Of a stretch of DNA of 64,000 nucleotides, positions 1 through 64,000 are shown piece by piece. The DNA is from Kaistia dalseonensis (GTDB lineage: Bacteria > Pseudomonadota > Alphaproteobacteria > Rhizobiales > Kaistiaceae): the NCBI RefSeq assembly GCF_030814715.1, contig NZ_JAUSVO010000007.1:248001-312000 (forward strand), written 5' to 3'. The notes below the pieces were generated by a model. The model worked only from the letters and a program-made list of their open reading frames with translations, did not search any database and had not been told where the DNA came from. The position numbers and the translations under genes were made by a program. The first letter of the stretch is position 1, and every line of letters begins with the position of its first letter.

Positions 1-130
1 CGCAGCAAGCTCGGTTTCCACTTGGTACCCGGGCCGGAAGCTCCTGAATTGCGAGGAAATTCAAGGCAATCTTAAAGCCTTCTCCCCGATGATCATCGCC
101 AATCCGAATGAATGGGGCTGGGGTGATTTG
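1..130. other. Left-edge stretch with no supported gene
   Basis: No coding region with a ribosome binding site could be supported here. It is probably the promoter region of the MscS-type gene that starts at 131, or the tail of a gene cut by the window edge. Confidence 0.4.
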
Positions 131-2701
131 ATGTCTGGACGAGACGGCGCGATCGGGCACGTGCGAGCGGGGCTTTGCTCGATCCGTCCTGCATTGACGC
201 TCCTCATCCTGCTGCTGGCAGCTATCCTTCTTTCGGTCTCTTCTGCCTTCGGCCAGGCCACAGTCGACTGGACCGGCACCTGGGGCACCAAATGGCGCGG
301 CGGCAGCGCCGAGCTCGTTCTGAAGCAGGTGGGCGACCAGGTCACCGGGCGATATGAGGCCTATAACGGGCGGGTCGAGGCGAAGGCGAGCGGGTCGCAA
401 TTGGTCGGCCGCTGGATCGAGGATGGCCAATCGGGTGATTTCATCTTCGGCATGTCGCCCGATGGCGTCAGCTTCATGGGCCGCTATTCCGGCATGACTG
501 GCGAGTGGTGGACCGGCGTGCGGACCGATGCGACCGCCTATCGTAGCGTGGTCATCAATCAGTCCGATCCGATGTCGACCTTGGCCTCGTACATCAAGGC
601 GATGAACGAGAGCGGTGCGGACCAGATCGAGCGTGCGGATGGCGGCGCCATGGCCCTGACCAGCAAGGCAGCCAGCGTGATCGACCTCTCGGACGCCAAT
701 CTCGTTGGCTGGAGTGCCGTCGACTATACGCAGCAATATTTCTCGGTCATCGACAAGCTCACCTTTCATCTCCGCGACTTGCCGCACGACGCCATCGTGC
801 CAGACGAGGTAACGGCGACGCTGGAACAGTTCGACACCAATGTAACCTTCGATGTCACGTTCCGCCGGCGCGACGGGCGCTGGTACATTGTCGGGCCGCC
901 GCTCGCGACGCTGCAGGCGAAGCGCCTCGAACTCGCTGCGGCCCGGGGCCAGCCGGTCGACGCCGTGGTCGCGCCCGCCAACCTCCGCACGCCGCGTGAC
1001 ACGTTCAAGATGCTGTTCGGCGGTGTGGTGGATCATGGCGTCGACCAGACATTGACGACGCTCGACCTCCGCAACTTCAGCGCCGCCGTGCGCGCTGACG
1101 AAGCAGCGCTCCTCGTGCGCTACCTGACAAGGGTGATCGATCGCGTCGGCTACACCTATTGGCAGGAGATTCCCGACGATCCGAAGAGCACGACGCCCTT
1201 CGTCTTCATGGAGCATCCGGCCGGTGACATCGTCGTCGGCCCGGTCGAGACCGATGACGGCGTCAAATGGCAGTTCACGCAGGAGACGCTGAACAATATC
1301 CGCGCGCTCTACGCCGCTGTCGAAGAGATGCCGGTCGCGCCCGAGCTTCTGCCCCTCGTGAAGGACGATCCCTATTTCACGGCGCGCGCCTTCGCCCATT
1401 CGATCAGTCCGGGCCTGCTGAAGCGCATCGGACCGATCGAGCGCTGGCAGTGGATTTCGCTGGCGCTCGCGGGTGTCACTGCAATTGTGCTCGGCCACAT
1501 CGTCAGCGCCGTGATTTTCTTCGTCGCCCATTGGCGCGGGTTCGGCCGGAACGTCGAGCGCTCGGCCCTGAGCCGGCTGCTGGCCTGGTCGATCCGATCG
1601 ATCGTCTTCGGCTTTGTCCTGATCTTCGCCATGCGCGTGCTGGGCTTGCCGGCGGTGATCGCGACGCCGATCAAGGCGCTCGCCTGGACGGCGGTCGTTC
1701 TCGGCGCCGTGCCCATCTTCTGGTTCTGGATCGGCGGTGTCGCCGACATCTATCGCGGTCACTTCGTTTCGCCCGGCTATCACGAGACCCTGATCTCGCT
1801 CCTGACCGGCCTCGCCCGCGTCGCGCTGATCGTGATCGCCTTTCTGCTGCTCGCCGAGGTGCTGGCGATTCCCTATCAGGGCGTCATAGCGGGCCTCGGC
1901 ATTGGCGGCCTCGCGGTCGCGCTCGCTGCGCAGCCAACCTTGCAGAATTTTCTCTCCGGCCTGACGCTCTATGCGGACCGGCCGGTCAGTGTCGGCGACT
2001 TCTGCAAGTTTGGTGACAAGCAGGGGACGATCGAGCATATCGGCATGCGCTCGACCCGCATCCGCTCGCCGGACCGCACCGTGATCTCGGTTCCGAACTC
2101 CGATTTTGCCTCAATGCAATTGGAGAACTTCGCCCGGCGCGACCGGATCCGCCTGAGCACGACGTTGCAGGTCCGCTATGAGACCACGGCCGACCAGCTC
2201 CGCTATGTTCTGGCAGAGTTGAACAAGCTGCTGATCTCGCATCCTCGCATCGCCGAGGATCCCCGGCGTGTCCGCTTCGTCGCCTTTGGCGCCTTCTCGC
2301 TCGATATCGAAATCCTGGCCTACATACTGACCAAGGATAATGCCGAGTTCCTGGCGATCCGCGAGGATCTCTATCTGCGCATGATGTCGCTTCTGGACGA
2401 GGCAGGCGTGCAACTCGCATTTCCTGCACGGATCGAATACAGCGCCGAGGATCTGCCGATCGACGACGAGAAGCGCCAGGCGGCCGAGGCCAAGGTCCGG
2501 ATCTGGCGCGAGGAAAACCGGCTGCCCTTCCCCGATTTCGACAAGGCGGAGAAGGCGGCGCTCAGCAATCGCCTCGTCTATCCGCCCGAAGGCTCGTCGC
2601 AGACCCACGTCGCGGAGCCGGAACTGCCACTCGACGAACCCGTCGCGCCCGCACGGAAGCGTGGCTGGAGCATCGGCAGGCCCAAGCCGGCGCATCCATG
2701 A
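131..2701 (+). CDS. MscS-family mechanosensitive ion channel with a large periplasmic N-terminal domain
   Basis: 856 residues from ATG 131; an in-frame ATG at 89 exists, but the signal-like hydrophobic stretch (about residues 20-40) fits the 131 start better. A roughly 380-residue extracytoplasmic region follows, then about five membrane helices between residues 438 and 605. The last is a Gly/Ala-rich pore helix (GLGIGGLAVALAAQ) leading into the MscS beta domain (SVGDFCKFGDKQGTIEHIGM, then SVPNSDF) and a cytosolic alpha/beta domain. MscS channels release solutes on hypo-osmotic shock. At this length it is one of the extended MscS relatives, far larger than the roughly 290-residue E. coli MscS. 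The gating signal is unknown. It is monocistronic and converges on the sugar operon. Confidence 0.85.
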   Translation: MSGRDGAIGHVRAGLCSIRPALTLLILLLAAILLSVSSAFGQATVDWTGTWGTKWRGGSAELVLKQVGDQVTGRYEAYNGRVEAKASGSQLVGRWIEDGQSGDFIFGMSPDGVSFMGRYSGMTGEWWTGVRTDATAYRSVVINQSDPMSTLASYIKAMNESGADQIERADGGAMALTSKAASVIDLSDANLVGWSAVDYTQQYFSVIDKLTFHLRDLPHDAIVPDEVTATLEQFDTNVTFDVTFRRRDGRWYIVGPPLATLQAKRLELAAARGQPVDAVVAPANLRTPRDTFKMLFGGVVDHGVDQTLTTLDLRNFSAAVRADEAALLVRYLTRVIDRVGYTYWQEIPDDPKSTTPFVFMEHPAGDIVVGPVETDDGVKWQFTQETLNNIRALYAAVEEMPVAPELLPLVKDDPYFTARAFAHSISPGLLKRIGPIERWQWISLALAGVTAIVLGHIVSAVIFFVAHWRGFGRNVERSALSRLLAWSIRSIVFGFVLIFAMRVLGLPAVIATPIKALAWTAVVLGAVPIFWFWIGGVADIYRGHFVSPGYHETLISLLTGLARVALIVIAFLLLAEVLAIPYQGVIAGLGIGGLAVALAAQPTLQNFLSGLTLYADRPVSVGDFCKFGDKQGTIEHIGMRSTRIRSPDRTVISVPNSDFASMQLENFARRDRIRLSTTLQVRYETTADQLRYVLAELNKLLISHPRIAEDPRRVRFVAFGAFSLDIEILAYILTKDNAEFLAIREDLYLRMMSLLDEAGVQLAFPARIEYSAEDLPIDDEKRQAAEAKVRIWREENRLPFPDFDKAEKAALSNRLVYPPEGSSQTHVAEPELPLDEPVAPARKRGWSIGRPKPAHP

Positions 2702-2783
2702 CCGTTTGAGATGTTGGCTCGTTCGTCTTTGTCCTCGATGGCGGCGGGCCGGGTGGAAGATGATCAGGTGACAATTCAAGCAA

Positions 2784-2812
2784 AAGGCCGGGCGCTCGAT
2801 GCACCCGGCCTT
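2784..2812. terminator. Bidirectional intrinsic terminator
   Basis: Perfect 9-bp stem: AAGGCCGGG at 2784-2792 and CCCGGCCTT at 2804-2812 with an 11-nt loop. It is flanked by A-rich sequence on the left and T-rich sequence on the right. It sits between the convergent MscS gene and the end of the sugar operon, so it can serve both. Confidence 0.75.
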
Positions 2813-2835
2813 CTTGTTCCAACCTGTAGAGCGGC

Positions 2836-3972
2836 TCAGCGTGCCGTCGTGAGACGAACCGCATCCTCCTCGGTCAGCGGGGCAGGGCGCTCGGTGGTGG
2901 TCGAGAGCGTGATCACCTGGCGGCTCACGGCCGCCTCCAGGATCGAGACCATCACATCGAGCGCATGCAGTGCCACGCGGCCCGAGCAACGCGGCTCACG
3001 ACCGCTTTCCGCCGCGTCGAGCATGTCGGCGACACCGAGCATGCGATAATTCGCATGGCCGCCGTTCCAATTGCCCTTGCCGAACGGCGCGCCCGAGGTA
3101 TCGACCGGGATATAGTCGCCATTGCGTTCGGAATACTGGACCGTGCCGCCGAAGAAGTTCGGATCCGGCACCAGCATCGACCCTTCCGTGCCATAGAGCT
3201 CGATCGGGTTGACGTGGCCGTGCTTCCACACGTCCCAGCTCGCGGCGAGCGTGACCTGCGCGCCCGTCCTGAACTCGAGCACCGCATTGATCGTCGTAGG
3301 CGTTCCGACCGGGACGGTCTTGCCCTTGAGGGGACCCTCGGCCGTCACCAGCCGCTCCTCGAAGCCCTTCGACGCGAAGGCGGTGACATGGCTCACGGGG
3401 CCGATCAGATTGACCAGGGAAGCGATGTAATAGGGGCCGAGGTCGAGGATCGGGCCGCCGCCGGGCTGGAAGAAGAAGCCGGGATTCGGATGCCAGGCTT
3501 CCATGCCGTGGCTCATGACGTGCATGGTGCCGGAGATCACGCGGCCGATCTTGCCCTCGTCGATCAGCTTGCGTGCCGTCTGGCCGCCACCGCCCAGGAA
3601 GGTGTCGGGCGCGCTGCCGAGCTTGACGCCACGCGCATCGGCTTCCGCGACCAGCTTCTTGCCGTCATCGACGGAGAGCGCGAACGGCTTCTCGGAATAG
3701 GCATGCTTGCCGGCCGAGAGAATGGCGTGGCTGATCTCGTAATGCGCCGAGGGAATGGTCAGGTTGATAACCGTATCGATCTCGGGATCCTTGAGCAGTT
3801 CGTCGACCGTCAGCGCAGCGACGCCGAACTGGTCGGCGCGCGCCTTGGCTGCCGCCGGCGCGATATCCGCGACCGCGACGATCTTGGTGTTCGGGAAGAG
3901 CGGCGCCAGCTTGAGATAGGCTTCCGAGATATTGCCGGCGCCGATCAGGCCGATCTTGTGGGGGGAGGACAT
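2836..3972 (-). CDS. Gfo/Idh/MocA family NAD(P)-dependent sugar oxidoreductase
   Basis: 378 residues from ATG 3972. The N-terminal Rossmann fold carries GAGNIS (residues 11-16). The family's catalytic EKP motif is at 94-96 (YSEKPFA), followed by the C-terminal alpha/beta substrate domain. Such enzymes oxidise a hydroxyl of sugars, inositols or glycosides. It is the last gene of a six-gene operon, 14 bp after the TIM-barrel isomerase gene. Pairing with that isomerase and an ABC importer suggests oxidation of the imported sugar, possibly to a 3-keto derivative; the exact substrate is inferred only and cannot be read from sequence. Confidence 0.85.
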   Translation of the reverse strand: MSSPHKIGLIGAGNISEAYLKLAPLFPNTKIVAVADIAPAAAKARADQFGVAALTVDELLKDPEIDTVINLTIPSAHYEISHAILSAGKHAYSEKPFALSVDDGKKLVAEADARGVKLGSAPDTFLGGGGQTARKLIDEGKIGRVISGTMHVMSHGMEAWHPNPGFFFQPGGGPILDLGPYYIASLVNLIGPVSHVTAFASKGFEERLVTAEGPLKGKTVPVGTPTTINAVLEFRTGAQVTLAASWDVWKHGHVNPIELYGTEGSMLVPDPNFFGGTVQYSERNGDYIPVDTSGAPFGKGNWNGGHANYRMLGVADMLDAAESGREPRCSGRVALHALDVMVSILEAAVSRQVITLSTTTERPAPLTEEDAVRLTTAR

Positions 3973-3986
3973 CAGTCGACTGCCTT

Positions 3987-4742
3987 TCAGGAGACCAGGG
4001 CCTTGATGGCCGCGTAGGAACGCTCGGCAAAGACTTTCCAATCGGAGGGATTGTCATGCTCAGCGACGAGAACGGTGGCCTTAGGCGCTGCATTGATGTG
4101 CGGCCAAAGCGCCTTCCAGTCGACGATGCCGTCACCAACATTGGTCCAGCCATCATCGACCGTGGTGCCGGCCGGAGCGAGATCCTTGATGTGGAAGGCA
4201 ATCGTCTGGTCGGCGAGCCGGTCGATCTCCGCGATCGGATCCTTGCCGGCGCGGACGACCCAGCCGAGGTCGAGTTCGGCCATCACACCATTGCCGATCA
4301 GATGGTCGATCGGCCGCGAGCCGTCCTCGAGCGTCACATATTCGAAATCATGATTGTGCCAGGCGAGGCCGAGGCCAGCAGCCTTAGCCTTCTCGGCGGC
4401 GCGGGCGAGCTTCTCGGCAAAAGCCTTCCAGCCGGCAACGTCGGTCGGTCGCTCGTCGCCGCCAATATGTGGCGGAATGATCGTCGTGGCGCCGATCGTC
4501 TTGGCGATGTCGATGAAGCGGTCCGTCTCGCCGATCACGCCCGAGGGCGGCGCATGGAAGGTCGGCGTTACGAGGCCGACCGCATCCACCTTGGCGCGGT
4601 AGCCGGCAGGGTCTTCGCCATAAAGCGGATAATAGGGCTCGACCGCGTCATAGCCGATCTTCGCAAGACCCTCGAGAATCGATTCAAGCGGGGGAAAATT
4701 GCGCGCGGAATAGAGCTGGAACGAGATCTTGTGCTTGGACAT
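3987..4742 (-). CDS. Sugar phosphate isomerase/epimerase (xylose isomerase-like TIM barrel)
   Basis: 251 residues. An AP-endonuclease-2/xylose-isomerase-like TIM barrel with the family's metal-ligand blocks in order: an early EPYYPLYG strand, WHNHDFE, ELDLGW and HIKDL. Members isomerise, epimerise or eliminate from (keto)sugars and inositols. It lies between the ABC ATPase gene (35-bp gap) and the Gfo/Idh dehydrogenase gene (14-bp gap). Dehydrogenase plus isomerase of this type is a recurring pair in keto-sugar catabolism. Specific substrate not determinable. Confidence 0.82.
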   Translation of the reverse strand: MSKHKISFQLYSARNFPPLESILEGLAKIGYDAVEPYYPLYGEDPAGYRAKVDAVGLVTPTFHAPPSGVIGETDRFIDIAKTIGATTIIPPHIGGDERPTDVAGWKAFAEKLARAAEKAKAAGLGLAWHNHDFEYVTLEDGSRPIDHLIGNGVMAELDLGWVVRAGKDPIAEIDRLADQTIAFHIKDLAPAGTTVDDGWTNVGDGIVDWKALWPHINAAPKATVLVAEHDNPSDWKVFAERSYAAIKALVS

Positions 4743-4777
4743 TGGACTTCTCTTGGGTAGGGGAGCGGCAGAGGATT

Positions 4778-5866
4778 TCAGAGGCGGGCGCCGGTTGCCG
4801 CGTCGAAAATCGACGCGTGGTTCGGCGAGAAAAAGGCATCGATCGAGGCGGGCGTGTCAATGTGATCGTCGCCGTCTATGCGGATCGAGAATTGCGAGTT
4901 GCCGGCGCGGCCCCAGACCAGGCTGTCGGCGCCCATGGGCTCCACCAGTGTCAGATCGACGGGGATGGCCGAGAAGCCCTCGGCATTGTCGACGACTTCG
5001 ACCTGCTCGGGCCGGATGCCCAGAACGGCCGCGCGACCGTCCTGCGGCGGCGCCTCGAAGGCATAGCCGGTGAGATCGACGGTCTTGCCATTGGGCAGCG
5101 CAAAGCGCGGCTGGCCATCGACGATCGCGATCTTGCCGTCGACGAAATTCATCGAGGGCGAGCCGACGAAGCCGGCGACGAAACGGTTGACCGGTCGGCG
5201 ATAGATTTCCTTCGGCGATGCCAGTTGCTGGATCACGCCGCCATTCATGACGGCGATGCGATCGGCGAGCGTCAGCGCCTCGATCTGGTCGTGCGTGACA
5301 TAGATCATCGTCGAGCCGAGTTCATGGTGCAGCCGCTTGATCTCGACGCGAAGTTCGGTGCGGAGCTTGGCATCGAGATTGGAGAGCGGCTCGTCGAACA
5401 GGAAGACCTCGACATCGCGCACAAGCGCACGACCGATTGCGACACGCTGGCGCTGGCCGCCGGAAAGCTCCGACGGGCGGCGGCCGAGCAGCGGTTCGAT
5501 CTGCAGGATCTTGGCGGCCTTGGCGACGCGCTTCTCGATCTCTTCCTTGGGTGTCTTGGCCATCTTGAGGCCGAACGACATGTTGCCGGCGACCGTCATG
5601 CGCGGATAGAGCGCGTAGGATTGGAACACCATGCCGATGCCGCGATCCTTGGGCTCTTCCCAGGTGACGTTCTTGTCGCCGATCCAGATCTGCCCGGCCG
5701 AGACGTCGAGCAGGCCAGCGACCGCGTTGAGAAGCGTAGACTTGCCGCAGCCCGACGGTCCGAGCAGGACGATGAACTCGCCTTCTGCGATATCGAGATT
5801 GAGCGTCTTCAGGACCCGGAGATTGCCGAAATCGATCTCGAGATCGCGAATGGAGACGTTGGCCAT
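4778..5866 (-). CDS. Sugar ABC transporter ATP-binding protein (MalK/UgpC type)
   Basis: 362 residues. Walker A GPSGCGKST (36-44), Q-loop FQSYALYP, signature LSGGQ (134-138), Walker B VFLFDEP (D158/E159), and a C-terminal OB-like MalK/UgpC regulatory domain (about 235-362). It energises the two permeases encoded just upstream. The gap to the MalG-type gene is only 3 bp, so coupled translation is likely. It would act as a homodimer on the cytoplasmic face. Confidence 0.92.
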   Translation of the reverse strand: MANVSIRDLEIDFGNLRVLKTLNLDIAEGEFIVLLGPSGCGKSTLLNAVAGLLDVSAGQIWIGDKNVTWEEPKDRGIGMVFQSYALYPRMTVAGNMSFGLKMAKTPKEEIEKRVAKAAKILQIEPLLGRRPSELSGGQRQRVAIGRALVRDVEVFLFDEPLSNLDAKLRTELRVEIKRLHHELGSTMIYVTHDQIEALTLADRIAVMNGGVIQQLASPKEIYRRPVNRFVAGFVGSPSMNFVDGKIAIVDGQPRFALPNGKTVDLTGYAFEAPPQDGRAAVLGIRPEQVEVVDNAEGFSAIPVDLTLVEPMGADSLVWGRAGNSQFSIRIDGDDHIDTPASIDAFFSPNHASIFDAATGARL

Positions 5867-5869
5867 GGA

Positions 5870-6763
5870 TTACCCCTTCACGGCGCCGGCGGCGATGCCG
5901 CGAACGAACCAGCGGCCGGACACGAAATAGACGACGAGCGGGACGATGGCGGTCAGGATCGTGGCCGCCATGTTGACGTTGTATTCCTTCTCGCCAAAGC
6001 TCGAATTGACGACGTTGTTCAACTGGACCGTCATCGGGAAATTCTCGCGGCCGGCGAAGATGAGGCCGAACAGGAAGTCGTTCCAGATGCCGGTGATCTG
6101 CAGGATCGCCGCGACGACGATGATCGGCGTCGAGAGCGGCAGCATCAATTGCAGGAAGATCGCCCAGAAGCCGCCGCCATCGACGCGCGCCGCTTTGAAC
6201 AGGTCGATCGGGATGCCGGCGTAGAAATTTCGGAACAGCAGCGTCATCAGCGGCAGGCCGAAGATCGCATGCACGAAGACGACGCCCGGGATCGAGTTGT
6301 ACAGCGACACCATCGATAGCATCCGCACCAGCGGATAGAGAAACACCTGATAGGGGATGAACGCGCCGAGCAGCAGCACGCCGAACAGGATGTTCGCGCC
6401 CTTGGGCCGCCAGAAGGAGAGGGCGTAACCCGTCACCGCGCCGACCGAGATCGACAGGATGACGCTCGGGACCAGGATCTTGATCGAATTCAGCATGCCG
6501 ACATGGATGCCGTTGCAGTTGAGGCCCGTGCAGGCGGACGACCACGCCTTGAACCAGGCGTCCAGCGAGGGCGCCATCGGCAGGGCAAACAGATTGCCGA
6601 GCCTGATCTCGTCCATCGGCTTCAGCGACGTCACGATCATGACGTAGAGCGGGATGAGGAAAAACAGCGCCGCGATGACGAGGAAGGCGTAGAGGCCGAT
6701 GCGGCCGACCGTCAGGTGCTTCGGGCGCGGACCCGACGGTTCCGTGATGGCGGTACTGCTCAT
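5870..6763 (-). CDS. Carbohydrate ABC transporter permease (MalG type)
   Basis: 297 residues with six predicted membrane helices, the first at about residues 22-45. The cytoplasmic EAA loop that docks the ATPase is visible near IDLFKAARVDGGGFWAIF. It overlaps the 3' end of the MalF-type gene by 4 bp (ATGA) and is followed 3 bp later by the ATPase gene, the typical order for carbohydrate uptake type 1 importers. Confidence 0.92.
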   Translation of the reverse strand: MSSTAITEPSGPRPKHLTVGRIGLYAFLVIAALFFLIPLYVMIVTSLKPMDEIRLGNLFALPMAPSLDAWFKAWSSACTGLNCNGIHVGMLNSIKILVPSVILSISVGAVTGYALSFWRPKGANILFGVLLLGAFIPYQVFLYPLVRMLSMVSLYNSIPGVVFVHAIFGLPLMTLLFRNFYAGIPIDLFKAARVDGGGFWAIFLQLMLPLSTPIIVVAAILQITGIWNDFLFGLIFAGRENFPMTVQLNNVVNSSFGEKEYNVNMAATILTAIVPLVVYFVSGRWFVRGIAAGAVKG

Positions 6764-7644
6764 GACGCACTCCTCGGCGTGCGGAAGTACTGAACGTAGA
6801 GCCAGGGGGCCAAGACGCAGAGGACGGTGATCAGCATGACCGTCGAGGCTGCCGTCGCGAGGCCCAGATTCTGGCGCTGGAAGAGATATTCGATGACGAA
6901 CTTCGCCGGCACTTCGGTCGATATGCCCGGGCCGCCATTGGTGAGCGCGACCACGAGGTCATAGACCTTGACCACGGCCGTCGCCAGCAGGACGGTCGCC
7001 GTGGCGAACATCGGCGCCAGGATCGGGATCACGATGTGAACATAGACGCGCCAGGTCGGGATGCCATCGACTTTGGCGGCTTTCCAGAGTTCGCCGTCGA
7101 CGCCGCGCAGGCCTGCGAGCAGGATCGCCATGACGAGGCCCGAGGCCTGCCACATGCCGGCGAGCGCGATCACGTAGATCGCCCTGTCGCCGCGCGACAG
7201 CCAGTCGAAGGTGAAGCTCTCCCAGCCCCAGTTGCGCATGGTCTGCTGCACGCCAAGGGTCGGATTGAGCGTCCACTGCCAGACGAGGCCGGTGACGATG
7301 AAGGAGAGCGCATAGGGATAAAGAAAGATCGTGCGGAACACGCTTTCGGCGCGGATCTTCTGGTCGAGGAAGACGGCGAGCAGGAAGCCGAGGACCAGGC
7401 AGCCGGCGATGAAGAGCACGCCGAAGATCGCGAGGTTCTGGACCGATATGATCCAGCGTTCCGAGGCGAACAGGCGGCTATATTGCGTGAAGCCGACATA
7501 GTTCGAGACAGGGAAGACCTTCGAATTCGTGAAGGAGATCTGAATCGTCCAGATGATCGTGCCGATATAGGCGAAGATGACGATCAGCCAGGCCGGGGCG
7601 AGGGCGAGCTGCGCCATCCAGAAGCGTAGGAAGCGAGGTTTCAA
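6760..7644 (-). CDS. Carbohydrate ABC transporter permease (MalF type), probable TTG start
   Basis: 294 residues if translation starts at TTG 7644, which has GGAG nine bases upstream. Another TTG lies at 7674 and the first ATG at 7617, but neither has a comparable ribosome site. Six predicted membrane helices, and an EAA loop near GELWKAAKVDGIPTWRVY. It forms the heteromeric channel with the MalG-type protein, whose gene overlaps its stop. It has no long MalF-type periplasmic loop, as is usual for CUT1 systems outside enterics. Confidence 0.85.
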   Translation of the reverse strand: MKPRFLRFWMAQLALAPAWLIVIFAYIGTIIWTIQISFTNSKVFPVSNYVGFTQYSRLFASERWIISVQNLAIFGVLFIAGCLVLGFLLAVFLDQKIRAESVFRTIFLYPYALSFIVTGLVWQWTLNPTLGVQQTMRNWGWESFTFDWLSRGDRAIYVIALAGMWQASGLVMAILLAGLRGVDGELWKAAKVDGIPTWRVYVHIVIPILAPMFATATVLLATAVVKVYDLVVALTNGGPGISTEVPAKFVIEYLFQRQNLGLATAASTVMLITVLCVLAPWLYVQYFRTPRSAS

Positions 7645-7754
7645 ATGTCCGCACTCCGGTTGTGCGCGCAGCAAGACGGGCCAAGCCGGGACTCATCGAG
7701 AGTGCCGGATCGTCGCGAAGATCCGGCCGGCTGGGAGCCGGCCGGACTTTGGAA

Positions 7755-8993
7755 TTACTTCGCTGCGGCGAAGATGTCCGCGATCTTGGTCTGCAGTTCT
7801 TCCGGAGTCTGCGACGGCGTCGTCCAGAACTGCCCGATCACATCCTGCAGCGAGCCGAGCACGTCGGGGGTCTGCAGGAAGTCGGAGCCGGGGACCGAAG
7901 CGTCCGGCGTGGCGAGCAGCTTCAGGCCGGCCTGCGCGCAGGCATCGAGCTTGGAGGTGTCGACATCGCCACGAACCGGAACAGAACCCTTCTTCGCGTT
8001 GAACGCAACCTGGGTCTCAGGCGTCAGCATGGTGTGCGCGAGCAGCGCCTGTGCCTTCTGGGCGTCGGCATTGTCGGTCTTCGGGAAGACGAACACGTCG
8101 CCGCCGATCCAGTAGACCTGATGGCCGAGGCCGGGCGTGCAGCCGACTTCCTTGCCGGGGGTCAGGCCGGCGGCGAGAACTTCGCCCTTCGCCCAGTCGC
8201 CCATGAAGTTGAAGCCTGCCTTACCGGTCACGACGAGGCCCGTCGCCTGGTTCCACTGGCGGCCCTGCTGGCCCGCATCGCCGTATTCGCGAAGCTTGCC
8301 GAACGTCTGGGCGACCTTCAGGAAGTCGGCCGACTTGATTGCGTCGACATCGCCGTCCTGGAACACTTTCAGGAACAGGTCGCGGCCACCGACGCCGAGG
8401 AGGACGTCGTTGAAGAGCAGGACCTGCGTCCAGGCGTCACCCGACTGCGCCATCGGAATGACACCGGCGGCCTTCAGCTTGTCCATGGCGGCGAAGAGCT
8501 CGTCCCAGGTGGTCGGCGGCGTGATGCCGTTCGCCTCGAGCAGGGCGGTATTGTACCAGAGCCAGTTGTTGCTGTGGATGTTGACCGGAACGGCATAGAA
8601 ATGGCCATCGCGGCTCACGGCCTTGATCAGAACCGGCGACAGGAACTTGTCCCAGCCATCGGCGGCGGCAACCGTGTCGAGGTTCGACAGCAGGCCCTGC
8701 GCGACGAGATCCTCGAACTGCTTGCCGGTGTTGAACTGCATGGCGGTTGGCGGGTTGCCGCCGACGATGCGGTTGATGCCGGCGGCACGCGCGGCTTCGC
8801 CACCGGCAATCGCGGCGTCGACCCACTCGCCGCCTGCGGCGTTGAACTGGTCGGCGAAGACGGCGACGGCAGCGGACTCACCGCCCGACGTCCACCAATG
8901 CAGAACCTCGGCCTTCTCGGCCGCGGCCACGGGCCCGGCCAGCAACGACAATACAGCCGCCGCCCCGAGAAGCTTCCTCGAGATATGCTTCAT
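7755..8993 (-). CDS. Sugar ABC transporter periplasmic substrate-binding protein
   Basis: 412 residues from ATG 8993, preceded by GGAGGAGTAAGC. The Sec signal peptide is about 24-26 residues, ending near GPVAAAEKAE. The mature start EVLHWWTSGGE, the block AVPVNIHSNNWLWYNT and the GDWAKGE motif are typical of glucose/mannose-type binding proteins of cluster 1. It is the first gene of the operon and has the usual larger gap (about 110 bp) before the permease gene. The ligand is inferred as a hexose or glucoside. Confidence 0.9.
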   Translation of the reverse strand: MKHISRKLLGAAAVLSLLAGPVAAAEKAEVLHWWTSGGESAAVAVFADQFNAAGGEWVDAAIAGGEAARAAGINRIVGGNPPTAMQFNTGKQFEDLVAQGLLSNLDTVAAADGWDKFLSPVLIKAVSRDGHFYAVPVNIHSNNWLWYNTALLEANGITPPTTWDELFAAMDKLKAAGVIPMAQSGDAWTQVLLFNDVLLGVGGRDLFLKVFQDGDVDAIKSADFLKVAQTFGKLREYGDAGQQGRQWNQATGLVVTGKAGFNFMGDWAKGEVLAAGLTPGKEVGCTPGLGHQVYWIGGDVFVFPKTDNADAQKAQALLAHTMLTPETQVAFNAKKGSVPVRGDVDTSKLDACAQAGLKLLATPDASVPGSDFLQTPDVLGSLQDVIGQFWTTPSQTPEELQTKIADIFAAAK

Positions 8994-9086
8994 GCTTACT
9001 CCTCCCATGTTTAGGCAGCCTAAAAAGGCGAACCCACTCGACCAAACACCAAAGCCAACCTCTCCAGGACCTCGGTGCCCAAAACT

Positions 9087-9100
9087 TGTAATCGATTACA
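9087..9100. promoter_or_regulatory. Perfect 14-bp palindromic LacI-family operator
   Basis: TGTAATCGATTACA is a perfect palindrome with the central CG typical of LacI/GalR operators. It lies 94 bp upstream of the binding-protein start and 83 bp upstream of the divergent lacI-type start, so one site could control both the operon and the regulator. Assignment to the adjacent regulator is inferred from position. Confidence 0.75.
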
Positions 9101-9182
9101 TCTACTGTATTCTGTTGAAAACGGCTGTCAACGCGAATTTATTTTGCACTGCAAAAGAAGATTGAGGCCGATAAGGGAAGCC

Positions 9183-10244
9183 ATGGGTGAGAAATCGCAT
9201 CAAGGAGCCGGCGGATCGATGAGGCGTGCCGTGACGATTCAGGACGTGGCGCGTCGCGCTGGCGTCTCCACAGCCACGGTAAGCCGCGCTTTGGCGCTGC
9301 CCGACCAGGTCACGGATGCAACGCGCCAGTCGGTGATGTCGGCGATCCGGGAGACCGGCTACACGCCCAATGCTGCAGCGCGGTCACTTCGGGCCAAATC
9401 CACCAAAATGGTGCTGGTGCTGCTGCCCGGGATCGGCAATTCCTTCTTCACGCCGGTCCTCAACGCGCTGGAAGAGGTGTTCTCCGAGGGCGGCTACGGC
9501 GTGCTGATCGGCTATACGCGGCAGAATCGGAGCCGGGAGACCCATTATGCGCGGGTCATTCGGGCGGGGCAGGTGGATGGCGTCCTCGTCGTGACCGGCA
9601 ATGTCCCGCGCGATGAGGAGTTCGTGGCCGTGCCGGCGACGGTGCCGATGTCGCTGATGTTCTCGGAGCTTCCCGGCACGGCGCAGTTCTCGGTCTTCGA
9701 CGTCGCCAACCGGACGGCTTCGGCGACGATGGTTCGTTACCTGATCGAGCAGGGGCACCGGCGGATCGCCTGCATCCCGGGCGCCGAGGGCAGCCTCGAA
9801 TCGGATGAGCGTCTCGCGGGTTATCAAGAAGCGCTCTCGGCCGCCGGACTGCCGATCGATCCCGATCTCATCTGGCGCGGTGCATCCAATTTCGATTTCA
9901 TATCGGGCGAACGGGCGGCGGCACGCTATTTCGCCCTCGCGGAGAAGCCGACCGCGGTGTTCGCCGCCGCCGACGAAATCGCACTGGGCTTCATGCGCGC
10001 GTTGAAGAACCACGGGATCCGTATTCCCGAGGATGTGTCCGTCGTCGGCTTCGATGACACCGAATATGCGGTCCATTACGATCCGGCGCTCACGACCATG
10101 CGCCAGCCGCGCACGGAAATGGGGCGCCTCGCCGCCCGAGACCTGTTGCGCCGGATGGAAGCGAAAGGTGAGGCCGTGCCGACCTCGCATGTGCGGCTGC
10201 CCTGTGAGCTCGTGATCCGCGAGAGCGTACGTCCGCTCGTGTAG
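9183..10244 (+). CDS. LacI family transcriptional regulator of the sugar operon
   Basis: 353 residues from ATG 9183; an alternative ATG at 9219 has AAGGAG 11 bases upstream and would give 341. The N-terminal HTH reads TIQDVARRAGVSTATVSRAL, followed by the hinge (NAAARSLRAKST) and a periplasmic-binding-like sensor domain ending in the usual GFDDTEYA segment and a LLRRM helix. It is transcribed away from the sugar ABC operon with the palindromic operator between them. Likely represses uptake and catabolism until the sugar or a derivative binds. Confidence 0.9.
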   Translation: MGEKSHQGAGGSMRRAVTIQDVARRAGVSTATVSRALALPDQVTDATRQSVMSAIRETGYTPNAAARSLRAKSTKMVLVLLPGIGNSFFTPVLNALEEVFSEGGYGVLIGYTRQNRSRETHYARVIRAGQVDGVLVVTGNVPRDEEFVAVPATVPMSLMFSELPGTAQFSVFDVANRTASATMVRYLIEQGHRRIACIPGAEGSLESDERLAGYQEALSAAGLPIDPDLIWRGASNFDFISGERAAARYFALAEKPTAVFAAADEIALGFMRALKNHGIRIPEDVSVVGFDDTEYAVHYDPALTTMRQPRTEMGRLAARDLLRRMEAKGEAVPTSHVRLPCELVIRESVRPLV

Positions 10245-10250
10245 AGACCG

Positions 10251-10748
10251 TCAGGAGACGAAGAAGGCCGGGTGAAAGGCGATGCAGCCAACCGGTCGAT
10301 ATTCGTCGAACGAGCGGGCGAGGACGTGTTCGTCCGGTACGCCCTCGGTGACCAGTTGCGGGACGGTGACGAAACCGAACCGCCCATAATAGCGATGGTC
10401 GCCGGCAAGCACGCAGCCATGGGCGCCTGTCGCCTCCAGCATCTTGAGGCCGGTCGTGACGAGAGCCGTGCCGATCCCTTGCCTTTGGCGATCGGGCCGT
10501 ACCGAGAGCGGGCCCAGCGCATACCAGGCGATGCTGCCGTCGGCGATCGTCACGGGCGAAAAGGCGACATGGCCAACGATCTCGCCCTTATCCTCCGCGA
10601 CGAGCGAGATCGTCAGTGCATTCGCGGCGCGGAGCGCGTCGATGATCCGGTGCTCAGTCTGGTTGCTATAGGGATGGCCAGCGAAGGCCGCCTTGGTGAT
10701 ATCGGAAATGGCGGCGCGATCCGCTTCGGTCTCCGGACGTATGATCAT
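10251..10748 (-). CDS. GNAT family N-acetyltransferase
   Basis: 165 residues. It has the GNAT fold with the acetyl-CoA motif A segment VRPDRQRQGIGTALV and a YYGRFGF block near the C-terminus, typical of YhbS-like members. The substrate is unknown. It converges on the lacI-type gene with a 6-bp gap and lies 19 bp downstream of the ABC-F gene on the same strand, so it may be cotranscribed with it. Confidence 0.82.
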   Translation of the reverse strand: MIIRPETEADRAAISDITKAAFAGHPYSNQTEHRIIDALRAANALTISLVAEDKGEIVGHVAFSPVTIADGSIAWYALGPLSVRPDRQRQGIGTALVTTGLKMLEATGAHGCVLAGDHRYYGRFGFVTVPQLVTEGVPDEHVLARSFDEYRPVGCIAFHPAFFVS

Positions 10749-10767
10749 CGCTCAGCATCCTCCCTGC

Positions 10768-12573
10768 TTAAGCGCCCAGTTCTTCCCGCAACATTTCGAG
10801 TGTGAGCCATTCCTCCTCGGCCGTCTCGCGCTCGGCTTGCGCCGCGGCAAGTCGCGCATTGGCTGTGTCGAACGCCTTGCGGTCGCTGGCAAACAGGTTC
10901 GGCTTTGCCAGCGTCGCCTCGAGCTTCGCGATCTCGGCCGTGAGCTTCTCGATTGTCTTCGGCAGCGTCTCGAGCGCGTGCTTCTGCTTGAAGGAGAGCT
11001 TGGCCTTTCCGACGGCTGGCCGTTCGGCCTGAGACTTCTTCTCCGCGTTGCGCTCGGCCTTGCCGCTGCTGCGCGCCGGTGCCGCCGCTCCGCGCTGCGC
11101 GAGCATGTCGGTGTAGCCGCCGGCATAGTCGGTCCACTTGCCGTCGCCTTCGGCGAGGATGATCGAAGTCGCTACGCGGTCGAGGAAGTCGCGATCATGG
11201 CTCACGAGCAGGATCGTGCCCGTATAGTCGTCGAGCATCTCTTCCAGGAGATCGAGTGTTTCGAGATCGAGATCGTTGGTCGGCTCGTCGAGGACCAGCA
11301 GGTTCGAAGGCCGGGCCAGCGCACGGGCGAGCATCAGTCGACCCCGCTCGCCACCGGAAAGCGCGGTGATCGGCGCGCGGGCCTGCTCGGGCGTGAACAG
11401 GAAGTCACGCATATAGCCGATGACGTGTCGCGCCTCGCCATTGACGATGACCGTATCGCCGCGACCGTCCGTCAGCGCGTCGGCGAGGCGAAGATTGGGG
11501 TCGAGGCTTTCGCGACGCTGGTCGAGCGTGACCATCTGCAGATTGGTGCCGAGCTTGATCGTGCCGCTGTCGGGCGCGAGTACGCCGGTCAGCAGATTGA
11601 GCAGCGTCGTCTTGCCGGCGCCATTGGCCCCGACGAGGCCGATGCGGTCGCCGCGCTGGATGCGGGTCGAGAAATCCTTGACGATCGGGCGTTCGCCGAA
11701 GCTTTTCGAGACATCGAAAGCTTCAACCACCGCCTTGCCGGAGACGTCGCCTTCGGTGGCGAGCAGCTTGACTGAACCGACCGCCTTGCGCTGGTCCCGA
11801 CGCTCCTGGCGCAGGCCTTCCAGCTTGCGCAGGCGGCCCATATTGCGCTTGCGCCGCGCCGTGACGCCGTAGCGGACCCAATCAAGCTCCTGGCTGATCT
11901 TGCGATCGAGCCGTTCGCGCTCCTTCTCCTCTTCGTGCAGCACGTCGTCGCGCCAGTTCTCGAAGGCGGCGAAGCCCTGGTCGAGCCGACGCGTCGTGCC
12001 GCGGTCGAGCCAGAGCGTGGCGCGCGACAGCCGTTCCAGAAAGCGGCGATCATGGCTGATCAGCACGAGTGCCGAACGCATCGACTTCAGCGTCTCTTCC
12101 AGCCACTCGATCGCAGGCAGGTCGAGATGGTTGGTCGGCTCGTCGAGGAGCAGCACGTCCGGCTCGGGCGCAATGACGCGGGCGAGCGCAGCGCGGCGTG
12201 CCTCGCCGCCGGAGAGTCGGTCCGGCTTCTCCTCGCCCGTGAGGCCGAGCGCCTCGAGCAGCATGGTCGCGCGGTGCGGGTCGTCCCCCGGCCCGAGACC
12301 CGCCTCGACATAGGCGCGGGTATTGGCGAAGGCGGAAAGGTCCGGCTCCTGCGGCAGGTAGCGCAGCGTCGCCCCCGGCTGGACGAAGCGCGTGCCCGCA
12401 TCGGCCTCGATCATGCCGGCCGCGATCTTCAGCAAGGTCGATTTGCCGGAGCCGTTCCGTCCAACGAAGCAGAGGCGTTCGCCGGCTGAGACCGAAAGCG
12501 TCGCATTCTCGATCAGCGGTCGGCCGCCGAAGGAGAGACGAATATCCTGAAGGAGAAGAAGAGGAGGAGCCAT
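10768..12573 (-). CDS. ABC-F family ATPase (Uup-like)
   Basis: 601 residues from ATG 12573; a TTG at 12609 would add 12. Two ABC cassettes in one chain, with no membrane segment: the first has GRNGSGKST, LSGGEARR and LLLDEPTNHLD; the second has GANGAGKTT, LSGGERGR and LVLDEPTNDLD. They are joined by a charged linker and followed by a C-terminal coiled coil (about 530-601), the Uup arrangement. ABC-F proteins act on ribosomes or, for Uup, also on branched DNA intermediates. Divergent from the ECF sigma gene. Confidence 0.88.
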   Translation of the reverse strand: MAPPLLLLQDIRLSFGGRPLIENATLSVSAGERLCFVGRNGSGKSTLLKIAAGMIEADAGTRFVQPGATLRYLPQEPDLSAFANTRAYVEAGLGPGDDPHRATMLLEALGLTGEEKPDRLSGGEARRAALARVIAPEPDVLLLDEPTNHLDLPAIEWLEETLKSMRSALVLISHDRRFLERLSRATLWLDRGTTRRLDQGFAAFENWRDDVLHEEEKERERLDRKISQELDWVRYGVTARRKRNMGRLRKLEGLRQERRDQRKAVGSVKLLATEGDVSGKAVVEAFDVSKSFGERPIVKDFSTRIQRGDRIGLVGANGAGKTTLLNLLTGVLAPDSGTIKLGTNLQMVTLDQRRESLDPNLRLADALTDGRGDTVIVNGEARHVIGYMRDFLFTPEQARAPITALSGGERGRLMLARALARPSNLLVLDEPTNDLDLETLDLLEEMLDDYTGTILLVSHDRDFLDRVATSIILAEGDGKWTDYAGGYTDMLAQRGAAAPARSSGKAERNAEKKSQAERPAVGKAKLSFKQKHALETLPKTIEKLTAEIAKLEATLAKPNLFASDRKAFDTANARLAAAQAERETAEEEWLTLEMLREELGA

Positions 12574-12709
12574 GGGGCCGGATGTATCGGGCGAACCGCC
12601 GCCGGGCAAGCGGAACAGCAGCGTTTCGCGCGATCATCGATGAGACCATGGTCGAACGACCGGAATTGCCCTAATTTGCGGCTGAATTGTTCCGGCCGGG
12701 AGGACCGTT

Positions 12710-13279
12710 TTGCTCGGATCGACATCGGACGGGGCGCCGCAGGGCGAACTCGTGACCCTCATGGCCGCCGTGGCGTCACGAAACGAGGCAGCGTTCAAGA
12801 CGCTCTATGAGCGGACTTCCGCGAAACTTTTCGCCGTGGTGCGGCGTATCTCGGTCAGTGAGGCAGCGGCCGAAGAGGCCCTGCAGGAGGCCTGGGTCAG
12901 GATCTGGAATAACGCTGACCGTTTCGATCCGGCTGTTGCGTCGCCCATCACATGGATGACGACGATCGCGCGCCATACGGCCATCGATTCCGTGCGGCGC
13001 GGGGCGGAGCGTGTCTCCGCAACCGCGATCGAGATCGACGAGGAACTGGCGGAGAAATTGCCGGCTCCGGGAGCGACCGCCGATGGCCTGGGAGGGCCGC
13101 ACTTGCGGCGCTGCCTCGATGGATTGGAAGCGGACCGAAGGGGCATGGTCCTGCTGGCATATTGTTACGGCTGGAGCCGGGAGGAACTGTCCCGTCGCTT
13201 CGACCGGCCTGTCGCGACGGTCAAGACCGTTCTGCGCCGGAGCCTGATCGCCTTGAAGGAGTGCCTCGGTGGCCGTTGA
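12710..13279 (+). CDS. ECF sigma-70 family RNA polymerase sigma factor (SigK-like), TTG start
   Basis: 189 residues from TTG 12710, which is supported by GGGAGG six bases upstream. Sigma region 2 spans roughly residues 25-95 (ALQEAWVRIWNNADRFDP, then SPITWMTTIARHTAIDSVRR). Region 4 is near 135-185 (YGWSREELSRRFDRPVATVK). The adjacent gene encodes an RskA-like membrane anti-sigma factor overlapping by 11 bp, the classic ECF pair. The sigma is presumably held at the membrane and released by a stress signal. Confidence 0.9.
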   Translation: MLGSTSDGAPQGELVTLMAAVASRNEAAFKTLYERTSAKLFAVVRRISVSEAAAEEALQEAWVRIWNNADRFDPAVASPITWMTTIARHTAIDSVRRGAERVSATAIEIDEELAEKLPAPGATADGLGGPHLRRCLDGLEADRRGMVLLAYCYGWSREELSRRFDRPVATVKTVLRRSLIALKECLGGR

Positions 13280-13958
13280 CGACGACATTGAAGGATTGGC
13301 CGCGGAATATGTTCTCGGAACGCTCGACCCGTCGGAGCGACGGGACGTCGAGGCCCGTATCGAACGCGATCCAGCCTTGGCCGTCGCGGTCGGTGGCTGG
13401 GCCGGCCGGCTTCAGCCGCTGGCAGATCTGGCGGGTGAGATCCCGCCGCCGGTCTCGGCCTGGAAATCCATCCTTGCCCGTATTCGTGATGCTGGCGAGG
13501 CAGGCCGCGTCCTGGTGCTGGAACGGACAGTTCGGCGCTGGCGCCTGGCGACGGTGGGCGTCGGCATCGCGGCCGCCGTGCTGGCCGTCATCGTTGGCAG
13601 TGATCGGCTCGTGCCGCCTCCGCCCGCGCCCGGCCTCAGTTACGTCGCCGTGCTGAATGGCGAGGCGGGGCAGCCGGCATTCGTCGCAGCAGTCGATACC
13701 GGCAGTGGAACGATCCGCCTGCGCCGCATCGGCGAGGCGCCGCCGCCGGACAAGAGCTATGAATTGTGGCAGGTGCCGGCGTCAGGGCCGACCGTATCGA
13801 TGGGTGTCGCCGACAATCTGAGCGATCTGAAGAAGCTCAACGTCTCCCTCAAGGATGGCGAAAAGCTCGCCATCTCGCTCGAGCCGAAGGGTGGTTCGCC
13901 GACTGGGCAGGCGACGGGACCGATCGTCTATGTCGGCGCGCTGCTGCCGGCCGAATAG
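13269..13958 (+). CDS. Anti-sigma factor, RskA-like membrane protein
   Basis: 229 residues from GTG 13269, inside the end of the sigma gene (11-bp overlap), indicating coupled translation. The N-terminal cytosolic segment has the anti-sigma signature (AAEYVLGTLDPSERRDVEAR). A single membrane helix lies near 95-117 (VGIAAAVLAVIVG), and the periplasmic RskA domain follows (YVAVLNGEAGQPAFVA and SYELWQVPASG). RskA proteins sequester SigK-type sigma factors and are degraded by regulated proteolysis. Confidence 0.88.
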   Translation: MAVDDDIEGLAAEYVLGTLDPSERRDVEARIERDPALAVAVGGWAGRLQPLADLAGEIPPPVSAWKSILARIRDAGEAGRVLVLERTVRRWRLATVGVGIAAAVLAVIVGSDRLVPPPPAPGLSYVAVLNGEAGQPAFVAAVDTGSGTIRLRRIGEAPPPDKSYELWQVPASGPTVSMGVADNLSDLKKLNVSLKDGEKLAISLEPKGGSPTGQATGPIVYVGALLPAE

Positions 13959-13975
13959 GCCGTCAGGCGACGGCC
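13958..13975. terminator. Possible bidirectional terminator hairpin over two stop codons
   Basis: GGCCGTC (13958-13964) pairs with GACGGCC (13969-13975) around an AGGC loop, starting at the anti-sigma stop codon and running into the last codons of the convergent aminotransferase. The following T-tract is short, so termination is only probable. Confidence 0.4.
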
Positions 13976-15144
13976 TTCACCCGCGTGCTGATCCACTGGC
14001 CGAGCCGCTCCAGGGCGGCGTCGAGGATTTCGTCGCGCTTCGAGAAGCAGAAGCGGACAAATTGCGTGGGCGCCGCTCCGGCATAAAAGGCGGAGACCGG
14101 CACGGCGGTGACGCCTGCCTCGATCGTCATGCGCTTGCAGAGTTCGACGTCGTCGCCCGCAAGGCCGAGCGGCGTCACGTCGGCGGTGACGAAATAGGTG
14201 CCGTCGCAGGGCGCTACAGCGAAGCCGAGATCGGCCAGCCCGGCGGAGAGCCGGTCGCGCTTTGCCGCCAGCGCGCCTGACAACTCGGCATAATAATCAT
14301 CGCCCTTGCCCAGACCGAAGGCCACGGCCTTCTGCAGGTTGGCCGGCGTCGTGAAGGTGGTGAACTGGTGCGCCTTGGCGATGGGGTCGAGCAGATGCGG
14401 CGCGGCCGTGACATAGCCGACCTTCCAGCCGGTCAGCGAAAAGGTCTTGCCGGCCGAACCGATGCGCACCGAACGCTCGCGCATACCGGGAAGCGTCATC
14501 AGCGGGATATGCGGCGCGCCGTCGAAGATGATGTGCTCATAGACTTCATCGCAGATCGCATAAGTGTCGAAGGCGACGCAGAGCTCGGCGATGAGGTTCA
14601 GCTCATCTCGCGAAAAGACCTTCGCCGCCGGGTTCATCGGATTGTTGATGAGGATTGCCTTGGTCTTGTCGGAGAAGGCGGCGGCGAGCGCGTCGCGATC
14701 GAGCTTCCATTCCGGCGGCGTCAAACGCACCAGCCGCGGAATGCCGCCGGCTCGCTTCACCAGAGGCAGGTAGCAATCATAAAGCGGCTCGATCAGCACG
14801 ACTTCGTCACCCGGCTCGATCAGGGCGGCGATGATGTCCGAGAGCGCCTCAGTCGCCCCTGATGTCACGAGCACCTCGGTCTTCCAATGGACGTCGAGGC
14901 CGTAGAAGCGCTTGTTGGAGGCGGCCACGGCCTGACGAAGCTCGGGAACGCCCATCATCGGCGGATACTGGTTCGGACCCGTGATCAGCGCGTCGGCTGC
15001 AAAGCGCCGCACGTCCTCGGGGCCGTCGACATCGGGGAAACCCTGCCCGAGATTGATGGATTGATGTTCGATCGCCAGCCGCGACATGACCTCGAAGATC
15101 GTCGTGGGCAGACCGGTATAGACAGCGTTGGTGGACTTCATCAT
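13963..15144 (-). CDS. PLP-dependent class I/II aminotransferase
   Basis: 393 residues from ATG 15144; the next codon (15141) is also ATG and is better spaced from the upstream GGAG, so the first Met may not be used. Fold-type I aminotransferase blocks: NLGQGFPD near the N-terminus, NNPMNPAAKVF, YAICDEVYEHI, and the PLP lysine in SAGKTFSLTGWKVGY. It resembles kynurenine/methionine aminotransferase-like enzymes. The amino donor is not determinable. Convergent with the sigma/anti-sigma pair. Confidence 0.88.
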   Translation of the reverse strand: MMKSTNAVYTGLPTTIFEVMSRLAIEHQSINLGQGFPDVDGPEDVRRFAADALITGPNQYPPMMGVPELRQAVAASNKRFYGLDVHWKTEVLVTSGATEALSDIIAALIEPGDEVVLIEPLYDCYLPLVKRAGGIPRLVRLTPPEWKLDRDALAAAFSDKTKAILINNPMNPAAKVFSRDELNLIAELCVAFDTYAICDEVYEHIIFDGAPHIPLMTLPGMRERSVRIGSAGKTFSLTGWKVGYVTAAPHLLDPIAKAHQFTTFTTPANLQKAVAFGLGKGDDYYAELSGALAAKRDRLSAGLADLGFAVAPCDGTYFVTADVTPLGLAGDDVELCKRMTIEAGVTAVPVSAFYAGAAPTQFVRFCFSKRDEILDAALERLGQWISTRVKAVA

Positions 15145-15515
15145 GCGCTCCGCTGGGCCGCGGGACATTATGGCGGCTATGCGAAGGGTGCAAGCAAAGC
15201 CATGGCGCGAATGGCTCGTTTGCGAGCAAGGCATTCGGATTGGCTCGTGTGGCGATCACGGCGTCGTGATCGCATCTTTTTCCGGCCGATGAAACCGTTC
15301 TCCGTAGCGCTCGTATAAATCGATGTAGGAAGCGTAACCGAGAATAAATCAGGACAGTCAGGAAGTTCAGTTTCGGTGGACGTCGATTGAAATCGATGGT
15401 TCCCCATGGGGAAACCGTTGCCTGAACAATGAATGTTCGGATCAAGTCCGATTGCCGCTTCATGATTTGAGAATGGTCATTAATGACCGCAAATATCACC
15501 GAAGGAGAGCTCGCC
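15145..15515. promoter_or_regulatory. Divergent promoter region with perfect palindromes
   Basis: This 371-bp gene-free stretch lies between the aminotransferase and fasciclin genes. It contains TTCCCCATGGGGAA (15400-15413) and GGTCATTAATGACC (15475-15488), both perfect 14-bp palindromes, and a GAACA/TGTTC inverted repeat (15424-15428/15434-15438). The second palindrome ends 27 bp before the fasciclin start, a position suited to an operator. The binding factors are unknown. Confidence 0.5.
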
Positions 15516-16088
<573 letters not shown>

Positions 16089-16283
16089 TCTTTTCGATCA
16101 TCCCGATCTGGCCAACCATACGGTCAGCGAGAGGGAAGGACCGGCGATGTCGGTTCTTCCAACTTATTTTTGCGATCCGTGAAACCAGTCCCGCGTCGGC
16201 GCGTATTAGGAGTGAGTTGGCCGTATGCTGCTCGACCCTGCGCCAGTATCTCGGTCTTGCCTGGCCGAAATCGATGCGCAAGA

Positions 16284-16330
16284 GTGCCGCCCCTGATGCC
16301 CCCGCCTTGAGGGGCGGCACTTCTTTTTTT
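16284..16330 (+). terminator. Strong intrinsic terminator on the plus strand
   Basis: GTGCCGCCCC (16284-16293) pairs perfectly with GGGGCGGCAC (16311-16320) around a 17-nt loop and is followed by TTCTTTTTTT. It lies almost 200 bp beyond the fasciclin stop with no convincing gene between, so it ends either a long 3' untranslated region or a small RNA. Confidence 0.8.
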
Positions 16331-16386
16331 ATTCAAGGTCAATGGGTTGGCTGGATCGCGCTCAGTGCGCCGCCAGCCGCTCCCTG

Positions 16387-16794
16387 TCAGTACGTCATCG
16401 TCGGCGGCAGGGTCTTGGCTTCCTCGATCCAATCCGCGACCTGCTTCTCGGACGGAAGCTGGCGCACCAGTTTCTTCGCCGTATTGATCTCGGCCATCTT
16501 GGCCGTGAGGTTATCGGCGCGGCGCGTCTTCAGCTCCTTGACCGTATCGACACCTGCGGCCTCAAGTAGTTCCGAGTATTCCTCGGCCACACCTTTGATG
16601 CGCATGAGATCGGCCATATTGGTCCATTTCAGGATCCGCGGCTCTTCGATACCGGACTTCTCGGCAAGTGTCTTGCGCCCTTTGGGGTCCTTGCCCGCTT
16701 CGAGCAATGCGCCGGTCGTCGTGATTCCGGCGGCCTTGAGCTTATCGGCATATGCCGGTCCGATACCTTCGATATCCTTGATCGGATAAGACAT
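16387..16794 (-). CDS. DUF4332-type helix-hairpin-helix protein
   Basis: 135 residues, no signal peptide or membrane segment. Two helix-hairpin-helix-like repeats are visible: IEGIGPAYADKLKAAGI at the N-terminus and MRIKGVAEEYSELLEAAGV in the middle. This is the pattern of DUF4332, related to non-specific DNA-binding HhH folds. Function unknown; a nucleic-acid role is inferred from fold only. Monocistronic and divergent from the HerA-like ATPase gene. Confidence 0.75.
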   Translation of the reverse strand: MSYPIKDIEGIGPAYADKLKAAGITTTGALLEAGKDPKGRKTLAEKSGIEEPRILKWTNMADLMRIKGVAEEYSELLEAAGVDTVKELKTRRADNLTAKMAEINTAKKLVRQLPSEKQVADWIEEAKTLPPTMTY

Positions 16795-17010
16795 TTTCTT
16801 GTCTCCCTTGCCCGAGACTCGAGCGATCGCACGGTCTCTGACAGATGTTCACCCGCCTTTGCCTTGATGGCAAGTATTGCACGTCACAACCGCCGCGGTG
16901 ACTTTCGCGACTTGCCGCGTTTGCGTCGTGCGATTGCGCTCCTGTAGACTCTTCGATGCGTTTCGTTGCCGAGACGTTGCCTTGACGTTGTCTTTGAGGA
17001 GCCGTTCCGA

Positions 17011-18597
17011 ATGCCCATGCTGCAAGCCGACAGGATCTATCTCGGGACGAGCACCAAGCCCGAATATCTGCTTCTCGGCCTCGCCAACCGGCATGGGCTG
17101 GTGACGGGAGCGACCGGCACCGGCAAGACGGTCACGCTTCAGGTTATGGCGCAGGATCTCTCGGACCACGGCGTCCCGGTCTTCTGCGCCGATATCAAGG
17201 GCGACCTCTCCGGCATCGCGATGCCCGGCGAGCCGAAGGACTCTCTCCTGAAGCGGGCGGAGGAGATCGGCTTCAAGGACGAATACAAGTTTGAGGGTTG
17301 CCCGACGATCTTCTGGGACCTGTTCGGCCAGCAGGGCCATTCGATCCGCACCACTGTCAGCGAGATGGGCCCGCTGCTGCTGGCGCGGTTCATGGATCTG
17401 AACGACGTCCAGGAAGGCGTGCTGACGATCGCCTTCCGCGTCGCCGACGAGCAGGGCCTGCTGCTCCTCGATCTCAAGGACCTGCGCGCCATGCTCGGCT
17501 ATCTCGCCGAGAACGCCGACACCATCGGCGCGAAATACGGCAACGTCAGCAAGGCATCGGTCGGCGCGATCCTCCGCCAGTTGCTGATCCTCGAAAATCA
17601 GGGCGGCGACGCGTTCTTCGGCGAGCCTGCGCTGCAGATCGCCGATCTGATGCGCACCACCGTCGATGGCCGCGGCGTCGTCAGCGTGCTCGCCGCCGAC
17701 AAGCTGATGAGCTCGCCGCGCCTCTATGCGACGTTCCTGCTCTGGCTGATGTCGGAGCTGTTCGAGGTCTTGCCGGAGGTCGGCGATCCTGAGAGGCCGC
17801 GCCTCGTCTTCTTTTTCGACGAAGCCCATCTGCTGTTCGACGAGGCGCCCAAGGCGCTGCTCGACAAGGTCGAGCAGGTTGTGCGGCTCATCCGCTCGAA
17901 GGGCGTCGGCGTCTATTTCGTGACGCAGAACCCGATCGACGTGCCGGAGACCGTGCTCGGCCAGCTCGGCAACCGCGTGCAGCATGCGCTGCGGGCCTTC
18001 ACGCCGCGCGACCAGAAGGCCGTCAAGGTCGCCGCCGAGACGTTCCGTCCCAACCCGGCCTTCAAGACGATGGACGCCATTACGCAGCTCGCCGTCGGCG
18101 AGGCGCTGGTCTCGACGCTGGAGCCGAAAGGCATTCCGAGCATGGTCGAGCGCACCTTCATTCGCCCGCCATCCTCCCGCATGGGGCCCGTCACCGAGGA
18201 GGAGCGGCGGCGGATCATCGCCGCGAGCCCGGTCGGGATCACCTATGACCGCACGATCGACCGGGAATCGGCCTTCGAAGTACTCGGCAAGCAGGCCGGC
18301 GAGATCGCGGCGCAGCAGGGGCAGGGCGCGCCGGCCGGCACGGACCCCAGCGCCCCGCCGGCGCCCGGCGGGTTCGATGTCGGCAACATTCTGGGCTCGC
18401 TGCTCGGCACCAATCGCCGGCGCGGCGAGCGCCTCACTGCGACACAGCGCGTCGCCCGCGAGGTCACACGCACGGTCACGAACCGCGTGGCCGGCCAGGT
18501 CGCGGCCGATGTCGGCAAGAGCATTGGCGGTTCCGTCGGCGGCTCGGTCGGTCGCGCCATCGTGAGAGGCATACTCGGCAACATTCTGCGAAGCTGA
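17011..18597 (+). CDS. HerA-like (DUF853) ATPase
   Basis: 528 residues from ATG 17011, preceded by GAGGAG nine bases upstream; an in-frame upstream extension is not needed. Walker [10 protein letters not shown] (33-41), Walker [17 protein letters not shown], and a later ARF-like segment ([16 protein letters not shown]) place it in the DUF853 branch of the HerA/FtsK superfamily. A Gly/Ser-rich low-complexity C-terminus (from about residue 430) ends in [10 protein letters not shown]. HerA relatives pump or process DNA. The cellular role of this branch is not established. Confidence 0.85.
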
Positions 18598-18627
18598 CGG
18601 TAATCCGAAGCCAGGAGATGCTCGCCA

Positions 18628-19374
18628 ATGCGGTTCTCCATCCCTCTCGCATTGGCCGTCCTGGTTTCCGCCCCGGTGATCGCCGCCGCGCAATCGGCCG
18701 AGCCGGTCGACGTCGAGCTGGTTCTGGCCGCTGACGGATCGGGTTCGATCGACGATGACGAGCTCGCCTTGCAGCGGCGGGGCTATGCCGAGGCGGTCAC
18801 GAGCGCCGAGGTGCTGTCCGCCATTCGCGGTGGGCTGATCGGCCGGATCGCCGTCATCTATGTCGAATGGGGCGGGCCGGCCTCGCAGCACACGATCGTC
18901 GACTGGCATATCATCGAGGATCAACCGAGCGCACGGATTTTCGCCGACAAGCTCCTTTCCAGCCCGCGACAGGCCTTCGGCTATAATTCGATCTCCGGCG
19001 CCATCGCCTATGGCGCTGACCGAATCCGCGAGAACGCCTTTGACGGCCTGGCGAAGGTGATCGACGTCTCGGGCGATGGGCCGCAGATCGGTGGCCCGCC
19101 CTTGCCGGAGACGCGCGCCGCAGCGCTGGCCGAGGGCATCGTCATCAACGGCCTCGTCATCAGGCGCCCCGGCGGCTCCGTGCGCGGCGTGATGGGCGGC
19201 AGTCTGTCCGATCACTATGCCCGCGATGTCATCGGTGGCCCCGGCTCGTTCGTGGTCACGGCCGACGAGACGCGGAGCTTCGCGCAGGCCGTGCGCCAGA
19301 AGCTGGTGAAGGAGATCGCGGCGCTGGATCAGGAGTTGCAGGAGGCGCAGGAGGCGCGGACGGCCCTGGACTGA
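18628..19374 (+). CDS. DUF1194 exported von Willebrand factor A domain protein
   Basis: 248 residues with an N-terminal signal peptide (about 20 residues, ending AAAQS). A vWA fold follows whose metal-ion site DGSGS is near residue 35, with the further loop DVSGDG near residue 148. DUF1194 proteins are predicted exported vWA proteins of unknown ligand. It is 30 bp downstream of the HerA-like gene and probably cotranscribed. Confidence 0.82.
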   Translation: MRFSIPLALAVLVSAPVIAAAQSAEPVDVELVLAADGSGSIDDDELALQRRGYAEAVTSAEVLSAIRGGLIGRIAVIYVEWGGPASQHTIVDWHIIEDQPSARIFADKLLSSPRQAFGYNSISGAIAYGADRIRENAFDGLAKVIDVSGDGPQIGGPPLPETRAAALAEGIVINGLVIRRPGGSVRGVMGGSLSDHYARDVIGGPGSFVVTADETRSFAQAVRQKLVKEIAALDQELQEAQEARTALD

Positions 19375-19392
19375 TCATTGTTCCGACCCTGT

Positions 19393-19418
19393 GTAGACGC
19401 TACATTGTGGCTGTCTAC
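19393..19418. promoter_or_regulatory. Inverted repeat upstream of vapB
   Basis: GTAGAC (19393-19398) and GTCTAC (19413-19418) form an inverted repeat just before the VapB ribosome site. A TGTAG/CTACA repeat overlaps its left arm. Antitoxins of this class bind such repeats to repress their own operon, so it is a plausible VapB operator. Confidence 0.5.
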
Positions 19419-19431
19419 GCAGGAGGCTTTC

Positions 19432-19668
19432 ATGCCGCTCAGCATACGCAGCGAAGAGGTCAACCGGTTGGCCGAGGAACTGGCCGCCAAGCGCCATGTG
19501 ACGAAGACCGAGGCCGTGAAGCTGGCGCTGGTCAACGAGTTGCAGCGCGAGCAGGTCCAGAAGACCCCGATGGAGCGTATCAGGGAGATACAGGACAGGG
19601 TCGCGGCCCTCCCGAAATCGGGTCTGGAGGCGGACAAGGCGTTCTACGATTCGCTGAACGACGAATGA
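19432..19668 (+). CDS. Type II antitoxin, VapB family (Rv0623-like)
   Basis: 78 residues from ATG 19432, with AGGAGG 5 bases upstream. The sequence begins MPLSIRSEEVNRLAEELA and continues with the helix KTEAVKLALVNEL, the ribbon-helix-helix pattern of Rv0623-type VapB antitoxins. The C-terminal tail (about 40-78) would wrap the PIN toxin. The cognate toxin gene directly downstream is truncated, so this antitoxin appears orphaned. Confidence 0.85.
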   Translation: MPLSIRSEEVNRLAEELAAKRHVTKTEAVKLALVNELQREQVQKTPMERIREIQDRVAALPKSGLEADKAFYDSLNDE

Positions 19669-19924
19669 ACGTCCAATGGGGGAGACGCTTGTGCGCGGCT
19701 TGCTCGACGCGATGCAGATTCGCATCGAGCCGGTAACAGCCGAGCATGCCGACGAGGCGCTGCGCGCCCATGCCCGCTACGGCAAGGGGCGCAGCCATCC
19801 CGCCCAGCTCAACATGGGCGACTGTTTCGCTTATGCAGTCGCCAAGTCCCGCCGCGCCGCCTTGCTCTACAAGGGCAATGATTTCGGCTATACCGATTTA
19901 AGGTCGGCCACGGAGTCTACGTGA
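19665..19924 (+). pseudogene. Truncated VapC (PIN-domain) toxin remnant
   Basis: The normal toxin start (ATGA overlap with vapB at 19665) now opens a short unrelated reading frame. In the frame beginning at ATG 19676 only the C-terminal half of a VapC is encoded: VRGLLDAMQIRIEPVT, then GKGRSHPAQLNMGDCFAYAV and LLYKGNDF. The family is about 130 residues. The first 50-60 residues, carrying the first catalytic Asp and the Glu of the PIN site, are absent. An internal 5' deletion is the simplest explanation. Confidence 0.8.
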
Positions 19925-20026
19925 CAACCGAGACGTCCGGCCGCGCGGGCCGCGCCTTCCTTTTGGCCTTGCCTCGGCGTATCACCCTCTCACAGTCCCC
20001 ATCCGTCATCTTCCGAGGAGCCGCTT

Positions 20027-21424
20027 GTGTCCGACCGTCTTTCCGACGTCCTCGCCCATATTGATTCCGATATCGACAACAGCCTCGAGCGGTTGTTCCG
20101 GCTGATCGAGATCCAGTCCATCTCGACCGATCCCGCTTTCGCCGGCGCCTGCCTGCAGGCGGCCGAATGGCTCGCCGATGCGCTGAAGGGTGTCGGTTTC
20201 GATGCCGGCGTGCGACCGACCCCGGGCCATCCCATGGTCGTCGGCCACGCCAAGGAGGGCGCCGGCCCGCATGTGCTCTTCTATGGCCATTACGACGTGC
20301 AGCCGGTCGATCCGATCGACCTTTGGGAGACCGATCCCTTCGCGCCGCGCATCGTGACGGCCGCCGACGGCTCGAAGCAGATCGTCGCGCGCGGCTCGTC
20401 CGACGATAAGGGCCAGTTGATGACCTTCATCGAAGCCTGCCGCGCCTGGAAGGCGGTCACCGGCAAGCTGCCGATCCCGGTTTCGATCCTCCTCGAAGGC
20501 GAGGAAGAATCGGGCGGCCCGAGCCTCGTTCCCTTCATGAAGGCCAACAAGGACGAGCTGACCGCCGATTTCGCCTTCGTTTGCGACACGGGCATGTGGG
20601 ACAAGCAGACGCCGGCCGTCACCACCATGCTGCGCGGTCTCGTCGGTGAGGAAATCACCATCACTGCTGCCAAGCGCGACCTGCATTCGGGCATGTATGG
20701 CGGCGCGGCGCGCAATCCGATCCATGTGCTGGTCTCGATCCTCGACGGGCTGCGCGACGAGAACGGCCGGATCACGCTTCCCGGCTTCTATGACGGCGTC
20801 GGCGAATTGCCGCCGGCCATCAAGGCGCAATGGGATGCGCTGGGCTTCGATTCGGCCAAGTTCCTCGGCGATGTCGGCCTTTCGATCCCGGCAGGCGAGA
20901 TCGATCGCTCGGTGCTCGAAAAGATCTGGGCGCGGCCGACCTGCGAGGTGAACGGTATTTCAGGCGGCTATACCGGCAAGGGCTTCAAGACGGTTATCCC
21001 CTCGCAGGCCTTCGCGAAGATCTCGTTCCGCCTCGTCGACAAGCAGGATCCCGACAAGATCCGCGCCGCCTTCCGCGACTATGTCCGCTCGAAGCTGCCG
21101 GCCGATTGCAGCGTCGAGTTCTCGCCCCATGGCGGCTCGCCGGGCATCCGCCTGCCGGGCGACCTGCCGGCGCTGGTCAAGACGCGCCAGGCGCTGACCG
21201 AGGAATGGGGCAGGGACTGCGTCACCATCGGTTCGGGCGGCTCGATCCCCGTCGCCGGTGATTTCCAGTCCGTGCTCGGCATGGATGCGCTGATGGTCGG
21301 CTTTGCGCTCGATGACGACCGCATCCATTCACCGAACGAGAAATACGACGTCTCCAGCTATCATGGCGGCATCCGCTCCTGGGCGCGCATTCTCGCCGCC
21401 CTGTCCGAAAAGGCGCAATCGTGA
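20027..21424 (+). CDS. M20 family dipeptidase/peptidase
   Basis: 465 residues from GTG 20027 (GAGGAG 6 bases upstream). Metallopeptidase M20 di-zinc site elements in order: GHYDVQPVD, GSSDDKGQ, EGEEESGG, CDTG, and the C-terminal SPNEKYD. A lid/dimerisation domain interrupts the catalytic domain (about 200-350). Cytosolic enzymes of this group cleave dipeptides or related amides. It overlaps the next gene by 4 bp. Confidence 0.9.
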   Translation: MSDRLSDVLAHIDSDIDNSLERLFRLIEIQSISTDPAFAGACLQAAEWLADALKGVGFDAGVRPTPGHPMVVGHAKEGAGPHVLFYGHYDVQPVDPIDLWETDPFAPRIVTAADGSKQIVARGSSDDKGQLMTFIEACRAWKAVTGKLPIPVSILLEGEEESGGPSLVPFMKANKDELTADFAFVCDTGMWDKQTPAVTTMLRGLVGEEITITAAKRDLHSGMYGGAARNPIHVLVSILDGLRDENGRITLPGFYDGVGELPPAIKAQWDALGFDSAKFLGDVGLSIPAGEIDRSVLEKIWARPTCEVNGISGGYTGKGFKTVIPSQAFAKISFRLVDKQDPDKIRAAFRDYVRSKLPADCSVEFSPHGGSPGIRLPGDLPALVKTRQALTEEWGRDCVTIGSGGSIPVAGDFQSVLGMDALMVGFALDDDRIHSPNEKYDVSSYHGGIRSWARILAALSEKAQS

Positions 21425-21999
21425 GGGTCTGCGTCTTCTGTGGTTCCAGCGAGGGATTTCGGCCCGAATATCGCCAGACGGCGATCGCGCTTGGTCGCGC
21501 CATCGCGCTCAGGGGCGACGAACTCGTCTATGGCGGCTCGAAGGTTGGGTTGATGGGCGCGGTCGCCGATGCGGTGCTCGCCGCCGGCGGCAAGGCGATC
21601 GGCGTCATCCCGACGGCGCTGCGCGACAAGGAAATCGCGCATCAGGGACTGACGGAACTCCACATCGTCGGCTCGATGCACGAGCGCAAGGCGATGATGG
21701 CTGACCTCTCTGGCGGCTTCGTCGCGCTGCCCGGCGGCATCGGCACGCTGGAGGAACTGTTCGAGATCTGGACGTGGGCCCAACTCGGCTATCACGAGAA
21801 GCCGGTCGGCGTGCTCAATGTCTCGGGCTTCTACGGCAAGCTGCTCGCCTTCCTCGATGACCAGTCGGCGGAAGGCTTCGTCCGCCGCGAGCATCGCGAC
21901 ATGCTGATCGTCGAGGAGGACCCCGTGCGCCTGCTCGAGCGCTATGCCCACTACGATCCGCCGAAGATCGCGAAGTGGATCAAGGCGAGCGAGCGCTGA
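21421..21999 (+). CDS. LOG family / TIGR00730 cytokinin riboside 5'-monophosphate phosphoribohydrolase-like protein
   Basis: 192 residues from GTG 21421 (GTGA overlap with the peptidase stop). The Rossmann-like fold has the N-terminal VCVFCGSSEG, YGGSKVGLMG and the family hallmark PGGIGTLEE. Members hydrolyse nucleoside 5'-monophosphates at the N-glycosidic bond. In bacteria the role is often nucleotide salvage rather than cytokinin production. Confidence 0.9.
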   Translation: MRVCVFCGSSEGFRPEYRQTAIALGRAIALRGDELVYGGSKVGLMGAVADAVLAAGGKAIGVIPTALRDKEIAHQGLTELHIVGSMHERKAMMADLSGGFVALPGGIGTLEELFEIWTWAQLGYHEKPVGVLNVSGFYGKLLAFLDDQSAEGFVRREHRDMLIVEEDPVRLLERYAHYDPPKIAKWIKASER

Positions 22000-22014
22000 A
22001 CGCTCGTCGAGTGA

Positions 22015-23241
22015 TCAACTCAGAAGATGGTTGCTTCGCAGTTCGAGGTAGCGGCGCGCAGCCGGATCGTTGGCCAGCCGGATCGCCGTAGCATAGTGGG
22101 CGCGTGCGGCGTCGATCTGTCCGGACCGTGCAAGAAGCTCGGCCCGGGCCGCGTGATAGGGCTGGTAGGCCGCGACGCGCGCCGGTTCGATTTCATCGAG
22201 CAGGGCCAGCCCCGCTTCCGGTCCGCGGGAGTCAGCCCATGCGACCGCGCGGGCGACAGCCAAGCCGATCCGTGGCGCCAACCGCCAGAGTGCCTCGTGA
22301 AGCTGGGCGATGATCGCATTGTCGGGCTCCCCGATGAGCCGGTGTCCGATATGGGCCGACTGGAGGGAGGCCTCGAGCTGAAACCGCCCGGGCCGCTTCG
22401 CCGTCGCGGCGGCGCGCAGAATCGTCTCAGCCTCATGCAGCATGCCGCGCGACCAGAGCGACACGTCCTGCTCCGAGAGCGGGACATAGTCACCGGTCAC
22501 CGTTCGTCGAGCGGGCCGACGTGCCTCGCAATAGAGCATGAGCGCCAGCAGACCCCGGACCTCCGGCTCTTCGGGCAGCAGCGACTGGATCGCGCGGCCG
22601 AGCCAGATCGCCTCCCGCGTCAGGTTGGAGCAGCGTTCGTCGGCGCCGGCGACATCGTCCCAGCCGCTGCCATAGGCCGCGTAGATCGCCTCGAGAACAC
22701 TGTCGAGGCGGACGGGCAGTTCCGAGGCCTCGGGGACCGCGAAGGGAATGCCCGCATCGCGGATCTTGACCTTGGCGCGCACGAGCCGCTGGCCCATCGC
22801 ACTCGCCGGAATGAGGAAGGCCGTGGCGATTCGCGCCGCGTCGAGGCCGAGCACGGTCTACAGCATCAACGGGGCGTGGATGGCGGGGTCGATCGCCGGA
22901 TGGGCGCAGACGAAGAGCAGTTTGAGTCTCTCGTCCGGAAAGCGAGCGCTGGCCAAATCCGTCTCCTCCGCGACCTCGGTCAGCAGCGCGAGCGAGCGTG
23001 ACAGCAGCGCGTCGCTGGAGGACCGCCGGGCGCGGTCGATCAGGCGTCGGCGCGCGACGGCGAGCAGCCATCCCTCCGGCCGGTCCGGCACGCCCTGGAC
23101 CGGCCATTGCTCCAGCGCGGCGAGCACGGCATCGCCGAGCGCATCTTCTGCGGCTGCCAGATCGTGATCGCGGGCCGAGAGAATGGCGATGAGACGGCCG
23201 AAGCTCTCGCGAACGGATTGCTCGACCGCCTCTGTTGCCAA
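22015..23241 (-). pseudogene. ECF42-type sigma factor gene with an in-frame amber stop
   Basis: Two same-frame segments form one sigma factor. Residues from TTG 23241 hold sigma region 2 (ALGDAVLAALEQWPVQ to LIDRARR). After APLML comes TAG (22858-22860), and the frame resumes immediately with TVLGLDAARIATAFLIP, AMGQRLVRAK and the roughly 200-residue helical C-terminal extension typical of ECF42. The stop falls within region 4 where relatives usually have Gln, so a CAG to TAG change is likely. The upstream partner YCII gene is also broken, which argues for real decay of the operon, although sequencing error cannot be excluded. Confidence 0.82.
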
Positions 23242-23260
23242 GGTGCTTGCCGCGGCTCGC

Positions 23261-23613
23261 TCACATCGACGGCAGCGTCGGGCGGACCTCGACGCCGCCG
23301 ACCGGCGCGCAGGGCGCCTTGGCGGCCCAGGCGAGCGCGGCATCGATATCGTCGACCTCGATCACGAAAAAGCCGGCCAGCTGCTCTTTCGCGCTTGCAA
23401 AGGGCCCATCCTGAACCTGGTTCTGCCCGTCTCGAATGCGCAGCGAGGTTCCGGTCTCCGGCGCCAACAGGCCTGCGCCGGAGCGGGCAACGCCGGACGC
23501 GCTGATTTCATCGATATAGGCCGCCAGGCGCCCCAATAGGCCTGCGTCTCGGCGCTGTGGTCGCGCGACGTGAACTGCTGATCGGTTTCATAGAAGAGAA
23601 GCGCATATTGCAT
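23261..23613 (-). pseudogene. YCII-related (DGPF) protein gene with a frameshift
   Basis: It starts at ATG 23613 (GGAG 6 bases upstream) with MQYALLFYETDQQF and ETQAYWGAW. The continuing AAYIDEI, QDGPFASAKEQLAGFFVIE and final LPTM-like tail lie in another frame. Loss of one base in a short G run near 23530 explains the shift (TGGGCGGCC to TGGCGGCC). DGPF proteins are the regular genetic partners of ECF42 sigma factors, and this gene ends about 20 bp before the sigma start. Confidence 0.82.
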
Positions 23614-23737
23614 GATGGTCTCCGATGCGTGTTCGGCGCGGACCGCTGCCGGAAGCGGGATTATTCCCTTGCTTCACGACAATGTCGCGGGCGCTCCGAC
23701 GATTCAGACATCGGCCGCAAGAAAAATCCTGATGGTG

Positions 23738-24670
23738 TCAGGGAGCCGCGGATTGGCCGGTTGAGGCCAACGGCGGCACGTCCTTGAGATAGGCGGCGAT
23801 CGCCTGACGGTCCTCGTCGGAGAGCTTCGCCATGTTCTCCTGCACTTCAACCATCGTCCCGCCGACCGAATCGAAATCGGGCGTGAAGCCGGTCTTCAGG
23901 AAGTTGGCGATGTCGTCGGCCGACCAGTCGCCGATGCCGCCTTCGCCGGGCGTGATGTTCGGCACGGTTCCCTTGCCACTCGGATCGGGCGCGCCGCCGA
24001 GCGCGCGGCTCCGGTCGAGGCCGCCAAGAGCGGTGCGCGGCGTGTGGCACTCGTTGCAATGGCCCGGCCCTTCGACCAGATAGGCGCCGCGATTGATCTC
24101 GTCACTCTTGGACGGCACGGGCTCGAAGGTCTGTCCGTCGAGATAGAGCAGCTTCCAGAGGCCGATGCCGCGGCGGATCCCGAACGGGAAGGGCAGTTCG
24201 TGTGGCTTGTTCGCTGTCGTGACGGCCGGCAGCGTGTCGAGGAAGGCCTTCAGATCGACGAGATCGGCGATCGTCATGCGCTGGTAGGAGGTATAGGGGA
24301 AGGCCGGATAGAGATGCGAGCCGTCCGGCGCCAGTCCCTGCTTCATCGCATTGACGAAGTCGAGCGTCGACCAGTTGCCGATGCCGTTGGTCTTGTCGGG
24401 CGACAGGTTGGGCGCGTGGAAGGTGCCGAATGGCGAGGCGATCGCGACGCCGCCACCGAGCTTGAGCCGATCCTCGCCCGTCGCGCCAGGGGCCGCATGG
24501 CAGGAGGCGCAGCCTCCCGCCCAGAACAGCGTCTCGCCCTTCGCCGCATCGCCAGGGACGTCCGGCAGCACCGCTGCCGAAAGCGGCTGCGGCCTGGTCA
24601 GATACCAGAACGCGCCGCCGCCGAATATGGCGATTGCGGCGAGGCCGATGGCGAGACGGCGGACGATCAC
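23738..24670 (-). CDS. Membrane-anchored di-heme cytochrome c
   Basis: 310 residues. An N-terminal membrane anchor (about 5-26) is followed by two cytochrome c domains, each with a heme motif: CASCH near residue 54 and CNECH near residue 210. Domain 2 has the late axial Met candidate in TMVEVQENM. Resembles the cytochrome subunits of periplasmic dehydrogenases and other electron-transfer chains. The stop is followed by the broken YCII/sigma operon; the next gene on the same strand also encodes a cytochrome c. Confidence 0.88.
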   Translation of the reverse strand: MIVRRLAIGLAAIAIFGGGAFWYLTRPQPLSAAVLPDVPGDAAKGETLFWAGGCASCHAAPGATGEDRLKLGGGVAIASPFGTFHAPNLSPDKTNGIGNWSTLDFVNAMKQGLAPDGSHLYPAFPYTSYQRMTIADLVDLKAFLDTLPAVTTANKPHELPFPFGIRRGIGLWKLLYLDGQTFEPVPSKSDEINRGAYLVEGPGHCNECHTPRTALGGLDRSRALGGAPDPSGKGTVPNITPGEGGIGDWSADDIANFLKTGFTPDFDSVGGTMVEVQENMAKLSDEDRQAIAAYLKDVPPLASTGQSAAP

Positions 24671-24682
24671 GATATCGGCCGA

Positions 24683-25120
24683 TCAGTCGGCGAGCCGGTA
24701 GCTCTGGTGGCAGCCCTTGCAATTGGACCCGACGACCGCGAACGCCGCCTTGAAGGCGTCTGCGCCCGCGCCAGCAGCTGTCGCGGCAGCGGTGGCGTCA
24801 CTGGCGAGCTTGGCCGCATGGGCCTCGAAATCCGCCTTGTTCTGCCAGATGGCGGGCGAGGCTCTGCCGTCGGCCTTTTCGGAGCCTTCCGGGAAGAGGG
24901 TGGCGAAATTCGTCGCGGCGGCGGCGACCTTCTCCATCTCGGCCTTCGCGGCGGCGGCATCGAACGTTCCGCCCTGCACAAAAGCGGATGCAGCCTTCAT
25001 GGAGCGTCCGATCGTCTTCATGTCCGCCTCGCGCTGCGCGCCGAGATCGGAGGCGGCCATGGCCATTCCCGCAATGCCAAGGGTGAGGGCAAAGCCCGCT
25101 ACAGCCAGAATGCGACGCAT
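24683..25120 (-). CDS. Cytochrome c' (class II cytochrome c)
   Basis: 145 residues from ATG 25120. A signal peptide of about 21 residues (ending GMAMA) precedes a four-helix bundle, and the heme-binding CKGCH is close to the C-terminus (residues 134-138), the class II arrangement. It is upstream of the di-heme cytochrome gene with a 12-bp gap, so the two are probably cotranscribed and exported for periplasmic electron transfer or NO handling. Confidence 0.88.
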   Translation of the reverse strand: MRRILAVAGFALTLGIAGMAMAASDLGAQREADMKTIGRSMKAASAFVQGGTFDAAAAKAEMEKVAAAATNFATLFPEGSEKADGRASPAIWQNKADFEAHAAKLASDATAAATAAGAGADAFKAAFAVVGSNCKGCHQSYRLAD

Positions 25121-25420
25121 GCGAAGGAATCTCCGTTGTGGTGTTCGGAACGCGCGCGGACTTTCGCCCGCCGCCTCCCGGCAAGGCAAGTCAGCATCCC
25201 TTCCATAACGCAAATATGATGCCGCCGTGATGACGATCGCGGGTCGATCTTGCCGGACCGTGGGCCGCAGCCGAAACGTCCTCATCTTGATTGTTCATCC
25301 CCTGTCGAGAGCGGTTGCCGCCACGCGACGAGGTGCCTATGTTGCCTGCGGAACATTCCCGCCGGTGTGCCGTTTCCAATGCGGCACCCACCCCCACGAC
25401 ATCGTCGACAGGAGAGTCCA
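25121..25420. promoter_or_regulatory. Divergent promoter region between cytochrome c' and superoxide dismutase
   Basis: 300 bp without a supported gene. It must carry the promoters of both divergent transcripts. No clear operator or hairpin was seen. Confidence 0.4.
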
Positions 25421-26020
25421 ATGGCCTTCGAACTTCCCCCGCTTCCCTATGATTACGAGGCGCTCGCGCCCTTCATGTCGAAGGAGACGCTCGAGTACCA
25501 CCACGACAAGCACCACCAGGCCTATGTGACCAACGGCAACAACCTGCTGAAGGACTCGGGCCTCGAGGGCAAGAGCCTAGAAGACGTCGTCAAGGAGAGC
25601 TATGGCAAGAATGCCGGCCTCTTCAACAATGCCGCCCAGCACTACAACCACGTTCTGTTCTGGAACTGGCTGAAGAAGGATGGTGGCGGCAAGTCGCTGC
25701 CGGGCAAGCTGCAGACGGCTTTCGACGCCGATCTCGGCGGCTACGACAAGTTCAAGGCCGACTTCATCGCCGCCGGCACGACGCAGTTCGGCTCCGGCTG
25801 GGCCTGGGTCGCGGTCAAGGATGGTAAGCTCTCCATCTCCAAGACCCCGAACGGCGAGAACCCGCTGATCCACGGCGCGACCCCGATCCTCGGCGTCGAC
25901 GTCTGGGAGCACTCCTATTACATCGACTATCGCAACGCTCGCCCGAAATATCTCGAGGCGTTCGTCGACAGCCTGATCAACTGGGACTACGTCCTCGAGC
26001 TCTACGAGAAGGCCGTCTAA
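25421..26020 (+). CDS. Superoxide dismutase, Fe/Mn type
   Basis: 199 residues from ATG 25421, with AGGAG upstream. The Fe/Mn-SOD signature is intact: YHHDKHHQAYV (first His ligand), HYNHVLFWNWL, DVWEHSYYIDYRNARPKYL with the Asp and His ligands. Converts superoxide to hydrogen peroxide and oxygen. The fold is shared by Fe and Mn enzymes and the metal cannot be assigned with certainty. No signal peptide, so cytosolic. Confidence 0.95.
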   Translation: MAFELPPLPYDYEALAPFMSKETLEYHHDKHHQAYVTNGNNLLKDSGLEGKSLEDVVKESYGKNAGLFNNAAQHYNHVLFWNWLKKDGGGKSLPGKLQTAFDADLGGYDKFKADFIAAGTTQFGSGWAWVAVKDGKLSISKTPNGENPLIHGATPILGVDVWEHSYYIDYRNARPKYLEAFVDSLINWDYVLELYEKAV

Positions 26021-26043
26021 GGCCTGATCGCGCTTGCGATTTT

Positions 26044-26067
26044 CCCTCCCCCGTGCGCGGGGGAGGG
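26044..26067. terminator. GC-rich hairpin after the superoxide dismutase gene
   Basis: CCCTCCCCC (26044-26052) pairs with GGGGGAGGG (26059-26067) around GTGCGC. No T-run follows, so it may be a pause or mRNA-stability element rather than a classical terminator. Confidence 0.45.
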
Positions 26068-26095
26068 TCCATGACTTATCTCAGCGAGAGCGTCG

Positions 26096-26767
26096 ATGAT
26101 CAGGGCCGTGCTTTTTGACCTCGACGAGACGCTGATCGACCGGGCGCCTGCCATTCGCGCCTTCGTGGCCGACCAATATCACCGCTGCGCCGATATCCTG
26201 TCCGCCATCCCGTCCGAGCGCTACCAGCAGGAATTTCTCGAGGTCGAGCAGTTCGGGCGCGTCGCCAAGAAGATCGTCTATCCCGAACTCGCGGCAAGGC
26301 TCGGCCTTGGCGACGAAGCGGCGGCGGAATTGCTGCAGGATTACACCGTCCATTATCCGCGCTATGCGACGCTGCGCCCCGAGGCGCGGCCGACGCTCGA
26401 CCGCCTGAGATCGATGGAGATGAGCCTCGGCATCGTCACCAATGGCGTGGCCGAGGTGCAGTTCGGCAAGATCGACGCGCTCAATCTGCGAACCTATTTC
26501 AGGACGATCCTCGTCTCCGCCGTCGAGGGCGTGAGCAAGCCCGATCCGGTGATCTTTCAGCGTGCGGCCGAACGCCTCGACCTGCTGCAGGGTGAATGCC
26601 TCTTCATCGGTGACAATCCGCTCGTCGATGTCGTCGCGGCCGAAGCGTCGGGCATGTCGGCGGCCTGGCTCGCCAATACCGAATCGCCCTGGCCGTCCGA
26701 TGTGCCGGAACCGCGCCACAGGCTCTCGACGCTGGCCGATATCATCCCGCTGCTGGACAGGCGCTGA
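26096..26767 (+). CDS. HAD superfamily hydrolase
   Basis: 223 residues from ATG 26096. HAD motifs: motif I DLDETLID at residues 8-15 with the nucleophilic Asp, motif II LGIVTNG, motif III lysine in SKPDPVIF, and motif IV GDNPLVDV. A helical cap lies between motifs I and II. A small-molecule phosphatase is expected; substrate unknown. Confidence 0.88.
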   Translation: MIRAVLFDLDETLIDRAPAIRAFVADQYHRCADILSAIPSERYQQEFLEVEQFGRVAKKIVYPELAARLGLGDEAAAELLQDYTVHYPRYATLRPEARPTLDRLRSMEMSLGIVTNGVAEVQFGKIDALNLRTYFRTILVSAVEGVSKPDPVIFQRAAERLDLLQGECLFIGDNPLVDVVAAEASGMSAAWLANTESPWPSDVPEPRHRLSTLADIIPLLDRR

Positions 26768-26799
26768 CAGGCGCTCGCCGCGGTCACATCGTTGGACCT

Positions 26800-26851
26800 G
26801 TAGCGTTTCCCGCACGCGAGCCAGTTTCCACTCCGCTTGGAAACGCTCTAC
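26800..26851. repeat. Rhizobial-type intergenic palindromic element
   Basis: Outer arms GTAGCGTTTCC (26800-26810) and GGAAACGCTCTAC (26839-26851) match except for a 2-nt gap, and an inner pair GTTTCCA/TGGAAAC (26824-26830/26838-26844) nests inside. Similar GAGCGTTTCCAAGC-type palindromes are dispersed in Hyphomicrobiales genomes. It overlaps the stop codon of the following gene. Only one copy was seen in this window. Confidence 0.55.
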
Positions 26852-27192
26852 GATTTGCTGGGCAGGCCCTGCTTGCAGAAGGTGAAGTCCATCAGTCGCG
26901 GCCAGTCCGACTGCGAATTATAGAGCCAGCTCTTGCATTCCTTGTAGGTCTTGAAGCAACCGATGCCCCAGGCATGCCAGAGGCCGCGATCCCACGGATC
27001 GGGCTTGTAGCCGGAGAACTGCGAATACCAGATCTTCTTCGGCCCGATCGTCTTGGAAAGCGCCTTGCAGTCGCCGCGCGAAAGGTTGTCGCCACCATAC
27101 ATGCCGAAGAACTGCGCCTGTGCGGGCACCGGCAGGACGGCCGAGACCGCAAGGGCAGCGGCGAGAGCTAAAGCAGCCTGGTGTTTCGACAT
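26848..27192 (-). CDS. Small exported hypothetical protein
   Basis: 114 residues from ATG 27192, chosen because GGGAG lies 7 bases upstream; the ATG at 27198 is too close to it. A signal peptide of about 26 residues ends PAQAQ. The mature part is rich in aromatics and has four Cys (GDCKALS, GCFKTYKECKSW, FCKQG), suggesting disulfides in the periplasm. No family recognised. Its stop codon lies in the palindromic repeat. Confidence 0.7.
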   Translation of the reverse strand: MSKHQAALALAAALAVSAVLPVPAQAQFFGMYGGDNLSRGDCKALSKTIGPKKIWYSQFSGYKPDPWDRGLWHAWGIGCFKTYKECKSWLYNSQSDWPRLMDFTFCKQGLPSKS

Positions 27193-27294
27193 GGTCATTC
27201 TCCCTGCAGACCGTGGCGTTATAGTCTATCCGACTGCGGATCCTACCGGGATCCGCAGTCGCGCCGCATGATGCAGATCAGATCTTGATGAAGA

Positions 27295-29367
27295 TCAGAC
27301 TTTGCCGGTGACCTTCAGCGCGAAGGCTGTGGAGAAGGCTGTCTCCTTCAGCCGGTCGAAGCGGCCGGCGGCGCCGCCATGGCCGGCTTCCATATTGGTC
27401 TTGAGCAGCAGAGCCGCGTCGCCCTGCTTCTTCTCGCGCAGCTTCGCGACCCATTTGGCGGGTTCCCAATAGGTGACGCGCGGATCGGTCAGCCCGCCAA
27501 TGGCGAGGATCGGCGGATAGGCCTTCGCCTCGACATTGTCATAGGGCGAATAGCTCAGAATGGTCTGGAAATCCGCCGCGCTTTCGATCGGATTGCCCCA
27601 TTCGGGCCATTCCGGCGGGGTCAAGGGCAGCGTGTCGTCGAGCATGGTGTTGAGCACGTCGACGAAGGGCACCTCGGCAATGATGCCGCCGAAAAGCTCG
27701 GGTGCCATATTGGCGACCGCGCCCATCAGCATGCCGCCGGCCGAGCCGCCCCAGCCGACGATCCGCCCGCGCGCGGTGAAGCCTTCCTCCGCCAGATATT
27801 CGCCGGCCGCAATGAAGTCCTTGAAGGTGTTGGCCTTCTTTTCACGACGGCCATCGGCGTACCAGCGGAAGCCCTTGTCCTTGCCGCCGCGAATATGGGC
27901 GATCGCATAGACGAAGCCGCGATCGACCAGCGATAGCCGCGTGGTGCTGAACGAGGCGGGGATGGTGATGCCGTAGGAGCCGTAACCATAGAGCAGCAGC
28001 GGCGCGGAGCCGTCGAGCTTGGTATCCTTGCGGTAGAGGATCGAAACCGGAACGGTCTCGCCATCGGCCGTGGGCGCGAAGACGCGGCGCGTCACATAGG
28101 CGTCCGGATCATGGCCGGAGGGGATTTCCTCTTCCTTGCGCAGCACGCGCGTCCGCGTCGCGACGTCGTAATCATAGACGCGCGTCGGCGTCGTCATCGA
28201 CGAATAGGAAAAGCGGATGCTGGTCGTGTCGAACTCGTAGCCGCCGCCGAGGCCGAGCGAATAGGCCTCCTCGTCAAAGGCGATCTCGTGCTCGGCGCCC
28301 GAGGCGAGGTCGCGGATCACGATGCGCGGCAGGCCGCCGGAGCGCTCCAGGCGAACCATGAAGTCCTGGTAGACCGTCATGTCGAGGATCAGCGTGCCGG
28401 GCTTGTGCGGCACCAGATCGGTCCAGTTCTCGCGGCCCGGCGCTGCCACCGGCGCCGTGACGATCTTGAAGTCCTCGGCGCCGTCGGCGTTGGTCAGGAT
28501 GTAGAGCGTGTCGCCCTTGTGATCGACGGAATATTCGAGGCCGGTCTCGCGCGGCGCGATCAGGCGGAGCGCGCCGGTGGGGTCCTGAGCGTCGAGCAGC
28601 CGCACCTCGGAGGTCTCGTGGTCGTGGCTGTCGACCAAAATATAGCGGGCCGACTGCGTCTCGCCGACGCCGAGGAAGAAGCCGGGATCAGTCTCCTCAT
28701 AGACCAGCACGTCGTCCGCCTTTGGTGTGCCGACGACATGGCGATAGACGCGGCAGGGGCGATGGTTGTCGTCGAGCACGGTGTAGAACAGCGTCTTGCT
28801 GTCCGCCGCCCAGCTGCCACCGCCCGTCGTGCCCTCGATGATGTCGGCAAGATCGGTGCCGCTCTCGATGTCGCGCACATGAAGCGTGTAATTCTCCGAG
28901 CCCTTGTCGTCATAGGCATAGGCGAGCAGCTTGTGGTCGGGGCTGTGATCGGCGCCGCCGAGGCGGAAATAGGCCCGGCCTTCGGCGAGCTTGTTGGCGT
29001 CGATCATGATCGTCTCGGCGCCGCCCTCGCGCGGCGTGCGCACGATCAGCGGCTGCTCGGCGCCTTCCGTGAAGCGCGTGGCGTAGGCGAAGGGGCCATC
29101 GGGGGCGGGAACGGAGGAATCGTCCTCCTTGATACGGGCGCGCATCTCGACGAACAGGGCCGCCTGCAGCACTTCCGTATCGGCCATCTCGGCGGCGGTG
29201 TAGTCGTTCTCGGCGTCGAGATGAGCGCGGATATCGGGGGCGAGCACGGACGGATCGCGCATCACCTCCTGCCAGTTATCGGCGCGCAGCCAGGCATAGT
29301 CGTCGGTGATCGTCACGCCGTGATGGGTCGAGGTCACGGGGCGCTTGGCGGCATTGGGCGGATTCAC
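27295..29367 (-). CDS. Oligopeptidase B / S9 family prolyl oligopeptidase
   Basis: 690 residues from GTG 29367 (GGAG 11 bases upstream). An N-terminal beta-propeller (about 60-400) gates a C-terminal alpha/beta-hydrolase domain. The Ser nucleophile is in GGSAGGMLMG, the acid in DPRVTYWEP and the His in AGHGG. Oligopeptidase B cleaves short peptides after basic residues. No signal peptide, so cytosolic. Monocistronic. Confidence 0.9.
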   Translation of the reverse strand: MNPPNAAKRPVTSTHHGVTITDDYAWLRADNWQEVMRDPSVLAPDIRAHLDAENDYTAAEMADTEVLQAALFVEMRARIKEDDSSVPAPDGPFAYATRFTEGAEQPLIVRTPREGGAETIMIDANKLAEGRAYFRLGGADHSPDHKLLAYAYDDKGSENYTLHVRDIESGTDLADIIEGTTGGGSWAADSKTLFYTVLDDNHRPCRVYRHVVGTPKADDVLVYEETDPGFFLGVGETQSARYILVDSHDHETSEVRLLDAQDPTGALRLIAPRETGLEYSVDHKGDTLYILTNADGAEDFKIVTAPVAAPGRENWTDLVPHKPGTLILDMTVYQDFMVRLERSGGLPRIVIRDLASGAEHEIAFDEEAYSLGLGGGYEFDTTSIRFSYSSMTTPTRVYDYDVATRTRVLRKEEEIPSGHDPDAYVTRRVFAPTADGETVPVSILYRKDTKLDGSAPLLLYGYGSYGITIPASFSTTRLSLVDRGFVYAIAHIRGGKDKGFRWYADGRREKKANTFKDFIAAGEYLAEEGFTARGRIVGWGGSAGGMLMGAVANMAPELFGGIIAEVPFVDVLNTMLDDTLPLTPPEWPEWGNPIESAADFQTILSYSPYDNVEAKAYPPILAIGGLTDPRVTYWEPAKWVAKLREKKQGDAALLLKTNMEAGHGGAAGRFDRLKETAFSTAFALKVTGKV

Positions 29368-29577
29368 GAGGCAATGAGCTCCAGAGGGAAGGGTCGGTTG
29401 CGACAGAGATAGTGGGAGCACGCCGTTCCCACAATCGACCGTTCCCGCTTTCGCGCAGTCATTGGGCCGCGCCGAGTAGCCGGATGCATCTTTGCGTAGC
29501 CGGACGGGCGACCGGCGCTGAACGCGCGGCCGCCTGCCGGCGATCCCGCGACCTCGTCTATGGGCCGGGAGATCGCG

Positions 29578-29955
29578 CTACATGCTCTTGGCCAGGTGCC
29601 AGACGCCGCCGACACCGTCGCCAGTGATATCGCCGGGCTTCTTGTCCTTGATGAAGGTGTAGAGCGGGGCGCCGTCATAGGCCCACATCTCCTTGCCGTC
29701 CTTGCGCTTGACCAGCGTCCAGCTGCCCTCGGCCTTGGCGCCCTTGCCGGCGAGGAAGGGCGGCCAGTTCACCGCGCATTTGTCGTAGCAGTTCGAGACG
29801 TCCTTGCCGTCCTGGTCGAAGGTGTAGAGCGTCATGCCCTTGGCATCGGCGAACACCTTGCCTGCGGACGTGTCCACGGTCTTGGCCGGCTCGGCCGCGA
29901 AGGCCGGGGCCACCGCGAGGCCAAGCAGAACCAGCGAAATTCCAAGCGCTTTCAT
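29578..29955 (-). CDS. Secreted COG4315 / lipoprotein_15-repeat protein
   Basis: 125 residues from ATG 29955 (GGAG 6 bases upstream). A signal peptide of about 22 residues ends APAFA. Two repeats of the secreted-repeat family are visible: GMTLYTFDQDGK with NCYDKCAVNWPPFLA, and APLYTFIKDKKPGD with GGVWHLAK. Function unknown; members are small periplasmic proteins. No lipobox Cys follows the signal, so it is probably soluble. Confidence 0.8.
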   Translation of the reverse strand: MKALGISLVLLGLAVAPAFAAEPAKTVDTSAGKVFADAKGMTLYTFDQDGKDVSNCYDKCAVNWPPFLAGKGAKAEGSWTLVKRKDGKEMWAYDGAPLYTFIKDKKPGDITGDGVGGVWHLAKSM

Positions 29956-30263
29956 GGCAAGCTCCATTTCGATGCGATTGCAGCCGGTCGGCTGACCGGG
30001 CAATCACAAGAACAGATAGAGCGGCGCTTTTATTCATCCATGCCGCGCCTTTTGTTGCCGCCAATATCCGCAGCGAGTCCCGCCACAATATCGACTCGCG
30101 CCGCGACGGAATGTGGCGTGTCGCGCGTTAGGAACACGTCGTTATCCTGCTGCGTCAGTCGTTCCCGTCTTGGGTTAGTCGTTCCGACGTGCTTCTGTTG
30201 ACCGTCGGATCGAATCGCCATGTGCGCTCTGTCCGCATTGCCCGATCAAAAGGGATGAACTGT

Positions 30264-30749
30264 ATGGCGCGTATGGCCAGCCTGGGATTGTTCTTGTTCG
30301 TGTTCTGGCTGCTCCTTTCGGGGCATTATACGGTGTGGCTGATCGGGGCTGGTTTGATTGTCTCGGCACTGCTTGCCGTGGGCGCTCATTTTCTGGGTCT
30401 CGCCGACGAGGAGGGCCATCCCGTCAACCGGCTCGGCGCGGGGCTCGCCTATTGGCCTTGGCTCGCCGTTGAGATCATCAAGTCGTCGGTCGACGTCGCC
30501 CGCATCATCCTCAATCCGAAGCTGCCGATCGCCCCGGAAATGTTCGAGACAAAAGTCGGTCCGCGCACGCCCGTCGGCGTCGCGACCTATGCGAACTCGA
30601 TCACGCTGACCCCCGGCACCATCACGGTCGAGGTCGACCGCGAGCGCGACACGTTCCTGGTCCATGCGTTGACCCGTGCCGGTGCTGATGGTGTCAGGGG
30701 CGGCGAGATGGATCGCCGCGTCACGCGCTTCGAGGGGCGCGCCGCATGA
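30264..30749 (+). CDS. mnhE: Na+/H+ antiporter subunit E (MrpE/MnhE)
   Basis: 161 residues from ATG 30264; ATG 30255 is also in frame. Two N-terminal membrane helices (LGLFLFVFWLLLSG and a following one) and a cytosolic domain with the family block NSITLTPGTITVEVD. First gene of a tightly overlapping antiporter operon; the next gene starts at ATGA over its stop. MrpE is a structural subunit of the multi-subunit cation/proton antiporter. Confidence 0.9.
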   Translation: MARMASLGLFLFVFWLLLSGHYTVWLIGAGLIVSALLAVGAHFLGLADEEGHPVNRLGAGLAYWPWLAVEIIKSSVDVARIILNPKLPIAPEMFETKVGPRTPVGVATYANSITLTPGTITVEVDRERDTFLVHALTRAGADGVRGGEMDRRVTRFEGRAA

Positions 30750-31018
30750 TGCTCGCCGCGGTACTGGCAGCCGTCCTCGTGGCGATGGCGCTGATGGTCG
30801 CGCGCGCATTGCGCGGCCCGACCACCTTCGATCGTCTGCTGGCGGCGAATTCGATCGGCAATGGCGCGATCCTCGTGCTGGCCCTGTTCGGCTTCCTGAC
30901 CGAGCGGCCCGAATTTCTCGATCTCGGCCTGACCTATGCGCTGCTGAACTTCGTCGGCACCTTCGCCGTCCTGAAGTTTTTCCGCCAAGGCTCGCTCGGC
31001 GCGGAGGCGGAGGAATGA
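30746..31018 (+). CDS. mnhF: Antiporter subunit F (MrpF/MnhF)
   Basis: 90 residues with three membrane helices and the RGPTTFDRLLAANSIG loop characteristic of MrpF. It overlaps the MrpE stop and the MrpG start by 4 bp each (ATGA), so translation is coupled along the operon. Confidence 0.92.
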   Translation: MMLAAVLAAVLVAMALMVARALRGPTTFDRLLAANSIGNGAILVLALFGFLTERPEFLDLGLTYALLNFVGTFAVLKFFRQGSLGAEAEE

Positions 31019-31452
31019 TCGATCTCCTGCGCGACATCGTGGCCGGGCTGTTTCTCGTCGCCGGTGCCGGGTTCATCCTGGTCGGCGCGATCGGCATCAA
31101 CCGGATGCCGGATCTCTTCACGCGCATCCACGCCGCCTCGCTGATCGACACGACCGGCGTCGGGCTGGTCCTGGTCGGGCTGATGTTCCTCGGCGGCTTC
31201 AGCCTCGTGACCGTCAAGCTCGTCTTCCTGCTCGCTTTCCTGCTCTTCATGGGGCCGGTCGCGACCCATGCGCTGGCGGCTGCCGCCCTGCATGCCGGCA
31301 TCAAGCCGGACCTCGCCGACGCGCCGAAGCCGCCGCGCGGGGGCAAGGCGGCGAATGGCAAGGCCGCAAATGACAGGACCGCGAACGGCAAGCCGGCTGG
31401 CGCCAAGGCCGCAGGCAGCCGGGCCGCCGCGCGGAAGGCGGGGCCGCTATGA
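31015..31452 (+). CDS. mnhG: Antiporter subunit G (MrpG/MnhG) with a basic low-complexity tail
   Basis: 145 residues from ATG 31015. Three helices and the signature GINRMPDLFTRIHAASLIDT match MrpG. After residue 100 comes an Ala/Gly/Lys-rich tail (GKAANGKAANDR, GSRAAARKAGPL) not expected in the family, which usually ends near 110-120 residues. The tail is probably disordered and cytosolic. Overlaps both neighbours by 4 bp. Confidence 0.9.
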   Translation: MIDLLRDIVAGLFLVAGAGFILVGAIGINRMPDLFTRIHAASLIDTTGVGLVLVGLMFLGGFSLVTVKLVFLLAFLLFMGPVATHALAAAALHAGIKPDLADAPKPPRGGKAANGKAANDRTANGKPAGAKAAGSRAAARKAGPL

Positions 31453-32000
31453 TGGATCCCGCCTTCGCCGAACAGGCGATCACCCTTGTGATCCTGCTCC
31501 TGCTCGCTGCCGTGACGGTCGGCATCGTCCGCGTGCGCGGGCTCTTTGCGGCCGTGGTGCTGCTCGGTGCCTACAGCTTTCTGATGGCGACGCTCTTCGT
31601 CGTGCTCGACGCGGTCGATGTCGCCATGACGGAGGCCTCCGTCGGCGCCGGTATCTCGACGGTCCTCTTCCTTGGCGCGCTCTACCTGACCGATACGAAG
31701 GAGGCGACGGGCAAGGCGCGGGAGCTGGCCCCGCTCGCCGTCGCCGCCATCACGGCGGCGGTGCTGATCTGGGGCATGAGCGACCTGCCTGAATTCGGCT
31801 CCGCCGACCAGCCGATCCATGCCAAGGGCGCGGATTATCTGGCGCGTTCTCTGCCCGATACCGGCATTCCCAATGTCGTGACGTCCGTCCTCGCCAGCTA
31901 TCGCGGCTTCGACACGCTCGGCGAGACGACGGTGGTGTTCACGGCTGGCATCGGCGTGCTGGTGCTGCTGCGCCGGCGCAGCGGGCAGGGGAAGAGCTGA
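31449..32000 (+). CDS. DUF4040 (MbhD/MbhE-like) antiporter subunit
   Basis: 183 residues with about five membrane helices. The N-terminal part has the MbhD-like block TEASVGAGISTVLFLGAL; the C-terminal part resembles MbhE/the C-terminus of MrpA (NVVTSVLASYRGFDTLGE). In bacterial Mrp these segments usually form the end of the long MrpA chain. Here they are a separate gene, as in archaeal Mrp and Mbh clusters. ATGA and TGATG junctions to its neighbours. Confidence 0.88.
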   Translation: MMDPAFAEQAITLVILLLLAAVTVGIVRVRGLFAAVVLLGAYSFLMATLFVVLDAVDVAMTEASVGAGISTVLFLGALYLTDTKEATGKARELAPLAVAAITAAVLIWGMSDLPEFGSADQPIHAKGADYLARSLPDTGIPNVVTSVLASYRGFDTLGETTVVFTAGIGVLVLLRRRSGQGKS

Positions 32001-32419
32001 TGCGCCGCGATCTCGTACTCCGCGTCGCCAGCAAGTTCATCCTGCCGCCGATCATGCTGTTCGCGCTCTATGTTCAATTCCATGGCGATTACGGCCCGGG
32101 CGGCGGCTTCCAGGCCGGCGTCATTGCGGCGGCGGCGATCATCCTTTACGGCCTCGTGAACGGGCTCGCGCGGGCGCAAAAGATGGTGCCGCAGGCGCTC
32201 CTCGAGGTGCTGATGCCGTCGGGCGTGCTGATCTATGCCGCGGTCGGCGTCGCCGGCCTCATGACGGGAGAGAATTATCTCGGCTACGACCACCTCGCCC
32301 ATGACGCCGTGCACGGCCAGGAATGGGGCGTCTTTCTCGTCGAGGCCGGCGTGTTCCTGACCGTATTCTCCTCGATGATCGCAATCTTCTACGCCTTTGC
32401 CGGCCGGAGGCGCTCGTGA
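32000..32419 (+). CDS. mnhB: Antiporter subunit B (MrpB/MnhB)
   Basis: 139 residues with four membrane helices. The signature YVQFHGDYGPGGGFQAGVI is present near residue 25. Starts at the A of the preceding stop (TGATG) and overlaps mnhC by 4 bp (GTGA). Confidence 0.92.
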   Translation: MRRDLVLRVASKFILPPIMLFALYVQFHGDYGPGGGFQAGVIAAAAIILYGLVNGLARAQKMVPQALLEVLMPSGVLIYAAVGVAGLMTGENYLGYDHLAHDAVHGQEWGVFLVEAGVFLTVFSSMIAIFYAFAGRRRS

Positions 32420-32805
32420 ACCTGATCACCGGCCTGATGGCCGATGCCACCAATATCGCGACGATCTTCCTGATGGTCGCCGGCCTCTATGTCGTGATCG
32501 CGCGCGGCAACATGGTGAAAAAGCTGGTCGGGCTCTCGCTCTTCCAGTCGTCGGTCTACCTGCTCTATCTGCTGCCGGGGAAGATCCTCGGCGGTTCGGC
32601 GCCGATCCTCGATCCCAAGCTCACCGTCTATGCCAATCCCCTGCCGCATGTGCTGATCCTCACCGCCATCGTGGTCGGCATCGGCACGCTGGCGCTTGGC
32701 CTGACGCTCGTAGTCCGGATCAAGGAGGCCTATGGCACGTTCGAGGAGGACGAGATCATCGCCCGCGACGGCGCCAAGGCCGGCGAGCAGGGTGACGTTG
32801 CATGA
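32416..32805 (+). CDS. mnhC: Antiporter subunit C (MrpC/MnhC, NuoK-like)
   Basis: 129 residues from GTG 32416, overlapping the mnhB stop. Three NuoK-like helices with GLSLFQSSVYLLYLL and the block DPLPH-like NPLPHVLILTAIVVGI. NuoK homologues carry glutamates linked to proton movement; the first helix in this copy has none obvious. Overlaps mnhD by 4 bp. Confidence 0.9.
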   Translation: MNLITGLMADATNIATIFLMVAGLYVVIARGNMVKKLVGLSLFQSSVYLLYLLPGKILGGSAPILDPKLTVYANPLPHVLILTAIVVGIGTLALGLTLVVRIKEAYGTFEEDEIIARDGAKAGEQGDVA

Positions 32806-34283
32806 TCGCGGTGCATGGTCCTGTCCTCGTCGTCATCCTGCCGCTGTTCGGCGCGCTGGTCGCGGCGCTTGTGCGCCGGCCCCTGCTTGCCTGGGCGGTG
32901 TCGCTGATCGCGGCGATCGGGAGCTTCGTGGTCGCCGTGGCGCTGCTGGTCCAGGTCCGGGCCGAGGGCGTCGTCTCCTATCGCATCGGCGGCTGGGCGC
33001 CGGAGATCGGCATCGAATATCGCGTCGACGCGGTGAATGGGCTGATCCTCGTGCTGGTCACGGCGATCGCCGTCCTGACGCTCGTCTATGCGCGCCGGAG
33101 CGTGCTGTCGGAGATCATCCCCGAGCGCATCGCGTGGTTCTACGCCATGTTGATGCTCTGCCTTACCGGCCTCCTCGGCATGGCGGTGACGGGCGATGCC
33201 TTCAACGTCTTCGTCTTTCTCGAGATTTCCTCGCTCTCGACCTATGTGCTGATCGCGCTCGGCCGCGACCGGCGGGCGCTGGTTGCGGCCTATCAATATC
33301 TGATCGTCGGCACGATCGGCGCCACCTTCTACGTGATCGGCGTCGGGCTGCTCTATCTGGCGACCGGGACGCTCAATCTCGGACTGATCGTCGAGCGCCT
33401 GCCCGAGATTGCGAGCCCGCGCGCGCTGATCGCGGCCGAGGCCTTCATCGTGGTCGGCATCGCGCTGAAGCTCGCGCTCTTTCCGCTCCATGCCTGGCTG
33501 CCCAACGCCTATGCCTATGCGCCGTCCTCGGCGACGGTGTTCCTGGCCTCGACGGCGACCAAGGTCGCTGTCTACCTGCTCGCCCGCTACATATTCGGCG
33601 TCTTCGGCGTGCATCTCGGCATCGGCTCGGTGGCGATCGCGAGCGTGCTGATCGTGCTCTCGCTCGCCGCCATGTTCATCGCCTCGGCGGCGGCGGTGTT
33701 CCAGAACGATATCAAGCGCCTGCTCGCCTTCTCCTCGGTCGCCCAGGTCGGCTATATCACGCTCGGCCTCGCGCTCGCCAACCAATCCGGGATCACCGGC
33801 GCATTCCTGCATATCGTCAACCATGCGCTGATGAAGGGCGCGGCCTTCATGGCGGTCGGCGCGATCATCTATCGCTCGGGCACGTGCAAGCTCGATGAAC
33901 TGTCCGGCATCGGGCGGACCATGCCCGTGACGGCGGCGGCGCTGACCATTGCCGGCCTCGGCCTGATCGGCGTTCCGGGCACGAGCGGCTTCATATCCAA
34001 ATATTATCTCGTGCTCGGTGCCTTCGAGGCCGGGTTCTGGTGGGTCGCCCTACTGATCGTGGCGAGTTCGGTGATTGCCGTCCTCTATGTCGGGCGCATG
34101 ATGGAAGTCATCTGGTTCCGCGAGCCGAACCAGCGCTGCCGGGGCCTGGGCGAGGCGCCGGCCGAAATGCTGGCGCCGATGGTGGTGCTGGCTGGCATGA
34201 CGATCTGGTTCGGCCTCGACGCCGAGCTTCCCGCGAGCCTCGCCGGCGCGGCGGCCCATGTCCTGCTCGGTGCACGGCCATGA
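32802..34283 (+). CDS. mnhD: Antiporter subunit D (MrpD, NuoL/M/N-like), first copy
   Basis: 493 residues, about 14 membrane helices. Proton-channel landmarks present: TM5 Glu in VFLEISSLSTY, TM7 Lys and His in ALKLALFPLHAWLP, TM8 Lys in STATKVAVYL, and the TM12 Lys in TSGFISKYY. This is a full complex-I-like antiporter module. Overlaps the next gene by 4 bp. Confidence 0.9.
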   Translation: MIAVHGPVLVVILPLFGALVAALVRRPLLAWAVSLIAAIGSFVVAVALLVQVRAEGVVSYRIGGWAPEIGIEYRVDAVNGLILVLVTAIAVLTLVYARRSVLSEIIPERIAWFYAMLMLCLTGLLGMAVTGDAFNVFVFLEISSLSTYVLIALGRDRRALVAAYQYLIVGTIGATFYVIGVGLLYLATGTLNLGLIVERLPEIASPRALIAAEAFIVVGIALKLALFPLHAWLPNAYAYAPSSATVFLASTATKVAVYLLARYIFGVFGVHLGIGSVAIASVLIVLSLAAMFIASAAAVFQNDIKRLLAFSSVAQVGYITLGLALANQSGITGAFLHIVNHALMKGAAFMAVGAIIYRSGTCKLDELSGIGRTMPVTAAALTIAGLGLIGVPGTSGFISKYYLVLGAFEAGFWWVALLIVASSVIAVLYVGRMMEVIWFREPNQRCRGLGEAPAEMLAPMVVLAGMTIWFGLDAELPASLAGAAAHVLLGARP

Positions 34284-35740
34284 GCATGGGATTGGGCGAT
34301 TCGGTTTGGCTGGCCCTGGCGCTGATCATCCCGGCTGTAACGCTGCTCGCGATCCTGCTGCTCGGCCGGCGGCCGAACCTGCGCGAGGCGGCGACGCTCT
34401 CGGGCGCCATCCTGCTTTTCATCACCGTGGCGCAATTGCTCGTGGACGTGCTCGCCGGGGCGCGGCCGGAGCTCCATCTCGCCTCGGTGGCGCCGGGCCT
34501 CACCCTGGCGCTCAGGATCGATCCGCTCGGCATGCTGTTCGGCGTCGTCGCGGCGACGCTTTGGGTCGCGAACTCCGTCTATTCGATCGGCTACATGCGC
34601 GGCAATGACGAGCCGCGGCAGACCATGTTCTATGCCTGCTTCGCGATCGCGATCTTCTCGACCATGGGGCTCGCCTTCGCCGGCAATCTGTTCACGCTGT
34701 TCGTCTTCTACGAGATCCTCTCGCTCTCGACCTATCCGCTGGTGACGCACAAGCAGAACCCGGCTGCGATGAAGGCGGGCCGCGTCTATCTGATCACGCT
34801 GATCGGCGCCTCGATGATCCTGCTGCTGCCGGCAATCATCTGGACCGGCCTTGTCGCCGGCACGCTCGATTTCAAGGCCGGCGGTATATTGGATGGCAAG
34901 CTCGGCCCGGTCGCGCTCTCGATCCTTCTCGCCATGTTCGTCTTCGGCGCTGCCAAGGCGGCTGTAATGCCGCTGCATCGCTGGCTTCCGGCCGCCATGG
35001 TCGCGCCAACGCCGGTCTCGGCGCTGCTTCATGCCGTGGCGGTGGTGAAGGCGGGCGTCTTCACGATCCTGAAGGTCGTCGTCTCCATCTTCGGTATCGA
35101 GACGTTGTCGAAAACCGGCTCGGCCGACTGGCTGGTCTATGTCGCGGGCTTCACCATCATCGCGGCGTCGGTGGTCGCCTTGCGGGCCGACGATCTGAAG
35201 CGACGGCTGGCCTATTCGACCATCGGTCAGCTCTCCTACATCGTCATGGCGGCGGCGCTCGTCTCGCCGCTCGCCGTTCTCGGCGCGGCGCTGCATATAG
35301 CGGCGCATGCGATCTCCAAGATCACGCTCTTCTTCGCCGCCGGCTCGATCTACACCGCCGAGCATGTGACGAAGGTCAGCCAGATGAACGGCATCGGCCG
35401 GCGCATGCCCTGGACTATGGCCGCCTTCGCGATCGGCGCGCTCTCCATGATCGGCCTGCCGCCGACAGCCGGATTTCTCGGCAAATGGTTCATGCTCGGC
35501 GCGGCGAGTTCGGCGGCCAACTGGTTTGCCGTTGGCGTCATCGTCGTCTCGACCGTGCTGAACGCCGCCTATTTCCTGCCGATCCTGACGGCAGCCTATC
35601 TGAAGCCCGCCAACGGTCCGGTGAAGGAGGCGCCGCTCGCCATGGTCGTCGCGCTTTCGGCCACGGCTCTCGGCACGGTGATGCTCTTCTTCTTCCCCGA
35701 GGTGCCGTTCCGCCTCGCATCCGCGATCCTCGGAGGATGA
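34280..35740 (+). CDS. NuoL/M/N-like antiporter subunit, second copy
   Basis: 486 residues from ATG 34280 (ATGA over the previous stop). The same landmarks are conserved: TM5 Glu in FVFYEILSLSTY, TM7 Lys/His in AAKAAVMPLHRWLP, TM8 Lys in AVVKAGVFTI, TM12 Lys in TAGFLGKWF. It probably plays the part of the antiporter domain of MrpA, whose C-terminal domains are encoded separately at 31449. Confidence 0.9.
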   Translation: MSMGLGDSVWLALALIIPAVTLLAILLLGRRPNLREAATLSGAILLFITVAQLLVDVLAGARPELHLASVAPGLTLALRIDPLGMLFGVVAATLWVANSVYSIGYMRGNDEPRQTMFYACFAIAIFSTMGLAFAGNLFTLFVFYEILSLSTYPLVTHKQNPAAMKAGRVYLITLIGASMILLLPAIIWTGLVAGTLDFKAGGILDGKLGPVALSILLAMFVFGAAKAAVMPLHRWLPAAMVAPTPVSALLHAVAVVKAGVFTILKVVVSIFGIETLSKTGSADWLVYVAGFTIIAASVVALRADDLKRRLAYSTIGQLSYIVMAAALVSPLAVLGAALHIAAHAISKITLFFAAGSIYTAEHVTKVSQMNGIGRRMPWTMAAFAIGALSMIGLPPTAGFLGKWFMLGAASSAANWFAVGVIVVSTVLNAAYFLPILTAAYLKPANGPVKEAPLAMVVALSATALGTVMLFFFPEVPFRLASAILGG

Positions 35741-35745
35741 CGGCC

Positions 35746-35961
35746 ATGATCTCTCGTCGCATGCTGCTTGTTCTAGTCGGGGTCGTGCTCGCCATACTGG
35801 TCGGCCTCGATTTCACGGTCGAGCATCACGGCGCCTTCGGCATTGATGGCACGCCGGGCTTCGCCGCCTGGTACGGCTTCATCGGCGCCGTGGTCGCGAT
35901 CGTGCTTGCGGAAGGATGGGGACGCATCTTCCGCCGGCCGGAGGATCAGCGGGATGATTGA
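35746..35961 (+). CDS. Small two-helix membrane protein inside the antiporter operon
   Basis: 71 residues from ATG 35746, which has GGAGG 9 bases upstream; ATG 35737 abuts that site and is less likely. One helix near residues 5-23 (MLLVLVGVVLAILVGL) and a second near 42-60 (GFIGAVVAIVLAEGW) flank a periplasmic loop, and a short charged tail ends EDQRDD. No family recognised. It overlaps the next antiporter subunit by 8 bp, so it is presumably an accessory subunit. Confidence 0.75.
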   Translation: MISRRMLLVLVGVVLAILVGLDFTVEHHGAFGIDGTPGFAAWYGFIGAVVAIVLAEGWGRIFRRPEDQRDD

Positions 35962-37633
35962 GCATTTCGGGCCCGTGTCGCCCGCCTTCGTCCTGATCGC
36001 CGCCGGCCTGGTGCTGCCCTTCTTCCGAGGCAGGCTGCAGGACGCGCTGTTCGTCCTCGCGCCCCTGCTGGCGCTGGCGCTGGTCTGGGTCCTGCCAGAC
36101 GGCTCGGCCGGTCCGGTCGACTGGCTCGGCCTCCAACTGACGCCCTTGGCCGTCGACGGCGTCGCGCGGCTCTTCGGCACCGCCTTCGCGATCGCCGCAG
36201 CCGTCGGCGCGCTCTATGCGCTCGACCAGAAGAACGTCGTCGAGCGCGCCTCGGCGCTCGTCTATGCCGGGTCGGCGCAGGGGATCGTCTTCGCCGGCGA
36301 CCTGGTGACGCTGTTCGCCTTCTGGGAGGTGATGGCGATCGCCTCGACGCTCGTCATTCTCTCCAATGGCGCTGAGAAGGCGGGCCTGCGCTATGCGCTG
36401 ATCCATGTGCTGGGCGGCGTGCTGCTCTTTGCCGGCATCGTCGCGGCCGTCGCTGAGGGCGGCACGGCCATCCGCGTGATGCGCGCGGATTCGGTTGGCC
36501 ACTGGCTCATTCTCGCCGGCGTTCTCGTCAATGCCGGCGCGCCGCCGCTCTCCGCCTGGGTCGCCGATGCCTATCCGCGCGCATCGTGGTCGGGAACCGT
36601 CTTCCTGTCGTCCTTCACCACCAAGGCGGCAGTCCTGGTGTTGATCAGGCTCTTTCCGGGCGAACAGGCACTCCTCTGGTTCGGACTGATCATGGCCATC
36701 TACGGCCTGATCTATGCGTTGCTGGAAAACGACATCCGGCGACTACTTTCCTATTCGATCGTCGGGCAGGTCGGCTTCATGGTCGTTGCGGTCGGCATTG
36801 GCTCGCCGCTGGCGCTGGCGGCGGCGTCGGTGCACGCCTTCGCGCATATCCTCTACAAGGCCCTGTTGATGATGGCGGCCGGCAGCGTCATGCGCGCCAC
36901 GGGCACGACCAGATTGACGGAGCTGGGCGGTATCGCCCGCAGCCTGCCGTTGACCAGCGCTGCCTTTCTCGTCGGCGGTTTCGCGCTTGCTGCCATGCCG
37001 TTCACGGCAGGCTTCGTCAGCAAGTCGGCCATCATGCAAGCACTTGCCGACGACAAGGCGGCACTGCCCTGGTTCGTGCTTACGGCCGTCTCCGCGGGCT
37101 CGTTTCTCTATGTCGGCTTGAAACTCCCCTGGTTTGCACTGTTCCGCCCGGCATCACCCAGGCCGATCATCTTGGCGCCGCGCCGGTCTATGCAGGCCGC
37201 GATGTTGCTGGTTTGCACGGCGCTGCTGCTGCTCGGTTGCTTCCCGAATCTGCTGGTTGCTGTCGCGCCGGGTATATCCGAGGTCCGCGTCCTGACCGCG
37301 GACCACATTCTGTTCCAGTTCCAGCTGCTCGCGGCATCAGGATTTTGTTTCGTTTTGTTGCTGCAACTATTTTTACCACACGTTGCGATTACACGAGACA
37401 CGGACTGGCTGTGGCGCAAATTACCGGCCGTTGTATTGGCGAAGCTTGAGACGATCCGCCAGGCGCTGCAACGGCTCGCCAAGGGGATTCGTCAACAGAT
37501 TGAGCTTGAAAATGGCGGTTTCAAGCCATTTCGAAGCCGTAGTCTGCTCAATGCCGGCAATTGGCGGACCGGCGATATCGCGCTCTGGGCGACGGCTCTG
37601 CTCGGCCTGTTCCTGTTGATCGCAGCCTTGTGA
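35954..37633 (+). CDS. NuoL/M/N-like antiporter subunit, third copy, lacking the TM7 Lys/His
   Basis: 559 residues from ATG 35954, about 14 helices plus a C-terminal extension of roughly 60 residues with an amphipathic helix (LAKLETIRQALQRL) and a final membrane helix, recalling NuoL's lateral arm. TM5 Glu (FAFWEVMAIAST), TM8 Lys (SFTTKAAVLV) and TM12 Lys (TAGFVSKSA) are kept. At the TM7 position the sequence is VNAGAPPLSAW, with Asn and Ser in place of Lys and His. It may be a structural or altered channel. Last gene of the operon. Confidence 0.88.
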   Translation: MIEHFGPVSPAFVLIAAGLVLPFFRGRLQDALFVLAPLLALALVWVLPDGSAGPVDWLGLQLTPLAVDGVARLFGTAFAIAAAVGALYALDQKNVVERASALVYAGSAQGIVFAGDLVTLFAFWEVMAIASTLVILSNGAEKAGLRYALIHVLGGVLLFAGIVAAVAEGGTAIRVMRADSVGHWLILAGVLVNAGAPPLSAWVADAYPRASWSGTVFLSSFTTKAAVLVLIRLFPGEQALLWFGLIMAIYGLIYALLENDIRRLLSYSIVGQVGFMVVAVGIGSPLALAAASVHAFAHILYKALLMMAAGSVMRATGTTRLTELGGIARSLPLTSAAFLVGGFALAAMPFTAGFVSKSAIMQALADDKAALPWFVLTAVSAGSFLYVGLKLPWFALFRPASPRPIILAPRRSMQAAMLLVCTALLLLGCFPNLLVAVAPGISEVRVLTADHILFQFQLLAASGFCFVLLLQLFLPHVAITRDTDWLWRKLPAVVLAKLETIRQALQRLAKGIRQQIELENGGFKPFRSRSLLNAGNWRTGDIALWATALLGLFLLIAAL

Positions 37634-37903
37634 CCTTGAATTGATGGCGCTTCTCAGTCGTGGCAAGATTGTGGCGAGAGCAACTGTCGCGTTCTGAAAT
37701 ATGTGCGACGAAGCTTCAAGCGCAACTTACCTCTTGTCTTTGCATAAACTCACTTATATAGAGACGACGAAATAAAGGAATCGTCGCGCCGTCGGTCTGT
37801 CTCACCGACCAGCTATATCGGGCTTCAGTCCTGGTCGGCGTGCCAAGTGATCAAAACCATTCCTTGCATTGTTTCTAATAGAGAAAAGAAGACAGGAGCT
37901 AAT
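37634..37903. promoter_or_regulatory. AT-rich leader region of the MucR gene
   Basis: 270 bp without a supported gene, visibly richer in A/T than the flanks from about 37730. MucR-type regulators bind AT-rich DNA, often their own promoter, so autoregulation is plausible. No specific site defined. Confidence 0.4.
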
Positions 37904-38317
37904 ATGACCGAAAAGGCGATGGGCAGCGATCTGATTGATCTAACTGCCGACATTGTTTCCGCCTACGTCAGCAACAACTCGGTCTCCGCTCATGACTTGG
38001 CGGGCCTCATTTCCGACGTGTATAGCGCGCTCAACCGCACGCATGGCGGAGTCGTCGAGCCCGAGCCGGAGCCGCTGAAGCCGGCCGTCAATCCGAAGAA
38101 GTCGGTGTTCCCCGATTTCATCGTTTGCCTGGAAGACGGCAAGAAGTTCAAGTCGCTGAAGCGTCATCTTCGTACGCATTACGACCTGTCGCCAGAAGAG
38201 TATCGCGAGAAGTGGGGTCTTCCCGCAGATTATCCGATGGTCGCCCCGAACTACGCGGCCGCGCGCTCCGAGCTGGCCAAGAAGATGGGCCTCGGACAGC
38301 AGCGCAAGCGCCGCTGA
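37904..38317 (+). CDS. MucR/Ros family zinc-finger transcriptional regulator
   Basis: 137 residues from ATG 37904 (AGGAG 6 bases upstream). The Ros/MucR zinc-finger region spans residues 70-110 ([21 protein letters not shown] and YREKWGLP) with one Cys and the HX3-5H histidines. The basic C-terminus ends QQRKRR. MucR proteins bind AT-rich DNA and act as global, H-NS-like regulators of surface polysaccharide, motility and cell cycle in alphaproteobacteria. Confidence 0.93.
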
Positions 38318-38339
38318 TCGTCACGCATCGATGTCTGCA

Positions 38340-38367
38340 AAGGGCCCGGGTCAAACCGGGCCCTTTT
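38340..38367 (+). terminator. Intrinsic terminator of mucR
   Basis: AAGGGCCCGG pairs with CCGGGCCCTT around GTCAAA, 22 bp after the MucR stop, followed by TTTCATTT. A standard rho-independent terminator. Confidence 0.85.
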
Positions 38368-38459
38368 CATTTCCGGGTCGTCTCGGCATTGCGGCAGCGC
38401 GATAGCCGGGTATCCTGACGTCAGGGTCGGACGGAGCGAATGCGGGGTGGCGAGGCGCA

Positions 38460-39086
38460 ATGGCGGCGATTGGTTCTCGATATCGGGCGTGGGCCTCGGC
38501 GCTCGCGGGGCTCCTGCTGCTTCCGGGTGACTTTGTTGCGGTTTCGGCCGCGCAGACAGCCGCGCCGCCCGCTTCCGTGCGTCAGGTTCCCTTCGGGCCG
38601 TCCGAGGCCATCCTGCTCCGGACGACGCTGATTGCCTTCAATCAGGCCAATCTGACCGGCAACTACACCGTGCTGCGGGCGCTTCTGGCGCCGCCGACGG
38701 CCGCGCAACACACGGCCGAAGAACTCCAGGCCGCGTTGAAGCCGTTTCGGGACAGGGCGCGGGATTTCGGCTTTGCCGCGATTGCCGAGCCGGAACTCGA
38801 CAGACTGCCGGAAGTCGACGCCGATGGACGCCTGCATCTCGTCGGCGCCGTGCCCACGCCGAACTTCAAGCTCGCCTTTGCTTTTGCCTTCGCGCGCGGC
38901 AGCAATAGCTGGCTGCTGGTCGACTACATGCTGAGCGATGGCGCCATCATCGTCCGTTCATCGGATGTGGCACCGCGCGTCATCGCTTCAGACAAGCCCG
39001 CCGGGCAAGCTGCCGAACCCGGCATTGCGGTCGTGCGCTCATCGCCGCCGCGTCCACCGTTGCCGCCGGAGCGCCCCGGCATCTGA
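38460..39086 (+). CDS. Exported hypothetical protein with a DUF4864-like body
   Basis: 208 residues with an N-terminal signal-like segment ending near VSAAQ. The mature part starts LLRTTLIAFNQANLTGNYTV with LQAALKPFRDR, a pattern seen in small NTF2-like periplasmic proteins. The C-terminal 40 residues are Pro/Ser-rich (SSPPRPPLPPERPG). The family name is tentative. Monocistronic. Confidence 0.6.
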   Translation: MAAIGSRYRAWASALAGLLLLPGDFVAVSAAQTAAPPASVRQVPFGPSEAILLRTTLIAFNQANLTGNYTVLRALLAPPTAAQHTAEELQAALKPFRDRARDFGFAAIAEPELDRLPEVDADGRLHLVGAVPTPNFKLAFAFAFARGSNSWLLVDYMLSDGAIIVRSSDVAPRVIASDKPAGQAAEPGIAVVRSSPPRPPLPPERPGI

Positions 39087-39251
39087 GCGACCGGCGCTGC
39101 AGGATGGTCTCGGTCGTCGCAAGGCGCGCAAGAACCACACAGGCCCGCTGGCTGCGACACACCGAATTCGAGCCGGAAAGAAATCTATCCCCGCCTTCTG
39201 AAACTGCATTAAGCTGTCATAGGAATTTAATCCTATGATGAGGTGACAGAG

Positions 39252-39626
39252 ATGCGCAGGGTCAAGAACGAGCGGGGTAGGGCCCGACCAAGACGGGTCA
39301 TCCCCGATGAGGCACGGCATCTGATCGCGGCCGTCGTCGGCCCGGCGCTCGAGGTCGAGGCGGGGGAACTTCTCGCATCGGGCCGGGGCTCGGCGCGTGG
39401 CGCCTATGCGCGCCAGATCGCGATCTACCTCGCCTGCACGCGGTTCGGCCTCAGCTTCACCGAGGCGGGGCAGCTCTTCGGCCGCGACCGGACCACGGCG
39501 GCCCATGCTTGCCGCCGCGTCGAGGAGCGGAGGGACGAACGGAGCACCGACCAGATGATCGATCGTCTCGACCGCGCCGTCGCTCAGGAGGGTGCGCTCA
39601 TGCCCGCTTTTCGGAGGCTCGCATGA
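39252..39626 (+). CDS. HTH protein related to DnaA domain IV
   Basis: 124 residues from ATG 39252, preceded by GAGGTGACAGAG; a GTG at 39243 is also possible. The core AYARQIAIYLACTRFGLSFTEAGQLFGRDRTTAAHACRRVE closely follows the DnaA C-terminal DNA-binding domain (ARQ..MYL, FGRDHTTV, HA..), but no AAA+ domain is present. It overlaps the next gene by 4 bp. A DNA-binding partner of the DUF6456 protein is the likely role. Confidence 0.75.
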   Translation: MRRVKNERGRARPRRVIPDEARHLIAAVVGPALEVEAGELLASGRGSARGAYARQIAIYLACTRFGLSFTEAGQLFGRDRTTAAHACRRVEERRDERSTDQMIDRLDRAVAQEGALMPAFRRLA

Positions 39627-40432
39627 AGGTGGATCGCACGATGACGTCGATCGTCCGTCGCCTGGCCGGCTCGGGCATGGCGATCGAGCGCGATCCGGGC
39701 GGTCAATACTGGCTCGCCGCGCCGGGCGGCCGGCCTCGGATGGAGATCGCCCCGCTGCTGGTCAAGGCACTGCTGGCGCGCGGCGCGATCGAGGCGGATC
39801 AGACGGGCCGTCTCGTGCTCTCGCCCGCAGGGCGCAGCATGGTCCGGCGGCTGCTCGCTGGCGGCGATGATCATGGCGCCCAGCACACCGAGCGCGCGCA
39901 TGTCACGATCGAGGAGGCGGGTGAACGTCAGGCAGTCACGGTCGATCTCGGCGAAAGCCCGCTCGGCTGGCTCAGGGCCCGCAAGGGCAAGGACGGCCAG
40001 CCGATGATCGACGCGGCCGCCTTCGCGGCGGGCGAGCGGCTGCGCTCTGATTTCACGCGTGGTCAGTTGATGCCGCGCGTTACGGCCAATTGGAGCGTCA
40101 CAAGCGCAAGCGGTCGGCGGGGCGGCGGAGCTGGTGGCATTGCCGAACTGACGGAGGCTGCCCTTTCGGCCCGGCTGCGGGTCGAGCGCGCGATTGCCGC
40201 GCTCGGTCCCGAACTCTCAGGCACGATCGTCGATTTCTGCTGCTTCCTGAAGGGGTTGGAGCAGATCGAGCAGGAGCGGAACTGGCCGAAACGCTCGGCC
40301 AAACTGGTGCTGCAGTTGGGTCTCGCCGCGCTCGCGCGCCATTATGGCCTGTCGAACGAGGCGACCGGACGGGCGTCCGGGCGCGGTATTCGCCACTGGC
40401 AGAGTGCTGGCGATCGGCCGAAGGCCGGCTGA
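39623..40432 (+). CDS. DUF6456 domain protein
   Basis: 269 residues from ATG 39623 (ATGA overlap with the DnaA-like gene). The N-terminal part resembles a winged-helix region; the C-terminal half carries the conserved DUF6456 block (GERLRSDFTRGQLMPRVTANW, LSGTIVDFCCFLKGLE). Function unknown. Coupling to a DnaA-type HTH protein suggests joint DNA binding. Confidence 0.75.
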   Translation: MKVDRTMTSIVRRLAGSGMAIERDPGGQYWLAAPGGRPRMEIAPLLVKALLARGAIEADQTGRLVLSPAGRSMVRRLLAGGDDHGAQHTERAHVTIEEAGERQAVTVDLGESPLGWLRARKGKDGQPMIDAAAFAAGERLRSDFTRGQLMPRVTANWSVTSASGRRGGGAGGIAELTEAALSARLRVERAIAALGPELSGTIVDFCCFLKGLEQIEQERNWPKRSAKLVLQLGLAALARHYGLSNEATGRASGRGIRHWQSAGDRPKAG

Positions 40433-40444
40433 TCGCAGCGGTCT

Positions 40445-40879
40445 TCAGGCGGCGGCCGCGGCCTCGGTCTTGATGCGCGAGACCATCGAGCGCAGGCCGT
40501 TGGAGCGCTGGGCCGTCAGATGCTCGCTGAGGCCGAGCTGCGCAAAAACCGCCTCGGCATCGATCGTCATGATCTCCGCCGGGGTGCGGCCGGAAAAGAG
40601 CGCGATCACGATGGCGACGAGGCCACGCACGATCAGCGCATCGCTGTCGCCGGCGAAATCGAGATGAAGACCGTCGGACTCTTCGCGCGGCGTCTTCTGC
40701 AGCCAGACCTGGCTGGCGCAGCCCTGCACCTTGTTGGCGTCGTTATGCGCCTCGGGGGGCAGGGGGGCCAGTTCGCGGCCGAGTTCGATCAGATAGCGAT
40801 AGCGATCCTCCCAGTCGTCCAGGAAGCCGAAATCATCAATGATCCGCTCGATCGGCGGGACGGGAACGATCGTATCCAT
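40445..40879 (-). CDS. sufE: SufE family Fe-S cluster assembly sulfur acceptor
   Basis: 144 residues. The SufE fold is recognisable by YLIELGRELAPLP and the catalytic Cys in VQGCASQVWL, with ALFSGRTPAEI later. SufE accepts sulfur from the cysteine desulfurase SufS and passes it on for cluster assembly. Convergent with DUF6456, 12-bp gap. No other suf genes are nearby. Confidence 0.9.
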   Translation of the reverse strand: MDTIVPVPPIERIIDDFGFLDDWEDRYRYLIELGRELAPLPPEAHNDANKVQGCASQVWLQKTPREESDGLHLDFAGDSDALIVRGLVAIVIALFSGRTPAEIMTIDAEAVFAQLGLSEHLTAQRSNGLRSMVSRIKTEAAAAA

Positions 40880-40983
40880 GCTGGCGCATATAGCGCCTTG
40901 CAGGACCGATTGAAACCACCGGCGTGCATCGCGGCAGCGGATCGATGGTGAGACAGCCGAGGTCCTGATCTACGTGCGCGCGA

Positions 40984-41367
40984 TCAGGCCTTGTGGCCGT
41001 TGGCATCCGGCGCGCGCCAGCCAGGCGCGGCGTCATCCGGGGTCAGCGTGCCGGCCGCGGGCGGCATGGGCGGCGCGCTGGCCGGCGGGGCCGGGAGAGT
41101 TGGGGCGGAGAGCTTGCCGTCCAGCGTCTGGTAGAGCAGGGCGACGCCATCGCGCGCCTTGGCACCGAAGGCCTGCAATGCGGCGCCGCCGTTGATGCAG
41201 ACCTCGGGCTGGCGGTCGCACATGCCCGAGAGATCGGCGATCGCGCCACGGGCGGCGATCAGGGCATCGAGCGCGCTGATGCGCGGGGCCGGCGTGCCCG
41301 TGCTCGGATCGCCCGGAATCAGGAGCAGCACGATCGAGAGCCAGAAGGCAGCACGAAGAAGAAACAT
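40984..41367 (-). CDS. DUF5330 exported protein
   Basis: 127 residues with an N-terminal hydrophobic segment (FLLRAAFWLSIVLLLIPG) and the typical DUF5330 core SALDALIAARGAIADLSGMC with a Cys pair near CDRQPEVC. The C-terminus is Pro/Ala-rich. A short alphaproteobacterial membrane-anchored or exported protein of unknown function. Divergent from the kinase gene. Confidence 0.75.
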   Translation of the reverse strand: MFLLRAAFWLSIVLLLIPGDPSTGTPAPRISALDALIAARGAIADLSGMCDRQPEVCINGGAALQAFGAKARDGVALLYQTLDGKLSAPTLPAPPASAPPMPPAAGTLTPDDAAPGWRAPDANGHKA

Positions 41368-41611
41368 CGAGATGGCCCTTCGCTACGCAAACAACGCCGG
41401 TCAATTGTCGCGACAATCCGCAATCATCAAAGCTCGAATAGCATAAACGGTCAAAATCGAGCTTCAACGCCCCGAGGAAAAATTGAGAGAATTTGGTTAC
41501 GGTTGCGTAAGCATGACGTAGCGGATCCCGATGGTCGGCCTCCCCCGCCTTTCGTCGTGGTTTGGCCCGCATCTTTAGGGTCCCTTAAGCCGCGGATGCG
41601 ACCATGCGCTC
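41368..41611. promoter_or_regulatory. Divergent promoter region upstream of the DivJ-like kinase
   Basis: 244 bp without a supported gene. No hairpin or clear operator was seen. Confidence 0.35.
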
Positions 41612-43480
41612 ATGCCGGAGATGTCCATCCGGCAACCGCCCAAGCCGTTGGCCCGTGCCTCTGGCCCAAGGCCGAAACGAGCGTCACTGACTGTGTTGCG
41701 TATGACGGTTTCCTTCGAGCCATTGCGGCGGATCATTGACGGGCTGGTGCACGGCTCGGTCAGCCATGACGTGCTCGCCACCATCCGGCATCGCGCCTTC
41801 ATCTCTGCCCATCTGGCCGCCGGCCTTGCCGCGCTCGCCATGCTGCCCGTCTGGCTCGCGCTCTCCGGCGTGCCGTCGCTTGCCGGCGCCGTGGCTTTCG
41901 GTCTGCTGGTCACGCCGCTGCCGATCGCCGCCTTCCTGTCGCGCACCGGGCGCTATGGCGCGGCGCATCTGCTGTCCGCCGTCGCTCTCGTCGGGCTCGT
42001 CGCCTGGGTTGGCGCGCTCACGGGCGGACTCGCCTCGCCGGCGCTCGTCTGGCTCGCCATCGTCCCGGCGGAAGCCGCCCTGTCCGGCTCGCGCCCCGTC
42101 ACCCTGACGGCGGCCGGTCTGGCCGTGTTCGGGCTTCTCGGCCTCGTATCCGCGTCTGTGCTGGGGCTGCTGCCGGCGCCGCTGCCCTCCATGGTCGGCC
42201 TCGGTCCGTTCCTGATCGCCAGCGCGATCGTCTATGCCGGCGCGCTCGCCCTGCGGATTGATCGCATCCACCGCGAGACGGAGGCCGCCGCGCGCAAGGG
42301 CGAGGGTCGCTACCGGCTGCTCGCCGAGAACGCCACCGATCTCATCACGCGTCACGGCGCGAGCGGCGATGTCGAGTTCGCTTCCCCGGCCGTGCGCGCC
42401 GTCATCGGCTGCGCGCCGGCCGAAATCCAGGGGCAGGGCCTGTTCGAGCGGGTCCATGTCGCGGATCGCCCCGCTTATCTGCAGGCGCTGTCAGAGGCCG
42501 ATCGCACCGGCGAGACGGTTGTCGTCGCGTTCCGCCTGCGCCGCGCCGACGAACAGCCGACCGGCCGCTTCGTCTGGCTGGAAATGCGTTGTCGCCCGGT
42601 GATCAATCCCGCCAACGAGCGCCGCTCGGTAGTCGCGGTCATCCGCGACGTCACGGCTTTGCGGGCGCAGGAAGCGGCGTCCCAGGCCGCCTGCGCGGCG
42701 GCGGAACAGGCGAACCGGTCGAAGGATCTCTTCCTCGCCAATATGAGTCACGAACTCCGCACGCCGCTCAACGCCATCATCGGCTTTTCCGACATGCTGG
42801 AGCAGGAACTGCTCGGCAAGTTCGAGTTCCAGCGCCATCACGATTATGCCCGGCTGATCCATGCTTCCGGCGAGCATCTGCTCGAGGTCGTGAACGGCAT
42901 TCTCGACATGTCGAAGATCGAGGCAGGCCAGCAGGAGATCACGGCGGAGGCCTTTCCGATCGGCGCGCTGATCGACAGTTCGATCGAGATGATGTCGCAT
43001 CAGGTCGCGCGCCGCGGGTTGAAGCTCGTGCGTGTCGTCGGGCAGGACCTGCCGGATGTCGTCGCCGACCGCCGCGCCTGCCGCCAAATCCTGCTCAACC
43101 TGATCTCGAACGCCGCGAAGTTCACCGATGCGGGCGGCACGATCACCCTTTCCGCGCGCATGGAGCAGGGCGGGCTGGTGCTTCAGGTCAGCGATACCGG
43201 CATCGGCATCGCGCCCTCTGAGCTGCCGCGAATCGGCACGCCCTTCATGCAGGCGCAGTCGAGCCGCGATCGCCGCCATGAGGGAACCGGCCTCGGCCTT
43301 TCCGTGGTGAAGGGCCTCGTCGCGCTCCATGGCGGAACCTTCGGCATCGAAAGCGAACTCGGCCGTGGCACGACCGTCACCGTTCGTCTCCCCGCACGGA
43401 TCGAGACGCGGCCGGCCGTGATCATGCCGGTACGCCTGCCGCAATCCGTCTTCAGGGACAGGGAGCGGAAAATTGCCTGA
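41612..43480 (+). CDS. PAS sensor histidine kinase of the DivJ/PdhS type
   Basis: 622 residues from ATG 41612; starts at 41621 or 41702 are possible and none has a convincing ribosome site. About six membrane helices lie between residues 48 and 212. A PAS domain (about 235-350) is followed by HisKA with the phosphoacceptor H380 in NMSHELRTPLNAIIGF, and HATPase blocks QILLNLISNAAKF, SDTGIGI and GTGLGLSV. The DivJ/PleC/PdhS kinases control the CtrA cell-cycle phosphorelay, which fits this architecture. No response regulator gene is adjacent. Confidence 0.85.
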   Translation: MPEMSIRQPPKPLARASGPRPKRASLTVLRMTVSFEPLRRIIDGLVHGSVSHDVLATIRHRAFISAHLAAGLAALAMLPVWLALSGVPSLAGAVAFGLLVTPLPIAAFLSRTGRYGAAHLLSAVALVGLVAWVGALTGGLASPALVWLAIVPAEAALSGSRPVTLTAAGLAVFGLLGLVSASVLGLLPAPLPSMVGLGPFLIASAIVYAGALALRIDRIHRETEAAARKGEGRYRLLAENATDLITRHGASGDVEFASPAVRAVIGCAPAEIQGQGLFERVHVADRPAYLQALSEADRTGETVVVAFRLRRADEQPTGRFVWLEMRCRPVINPANERRSVVAVIRDVTALRAQEAASQAACAAAEQANRSKDLFLANMSHELRTPLNAIIGFSDMLEQELLGKFEFQRHHDYARLIHASGEHLLEVVNGILDMSKIEAGQQEITAEAFPIGALIDSSIEMMSHQVARRGLKLVRVVGQDLPDVVADRRACRQILLNLISNAAKFTDAGGTITLSARMEQGGLVLQVSDTGIGIAPSELPRIGTPFMQAQSSRDRRHEGTGLGLSVVKGLVALHGGTFGIESELGRGTTVTVRLPARIETRPAVIMPVRLPQSVFRDRERKIA

Positions 43481-44405
43481 ACCGGTGCGACGCAAGCGGC
43501 CCGTCACCCGCACCCGTGATGTCTATACCGAGGCGGATGGCCTGTTCGGCCGCCTGACCGACGTTGTGATCGAGAATCCCGTGCGGTCGGGCGGTGTCGT
43601 GCTGATCGCGATGGTGCTTGGCGCGATCGTCTCCAATGCCGCCTTCCTGCAGACGGCGCATCATCCCGATCCGTTCTTCGTCACGCGCCCGCCCGCTGCT
43701 TCTGCGCCGGCCGCGACAGTGCCACCGGCCCGCACATCGGCGTCCGAGCCTGCGCCCGCCGCTCCGACCGCGCCGGTCGCCGAAGCGGCCAACACCGACC
43801 CGCTCCCGGGATTGCCACCGGAGGCCGCCGCGCCGTCGCCGGCCGCCGTGCCCTTGCCCAAGAGCCGCGCGGCGTCTGCCAACGGCAAGGCGGTGGTGAG
43901 CAAGGTCGGGGCACCGCGCGCGACCGCGGTGAAGACCGTTCCGGCCACGTCTGCGACTGCGAGCGCAGCGCCTGCCAACATCATTGCCGATACGCAGAGG
44001 GCGCTGGCCGCCGCCAAATTCTATGACGGGCCGATCGACGGCATGATGGGCCCGCAGACCAAGGCGGCGATCTCGTCCTTCGAGATGCGGATCGGCCTCA
44101 TCCCGACGGGACAGCCAAGCCCGCATCTGCTGGAGCAGATGCGCAAGGGCCTGTCGGGCGCCCAATCGAGTGCCGACCCGATCTCGACCGGTTCGATCGA
44201 CGATCCGGCGACGCGGGCGCGGCTGAAGCGCGTGCAGAGCGCACTCAACGATATCGGCTATGGTCCGATTCCCGTGGATGGGCGCGGCGGTGGCAAGACC
44301 GCGACGGCAATCCGCCGCTTCGAGCTCGATAACGGCCTGCCCATATCGGGCCAGGCGACGGATACCGTGGTCGCCAAGCTGGTCATGATCGGCGCCATGA
44401 AGTAA
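43473..44405 (+). CDS. Peptidoglycan-binding domain protein, TTG start
   Basis: 310 residues from TTG 43473, overlapping the kinase end by 8 bp with GGGAG upstream. A single membrane helix near residues 38-56 is followed by a Pro/Ala-rich spacer (about 65-165) and two PG_binding_1-type repeats (AAAKFYDGPIDGMMGPQTKAA and ALNDIGYGPIPVDGRGGGKTA). It is likely periplasmic and binds the cell wall. Coupling to a cell-cycle kinase suggests a role in division or envelope sensing. Confidence 0.82.
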   Translation: MPEPVRRKRPVTRTRDVYTEADGLFGRLTDVVIENPVRSGGVVLIAMVLGAIVSNAAFLQTAHHPDPFFVTRPPAASAPAATVPPARTSASEPAPAAPTAPVAEAANTDPLPGLPPEAAAPSPAAVPLPKSRAASANGKAVVSKVGAPRATAVKTVPATSATASAAPANIIADTQRALAAAKFYDGPIDGMMGPQTKAAISSFEMRIGLIPTGQPSPHLLEQMRKGLSGAQSSADPISTGSIDDPATRARLKRVQSALNDIGYGPIPVDGRGGGKTATAIRRFELDNGLPISGQATDTVVAKLVMIGAMK

Positions 44406-44447
44406 CCCTGCGACAGACATAGTCTGTCATTGGGCGCGGAGCTTTTC

Positions 44448-44783
44448 ATGCGGGTTACATCGTCGCTCTGGGTCGCGGCCTATATCCGTCGCATTTTCGT
44501 CGAAGGCGGCTTCGCTGCGCTGACGCGGCATGGATCGGAGGAGGCGGGGGCGATTTTCGTCGTCGTTGACCGGCTCGACGGCACGGTCGACCTCTACGGC
44601 CCGGCACCCCAGACGGCTTTCGACGACGACAAGCCGACGGATCGTCTCTTCACGCTGATGGCCCAACGGATCGATCGACCGACCCTGGTGGAGCGGATGG
44701 CGTCCGAGCTGCGCTTCGACCCCGACATCTGGGTGGTCGAGGTCGAGGACCGTGAAGGCCGCTCCCGCCTCGACACCGTCTGA
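44448..44783 (+). CDS. DUF1491 family protein
   Basis: 111 residues from ATG 44448 (GGAG 6 bases upstream). The sequence matches DUF1491 throughout: VAAYIRRIFVEGGFAALTRHG near the N-terminus and DPDIWVVEVEDREGR at the end. No signal peptide or membrane helix. Function unknown. Convergent with the DUF2336 gene. Confidence 0.85.
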   Translation: MRVTSSLWVAAYIRRIFVEGGFAALTRHGSEEAGAIFVVVDRLDGTVDLYGPAPQTAFDDDKPTDRLFTLMAQRIDRPTLVERMASELRFDPDIWVVEVEDREGRSRLDTV

Positions 44784-44795
44784 ACGCCTGTCCGG

Positions 44796-46262
44796 TCAGG
44801 AGCCGCGCAGGGCTCCCGTGGCGCGTTCGGCGAGCGGCTCCGCCGCGCGGCGCTCCGCCTCTGGCCTCGTGTCGCGCCGAAGCTCCATATCGGCGAAGAG
44901 CGGCTGATGACCCCTACGGGCTGGCTCCGCACCGTGACGCCAGAAATCGACCAGGCGCGAGGCGGCGGAGCGGTCGGCGCCGGCATGAAGCTCTGCCAGG
45001 CGGCCAAAGGTCTCGACGGCCGCGCTGATGGCAGGATTGGCGAAGAGCAGCACCTGCTGGGCCTCCGCGTCGTCGAGGCCAATCGCCTTCAACAGGATGA
45101 CCAGAGCCTCGCCGGACGGATCGTCCATGAGCGCCGTCACAGCGTCGCGATCCAGCCGCAAGCCGGTGGAAAGCGCCGTGATGAGCTGGTCGCGCTGCTT
45201 CTGCCGTGCGAGCAGCGTGACGCGTGCACCGCTCAGGGCGGCGCGGAAGGCGTGATCGGCGTCGATCGCGGCCGAATGGCGACTCGGGGCCGGCGCGCTG
45301 CCGGAGAGACGCAACAAAACAGCCAGACGGCCCGGCGGGTCGAGCGCGAGAAATGCCTCCATGTCGGGCAGCGTTTCCGCAGATTTCTCGCCCGGCGCAG
45401 CCGGCTCCGGTGGCATCACGCTGACGGTGGGTGCTGGTGCAGCGGGCGGCGTCGCTTTTGGTGGTGCAACAGGCGCAGGCTTTGCCCGGTTGGAGCCGGC
45501 AGTAATCGTTTCAGTTGCAGGCTTTGAAGCGGGAAGCGGAATCTCCCGACTGGCGAGCGACTGCATCTCATGGCCGAGCGCAGCGGTCATGGCCCGCGCC
45601 ACCGAATAGACTTCGCGCGCCTCTGCGATTGCCGGAGCAGCGGCGAGAAGCGTCTGGGTCTGTGGCGCCGGCGCGATCGGGGACGGCTGTTCGACTTTGG
45701 CGATGGGCGTATCGCTGGCGGGCACGAACCTTTCTGGCGCAGGCGCGCCAAGCGATTCGCTGCTCGGAGCCGGTCCCGGCTCCCCGACGACCCGAGTCGG
45801 TGTCGGGGGATAATGCGCGACGAGCTGCAAGGTCTCAGGATCGCCAGTCAGCCTCAGGGCGGCGACGATGGCGGGCGAAAGATCGGCGCGCGAGGCGATG
45901 ACGCGATGGTGGGCTGTTCCCGTCGCGGCCATGATCGCCAGCCAGTCGAACTCGGACAGGACCGGCGTTCGCTTCAGGATCGGCGCCGCGATCTCGATCA
46001 GATCCTTGGCGAGCAGCCGCAGGACGGAGATGGGCACGTCGGGATGGCGTGCCAGACGTTCGGCCACGAAGGCGCGATCGGCGGGCGTCACCTTGGTGAG
46101 AAAATGAGTCGCAAGTTCTTCGAAACGCCGGATCCCATCGGGATCGTGTTTCGCCTCAAGGACAAATAGATCCGCTGTCGCTCGAAGAAGAGCGGCGTCC
46201 CGGCTTTGCTGGTTCGACACGGCCATGGCCATCAGACCATCCGAAGGAAATGAGGGATGCAT
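44796..46262 (-). CDS. DUF2336 domain protein
   Basis: 488 residues from ATG 46262; a GTG (46268) and a downstream ATG at 46232 are alternatives. The DUF2336 helical repeat region lies in the first 140 residues (FVAERLARHPDVPISVLRLLAKD, ADLSPAIVAALRLTGDPETL). A long Pro/Ala-rich linker (about 150-300) joins it to a second helical domain. DUF2336 is common in Hyphomicrobiales and its function is not established. Confidence 0.8.
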   Translation of the reverse strand: MHPSFPSDGLMAMAVSNQQSRDAALLRATADLFVLEAKHDPDGIRRFEELATHFLTKVTPADRAFVAERLARHPDVPISVLRLLAKDLIEIAAPILKRTPVLSEFDWLAIMAATGTAHHRVIASRADLSPAIVAALRLTGDPETLQLVAHYPPTPTRVVGEPGPAPSSESLGAPAPERFVPASDTPIAKVEQPSPIAPAPQTQTLLAAAPAIAEAREVYSVARAMTAALGHEMQSLASREIPLPASKPATETITAGSNRAKPAPVAPPKATPPAAPAPTVSVMPPEPAAPGEKSAETLPDMEAFLALDPPGRLAVLLRLSGSAPAPSRHSAAIDADHAFRAALSGARVTLLARQKQRDQLITALSTGLRLDRDAVTALMDDPSGEALVILLKAIGLDDAEAQQVLLFANPAISAAVETFGRLAELHAGADRSAASRLVDFWRHGAEPARRGHQPLFADMELRRDTRPEAERRAAEPLAERATGALRGS

Positions 46263-46428
46263 GATCACGCGGTACCAGGAGAGCGAAGGGCTCGGGCCGC
46301 ATTCTTGCCGACAAGTCGTTAGCGGACTGTTAACCTTGCTCGGCGGTTAATAGTTTTCGTGAAGTTGAGAGCGTCCGCCGGACAGTAGGGGCGTCGATCC
46401 AGTCAGACGGATCTCCTTGGAGGTCGCG

Positions 46429-46608
46429 ATGGCAGTGATACTGGCATTTTCGACGGCGGGGCGCCGACGCGCCCGGCCGGTCAGGAGCGGCGAGCGCAGG
46501 GGCGAGATCGTCTTCTTCTCCGGCGTGCGGATCGATCGTTCACCGACCCGGACAGATCCACCTTCGCCCAAGCAGACGCGCGCGCCGAAGCCTGGCCGCA
46601 GCTTCTGA
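46429..46608 (+). CDS. Small basic protein with a conserved IVFFSGVR motif
   Basis: 59 residues from ATG 46429, with GGAGG five bases upstream. The segment GEIVFFSGVRIDR resembles the short aliphatic motif of small, poorly characterised alphaproteobacterial proteins; the rest is Arg/Pro-rich and probably disordered. It lies alone between two unrelated genes. Moderate support only. Confidence 0.5.
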   Translation: MAVILAFSTAGRRRARPVRSGERRGEIVFFSGVRIDRSPTRTDPPSPKQTRAPKPGRSF

Positions 46609-46626
46609 TCTTGAGGCTTGGTCGCG

Positions 46627-47232
46627 CTAAGGGGCGTCCGTATCGGGCTCGACGGTTGGTGCCGGAGCGGGTGGGGGTGCCGGCGCCTTCACGTCGGCCG
46701 AGCAATTCGCGGCCCGCAGCGCCGCTTCGGCGCCTGGCAGCAACGTGGGATCGGCGACAAAGGCGCGGATCAGCGCAAATCCACGGCTGATCGGCACTTC
46801 GATCACGATCGATTGTTCCAGCGCGGGGATCGGATTCTCGCGCAACTGCACCAGTTGGACCGGCGTCGCGATGACGAGGTCGATATCGCTGCGCTCGGCG
46901 GTGCGGTCGTTCAGGCTGTAGACATTGCTGCCGCGCCGGTTGAACACCGCGATCGACCAGAAATCGTCGGGCATGTCGGCCTTGATGCGGATCGGCCCAT
47001 TCTCCAGCGAGAACCGGCAGACCGCCGTCGCCATGCGCGGGTCGAGATAGGGCAGCGGCTCTGTCCCCGGCTCCGACATTGGCAGGACATGGAAGGCGCC
47101 ATCAGGCCCGAAGCGGCCCATGGACGTCCAGGCGTCACGATCGGCGAAATCCGGCACCAGCAGGATCACCACGATATGGATGATGCCGCCGAGGATCAGG
47201 CCACCGAGCGCGAAGAGCAGGCCGCGAATCAT
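46627..47232 (-). CDS. DUF1254 membrane-anchored protein
   Basis: 201 residues from ATG 47232. One N-terminal membrane helix (GLLFALGGLILGGIIHIVVILL) precedes a DUF1254-type domain (LPYLDPRMATAVCRFSLENG, WSIAVFNRRGSNVYSLNDR), with a Pro/Ala-rich tail. It overlaps the DUF1214 gene by 4 bp. DUF1254 and DUF1214 are usually adjacent halves of one protein; here they are separate, coupled genes. Function unknown. Confidence 0.8.
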   Translation of the reverse strand: MIRGLLFALGGLILGGIIHIVVILLVPDFADRDAWTSMGRFGPDGAFHVLPMSEPGTEPLPYLDPRMATAVCRFSLENGPIRIKADMPDDFWSIAVFNRRGSNVYSLNDRTAERSDIDLVIATPVQLVQLRENPIPALEQSIVIEVPISRGFALIRAFVADPTLLPGAEAALRAANCSADVKAPAPPPAPAPTVEPDTDAP

Positions 47233-47801
47233 GAGCAGGACACCCTCTCGATCGAGGGCAGGATGGCATCGCCTACGCCGCCGCTGGTGAGCGGCGTGTC
47301 GTAGATCCTGAGCACGAGGCGGAGCGCGCGGTCGGTCTCGACCGGCAGCCAATTGCCGGGTTCGACATGAGGCGAAACCTGGATGACGAAGCTGCCATCC
47401 TCGCGGCGCAGGATCTCGCGCGAATGGAAGCCGGTCCGGTTGGCCGGGTTCTCCATGAGATGCCCATCGCCATCATAGGCGGTGAGCGTCCAGAGCCGCG
47501 CAGCCGGCGTCTGGCCGACGATGCGGTAGCTGCACCGTCCCGAAAGGCGCGCGCCGTTCCGGTCCGCCTCGGCGGTGAAGGCGAGCCCTTCGCCGGAGCC
47601 GAGCGGCACCTCGCCGGAGCGGGCCAGCATCGCCTCGGTATAGGGATCGGCATTGGCGCTGCCGGAATCTGGCCAAGCCGTCCATTCGCCGCGCGTGACG
47701 GCGCCGAACAGGCGATCGCGATCGAGCACGATGACCGCCGAGCCGAAGCCGACGACCGCGGCAATCAGGATGGCGATGGCTAGATCGATCAGCAGTCGCA
47801 A
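47229..47801 (-). CDS. DUF1214 membrane-anchored protein, TTG start
   Basis: 190 residues from TTG 47801; GAGG lies 7 bases upstream and no in-frame ATG is near. One N-terminal membrane helix (IAILIAAVVGFGSAVIVL). The DUF1214 core is visible in ARLWTLTAYDGDGHLMENP and GNWLPVETDRALRLVLRIYDT. Overlaps the DUF1254 start (ATGA). Confidence 0.82.
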   Translation of the reverse strand: MRLLIDLAIAILIAAVVGFGSAVIVLDRDRLFGAVTRGEWTAWPDSGSANADPYTEAMLARSGEVPLGSGEGLAFTAEADRNGARLSGRCSYRIVGQTPAARLWTLTAYDGDGHLMENPANRTGFHSREILRREDGSFVIQVSPHVEPGNWLPVETDRALRLVLRIYDTPLTSGGVGDAILPSIERVSCS

Positions 47802-47870
47802 ATCATGGCCTCGATTGGGGGCAGCCGGACCATAGCGCGTGGGCGGGCCGGGCGCTATCGGCAGCCCGCA

Positions 47871-49007
47871 TCAGCCATAGACCGCGGCGCGGATCGCATC
47901 CGGATAGGCGCCGTTGACGCCGGCGACTGCCGTATTCGAGAAGCCGACGACCGAGAGCTTGCGCGCCGGATCGACGAACCAGGAATGGCCATAGACGCCG
48001 CCCCATTGCCAGCTTCCCGGCGAAAAGGGCGACTGGCTGGCGGCCGGGTCGATCGTGATCGACCAGCCGAGGCTGAACCCGCGCCCCGGCACGCCGGTAT
48101 CGAAGGTGCCGATCGCGTTTTCCGACAGGAGCTTCACACCGGAAAGCGAGACGATCGGGGCGCCACCCTTTCGGATCGTTTCGAGGAAGCGAAGGAAGTC
48201 GGGTGCGCTGCCCGCCATGCCGGCGCCGCCCGAGGGGAATGAGGTCGGGTCGAACAGGCGGCCCGGCGAGAAGATCAGCGCACCGTCCTTGCCCTCGACG
48301 CGCTGCGGCTCCGTCATCGGCGTCGGCCGTGGCTTGCCATCGGCATAGGCTGTAGCGAGGCGATCGAGCGCGGTCACCGAAAAGGCGGTATCGGCGAGGC
48401 CGAGCGGCCGCGTCACCTGTTCCGCGACGATATCGGGCAGGGTCTTGCCGATCGCCTGCTCGAGCAGGCCGCCGAGCACGTCGATCGCCACCGAATAGCG
48501 CCAGGATGTGCCCGGCGCGAACATCAGTGGCACGGCAGCGATCTTCTCCAGGTTCTCGGCCATGCCCCGTCCCGGCATGCTCAGGCCCTCGGAGATATCG
48601 GCGCCGGCGTCATAGCCGTATTGCAGGCCGCTGGTGTGGGAAAGCAGATGGCGGATCGTGATGACCGGCTCGGTGCCGTCGATCAGGCGTGGGCGGAACT
48701 GCGGCAGATATTTCGTGACCGGGTCGTCGAGCGCGATCTTTCCGGCGTCGACGAGCGCAAGCGTCGCCACGGCGACCATCGGCTTGGTGACAGAGGCGAG
48801 GCGGAAGATGGTGTCCTCGGTGACCAGCCTGCCGGCCTCCCGATCGGCATGGCCAGCGGCGCGGCGATAGACGATCTCGCCATTCTCCGCCACCATCACC
48901 ACCGTTCCGACGATGCGTTCCTCGGCGATTGCCGCGTCGATGACGGCATCCAGCCGGGCGGCGCGCGCGTCCTGTTCGGCGAAGGGGATTGTCGAGGCGG
49001 CAGTCAT
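47871..49007 (-). CDS. Serine hydrolase of the beta-lactamase class C / esterase fold
   Basis: 378 residues, no signal peptide evident. The catalytic SxxK is SVTK in FRLASVTKPMVA; the Tyr of the YxN-like motif is in WRYSVAIDVLGG; and a C-terminal HSWFVDP stands at the KTG-like strand. This pattern fits EstB-like esterases and D-aminopeptidases as well as class C enzymes. Not evidence of resistance. Monocistronic. Confidence 0.85.
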   Translation of the reverse strand: MTAASTIPFAEQDARAARLDAVIDAAIAEERIVGTVVMVAENGEIVYRRAAGHADREAGRLVTEDTIFRLASVTKPMVAVATLALVDAGKIALDDPVTKYLPQFRPRLIDGTEPVITIRHLLSHTSGLQYGYDAGADISEGLSMPGRGMAENLEKIAAVPLMFAPGTSWRYSVAIDVLGGLLEQAIGKTLPDIVAEQVTRPLGLADTAFSVTALDRLATAYADGKPRPTPMTEPQRVEGKDGALIFSPGRLFDPTSFPSGGAGMAGSAPDFLRFLETIRKGGAPIVSLSGVKLLSENAIGTFDTGVPGRGFSLGWSITIDPAASQSPFSPGSWQWGGVYGHSWFVDPARKLSVVGFSNTAVAGVNGAYPDAIRAAVYG

Positions 49008-49170
49008 GGAGATCGCTCCGGAGGATGTGTCGGACTGGGCTGCATGGTTAGCAAGTCGGAAGGGCGGGTGCCACGAATTTGATAAGGCGGGGCATGTTGG
49101 CGCGCCGACAAGTCCGGCTGTGCCATGACGTCCTCCGAAACGCAGATTGGTGCGTCGGTCCGCCGCCGGC

Positions 49171-50493
49171 CTAGTTGGCCGGAGGCGTGGCCGCTACCTG
49201 CGCACCGTTTGGCTTTCCGATCACGCGCCAGAAGGGGCGGTGAATCTCGACCACGGGGCGGCGCGGGTCGCCCGTCTTCAGGCGGTCGCGGATCAACGCG
49301 ACCAGATCGTCACGCACGGCCGGATTCGACAGGAAATAGCTGTGTCCGATCAGGCCCGCATGTCCGTCGAACTCGATGAAGTCGATGAATTCGGCGAGCT
49401 GCGCGCTGTTCGCCTGCGCGAAGGGCTTGTTCAGGGCCATTTTCGGCAGGCTGATCTGTCCGAGGCGAGCGGTACTGCCGAAGAGTCGCCGCGATATGCC
49501 GAGCGCGCGATCCTTGGGCGAGGAATAGACCGTGAGGTGGAAGAAGCCTTGCGGCAGCACCTCCGACGGGCGAGCCGTCAGGCCATAGGGCAGATCGGGG
49601 TCCGACCCCAGGCCGAACATCTTCGTCGTCGCGACGTCGAGGTCGATGTCGGCCGCAAACAGCACGACATTGTTGACCTTGTATTTCTCGGAGAGCGAGG
49701 AGCGGGTGATATAGGCTTCGATGCCGAGCTGCTGCAGCGCGGAAGCGAGCACATCGGCCCCACGGCTATGCGCGATGAAGTGCACGCGCTCGACACCGGG
49801 CGTCTCGGTGATGATGCGGATCGCCTTCTTCATGTCGGCAACGGCGAACTCGCCGGATTCACGGTCGACATTATAGCCCATGAAGGCACCGCCAGAGCCG
49901 CCGGCCGGCCATGTCAGAGCGACGCAGACGAATTCATTGTCGAGCGAGTTGCAGATACTGCCCGTTTTCTCGACCGCATCGTCGAATTCATTGGCGTAGC
50001 CGTGGATGAAGAAGACGACCTCCTTCCGCGGCACCTTTTTCAGCATGCGCGAGACTTCGCCGCGAAGCCCGGCCGCAGCACGCTCATGCGCAGCCACGGC
50101 AGCGGCCGTGCGCTGCACGCCATCGCCGACGACCTGCATCGGATAGGGGCTCGCCGGGAACTGCCCGAGCTCCGTCACCTTTTCGATCGCGATGTCCTCG
50201 GACACCTTGTGGCCGGTCCCCTTGACGTCGAGGGCGACGGTGCCGAAGCTCATCGCCTTCGAACGTTTGGCGCTGTAGGTGAGCGATCCGTCCGGTTTCG
50301 TCTCCGGCGCGCGGTCGGTGACATAGATGATGTTGATCGTCTCGGCCGCCAACTTTGCAGCGGCGGCGGCCGAGTTGGCTTCGGCTGGAGCGTCGCGCAA
50401 TGCGCCGCTCGTGGAGCAGGCGGCAAGGATCGCCAGGCAAACAAGGCTTGCCGCGAGCCCGATCAGGGACCGACGTCTGGATCCGTGTGTCAT
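49171..50493 (-). CDS. Alpha/beta hydrolase (DUF900-like) lipoprotein
   Basis: 440 residues from ATG 50493. A lipoprotein signal ends LAILAACSTS, so Cys at about residue 27 would be lipidated. The DUF900 esterase core has FFIHGYANEF (oxyanion) and the nucleophile elbow AHSRGAD, with the catalytic acid and His later (VLFAADIDLD, FFHLTVYSSPKD, DGHAGLIGHSYF). Anchored in the envelope. Substrate unknown. Confidence 0.82.
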   Translation of the reverse strand: MTHGSRRRSLIGLAASLVCLAILAACSTSGALRDAPAEANSAAAAAKLAAETINIIYVTDRAPETKPDGSLTYSAKRSKAMSFGTVALDVKGTGHKVSEDIAIEKVTELGQFPASPYPMQVVGDGVQRTAAAVAAHERAAAGLRGEVSRMLKKVPRKEVVFFIHGYANEFDDAVEKTGSICNSLDNEFVCVALTWPAGGSGGAFMGYNVDRESGEFAVADMKKAIRIITETPGVERVHFIAHSRGADVLASALQQLGIEAYITRSSLSEKYKVNNVVLFAADIDLDVATTKMFGLGSDPDLPYGLTARPSEVLPQGFFHLTVYSSPKDRALGISRRLFGSTARLGQISLPKMALNKPFAQANSAQLAEFIDFIEFDGHAGLIGHSYFLSNPAVRDDLVALIRDRLKTGDPRRPVVEIHRPFWRVIGKPNGAQVAATPPAN

Positions 50494-50697
50494 GCTGAAC
50501 CGAATAGCCCCCCGTCCGGCGGGAGCCGATCGAAACCGGCCTAGACGACCCATTTCAGCCCCCACGCCAAAGTGCACGTCCGCCTGCCCGAAACAATAGA
50601 GCAGGTGGCCCGGCGGGCCGGGAATCGTCTCCATCTGTTCCGGAGATGCGTTTGGCGTTACCCGACGATGAATGGCGTGGCGGCAAACGGGCGTCCG
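50494..50697. other. 204-bp gap upstream of the lipoprotein
   Basis: No supported gene. It separates two genes of the same strand. A leader for the lipoprotein gene is the likely content. Confidence 0.3.
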
Positions 50698-52938
50698 TTA
50701 GCCGCCGCTCGTATCCGAGGGCTCAAGGGCGACGGTCTTGAGCGGCTTCAGCGGCGGGGCTTCGTCGAACAGCTTTTCCAGCGCGATCAGTTGCGCCGTC
50801 GTCTTCGATGAAAGCGACAGCGGGGCAGTGCCGCCATCGGCGGACGCGATGGCCGGTGCCGGGCGTTCGCCATCCGAGGGGCTGCCTTCGAGGCCCGGGA
50901 TCGGCTTCAGCTCGATGCCGCTATGGGCGTAGGTCATCACCCGGTTCCAGGTCTGCGCCGGCAGCGAGCCGCCGGTCATCTGGTTGGTGGAGGTGAAGTC
51001 GTCATTGCCGAACCAGACGCCACCGACGAAATTGCCGGTGAAGCCCATGAACCACGCATCGCGGTAGGCGTTCGTCGTGCCGGTCTTGCCGGCGGTCTTG
51101 ATGCCCTGCAATTTCGCGGCCCGGCCGGTGCCGCGCTCAGGGACCTGGCTCAGCATGTAGTTCATCATGCCGATCGTCTTCTCGTCGAGCACGCGTTCGG
51201 GCGGGCCGACATCGCGCTTGCGATCGAAGATCGTCTCGCCTTCGCTATTGATGATCTGCGTGAAGGCATAGGGTTTGGCGCGGAAGCCGCCATTGGCGAA
51301 GACGGAATAGGCGCCCGTCATGTCGACGACCGTCACCTCGGTCGCGCCCAGCGGCAGCGATTTCGAGTTCACGATATTGGTCGTGATGCCCATCTTGTGC
51401 GCCAGCGCGATGATGTTCTCGCGGCCGACCGCACCGGCGAGCCGGACTGCGACGGTGTTCAGCGAATGGATCAGCGCCGTGGTGAGCTGGATATTGCCCA
51501 TATAGCGGCCGCCGTAATTCTTCGGCGACCAGTTGCCGATCGAGATCGGCGCATCCTTGACGATGCTCTCGGGCGTGTAGCCCTTGAGCACGGCAGCCGT
51601 GTAGACGAAGGGCTTGAATGACGAGCCCGGCTGGCGGAGCGCCCCGGTCGCGCGGTTGAACTGGCTTTCGCCATAATCGCGCCCGCCCACCATGGCGCGC
51701 ACGGCGCCGTCGGGTTCGGCGATGACCATGGCCGCCTGCGTGACGCGATAGCGCTCGCCGGATTCGCGCAGTGCGTTCTCGATCGCGTCGTCGGCGACGT
51801 TTTCGAGGTTCATGTCGACGGTGGAACGCACGACGAGGCTGCGATTGCCGTCGGGAACCTGCTTCTTCACCTCCTCGAACGCCCAATCGAGGAAATAGTC
51901 CGGCGAGGTGTCGCTGGCGATGCGCACGACGTCGGCGGGCTTGCGCCGCGCGCCGAGCACCTGGCCCTCGGTCATGAAGCCCGCCTGGACCATGTTGGTC
52001 AGCACTTCATTGGCGCGGGCACGCGCCGCCGGCAGGTTGATATGCGGCGCATATTTCGTCGGTGCCTTGTAGAGCCCGGCGAGCATGGCGGATTCGGCGA
52101 GGTTCAGGTCGGTGACCTTCTTGCCGAAATAGAACTCGGATGCCGCAGCGGCGCCGAAATTGCCACCGCCCATATAGGCGCGGTCGAGATAGAGCTGCAG
52201 GATATCGTGCTTGGAGAGGTTGCTCTCCAGCCACATGGCGAGGAAGGCTTCCTTGATCTTGCGGTCGATCGTCCGCTCGTTCGAGAGAAAGAGGTTCTTC
52301 GCGAGCTGCTGCGTGATCGACGAGCCGCCCTGGACCACCGCATTGGAGCGCAGGTTCTCGAACAGGGCGCGGAACGTGCCGAACACGTCGATGCCGAAAT
52401 GCGTGTAGAAGCGCCGGTCCTCGGTCGCGAGCGTCGCCTTGATCAGGCTGTCGGGCATGTCCTCGAGCGGCACGGCGTCGGAATGGCGCACGCCGCGCTT
52501 GCCGATCTCGGTGCCGTTGCGGTCGAGGAAGGTGACGGAATAGTCGGACTGCGCCAGCCAATCCTGCCTGGTCGCTTCGAAGGCGGGCAGGGCGAGCGCG
52601 AGCATCAGCACGCCGGCGCCGGCGCCGACCGTCAACCCGTCACCAATGATCTCGATCGGCGCCCGGCGAAGGCCAGTGACGCGGAAGCGCCGCGTGAAGC
52701 GCGACAGCGCCTCGGTCGCCTCGACCAGTGCCGTCCAGATGTTGAAGAGCGCGCTATCGATATAGGCATCGATCTCGATCAGGCGGATCTTGCGCGGCTC
52801 CGCTGGTGGTTCGGGCGACTTCTCGATCCGCGCCGTCGTCGTGTCCCCGGTACCATCCTGGCGACGAAACGGCCAGCGCGCGGCGATCCGCGATTGCTGC
52901 GCGGCCAGCCAATCCCAAACCCGGTCGAGACGCGTCAT
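50698..52938 (-). CDS. Bifunctional penicillin-binding protein 1A family (transglycosylase/transpeptidase)
   Basis: 746 residues from ATG 52938. One membrane helix near residues 88-108 (ADGLTVGAG.. region), then a GT51 transglycosylase domain (ATEDRRFYTHFGID, GGSSITQQLAKNLFLS, KIKEAFLAMWLE) and a transpeptidase domain with SSFK (PGSSFKPFVYT), SLN and KTGTT. It polymerises and crosslinks peptidoglycan. Divergent from ycgN. The N-terminal about 85 residues are cytosolic and long for the family. Confidence 0.93.
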   Translation of the reverse strand: MTRLDRVWDWLAAQQSRIAARWPFRRQDGTGDTTTARIEKSPEPPAEPRKIRLIEIDAYIDSALFNIWTALVEATEALSRFTRRFRVTGLRRAPIEIIGDGLTVGAGAGVLMLALALPAFEATRQDWLAQSDYSVTFLDRNGTEIGKRGVRHSDAVPLEDMPDSLIKATLATEDRRFYTHFGIDVFGTFRALFENLRSNAVVQGGSSITQQLAKNLFLSNERTIDRKIKEAFLAMWLESNLSKHDILQLYLDRAYMGGGNFGAAAASEFYFGKKVTDLNLAESAMLAGLYKAPTKYAPHINLPAARARANEVLTNMVQAGFMTEGQVLGARRKPADVVRIASDTSPDYFLDWAFEEVKKQVPDGNRSLVVRSTVDMNLENVADDAIENALRESGERYRVTQAAMVIAEPDGAVRAMVGGRDYGESQFNRATGALRQPGSSFKPFVYTAAVLKGYTPESIVKDAPISIGNWSPKNYGGRYMGNIQLTTALIHSLNTVAVRLAGAVGRENIIALAHKMGITTNIVNSKSLPLGATEVTVVDMTGAYSVFANGGFRAKPYAFTQIINSEGETIFDRKRDVGPPERVLDEKTIGMMNYMLSQVPERGTGRAAKLQGIKTAGKTGTTNAYRDAWFMGFTGNFVGGVWFGNDDFTSTNQMTGGSLPAQTWNRVMTYAHSGIELKPIPGLEGSPSDGERPAPAIASADGGTAPLSLSSKTTAQLIALEKLFDEAPPLKPLKTVALEPSDTSGG

Positions 52939-53038
52939 CGAGAACTGTTCCAATCAGCCGATGAAAACTGCTAGGACGAGCCCGTTTCTGGCCGATTGCC
53001 GAGGGATACGCAATCACCTTGAAGGATAAGCAATCTCG

Positions 53039-53560
53039 ATGACCGCGCAAGAAGACGACGCGCCGTCGCGCCTGACCAATGAGGCCGCCAATGCGCCCGG
53101 GTCGGCCGAGCCGTTCTGGAAGCGTCTGACGCTCGAGGAAATGAGCACGAGCGAGTGGGAATCGCTCTGCGATGGCTGCGCGCGATGCTGCCTGAACAAG
53201 CTCGAGGATTGGGACACCGGGGAGATCGTCTGGACCGCGATCGCCTGCGAATTGCTCGACGACGACAGCTGCCGCTGCTCCGATTATCCGAACCGCCATG
53301 TGAAGGTGCCGGATTGCATTCCGCTCGATCCCGCCACGGTGCGCTCCATCACCTGGCTGCCGCCGACCTGCGGCTACCGCCTGATCGCGGAGGGCCGAGA
53401 CCTTTATTGGTGGCATCCGCTGGTCTCGGGTGACCCCGAAACGGTGCACGAGGCGGGAATTTCGGTCTCCGGCCGAACGGTGAGCGAGGCCGATATTCCG
53501 GTTGAGGAATATGAGGACTTTGTCGTCATGTGGCCGGGGGAAGATCCGGGCGCCGACTGA
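53039..53560 (+). CDS. YcgN family cysteine-cluster protein
   Basis: 173 residues from ATG 53039. The Cys cluster [14 protein letters not shown] is near residue 45, with later [11 protein letters not shown] and [20 protein letters not shown], matching UPF0260/YcgN. It may bind a metal or Fe-S cluster. Function unknown. Confidence 0.9.
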
Positions 53561-53575
53561 TCTGGCAGGGTGCGA

Positions 53576-54172
53576 TCAAGAAGCCTCTCCCCGCGCCGAT
53601 TGGACGTCGGCCCCGCCTTTGAGCTCCGGCACGCGTGCCAACAGCATCCGGCAATAATCAGGCGTCAGCTCGCCATGGCCGAAGAGCACATGGTACATGA
53701 TGGGCCCGATGACACGGTCTACCAGGTCATCGACATCGAATGGCACTTCGCCTCGATGCGCGGCTCGGTCGGCGATCATCTGTAGTTGCTCATAGGTGAA
53801 GTTCGCGCACTGGCAAGCATTGCCTTCCGATATGTTGATCAGCACGTCGCGCAACATCGCGCGGCCCACTGCCGACGACATCTCCTCCATATATTGGACA
53901 ACCCAGGCCTCCAGATCGCCGGCTGTCGACCCCGTGTCGAGCGGTTCGGCGACTGGGCGCAGGCGTTCCACGGCGACGTCGCCCAGGAGCTCGGAAAGGT
54001 CGCCCCAGCGCCTGTAGATCGTCGATGGCGTCACGCCGGCGCGCGCCGCAATCAGCGGAACGGTCAACTCGGCGCGATCAATTTCGGCTGACAACTCCCT
54101 GACGGCGTCATGCACCGCTGCCTGGATCCGCGCGCTGCGGCCGCCGACGCGTATCCGTTCCTTGACCGCCAT
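53576..54172 (-). CDS. TetR/AcrR family transcriptional regulator
   Basis: 198 residues from ATG 54172, chosen because GGGAG is 7 bases upstream; the ATG at 54178 is too close. The HTH is in VPLIAARAGVTPSTIYRRWGDLSELL (about residues 38-62) and a helical ligand-binding domain follows. It is divergent from the MFS transporter gene with strong inverted repeats between, and convergent with ycgN. Likely represses the exporter and the aldo-keto reductase. Confidence 0.9.
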   Translation of the reverse strand: MAVKERIRVGGRSARIQAAVHDAVRELSAEIDRAELTVPLIAARAGVTPSTIYRRWGDLSELLGDVAVERLRPVAEPLDTGSTAGDLEAWVVQYMEEMSSAVGRAMLRDVLINISEGNACQCANFTYEQLQMIADRAAHRGEVPFDVDDLVDRVIGPIMYHVLFGHGELTPDYCRMLLARVPELKGGADVQSARGEAS

Positions 54173-54231
54173 ATCCATTCTCCCATCCGCCCAGGCATCT
54201 CGATCCGGGATCTGTCCCGGACCGTCAATGC

Positions 54232-54260
54232 GCCTTAACGCAAAGAATTTGCGTTAAGGC
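54232..54260. promoter_or_regulatory. TetR operator 1 (13-bp inverted repeat)
   Basis: GCCTTAACGCAAA (54232-54244) and its exact reverse complement (54248-54260) are separated by 3 bp. It lies 60 bp from the tetR-type start in the divergent promoter region. Confidence 0.85.
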
Positions 54261-54277
54261 CAAGCTCGTCCTATATG

Positions 54278-54305
54278 CCTTAACGCTATATGGTTAGCTT
54301 TAAGG
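54278..54305. promoter_or_regulatory. TetR operator 2 (imperfect copy)
   Basis: CCTTAACGC (54278-54286) and GCTTTAAGG (54297-54305) have 8 of 9 matching positions, spaced 10 bp; operator 1 has the same half-sites spaced 9 bp. It overlaps the MFS ribosome site, so binding would block initiation. Confidence 0.7.
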
Positions 54306-54313
54306 GAATCGCC

Positions 54314-55531
54314 ATGTCGATGTCCATTGCCGGTGCGCTGAGTTCCAGCCAGCGCCGTACACTTTCGCCACGTGCCATGACGATTTTCGGAATTGTCGCG
54401 GCCGTCATCTTCTCCGCGAGCGGTGCCGCCCCGACGCCGGTTTACCGGCTCTATCAGGAGAGCCTCGGCCTGACGCCGTTCTGGCTAACATCGATCTTCG
54501 CGGTCTATGCCTTCAGCCTGCTGGCCGCGCTGCTGACCGTCGGTTCGTTGTCGGACTATGTCGGCCGTCGTCCGGTCATCTTCGCGGCGCTGATCGTCAA
54601 TGCCATCGCAATGGTGCTGTTCATCGAGGCGCATTCGGCCGGTCTCCTGATCCTGGCCCGCGCAGTACAGGGCTTTGCGAGCGGCGCCGCGACGACCGCC
54701 CTCGGCGCCGCGATCCTCGATACAGCACGCAGGCGAGGGCCGCTGTTCAATAGCCTGACGGCGTTCGCCGGGTTGACGCTTGGCTCGCTCGGATCCGGCG
54801 CCCTTGTCGCGTTTGCGCCATTGCCGACCCAACTCGTCTATATCGTTCTGCTGGTCGCATCGGTCGTGCTGGCCTTGACCGTCCTGCCAATGCCCGAGAC
54901 GGCGCTCGGAAAGTCGGGTGCGTTCGCCTCGTTGAGGCCCGATGTGAGGGTGCCGCCGCAGGCGCTGCGGACGTTGATACGCATTACCCCGGTGAACATT
55001 GCGGCCTGGGCGCTCGGTGGCTTCTATTTCTCGCTCATGCCGTCTCTGGTGCGCGCAGCTACGGGGTTGGGATCGCCCTTTGTCGGCGGCGCGGTGATCG
55101 CCACTATGACGATGACGGCGGCCGTCGCGGTATTCCTGCTGCGCGAGCGCCGGGCAGCTCTGCTGCTCACCATCGGCACGACGGGGCTTGTGTCGGGCAT
55201 TGCGATCACCCTGGCCGGGGTCTTTTTTCAGCTGGCTGGATTGATGATGATGGGCGCACTGGTGGCAGGACTTGGATTCGGCTCGGCCTTTTCCGGCACA
55301 TTCAGGACCTTGCTGCCGCTGGCGGCCGCGGGCGAACGGGCAGGCCTTCTCGCCGCCTATTATGTCCAGAGCTATCTCGCCTTTGCAGTGCCGGCGATCC
55401 TGATCGGCTTGGCGGCGCCCGCACTTGGCCTGACCCATGCGACCTATCTCTATGGCGCCGTACTCATTGCTCTCGCGGCGGTATCGTTCTTCCTGCGCCA
55501 TGAACTCGCCGAGGCGAACACGAAGCCGTGA
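54314..55531 (+). CDS. MFS family transporter
   Basis: 405 residues from ATG 54314, with AAGGGA upstream; an ATG at 54290 lies between the two operator arms and is less likely. Twelve predicted helices; motif A GSLSDYVGRRPVIF sits between TM2 and TM3. A drug/metabolite efflux-type MFS is expected from its pairing with a TetR repressor, though the substrate is unknown. Confidence 0.88.
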   Translation: MSMSIAGALSSSQRRTLSPRAMTIFGIVAAVIFSASGAAPTPVYRLYQESLGLTPFWLTSIFAVYAFSLLAALLTVGSLSDYVGRRPVIFAALIVNAIAMVLFIEAHSAGLLILARAVQGFASGAATTALGAAILDTARRRGPLFNSLTAFAGLTLGSLGSGALVAFAPLPTQLVYIVLLVASVVLALTVLPMPETALGKSGAFASLRPDVRVPPQALRTLIRITPVNIAAWALGGFYFSLMPSLVRAATGLGSPFVGGAVIATMTMTAAVAVFLLRERRAALLLTIGTTGLVSGIAITLAGVFFQLAGLMMMGALVAGLGFGSAFSGTFRTLLPLAAAGERAGLLAAYYVQSYLAFAVPAILIGLAAPALGLTHATYLYGAVLIALAAVSFFLRHELAEANTKP

Positions 55532-55541
55532 ACATCTCGGC

Positions 55542-55550
55542 CCTTAACGC
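55542..55550. promoter_or_regulatory. Single TetR half-site before the aldo-keto reductase
   Basis: CCTTAACGC, identical to the half-site of both operators, sits 136 bp before the reductase start. No inverted partner is present, so binding strength is uncertain. Confidence 0.4.
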
Positions 55551-55686
55551 TGTCCGGGGCGGGACCTAACTTCAGCGAGGTCGCCTGTGGCGACCCCTGC
55601 CTGCCACCCATCTTCTTGCCCGTTCAGTGCATTTCGGCCCTCGCATCGCCGATGCTGTCCGGAGCCGAGTCTCAAAGGGATCCATC

Positions 55687-56559
55687 ATGACCAATACCAT
55701 TTCCGCCGCTGCATCGGGTCAGTTCACGATCGGTGGCGATCTGACCGTCAACCGTCTCGGCTTCGGCGCCATGCGCATTACAGGGCCCGGCATCTGGGAC
55801 TATCCTCCCGATATCGAGGAAGCGAAGCGCACGTTGAAGCGCGTGCCGGAGCTCGGCATCGACCTGATCGACACGGCCGATAGCTACGGCCCCTATGTCA
55901 GCGAGGATCTGATCGCCGAGGTTCTTCATCCCTACGACAAGCTCGTCATCGCCACCAAGGGTGCGTTGACGCGGCATGGTCCGAACATCTGGCGCGTGGT
56001 CGGACGCCCGGAATACCTTCGCCAATGCGTGCTCATGAGCCTGCGCCGCCTGAAGGTCGATCGGATTGATCTCTGGCAATTGCACCGGATCGATCCGGTC
56101 GTTCCGGCGAACGAACAGTTCGACGTCATCGCGCAGATGCAGAAGGAAGGGCTGATCCGCCATGTCGGCCTCTCCGAAGTATCCGTGACGGAGATCAAGG
56201 CGGCGCAGAAGTACTTCCCGGTATCGACGGTCCAGAACCAGTACAATCTCGTCGATCGCAAGAGCGAGGATGTGCTCGATTTTGCTGAGGCCAACAAGAT
56301 CGGCTTTATCCCCTGGGCGCCGCTCGCCTCCGGCGGACTGGCCAAGCCGGGTTCGGCTCTGACGGATATCGCAGGCCGGCTCGGTGCCACGGCTGGCCAG
56401 GTCGCGCTCGCCTGGCTTCTGAAGCGCTCGCCGGTGATGCTCCCGATCCCCGGAACGGGCAGTGTCAAGCATCTGGAGGAGAACACCGCCGCCGCGGGAC
56501 TCGTTCTGAGCGATGCTGATTTCGCCCTGCTCGACGAGCAGGGGCGCGCGGCCGCCTGA
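55687..56559 (+). CDS. Aldo/keto reductase
   Basis: 290 residues from ATG 55687. TIM-barrel AKR with the catalytic tetrad Asp/Tyr/Lys/His visible in [17 protein letters not shown] and LWQLHRID, and the cofactor-binding C-terminal block [20 protein letters not shown]-dependent carbonyl reduction is expected. Follows the MFS gene with a 155-bp gap that includes a TetR half-site. Confidence 0.9.
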
Positions 56560-56571
56560 GGCTTTGGCGAG

Positions 56572-56593
56572 GGGCGGGGCCTGCGCCCCGCCC
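56572..56593 (+). terminator. GC-rich hairpin after the aldo-keto reductase
   Basis: GGGCGGGGC (56572-56580) pairs with GCCCCGCCC (56585-56593) around CTGC, 12 bp past the stop. No T-run follows. Confidence 0.5.
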
Positions 56594-57212
56594 AGTCCGG
56601 CATCGTGGCGCACGACATCGACACACGGTTCCGGGCGCCATGGATTGGCAATCCCTTGCGGCCGAGACCGCCGTGCCGCTGCGCGATCAAGAGCCGTCGA
56701 TTTTTCGATCACCGAAACACGCGAAAACGTGATGCCAGCCCGGCAGCCGCATCTGCCGGCAAAAAGGCGCGGCGGGATGATCTCGATCTGATTCGTGCCC
56801 TTGGGTGATTCGGCCTCCGGTTGTGTTCGAAAGTCTCTCTCGAGCCCTCGCCAACAAGCCGTGGGCAATCTTCGGTTGTCGAATTCCGTTCACATTGGTT
56901 AACAGAACCTAACGAATTACGCTCGATTCCGTGATTTTATCGCGGTGCATCAATGCGGTATACAACCAAAAATTGTCAAGTCATGTCAATGCGATAGCAT
57001 ATCTCTGGGCCAGTTGTTGATACGGCCAAAAGGAGCACAGATGATATCGTTACCGAACAAACCTATGTGTGATTTAAGTCATAGTTGTTTGTGCAAATGA
57101 TGTATATTGATGGGATCAGGCAAGGTAGGCAGGGGCGTATGGGTAAATCCTATTGTCCAATCGCGACGGGGCAACTGTCATGACAGGGAAAACTGCGGAC
57201 GGGAGTCGTATA
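56594..57212. promoter_or_regulatory. 619-bp gene-free, increasingly AT-rich region
   Basis: No supported gene. The stretch from about 56880 is clearly AT-rich and should hold the promoter of the LuxR-type regulator, given its short start-proximal ribosome site. No inverted repeat was recognised. Confidence 0.4.
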
Positions 57213-57935
57213 ATGAATAGATTTATTGAGTGTGTCGGTAATCTTAGGACCGATCAGGATCGGTACATATGGCCCGTCACGGAAGAGTTGTGGCCGGGCA
57301 GCAATCGCATTCTGATCATTGAGGGGCGGGCACTCGTGGGGGAGATGCTGGCCAGCGCGCTGAACGCTGCCATGGAGAATGCATCGATCCGCGTCATCAA
57401 GAGCTTGAATCAGGTCTATCCGCGGGATCCGCAGATTGCCGTGTTCAATTTCATGCATCGGCAGGTCGACGCGGGGGCGATCGATGCGGTCATCCGGTGT
57501 GTGGTCAGCCGGATTGGCGAGACTCCGCTCGTCATCCTGACGGACAGCGTCGATGCGCGGATCGCGGAGGTCGTGGAGCGCCACCGGGTGCGTGGCTGGG
57601 TGGCTGCCTCGTTCGGCTTCGATATCTTCGTCGCGGCGATCCGGACGGCGCTCAGCGGCGGTGCGTTCCTGCCGAGCCTGGATGGTGAAGCGGTGCTGAT
57701 GGACGGGACCGAGCTTGGCGCCAATATGGTGCCGGATGTCGGCCTGACGGACCGTGAGCTGGAAGTGCTCAGGATCTTGAGACAGGGCAAGTCCAACAAG
57801 ATCATCTCCTTCGAACTCAATATTTCCGAGAGCACGACGAAGGTCCACATCAGCAATATCATGCGAAAGCTGCACGTTCATAACCGCACGCAGATCGCTG
57901 TAAGAATGAGCGGGGGGACGACGCCGTCCTTTTAG
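57213..57935 (+). CDS. LuxR family regulator with a receiver-like N-terminus lacking the phospho-acceptor Asp
   Basis: 240 residues from ATG 57213 (GGGAG 7 bases upstream); an ATG at 57180 would add 11. The N-terminal domain looks like a CheY fold (ILIIEGRALVGEML, then PLVILTD), but the strand that usually carries the phosphorylated Asp reads IAVFNFM, so regulation by phosphorylation is unlikely. The C-terminal LuxR HTH is normal (LTDRELEVLRILRQGKSNK, STTKVHISNIMRKL). Encoded just before the Gly/Asn-repeat genes, on the opposite strand. Confidence 0.85.
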   Translation: MNRFIECVGNLRTDQDRYIWPVTEELWPGSNRILIIEGRALVGEMLASALNAAMENASIRVIKSLNQVYPRDPQIAVFNFMHRQVDAGAIDAVIRCVVSRIGETPLVILTDSVDARIAEVVERHRVRGWVAASFGFDIFVAAIRTALSGGAFLPSLDGEAVLMDGTELGANMVPDVGLTDRELEVLRILRQGKSNKIISFELNISESTTKVHISNIMRKLHVHNRTQIAVRMSGGTTPSF

Positions 57936-57965
57936 TCACGATGTACCAGTCAGCTTCACTCACAT

Positions 57966-58000
57966 AATCGGGGGAGATGCGATCTGCGTCTCCCCCGATT
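57966..58000. terminator. Bidirectional intrinsic terminator
   Basis: AATCGGGGGAGA (57966-57977) pairs perfectly with TCTCCCCCGATT (57989-58000), loop of 11 nt, followed by TTGTT. It serves the LuxR gene and the convergent Gly/Asn-repeat gene. Confidence 0.88.
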
Positions 58001-58026
58001 TTGTTCTGCCGCTACAGCTTGAGCGG

Positions 58027-58452
58027 TCAGTTGCGGCCTGTCAGCCAGCGCAGGAACCACGGCGGCTTGCCATTGCCGGACGAGCCCTTGTTCGAATAGT
58101 CCATCCCGGATGATCCATTGGATGATCCTGCGAACGTTCCACCAGCACTGCCGCTGCCATTGCCGTTTCCGTTGCCGCTATAGCCGTTACCGTTGTTGCT
58201 CGTTGTATTGTTGTTGCCGTTATTGCTTCCGGTATTATTATTTCCATTGTTGTTACCGGAGTTGTTGTTTCCGTTGCCACTGCCGACATTGCCATTTCCG
58301 TTCCCATTACCTTGACCGACCGCAATCTTGATCGGGGGAACGATATAGAAATGACCGTCATCGATCAGGGGCGACATCTCGGGGCTGGCCGGGCGCACCA
58401 AGACCGCGGGTGAACGAAGAGTGTCGGGTATCTTGTCCCAGTTCATGTCCAT
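58027..58452 (-). CDS. Gly/Asn-rich protein without a signal peptide (repeat protein 3)
   Basis: 141 residues from ATG 58452; GGAAGGA lies upstream. A non-repetitive N-terminal part (MDMNWDKIPDTLRSPAVLV to YIVPPIKIAVGQ, about 50 residues) is followed by Gly/Asn/Ser-rich repeats less regular than in the two upstream genes, and a basic end (GNGKPPWFLRWLTGRN). No signal peptide is evident. Function unknown. It may be part of the same operon as the other two, 52 bp downstream of repeat protein 2. Confidence 0.7.
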   Translation of the reverse strand: MDMNWDKIPDTLRSPAVLVRPASPEMSPLIDDGHFYIVPPIKIAVGQGNGNGNGNVGSGNGNNNSGNNNGNNNTGSNNGNNNTTSNNGNGYSGNGNGNGSGSAGGTFAGSSNGSSGMDYSNKGSSGNGKPPWFLRWLTGRN

Positions 58453-58504
58453 GGCTGAAGTCCTTCCTGCCACGCGGTCAACCGACGGGTCGTGCGATTC
58501 GCCG

Positions 58505-59233
58505 TTACGGTGAATTGCCGTTGCCGTTGTTGTTGCCGTTGAAAGCACCAAGATTACCATTGCCGTTGAACATACCGCCATTGTTGTTGCCATTGAAAGC
58601 CCCAACATTGCCGTTGCCGCTGGTATTGCTGGAATTGCCATTGCCGTTGAAGGCGCCGATATTACCGGTTCCACCATTGAAGGCGCCGATATTACCATTG
58701 GCGTCCGGCTTTCCATTGCCGTTGACGTTGCCGTTCATCGAGCCAGTATTGAAGTTTCCGTTGAAGTTGCCACTGCGGAAACCGATGTTGCCGTTGCCAT
58801 TGCCGTTGCCATTGGCAGTGCCGGCATTGCTGTTGCCATTCCAGTTGCCGCTGAAGCCACCGCGATTGCCGTTGCCATTGCCATTGCCGTTGGCGAGCCC
58901 GGAATTGTTGTTGCCGTTGGTGTTGCCGTTGGCGACGCCGGCATTGCCGTTGCCATTTCCGTTGCCGTTGCCAGCGCCGGAATTGTTGTTGCCGTTGCTG
59001 TTGCCGTTGAACGCGCCGAAATTGCCGTTGCCGTTGCCGTTGCCGTTCAGCGTGCCGGTATTGTTGCTGCCGTTATTGTTGCCGTTGCCGACGCCGACGT
59101 TACCGTTGCCATTGCCGTTGCCGCTGTTCGAGGCGGCGAAGACGGGCGCGCCCGAGATGGCGAGCAGCAGGGCTGTCGAGGCCAGGACCATACCGATGCG
59201 TCCACCGGTGACGCGCGTTCCAAGCTTGTTCAT
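58505..59233 (-). CDS. Secreted Gly/Asn 13-residue tandem repeat protein (repeat protein 2)
   Basis: 242 residues from ATG 59233 (GGAGGAG 6 bases upstream). A signal peptide of about 34 residues ends APVFAAS. Then ten near-perfect 13-residue repeats with the pattern N-G-N-x-N-G-N-x-N-x-G-x-x (for example NGNGNGNGNFGAF, NGNSNGNNNSGAG), alternating all-GN copies with variable ones, then a less regular part from about residue 165. Predicted exported beta-solenoid-like fold. No known family recognised. Confidence 0.8.
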   Translation of the reverse strand: MNKLGTRVTGGRIGMVLASTALLLAISGAPVFAASNSGNGNGNGNVGVGNGNNNGSNNTGTLNGNGNGNGNFGAFNGNSNGNNNSGAGNGNGNGNGNAGVANGNTNGNNNSGLANGNGNGNGNRGGFSGNWNGNSNAGTANGNGNGNGNIGFRSGNFNGNFNTGSMNGNVNGNGKPDANGNIGAFNGGTGNIGAFNGNGNSSNTSGNGNVGAFNGNNNGGMFNGNGNLGAFNGNNNGNGNSP

Positions 59234-59407
59234 GATGTACTCCTCCAAAATCCATGACATGGCGCCAGTTTGAACGGCCCGCCCCGCGGCCTCGCCGCTC
59301 AAGCTGAATGAAGTCCCTGGGCCGATGGGTTTTCGGCCGCCCGCAGGGATCGCGATGCGGGCGGCCTTGTCGCCGCTGGCCGTCAAACCGGCCGGGCAGG
59401 GCAGCTA

Positions 59408-59863
59408 TCAATGCTGGAAATTGCCGTTTCCGTTGCCGTTGCCGGCGCCGAAATTGCTATTGCCGTTGACGTTGCCGTTGCCGAAACCCGAATTGAGATT
59501 GCCGTTCAGGTTGCCGTTGGCGAGACCGAAATTGCGGTTGCCGTTGGCATTGCCGTTGCCGACGCCCCAATTGAGGTTGCCGTTTCCGTTGCCGTTCAGG
59601 ACGCCGAAATTGCCATTGCCGTTGGCATTGCCATTGCCAAGGCCGGCATTGAGATTGCCGTTGGCATTGCCGTTAAAGGCACCGAAATTCCCGTTGCCAT
59701 TGCCGTTGCCATTGAACGCGCCGGTATTGCCGTTGCCGTTCAGATTGCCGTTTCCGACGCCGACATTGCCATTGCCGTTGCCATTGCCGCTTCCCACGGA
59801 AAAGGCGCTGGCACCGGACGTCAGGGCGAGAACGAGGGCGGCTGAGACGAGAAGTGCTTTCAT
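59408..59863 (-). CDS. Secreted Gly/Asn 13-residue tandem repeat protein (repeat protein 1)
   Basis: 151 residues from ATG 59863 (AAGGAG upstream). A signal peptide of about 20 residues ends GASAF. The whole mature protein consists of nine consecutive 13-residue repeats of the same pattern (NGNLNGNGNTGAF, NGNANGNRNFGLA, NGNLNGNLNSGFG) and a short cap (NGNGNGNFQH). The periodicity is exact, with no gaps. The aromatic or aliphatic residue at position 10 and small residues at 11-13 are conserved. Predicted exported repeat fibre or solenoid; function unknown. Confidence 0.82.
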   Translation of the reverse strand: MKALLVSAALVLALTSGASAFSVGSGNGNGNGNVGVGNGNLNGNGNTGAFNGNGNGNGNFGAFNGNANGNLNAGLGNGNANGNGNFGVLNGNGNGNLNWGVGNGNANGNRNFGLANGNLNGNLNSGFGNGNVNGNSNFGAGNGNGNGNFQH

Positions 59864-59920
59864 GATGGGTTCCTCTCCTTGCTGAAGTGAGGTGGCGATG
59901 CCGCCACATGCCGCGAGACC

Positions 59921-60000
59921 CTGGGATAGCCGGGGCTACCCTGGGATAGCCGAAGCAACCCTTGGGATAGCTGGGCTACCCTTGGGATAGCCGGGGCCGG
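59921..60000. repeat. Four tandem 20-bp repeats upstream of repeat protein 1
   Basis: Four consecutive 20-bp copies (59921-59940, 59941-59960, 59961-59980, 59981-60000) share the core TGGGATAGC. Adjacent copies form a GGCTACCC/GGGATAGCC near-palindrome at each junction. They lie 58-137 bp upstream of the repeat-protein-1 start, in promoter position, and could be a series of regulator sites. Confidence 0.7.
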
Positions 60001-60224
60001 CCCGCGGATTTCGCCGCAGGAGACTGTCCCGGCGGCCGCGGCCTTCCTATCTGGCAGTTCGGCCATTGGCCTATCCGCCGTCCGCGGAGCCGGACGGCCT
60101 AATCCGCCCGGCCATGATCCGGACTAGGCCTTTGTTCCCGAATGGGTCTAGACTTCGCCTAGGCATTCCGGGCGATCCACATCGCCGATCGGCCTAAACC
60201 ATCCGCACGAGAGGGATCATCCAA
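60001..60224. promoter_or_regulatory. Divergent intergenic region with repeated GGCCTA motifs
   Basis: Several GGCCTA-containing motifs occur near 60068, 60095, 60127 and 60191, two of them followed by CCGCC. It separates the Gly/Asn-repeat operon from the divergent aldo-keto reductase. Function not known. Confidence 0.35.
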
Positions 60225-61205
60225 ATGGACTACACCCGACTTGGCCGCACCGGCCTCGAAGTCTCGCGCATCTGTCTCGGCTGCATGAGCTATGGCGAGC
60301 CGGACCGCGGCAACCACGCCTGGACGCTGGGGGAGGCGGAGAGCCGGCCCTTCATTCAGCGCGCGCTGGAGCTCGGCATCAATTTCTTCGATACGGCCAA
60401 TGTCTATTCAGATGGCACGAGCGAGGAGATCGTCGGCCGCGCGCTGAAGGATTTCGCCCGCCGCGAAGAGGTGGTGATCGCGACCAAGGTGCATGGCCGC
60501 ATGCGCCCCGGCCCGAACGGCGCCGGCCTCTCGCGCCGCGCCATCCTCTCCGAGATCGACGCCAGCCTGAAGCGAATCGGCACCGATTATGTCGATCTCT
60601 ACCAGATCCACCGATTCGACTATCAGACCCCGATCGAGGAGACGCTGGAGGCGCTGAACGATGTCGTGCGCGCCGGCAAGGCGCGCTATATCGGCGCGTC
60701 CTCCATGTATGCCTGGCAGTTCGCGCAGATGCTCGCGACCTCGGAAAAGCACGGCTGGGCCCGCTTCGTCTCGATGCAGGATTATGTGAACCTGCTCTAT
60801 CGCGAGGAAGAGCGCGAAATGCTGCCGCTCTGCAGGGCGGAGGGCATCGGCGTCATTCCATGGAGCCCGCTCGCGCGCGGCCGCCTGACGCGCGACTGGG
60901 ACGCGGCCACCGCCCGCGCCGAGACCGACGAATTCGGCAAGACGCTCTATGCCCGCACAGAGGAGGCCGACCGCAAGGTCGTCGCCGCCGTCGCGACGAT
61001 CGCCGAAAAGCGCTCGCTGCCGCGCGCCCAGATCGCGCTCGCCTGGCTGCTCTCAAAACCCGTCATCACCGCGCCGATCGTCGGCGCCACCAAGACAAGC
61101 CACCTCGAAGACGCCGTCGCCGCCCTCACAGTGAAGCTCGAGCCCGACGAAATCACCGCGCTCGAAACCCCCTATGCGCCGCATCAGGTAATGGGGTTTG
61201 CGTAA
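60225..61205 (+). CDS. Aldo/keto reductase
   Basis: 326 residues from ATG 60225. The AKR tetrad is visible in FFDTANVYSDG (Asp, Tyr), VIATKVHGRM (Lys) and LYQIHRFDY (His), with the C-terminal APIVGATKTSHLED cofactor block. It resembles YghZ/YhdN-type NADP-dependent reductases. Unrelated in sequence neighbourhood to the TetR-linked reductase. Confidence 0.92.
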   Translation: MDYTRLGRTGLEVSRICLGCMSYGEPDRGNHAWTLGEAESRPFIQRALELGINFFDTANVYSDGTSEEIVGRALKDFARREEVVIATKVHGRMRPGPNGAGLSRRAILSEIDASLKRIGTDYVDLYQIHRFDYQTPIEETLEALNDVVRAGKARYIGASSMYAWQFAQMLATSEKHGWARFVSMQDYVNLLYREEEREMLPLCRAEGIGVIPWSPLARGRLTRDWDAATARAETDEFGKTLYARTEEADRKVVAAVATIAEKRSLPRAQIALAWLLSKPVITAPIVGATKTSHLEDAVAALTVKLEPDEITALETPYAPHQVMGFA

Positions 61206-61618
61206 GGGGGAGGACTATCGGCGTTTCAGGTTCTGATTGAACAGCTGGGAATCCTCCCCTCCAAAGCACGGGGCTCCGTCATGGCCGCAACAGGAGCGGC
61301 CACGACGAGGCTGTCGCATTGGCATTAATTAGAGCTTCGCGCTAAGCTTTACGGTGGCGCCAGAGGGAGCGCCCGCTATCGCTTACAAGCCTAGAAACTG
61401 GGCTTTCAGGGATGGCTAGGGGGACACGATGTCTCCCTTTTGTGTGCTTGCGTCTCACGCAACGAGATAACTTGCAATAGTTTCATCTCGCGAACCCATC
61501 GCGCATGTTCTGTACACCTTAATCATTCGTACAAGGTCTACGTCGATCTCCTTGTGAATAGCGAAATTCATTATTTTGAGGAGGACGCACCAGACGTAGC
61601 ACTCATGTTAAAGGTGAG
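61206..61618. other. Boundary region with a drop in G+C
   Basis: No supported gene. Base composition falls from the GC-rich chromosome at 61205 to a visibly AT-richer stretch by about 61440. It has a hairpin AGCC/GGCT (61387-61405) and a terminator-like hairpin at 61418-61438. No tRNA was recognised at the boundary. Confidence 0.5.
61418..61438 (+). terminator. Terminator-like hairpin
   Basis: AGGGGGACA pairs with TGTCTCCCT (one G-T pair) around CGA and is followed by TTTTGTG. It could end the aldo-keto reductase transcript or insulate the following gene. Confidence 0.5.
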
Positions 61619-64000
61619 ATGCGCGGAACGTTTAGCAGGACGCATATCGTAAACGGGGCATGTATGTTGTTTGAAGCTGATCCTGATTTCATCGCGGGTC
61701 TCGACGACAAGACATTGGTGAGGCTCCTGAAACGCCTCGTATTATCCGAGAGCCGCCTTGCGGGGATACCGCTACGCGGGGCGGCTGTACCCTTGCAAAT
61801 CACCATAGCTGACGGTGGCGAAGATGGTCGTGTCGAGTGGAACGGTGGGCAATCATCGACTGCCTATCTGCCAAGTCGATTTACTGCGTTTCAATCAAAG
61901 GCCCAAAATCTAACGGAGAGCCGTGTTCGCGATGAGGTTCTGAAGGTGGCTAAGGCACAGCCGCCGGAGCTAAGCTCGGTCATTCGTGATGTTCTTGCAC
62001 GCAAGGGTGCCTATGTAATATTTTGCCGCGAACGGATGGTTACGGCAAAACGAGCAAAGCTTGTGAAAGCTATCCGTTCTGCGATCACCACGGGCGGCGG
62101 GGATCCCAGCGATGCTGCCGCGATGGAGGTCTACGACGCCAATCTGATAGCCGATTGGGTGAACACCCACCCCGCCGTCGCCTTGTGGTTAGCCTCACAA
62201 CGCATGGGGCGCAACCTTGCTGGTTTCCAAACCCATGAAGCGTGGGGGCAGGTGCCTGATTTTAACTCAGCTTGGAAATCCAGTGAGGAGCCAAGGTTTG
62301 CGCCTGTAAACCGCGTCGTGCCATTAGAAGTACGAGCCGATCCGAAACGGAGCGCGTGGACCTACGAGCAAGCTGCTGAAGAGATCTTGCAATTTCTCTC
62401 CTCTGAGAAAGCAATTGTTCGGGTGTTTGGGCCATCTGGATATGGGAAATCACGTTTTACCTTTGAAGTGCTTGGCCGTACAAGCACCTTCGCTGACGAG
62501 ATCGATCGAAGCTCGGTGATCTACACTGATGGCTCAATTTCAGGCGAGGAATGTGTAAAGCTTGCACTGGAGCTCGCAACTACTGGATTCCCAGCGATTC
62601 TCGTAGTCGATGAGTGCGCAGACGATCTGCACAATAAGCTCGCTAGCATCGCAGCTCGTAACAATTCGCGGCTGAGGCTAGTTACGCTCGACATCGAGAC
62701 TAAGGTTCTTCAGGCGAACAATACACTTTCTGTCCGTGTCGAGAAGTCGGATGACAAACTGATTGGCGAGATTGCGAAGAGCATAGCGCCTAGCCTTAGC
62801 GATGGTGATACTCGCTTTATCACCGAGATCGCTGAGGGTTTTCCGAGCATGGCAGTGCTGGCTGCACAGCAGGATGCAGATAGTAGACAGACACTGGTGT
62901 CAGCGGAGCAAGTTCTCGACAGGATCATATGGAGCGGCAAGCAACGTGTGGCGGACGCGCAGAGAGTGTTGGAGATCGCATCGTTGTTTGAGTGGCTAGG
63001 ATTGCAGGGGAGAGTGGAGAGCCAAGCTGGCTTTCTCGCCGCAGAGTTGGCACATGTCCCAGCGCCGCTATTTGTAGAACATCTCCTATCGTTCACGCCG
63101 CGTGGCATTATTTCTCAACGTGGTGACTTTGTGCAGGTTGGTCCAACACCATTGGCCGCCCGCCTTGGTCTTGCTCGGCTGTCCGTGATGACAGCAGAGC
63201 AACTAGTTCACTTCTTTAAGACGGCGCCTTCAGAGCTTCAGGCCAGCCTTCTCAAGCGTATAAAGTGGATGGACACGTCGCCAACCGCCGTGGCGTTTGC
63301 TGAGAGGCTGCTTCAGCCCGAGATGTTTGGCAACTTCGCCGCGCTCAATACGGAATTTGGTTCGAAAGCTCTTGATCGTCTGGTGCACGTTGCGCCGGAC
63401 CTCGTGTCTGCAACCATCGACAGAGTGTTCGGACACCTAACTATCGAAGAATTAAAAGTTGCGCATGATGGTCATCGCCACCTCGTTTGGGCTTTGGAAA
63501 AACTTGTATTTAGGGCCCAGACATTTGAACGGTCCGCTCATTTGCTCATGAAGCTTGCGGCAGCCGAGAATGAAAACTACGGCAATAACGCTAGCGGCAT
63601 ATTCAAGCAGCTTTACCAGTTATACCTAAGCGGTACCGAGGCTGCCCCTGCCGCAAGGCTGTTGGTTTTAGACGATGGTCTGGCATCAACATCGGAGGCC
63701 GAACGGCGCGTTTGTGTCGATGCGCTCGGCCATATGTTGGACAGCCAGCACTATTCGCGTGGCGGCGGTGCGGAGCAGATCGGTAGTGCAGAGGCAATAG
63801 AGGACTGGCGGCCCAAGACCTATGGCGAGATCCACGATTTCTTTCGCGCCGCAGTCTCTCGTCTTACAGATATAGCGGTTAGTAATGATGTTTGCGCAAA
63901 CGTCGCACAAGCCCATCTCGCGTCACACATTCGTGGGCTTTTACGCGACCTACCTAGTGCCGAAGTCAAGGCAATGATTGACAAGGTTGTACGTGTCAGA
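61619..64000 (+). CDS. Partial large P-loop NTPase with a PD-(D/E)XK-like N-terminal domain, open at the window edge
   Basis: At least 779 residues with no stop to position 64000, counted from ATG 61664 (all residue numbers below use it); ATG 61619, preceded by AAGGTGAG, would add 15. The N-terminal segment carries GGEDGRVEW (51-59) and FQSKAQN (76-82) with Q77 and K79, the spacing of D/E...QxK nucleases. Walker A GPSGYGKS (256-263) and Walker B ILVVDECAD (D316/E317) define the NTPase. A long helical C-terminal region follows. This order of effector, NTPase and helical sensor resembles STAND/Avs-type defence proteins, but family assignment is inference. Lower G+C suggests transfer. Confidence 0.7.
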   Translation, partial: MRGTFSRTHIVNGACMLFEADPDFIAGLDDKTLVRLLKRLVLSESRLAGIPLRGAAVPLQITIADGGEDGRVEWNGGQSSTAYLPSRFTAFQSKAQNLTESRVRDEVLKVAKAQPPELSSVIRDVLARKGAYVIFCRERMVTAKRAKLVKAIRSAITTGGGDPSDAAAMEVYDANLIADWVNTHPAVALWLASQRMGRNLAGFQTHEAWGQVPDFNSAWKSSEEPRFAPVNRVVPLEVRADPKRSAWTYEQAAEEILQFLSSEKAIVRVFGPSGYGKSRFTFEVLGRTSTFADEIDRSSVIYTDGSISGEECVKLALELATTGFPAILVVDECADDLHNKLASIAARNNSRLRLVTLDIETKVLQANNTLSVRVEKSDDKLIGEIAKSIAPSLSDGDTRFITEIAEGFPSMAVLAAQQDADSRQTLVSAEQVLDRIIWSGKQRVADAQRVLEIASLFEWLGLQGRVESQAGFLAAELAHVPAPLFVEHLLSFTPRGIISQRGDFVQVGPTPLAARLGLARLSVMTAEQLVHFFKTAPSELQASLLKRIKWMDTSPTAVAFAERLLQPEMFGNFAALNTEFGSKALDRLVHVAPDLVSATIDRVFGHLTIEELKVAHDGHRHLVWALEKLVFRAQTFERSAHLLMKLAAAENENYGNNASGIFKQLYQLYLSGTEAAPAARLLVLDDGLASTSEAERRVCVDALGHMLDSQHYSRGGGAEQIGSAEAIEDWRPKTYGEIHDFFRAAVSRLTDIAVSNDVCANVAQAHLASHIRGLLRDLPSAEVKAMIDKVVRVR

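Follow-up and report, generated by a model that had tools for sequence, protein, structure and literature searches.

What kind of system do two neighbouring genes of Kaistia dalseonensis encode when both are built from 13-residue Gly/Asn repeats, and what could their products do outside the cell? The question was raised by an earlier reading of the window, that is, the whole stretch of 64,000 nucleotides analysed here. This original prediction described two secreted repeat proteins, and both open reading frames are present on the minus strand. Gene A (59408-59863), the nine-copy protein, encodes 151 aa and comprises 9 repeats, each exactly 13 residues long. Gene B (58505-59233), the ten-copy protein, encodes 242 aa when counted from its ATG, the open reading frame list giving a longer TTG start, and its 10 repeats are followed by a C-terminal module. 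Signal peptides were recognized in both by inspection and with no prediction program, with a cleavage between GASA and FSVG in A and a hydrophobic stretch that ends in VFA in B.

When Asn or Ser is allowed at positions 1 and 7, NGNxNGNxNxGxx units are found 9 times in A and 10 times in B and all spacings are exactly 13. The predicted counts and spacing therefore hold, but the copies are not exact, since strict NGNxNGNxNxG is found in 8 units of A and 6 units of B and the gene A repeats, tandem in DNA with periods of 39/78 bases, share a mean DNA identity of 73%. In the window, a degenerate 32-base pattern has 14 occurrences, of which 8 fall in A and 6 in B, versus 0.00 in 100 dinucleotide shuffles. 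In the same way, identity at lag 13 reaches 0.66 in A and 0.42 in B, 500 shuffles giving no value above 0.43 and 0.36, respectively, whatever the lag. As the pattern is absent from shuffles and lag-13 identity exceeds every shuffle lag, a chance origin of the 13 period in A and B is excluded. A super-period of 26 residues made of alternating repeats was also considered and discarded as not robust, lag 26 being about as strong as lag 13.

Among 118 units collected from 14 proteins, the Asn/Gly positions are nearly fixed and positions 4, 8, 10, 12 and 13 are variable, the search pattern itself fixing positions 2, 5, 6, 9 and 11 and restricting position 1. Most of these pattern-fixed columns are invariant in an alignment of six gene A homologues, which is independent evidence. 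Position 10, held to be conserved in the original prediction, carries varied residues (T, F, A, W, S, V and others), and it is Gly11 that is fixed. In B, the 13 register is lost over the last ~70 residues. This C-terminal part (58505-58738, minus strand) shows periods 5 and 9 (NIGAFNGGTG..., NGNNNGGMFNGNGNLGAF) and shares 62-81% identity, by alignment, with six homologous stretches that come from five genomes, so that it represents a module and not decay.

The two genes do not stand alone. They lie in a block of DNA (56560-60224) bounded on both sides by aldo/keto reductase genes (55627-56559 and 60225-61205), together with two genes that were absent from the original prediction. Gene C (58027-58452, minus strand) encodes an Asn/Gly-rich protein of 141 aa made of a ~47-residue head, some 4+5 repeats and a hydrophobic/basic end (PPWFLRWLTGRN); its lag-13 identity of 0.23 amounts to no 13 period, and no signal peptide was visible by inspection of its sequence. 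The other gene (57153-57935, plus strand) encodes a LuxR-type regulator of 260 aa from its listed TTG start. The order on the minus strand is A, B, C from right to left, each preceded at its ATG by a likely ribosome-binding sequence (AGGAAGG for C), and the LuxR gene converges on C. A terminator-like hairpin of 16 pairs (57966-58000) lies between these two convergent genes. The best reading of the block is that of an accessory cassette, in which A, B, C and the LuxR gene would serve a secreted repeat-protein system with several components.

The accessory position of the block is apparent from the same genus. The right-hand reductase is found in all 13 other genomes at 79-83% identity, and none of the 13 matched the repeat-protein profile. 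Seven reductase regions of the genus were examined; both reductases are present in four of them and no Asn/Gly-rich ORF was detected in any of the seven by the filter used. The two reductases are directly adjacent, the cassette site being empty, in G005 (94 bp from stop to start) and G010 (~200 bp), and are separated in G009 and G011 by other genes, which by sequence reading encode a quinoprotein-type dehydrogenase and a small membrane protein. In G001 and G006 the left-hand reductase is not in the stretch, and in G002 the contig ends. The G+C content is 0.555-0.59 over most of the block compared with 0.61-0.66 to its left. Composition is nevertheless weak evidence of transfer, because the stretch to the right of 61 kb is also low in G+C. 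This latter stretch, to the right of the second reductase (61000-64000), has a G+C of 0.53-0.56, and four short ORFs tested in it gave no Pfam match over cut-off. ARAGORN found no tRNA at 50-64 kb, a viral scan gave 600 stretches that matched a pattern with none confirmed, and a plasmid search with gene A gave no match.

Clusters homologous to this one occur in six other genomes of the order, which represent three further genera (G145, G173 and G219 of one genus, then G129, G170 and G068), and in Geminicoccus harenae. The profile search across the order that had been proposed, run with A and B, gave matches in 6 of 397 genomes, that is K. dalseonensis itself with G129, G145, G173, G219 and G170. 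A six-sequence profile matched 5 of 385 genomes of the class and 6 of 398 of the phylum (the samples overlap), and G068 is the new carrier that was kept after reading these matches. The others were dropped: G725 is Gly/Asn/Arg-rich without the 13 period, G525 has tandem Asn/Gly proteins with other periods, G754 is a 79-aa fragment at a contig end with lags 24, 11 and 13, and G051 is not Asn/Gly-rich by the filter used. In a collection of 84,980 named species, at least one carrier, G. harenae, was among the matches listed. Three of five genomes carry the locus in the genus of G145. From these profile counts at the levels of order, class, phylum and genus, the locus is rare and patchy, yet recurrent in distant families.

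The clusters contain three to five Asn/Gly-rich genes each; in G068 a single one is visible, close to where a 6-kb contig ends. A gene of gene-C-like make-up occupies the same place in other clusters, but its BLASTP match to gene C is not significant (E = 7.3). In G145, G173 and G219, a neighbour protein (L037:7026-7613, also in L038 and L039) combines a short run of Asn and Gly with a C-terminal part that contains Cys, and matched no Pfam family over its cut-off. Separately, G525, of the same class, contains five tandem Asn/Gly-rich ORFs with signal-peptide-like starts (L050:7177-13092), in which NxGxxNGNxN elements occur at longer, irregular spacing and four of which end in GLP. These ORFs are a different repeat system, possibly related to that of the cassette.

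Is the regularity of the repeats maintained, or merely generated? Repeats that are tandem in DNA and a locus that is patchy could be taken for functionless products of slippage, an explanation that we find barely credible in view of the comparison between carriers. Gene A has 151 aa and 9 repeats not only in K. dalseonensis but also in G145, G173 and G219, which belong to another family; its homologues have 138 aa and 8 repeats in G129 and 145 aa and 8 repeats in G. harenae, and the spacing is always 13, so that no loss of the period was seen in homologues. Among the three congeners G145, G173 and G219, dN/dS (Nei-Gojobori) is 0.10-0.16 for A and 0.05-0.13 for B, values that show, at the level of substitution rates, purifying selection on both genes within this genus. 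At the five variable positions, repeats of the same index agree at 0.87 between G173 and G219 versus 0.32 when permuted (0 of 2000 as good; one congeneric pair). Each repeat thus keeps its own identity in this pair, which argues that the arrays were not freshly made by slippage, and so does the DNA identity of only 73% among gene A repeats. The agreement is 0.40 versus 0.24 permuted (11 of 2000) between K. dalseonensis A and that of G173, and with G129 it is indistinguishable from permuted (301 of 2000 as good). The Asn/Gly frame and register are therefore kept over families, and the face residues mostly among close relatives. Taken together, a 13 period kept across families, a fixed length and repeat number of gene A in two families and low dN/dS support the original suggestion of selection for a regular structure.

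The same suggestion had set the repeat apart from known solenoids on the ground that these have other periods. This is too simple, as the 13-mer can be read as NGNx + NGNx + NxGxx (4+4+5) and sister proteins of the same clusters use 4+5 and 5+5, giving periods 9 and 10. With these units, which were picked after the sequences had been seen, A parses as 445 repeated with 91% covered (shuffles: mean 48%, largest 64%) and B as mostly 445 repeated, then 555, then 4545, with 89% covered (largest shuffle 64%). Several other cluster proteins parse as 4545. In nine A-/B-type proteins from five genera, 77-91% of the Asn/Gly region is covered, shuffle means being 41-50% and the largest shuffles 60-69%. 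Overall, 13 of 17 parsed proteins exceed the largest of 300 shuffles, gene C of K. dalseonensis, G129_3, G170_4 and L020_3 falling outside this group and G173_C passing barely (58% versus 55%). Best lags, compared in the carriers other than G219, are 13 or 26 for the A-type proteins of G173, G145, G129, G170, G068 and G. harenae, and 9 or 18 for second or C-type proteins of G173, G145, G129 (two), G170 (one) and G. harenae (one). Pure fives, NxGxx in series, are restricted to short runs of the B module, and elsewhere fives alternate with fours.

As the 13-mer reads as 4+4+5 and sister proteins have periods 9 and 10, a relation to five-residue NxGxx repeats is possible. In its strongest form, the proteins would be relatives of the PPE-MPTR repeats of mycobacteria (Pfam Pentapeptide_2, NxGxx) into which NGNx spacers had been inserted, in keeping with the high coverage of the two-unit parse, with the pure fives of the B module and with one G129 sister protein that matches PF01469 at E = 0.00033. 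The MPTR motif is given as NxGxGNxG in the available text of PMC7028111. That match, at 20.9 bits, stays below the cut-off of 26.4, and none was found in the nine other proteins searched alongside; A, B and C have neither a PF01469 nor a PPE domain match, and among seven B-module stretches one matched PF01469, at E = 7.2. The units, moreover, were chosen with the sequences in view, and so short a motif could arise twice, so that we regard this kinship as unlikely.

What fold the repeat may adopt was approached by the structure prediction of mature A that had been suggested. AlphaFold2 placed a strand about every 13 residues, with a best pLDDT of 57 and pTM of 0.40 for A alone (models down to 40) and a pLDDT of 68.8 and pTM of 0.52 when three aligned sequences were used, those of A, the repeat part of B and the G. 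harenae protein (models down to 55). AlphaFold2 is described in the available text of PMC11795689 as tending to invent beta-solenoids for repeats. Because of this bias and of a confidence that is not high, a beta-solenoid of 13 residues per turn can be proposed with low to moderate confidence. Foldseek found no solved fold matching the A model at E<=0.001. Weak matches were to the left-handed beta-helix proteins LpxA, WlbB and NeuO (Foldseek E of 6 or more), and VIA-align, with four chains compared, gave Z 6.6-6.9 and rmsd 8.9-9.5 A to left-handed beta-helix acyltransferases. The best PDB sequence matches of A, B and C were at E = 0.85, 0.39 and 0.39 and concerned unrelated molecules, and the gene A profile gave no PDB match at E<=1. 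More generally, A, B and C had no match beyond chance level in Pfam, NCBIfam, PHROGs or PDB, so that no characterised repeat family was found for the window proteins. No description of an Asn/Gly 13-mer family was found in the available text of the open-access literature, preprints lying outside its coverage, and a PNAS paper on knotted solenoids concerns, in its available text, another protein group.

The composition bears on the same question. The mature A and B chains are ~65-70% Asn + Gly (~70% in A) and nearly uncharged. Mature A has 0-1 charged residues in K. dalseonensis, G173 and G129 and 14 in G. harenae, and A has no Cys and no Pro in any of these four. The face positions of G. harenae are mostly taken by charged or polar residues. 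This speaks against a core that is strictly hydrophobic; either the Asn ladders would be what stays constant, or the chain would be disordered. Secreted but intrinsically disordered chains would form a hydrated gel, a lubricant or a desiccation protectant, in which the period does no more than space side chains evenly. A chain so rich in Asn and Gly, with few charges in three of the A proteins and no Cys or Pro, the moderate AlphaFold2 confidence with no solved fold matched and the charged or polar faces of G. harenae would all suit such a polymer. A gel, however, has no obvious need for an exact 13 period, for a repeat number fixed in two families or for a conserved, differently pitched module, and disorder is in our opinion rather doubtful.

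A solenoid face could also bind ice or a mineral. In known ice-binding solenoids one face bears rows of TxT, and Thr is found at both 10 and 12 in 5, 6 and 8 of 10 units in the second A-type proteins of G173, G219 and G145, respectively (for the three, L037:8956-9813, L038:7755-8576 and L039:8635-9447; they also have a Cys-containing tail). Units with both Thr number 0 of 9 in A and 1 of 10 in B of K. dalseonensis and are absent from A of G129, G170 and G. harenae. Being almost absent outside the paralogue of the G145 genus, the Thr row is not a feature of the family or of the window, and an ice-binding role appears distinctly unlikely.

The LuxR protein has a GerE DNA-binding domain behind a region without a Response_reg match (Pfam), and its best NCBIfam models, MadR and then CsgD, are both far below cut-offs. 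Relatives of the gene adjoin the clusters in six of eight loci, that of K. dalseonensis included, in three orientations. Their identity to the K. dalseonensis protein is 34.5-35.2% over ~250 aa in G145, G173 and G219, 31% in G170 and 32% in G068. The linked gene is the best whole-genome LuxR match in G219, G170 and G068. In G145 and G173 the whole-genome search split the linked gene in two and unlinked genes (86.7 and 84.6 bits) scored above either piece; an unfiltered search gave 132 and 131 bits for the whole linked gene, whose rank as best match in these two genomes rests on comparing two search settings. G129 has only a poor LuxR match at its cluster, where a histidine kinase and a true response regulator occupy the place, and no LuxR match was found within a ~16 kb stretch at the G. 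harenae cluster. As the gene is convergent here, upstream in the same direction in the G145 genus and divergent in G170/G068, its linkage to the cluster survives rearrangement. Upstream of gene A, four direct repeats of 20-21 bp, GCTATCCCAAGGGTAGC-like and each imperfectly palindromic (59918-59997, 55-134 bp before the start), may form a candidate operator array. No comparable array precedes the first repeat gene in six other clusters, the best single site having 5-9 mismatches of 17.

Secreted Asn/Gly-rich tandem subunits recall curli, as does an adjacent LuxR gene for which CsgD is the second-best NCBIfam model, and A and B could be imagined as curlins of a divergent curli system with the LuxR protein as CsgD. 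Alphaproteobacterial curli loci often have no csgD and csgE and, in about half of the genera, no csgF either (PMC3521004, available text). Yet no Curlin_rpt (PF07012) match was found in the K. dalseonensis genome up to E = 1, the control being positive in E. coli and over cut-off in 1 of 14 named genomes, and the six gene A homologues searched gave none at E values up to 10. The QxGxxN motif is impossible in A or B, which contain one Gln (at the very end of A) and none, respectively. CsgG (PF03783) was found in none of six carrier genomes tested, K. dalseonensis among them (G068 and G. harenae left out), the control being positive in 4 of 14 named genomes. The match to CsgD (PRK10100) is 61 bits against a cut-off of 250, which indicates the same superfamily. 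According to the available text of PMC10192328, curlin repeats average 23 +/- 5 aa and CsgG was missing in only 2% of genomes with CsgA in a large survey. Membership in curli thus fails on the repeat motif, CsgG and CsgD, and even a divergent curli system is very improbable.

The reading that we prefer, and whose probability we place somewhat below even, is a secreted beta-solenoid fibre, coat or matrix that resembles curli in its logic but is not curli. A and B would be exported by Sec, as the signal peptides read from their sequences indicate, and each turn of the regular beta-solenoid formed by the mature chains would take up 13 residues. Ladders would arise from the stacking of Asn at alternate positions 1-9, Gly11 would mark the turn and the variable residues 4, 8, 10, 12 and 13 would lie on the solenoid faces. 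A may then be the repetitive main subunit, and B the same solenoid with a differently pitched C-terminal module to cap or join; C, with its non-repeat head and tail, could act as anchor or nucleator, and the neighbouring LuxR protein could switch the cassette on. The end product would be an extracellular fibre, coat or matrix. Among the possible roles (amyloid, coat, adhesive and ice-binding in the original prediction), that of a structural matrix or coat protein is the one favoured by neighbourhood and composition. Genes for secretion or assembly were not seen in the immediate neighbourhood. A more far-reaching proposal, which we consider possible only in a tentative sense, is an undescribed secreted solenoid-fibre family on Asn ladders with a modular NGNx/NxGxx code, in which 13 (4+4+5), 9 (4+5) and 10 (5+5) would be interchangeable pitches of one fold, borne on a self-regulated cassette moving among Alphaproteobacteria and with an outer-membrane route unlike that of curli.

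If A and B form fibres or coats, they would make up a further bacterial matrix system outside the definition of curli. The simple code of Asn, Gly and five free positions per 13 invites protein design and offers a direct test of whether Asn ladders alone hold a solenoid. In addition, the grammar in common with MPTR is a testable bridge to mycobacterial repeats, and the linked regulator with the empty sites in relatives lends itself to simple deletion and transfer experiments.

Set beside known systems, the cassette appears to be of a known kind, that of secreted structural repeat proteins, and its repeat family, for which Pfam, NCBIfam, PHROGs and PDB held no match, appears to be new. As in PPE-MPTR and other Pentapeptide_2 (PF01469) proteins, NxGxx units are used, but in the cassette the fives alternate with NGNx fours and the proteins have a Sec-type signal peptide and no PPE domain match. 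PPE10 belongs to the MPTR subgroup, and we know of no solved structure for the MPTR repeats of mycobacteria. In the available text of PMC4900558, PPE10 is an ESX-5 substrate that maintains the mycobacterial capsule. With the left-handed beta-helix acyltransferases LpxA, WlbB and NeuO only weak structural matches are shared, which are not evidence of kinship. These are hexapeptide-repeat enzymes. With curli, finally, the cassette has in common secreted Asn/Gly-rich tandem-repeat subunits, adjacent paralogous genes and a LuxR-type regulator, a beta-solenoid being proposed here too, together with a paralogue bearing an extra module and a small partner. It differs from curli in a repeat of 13 (or 9) residues instead of ~23, and in having no QxGxxN, no CsgG and no Curlin_rpt.
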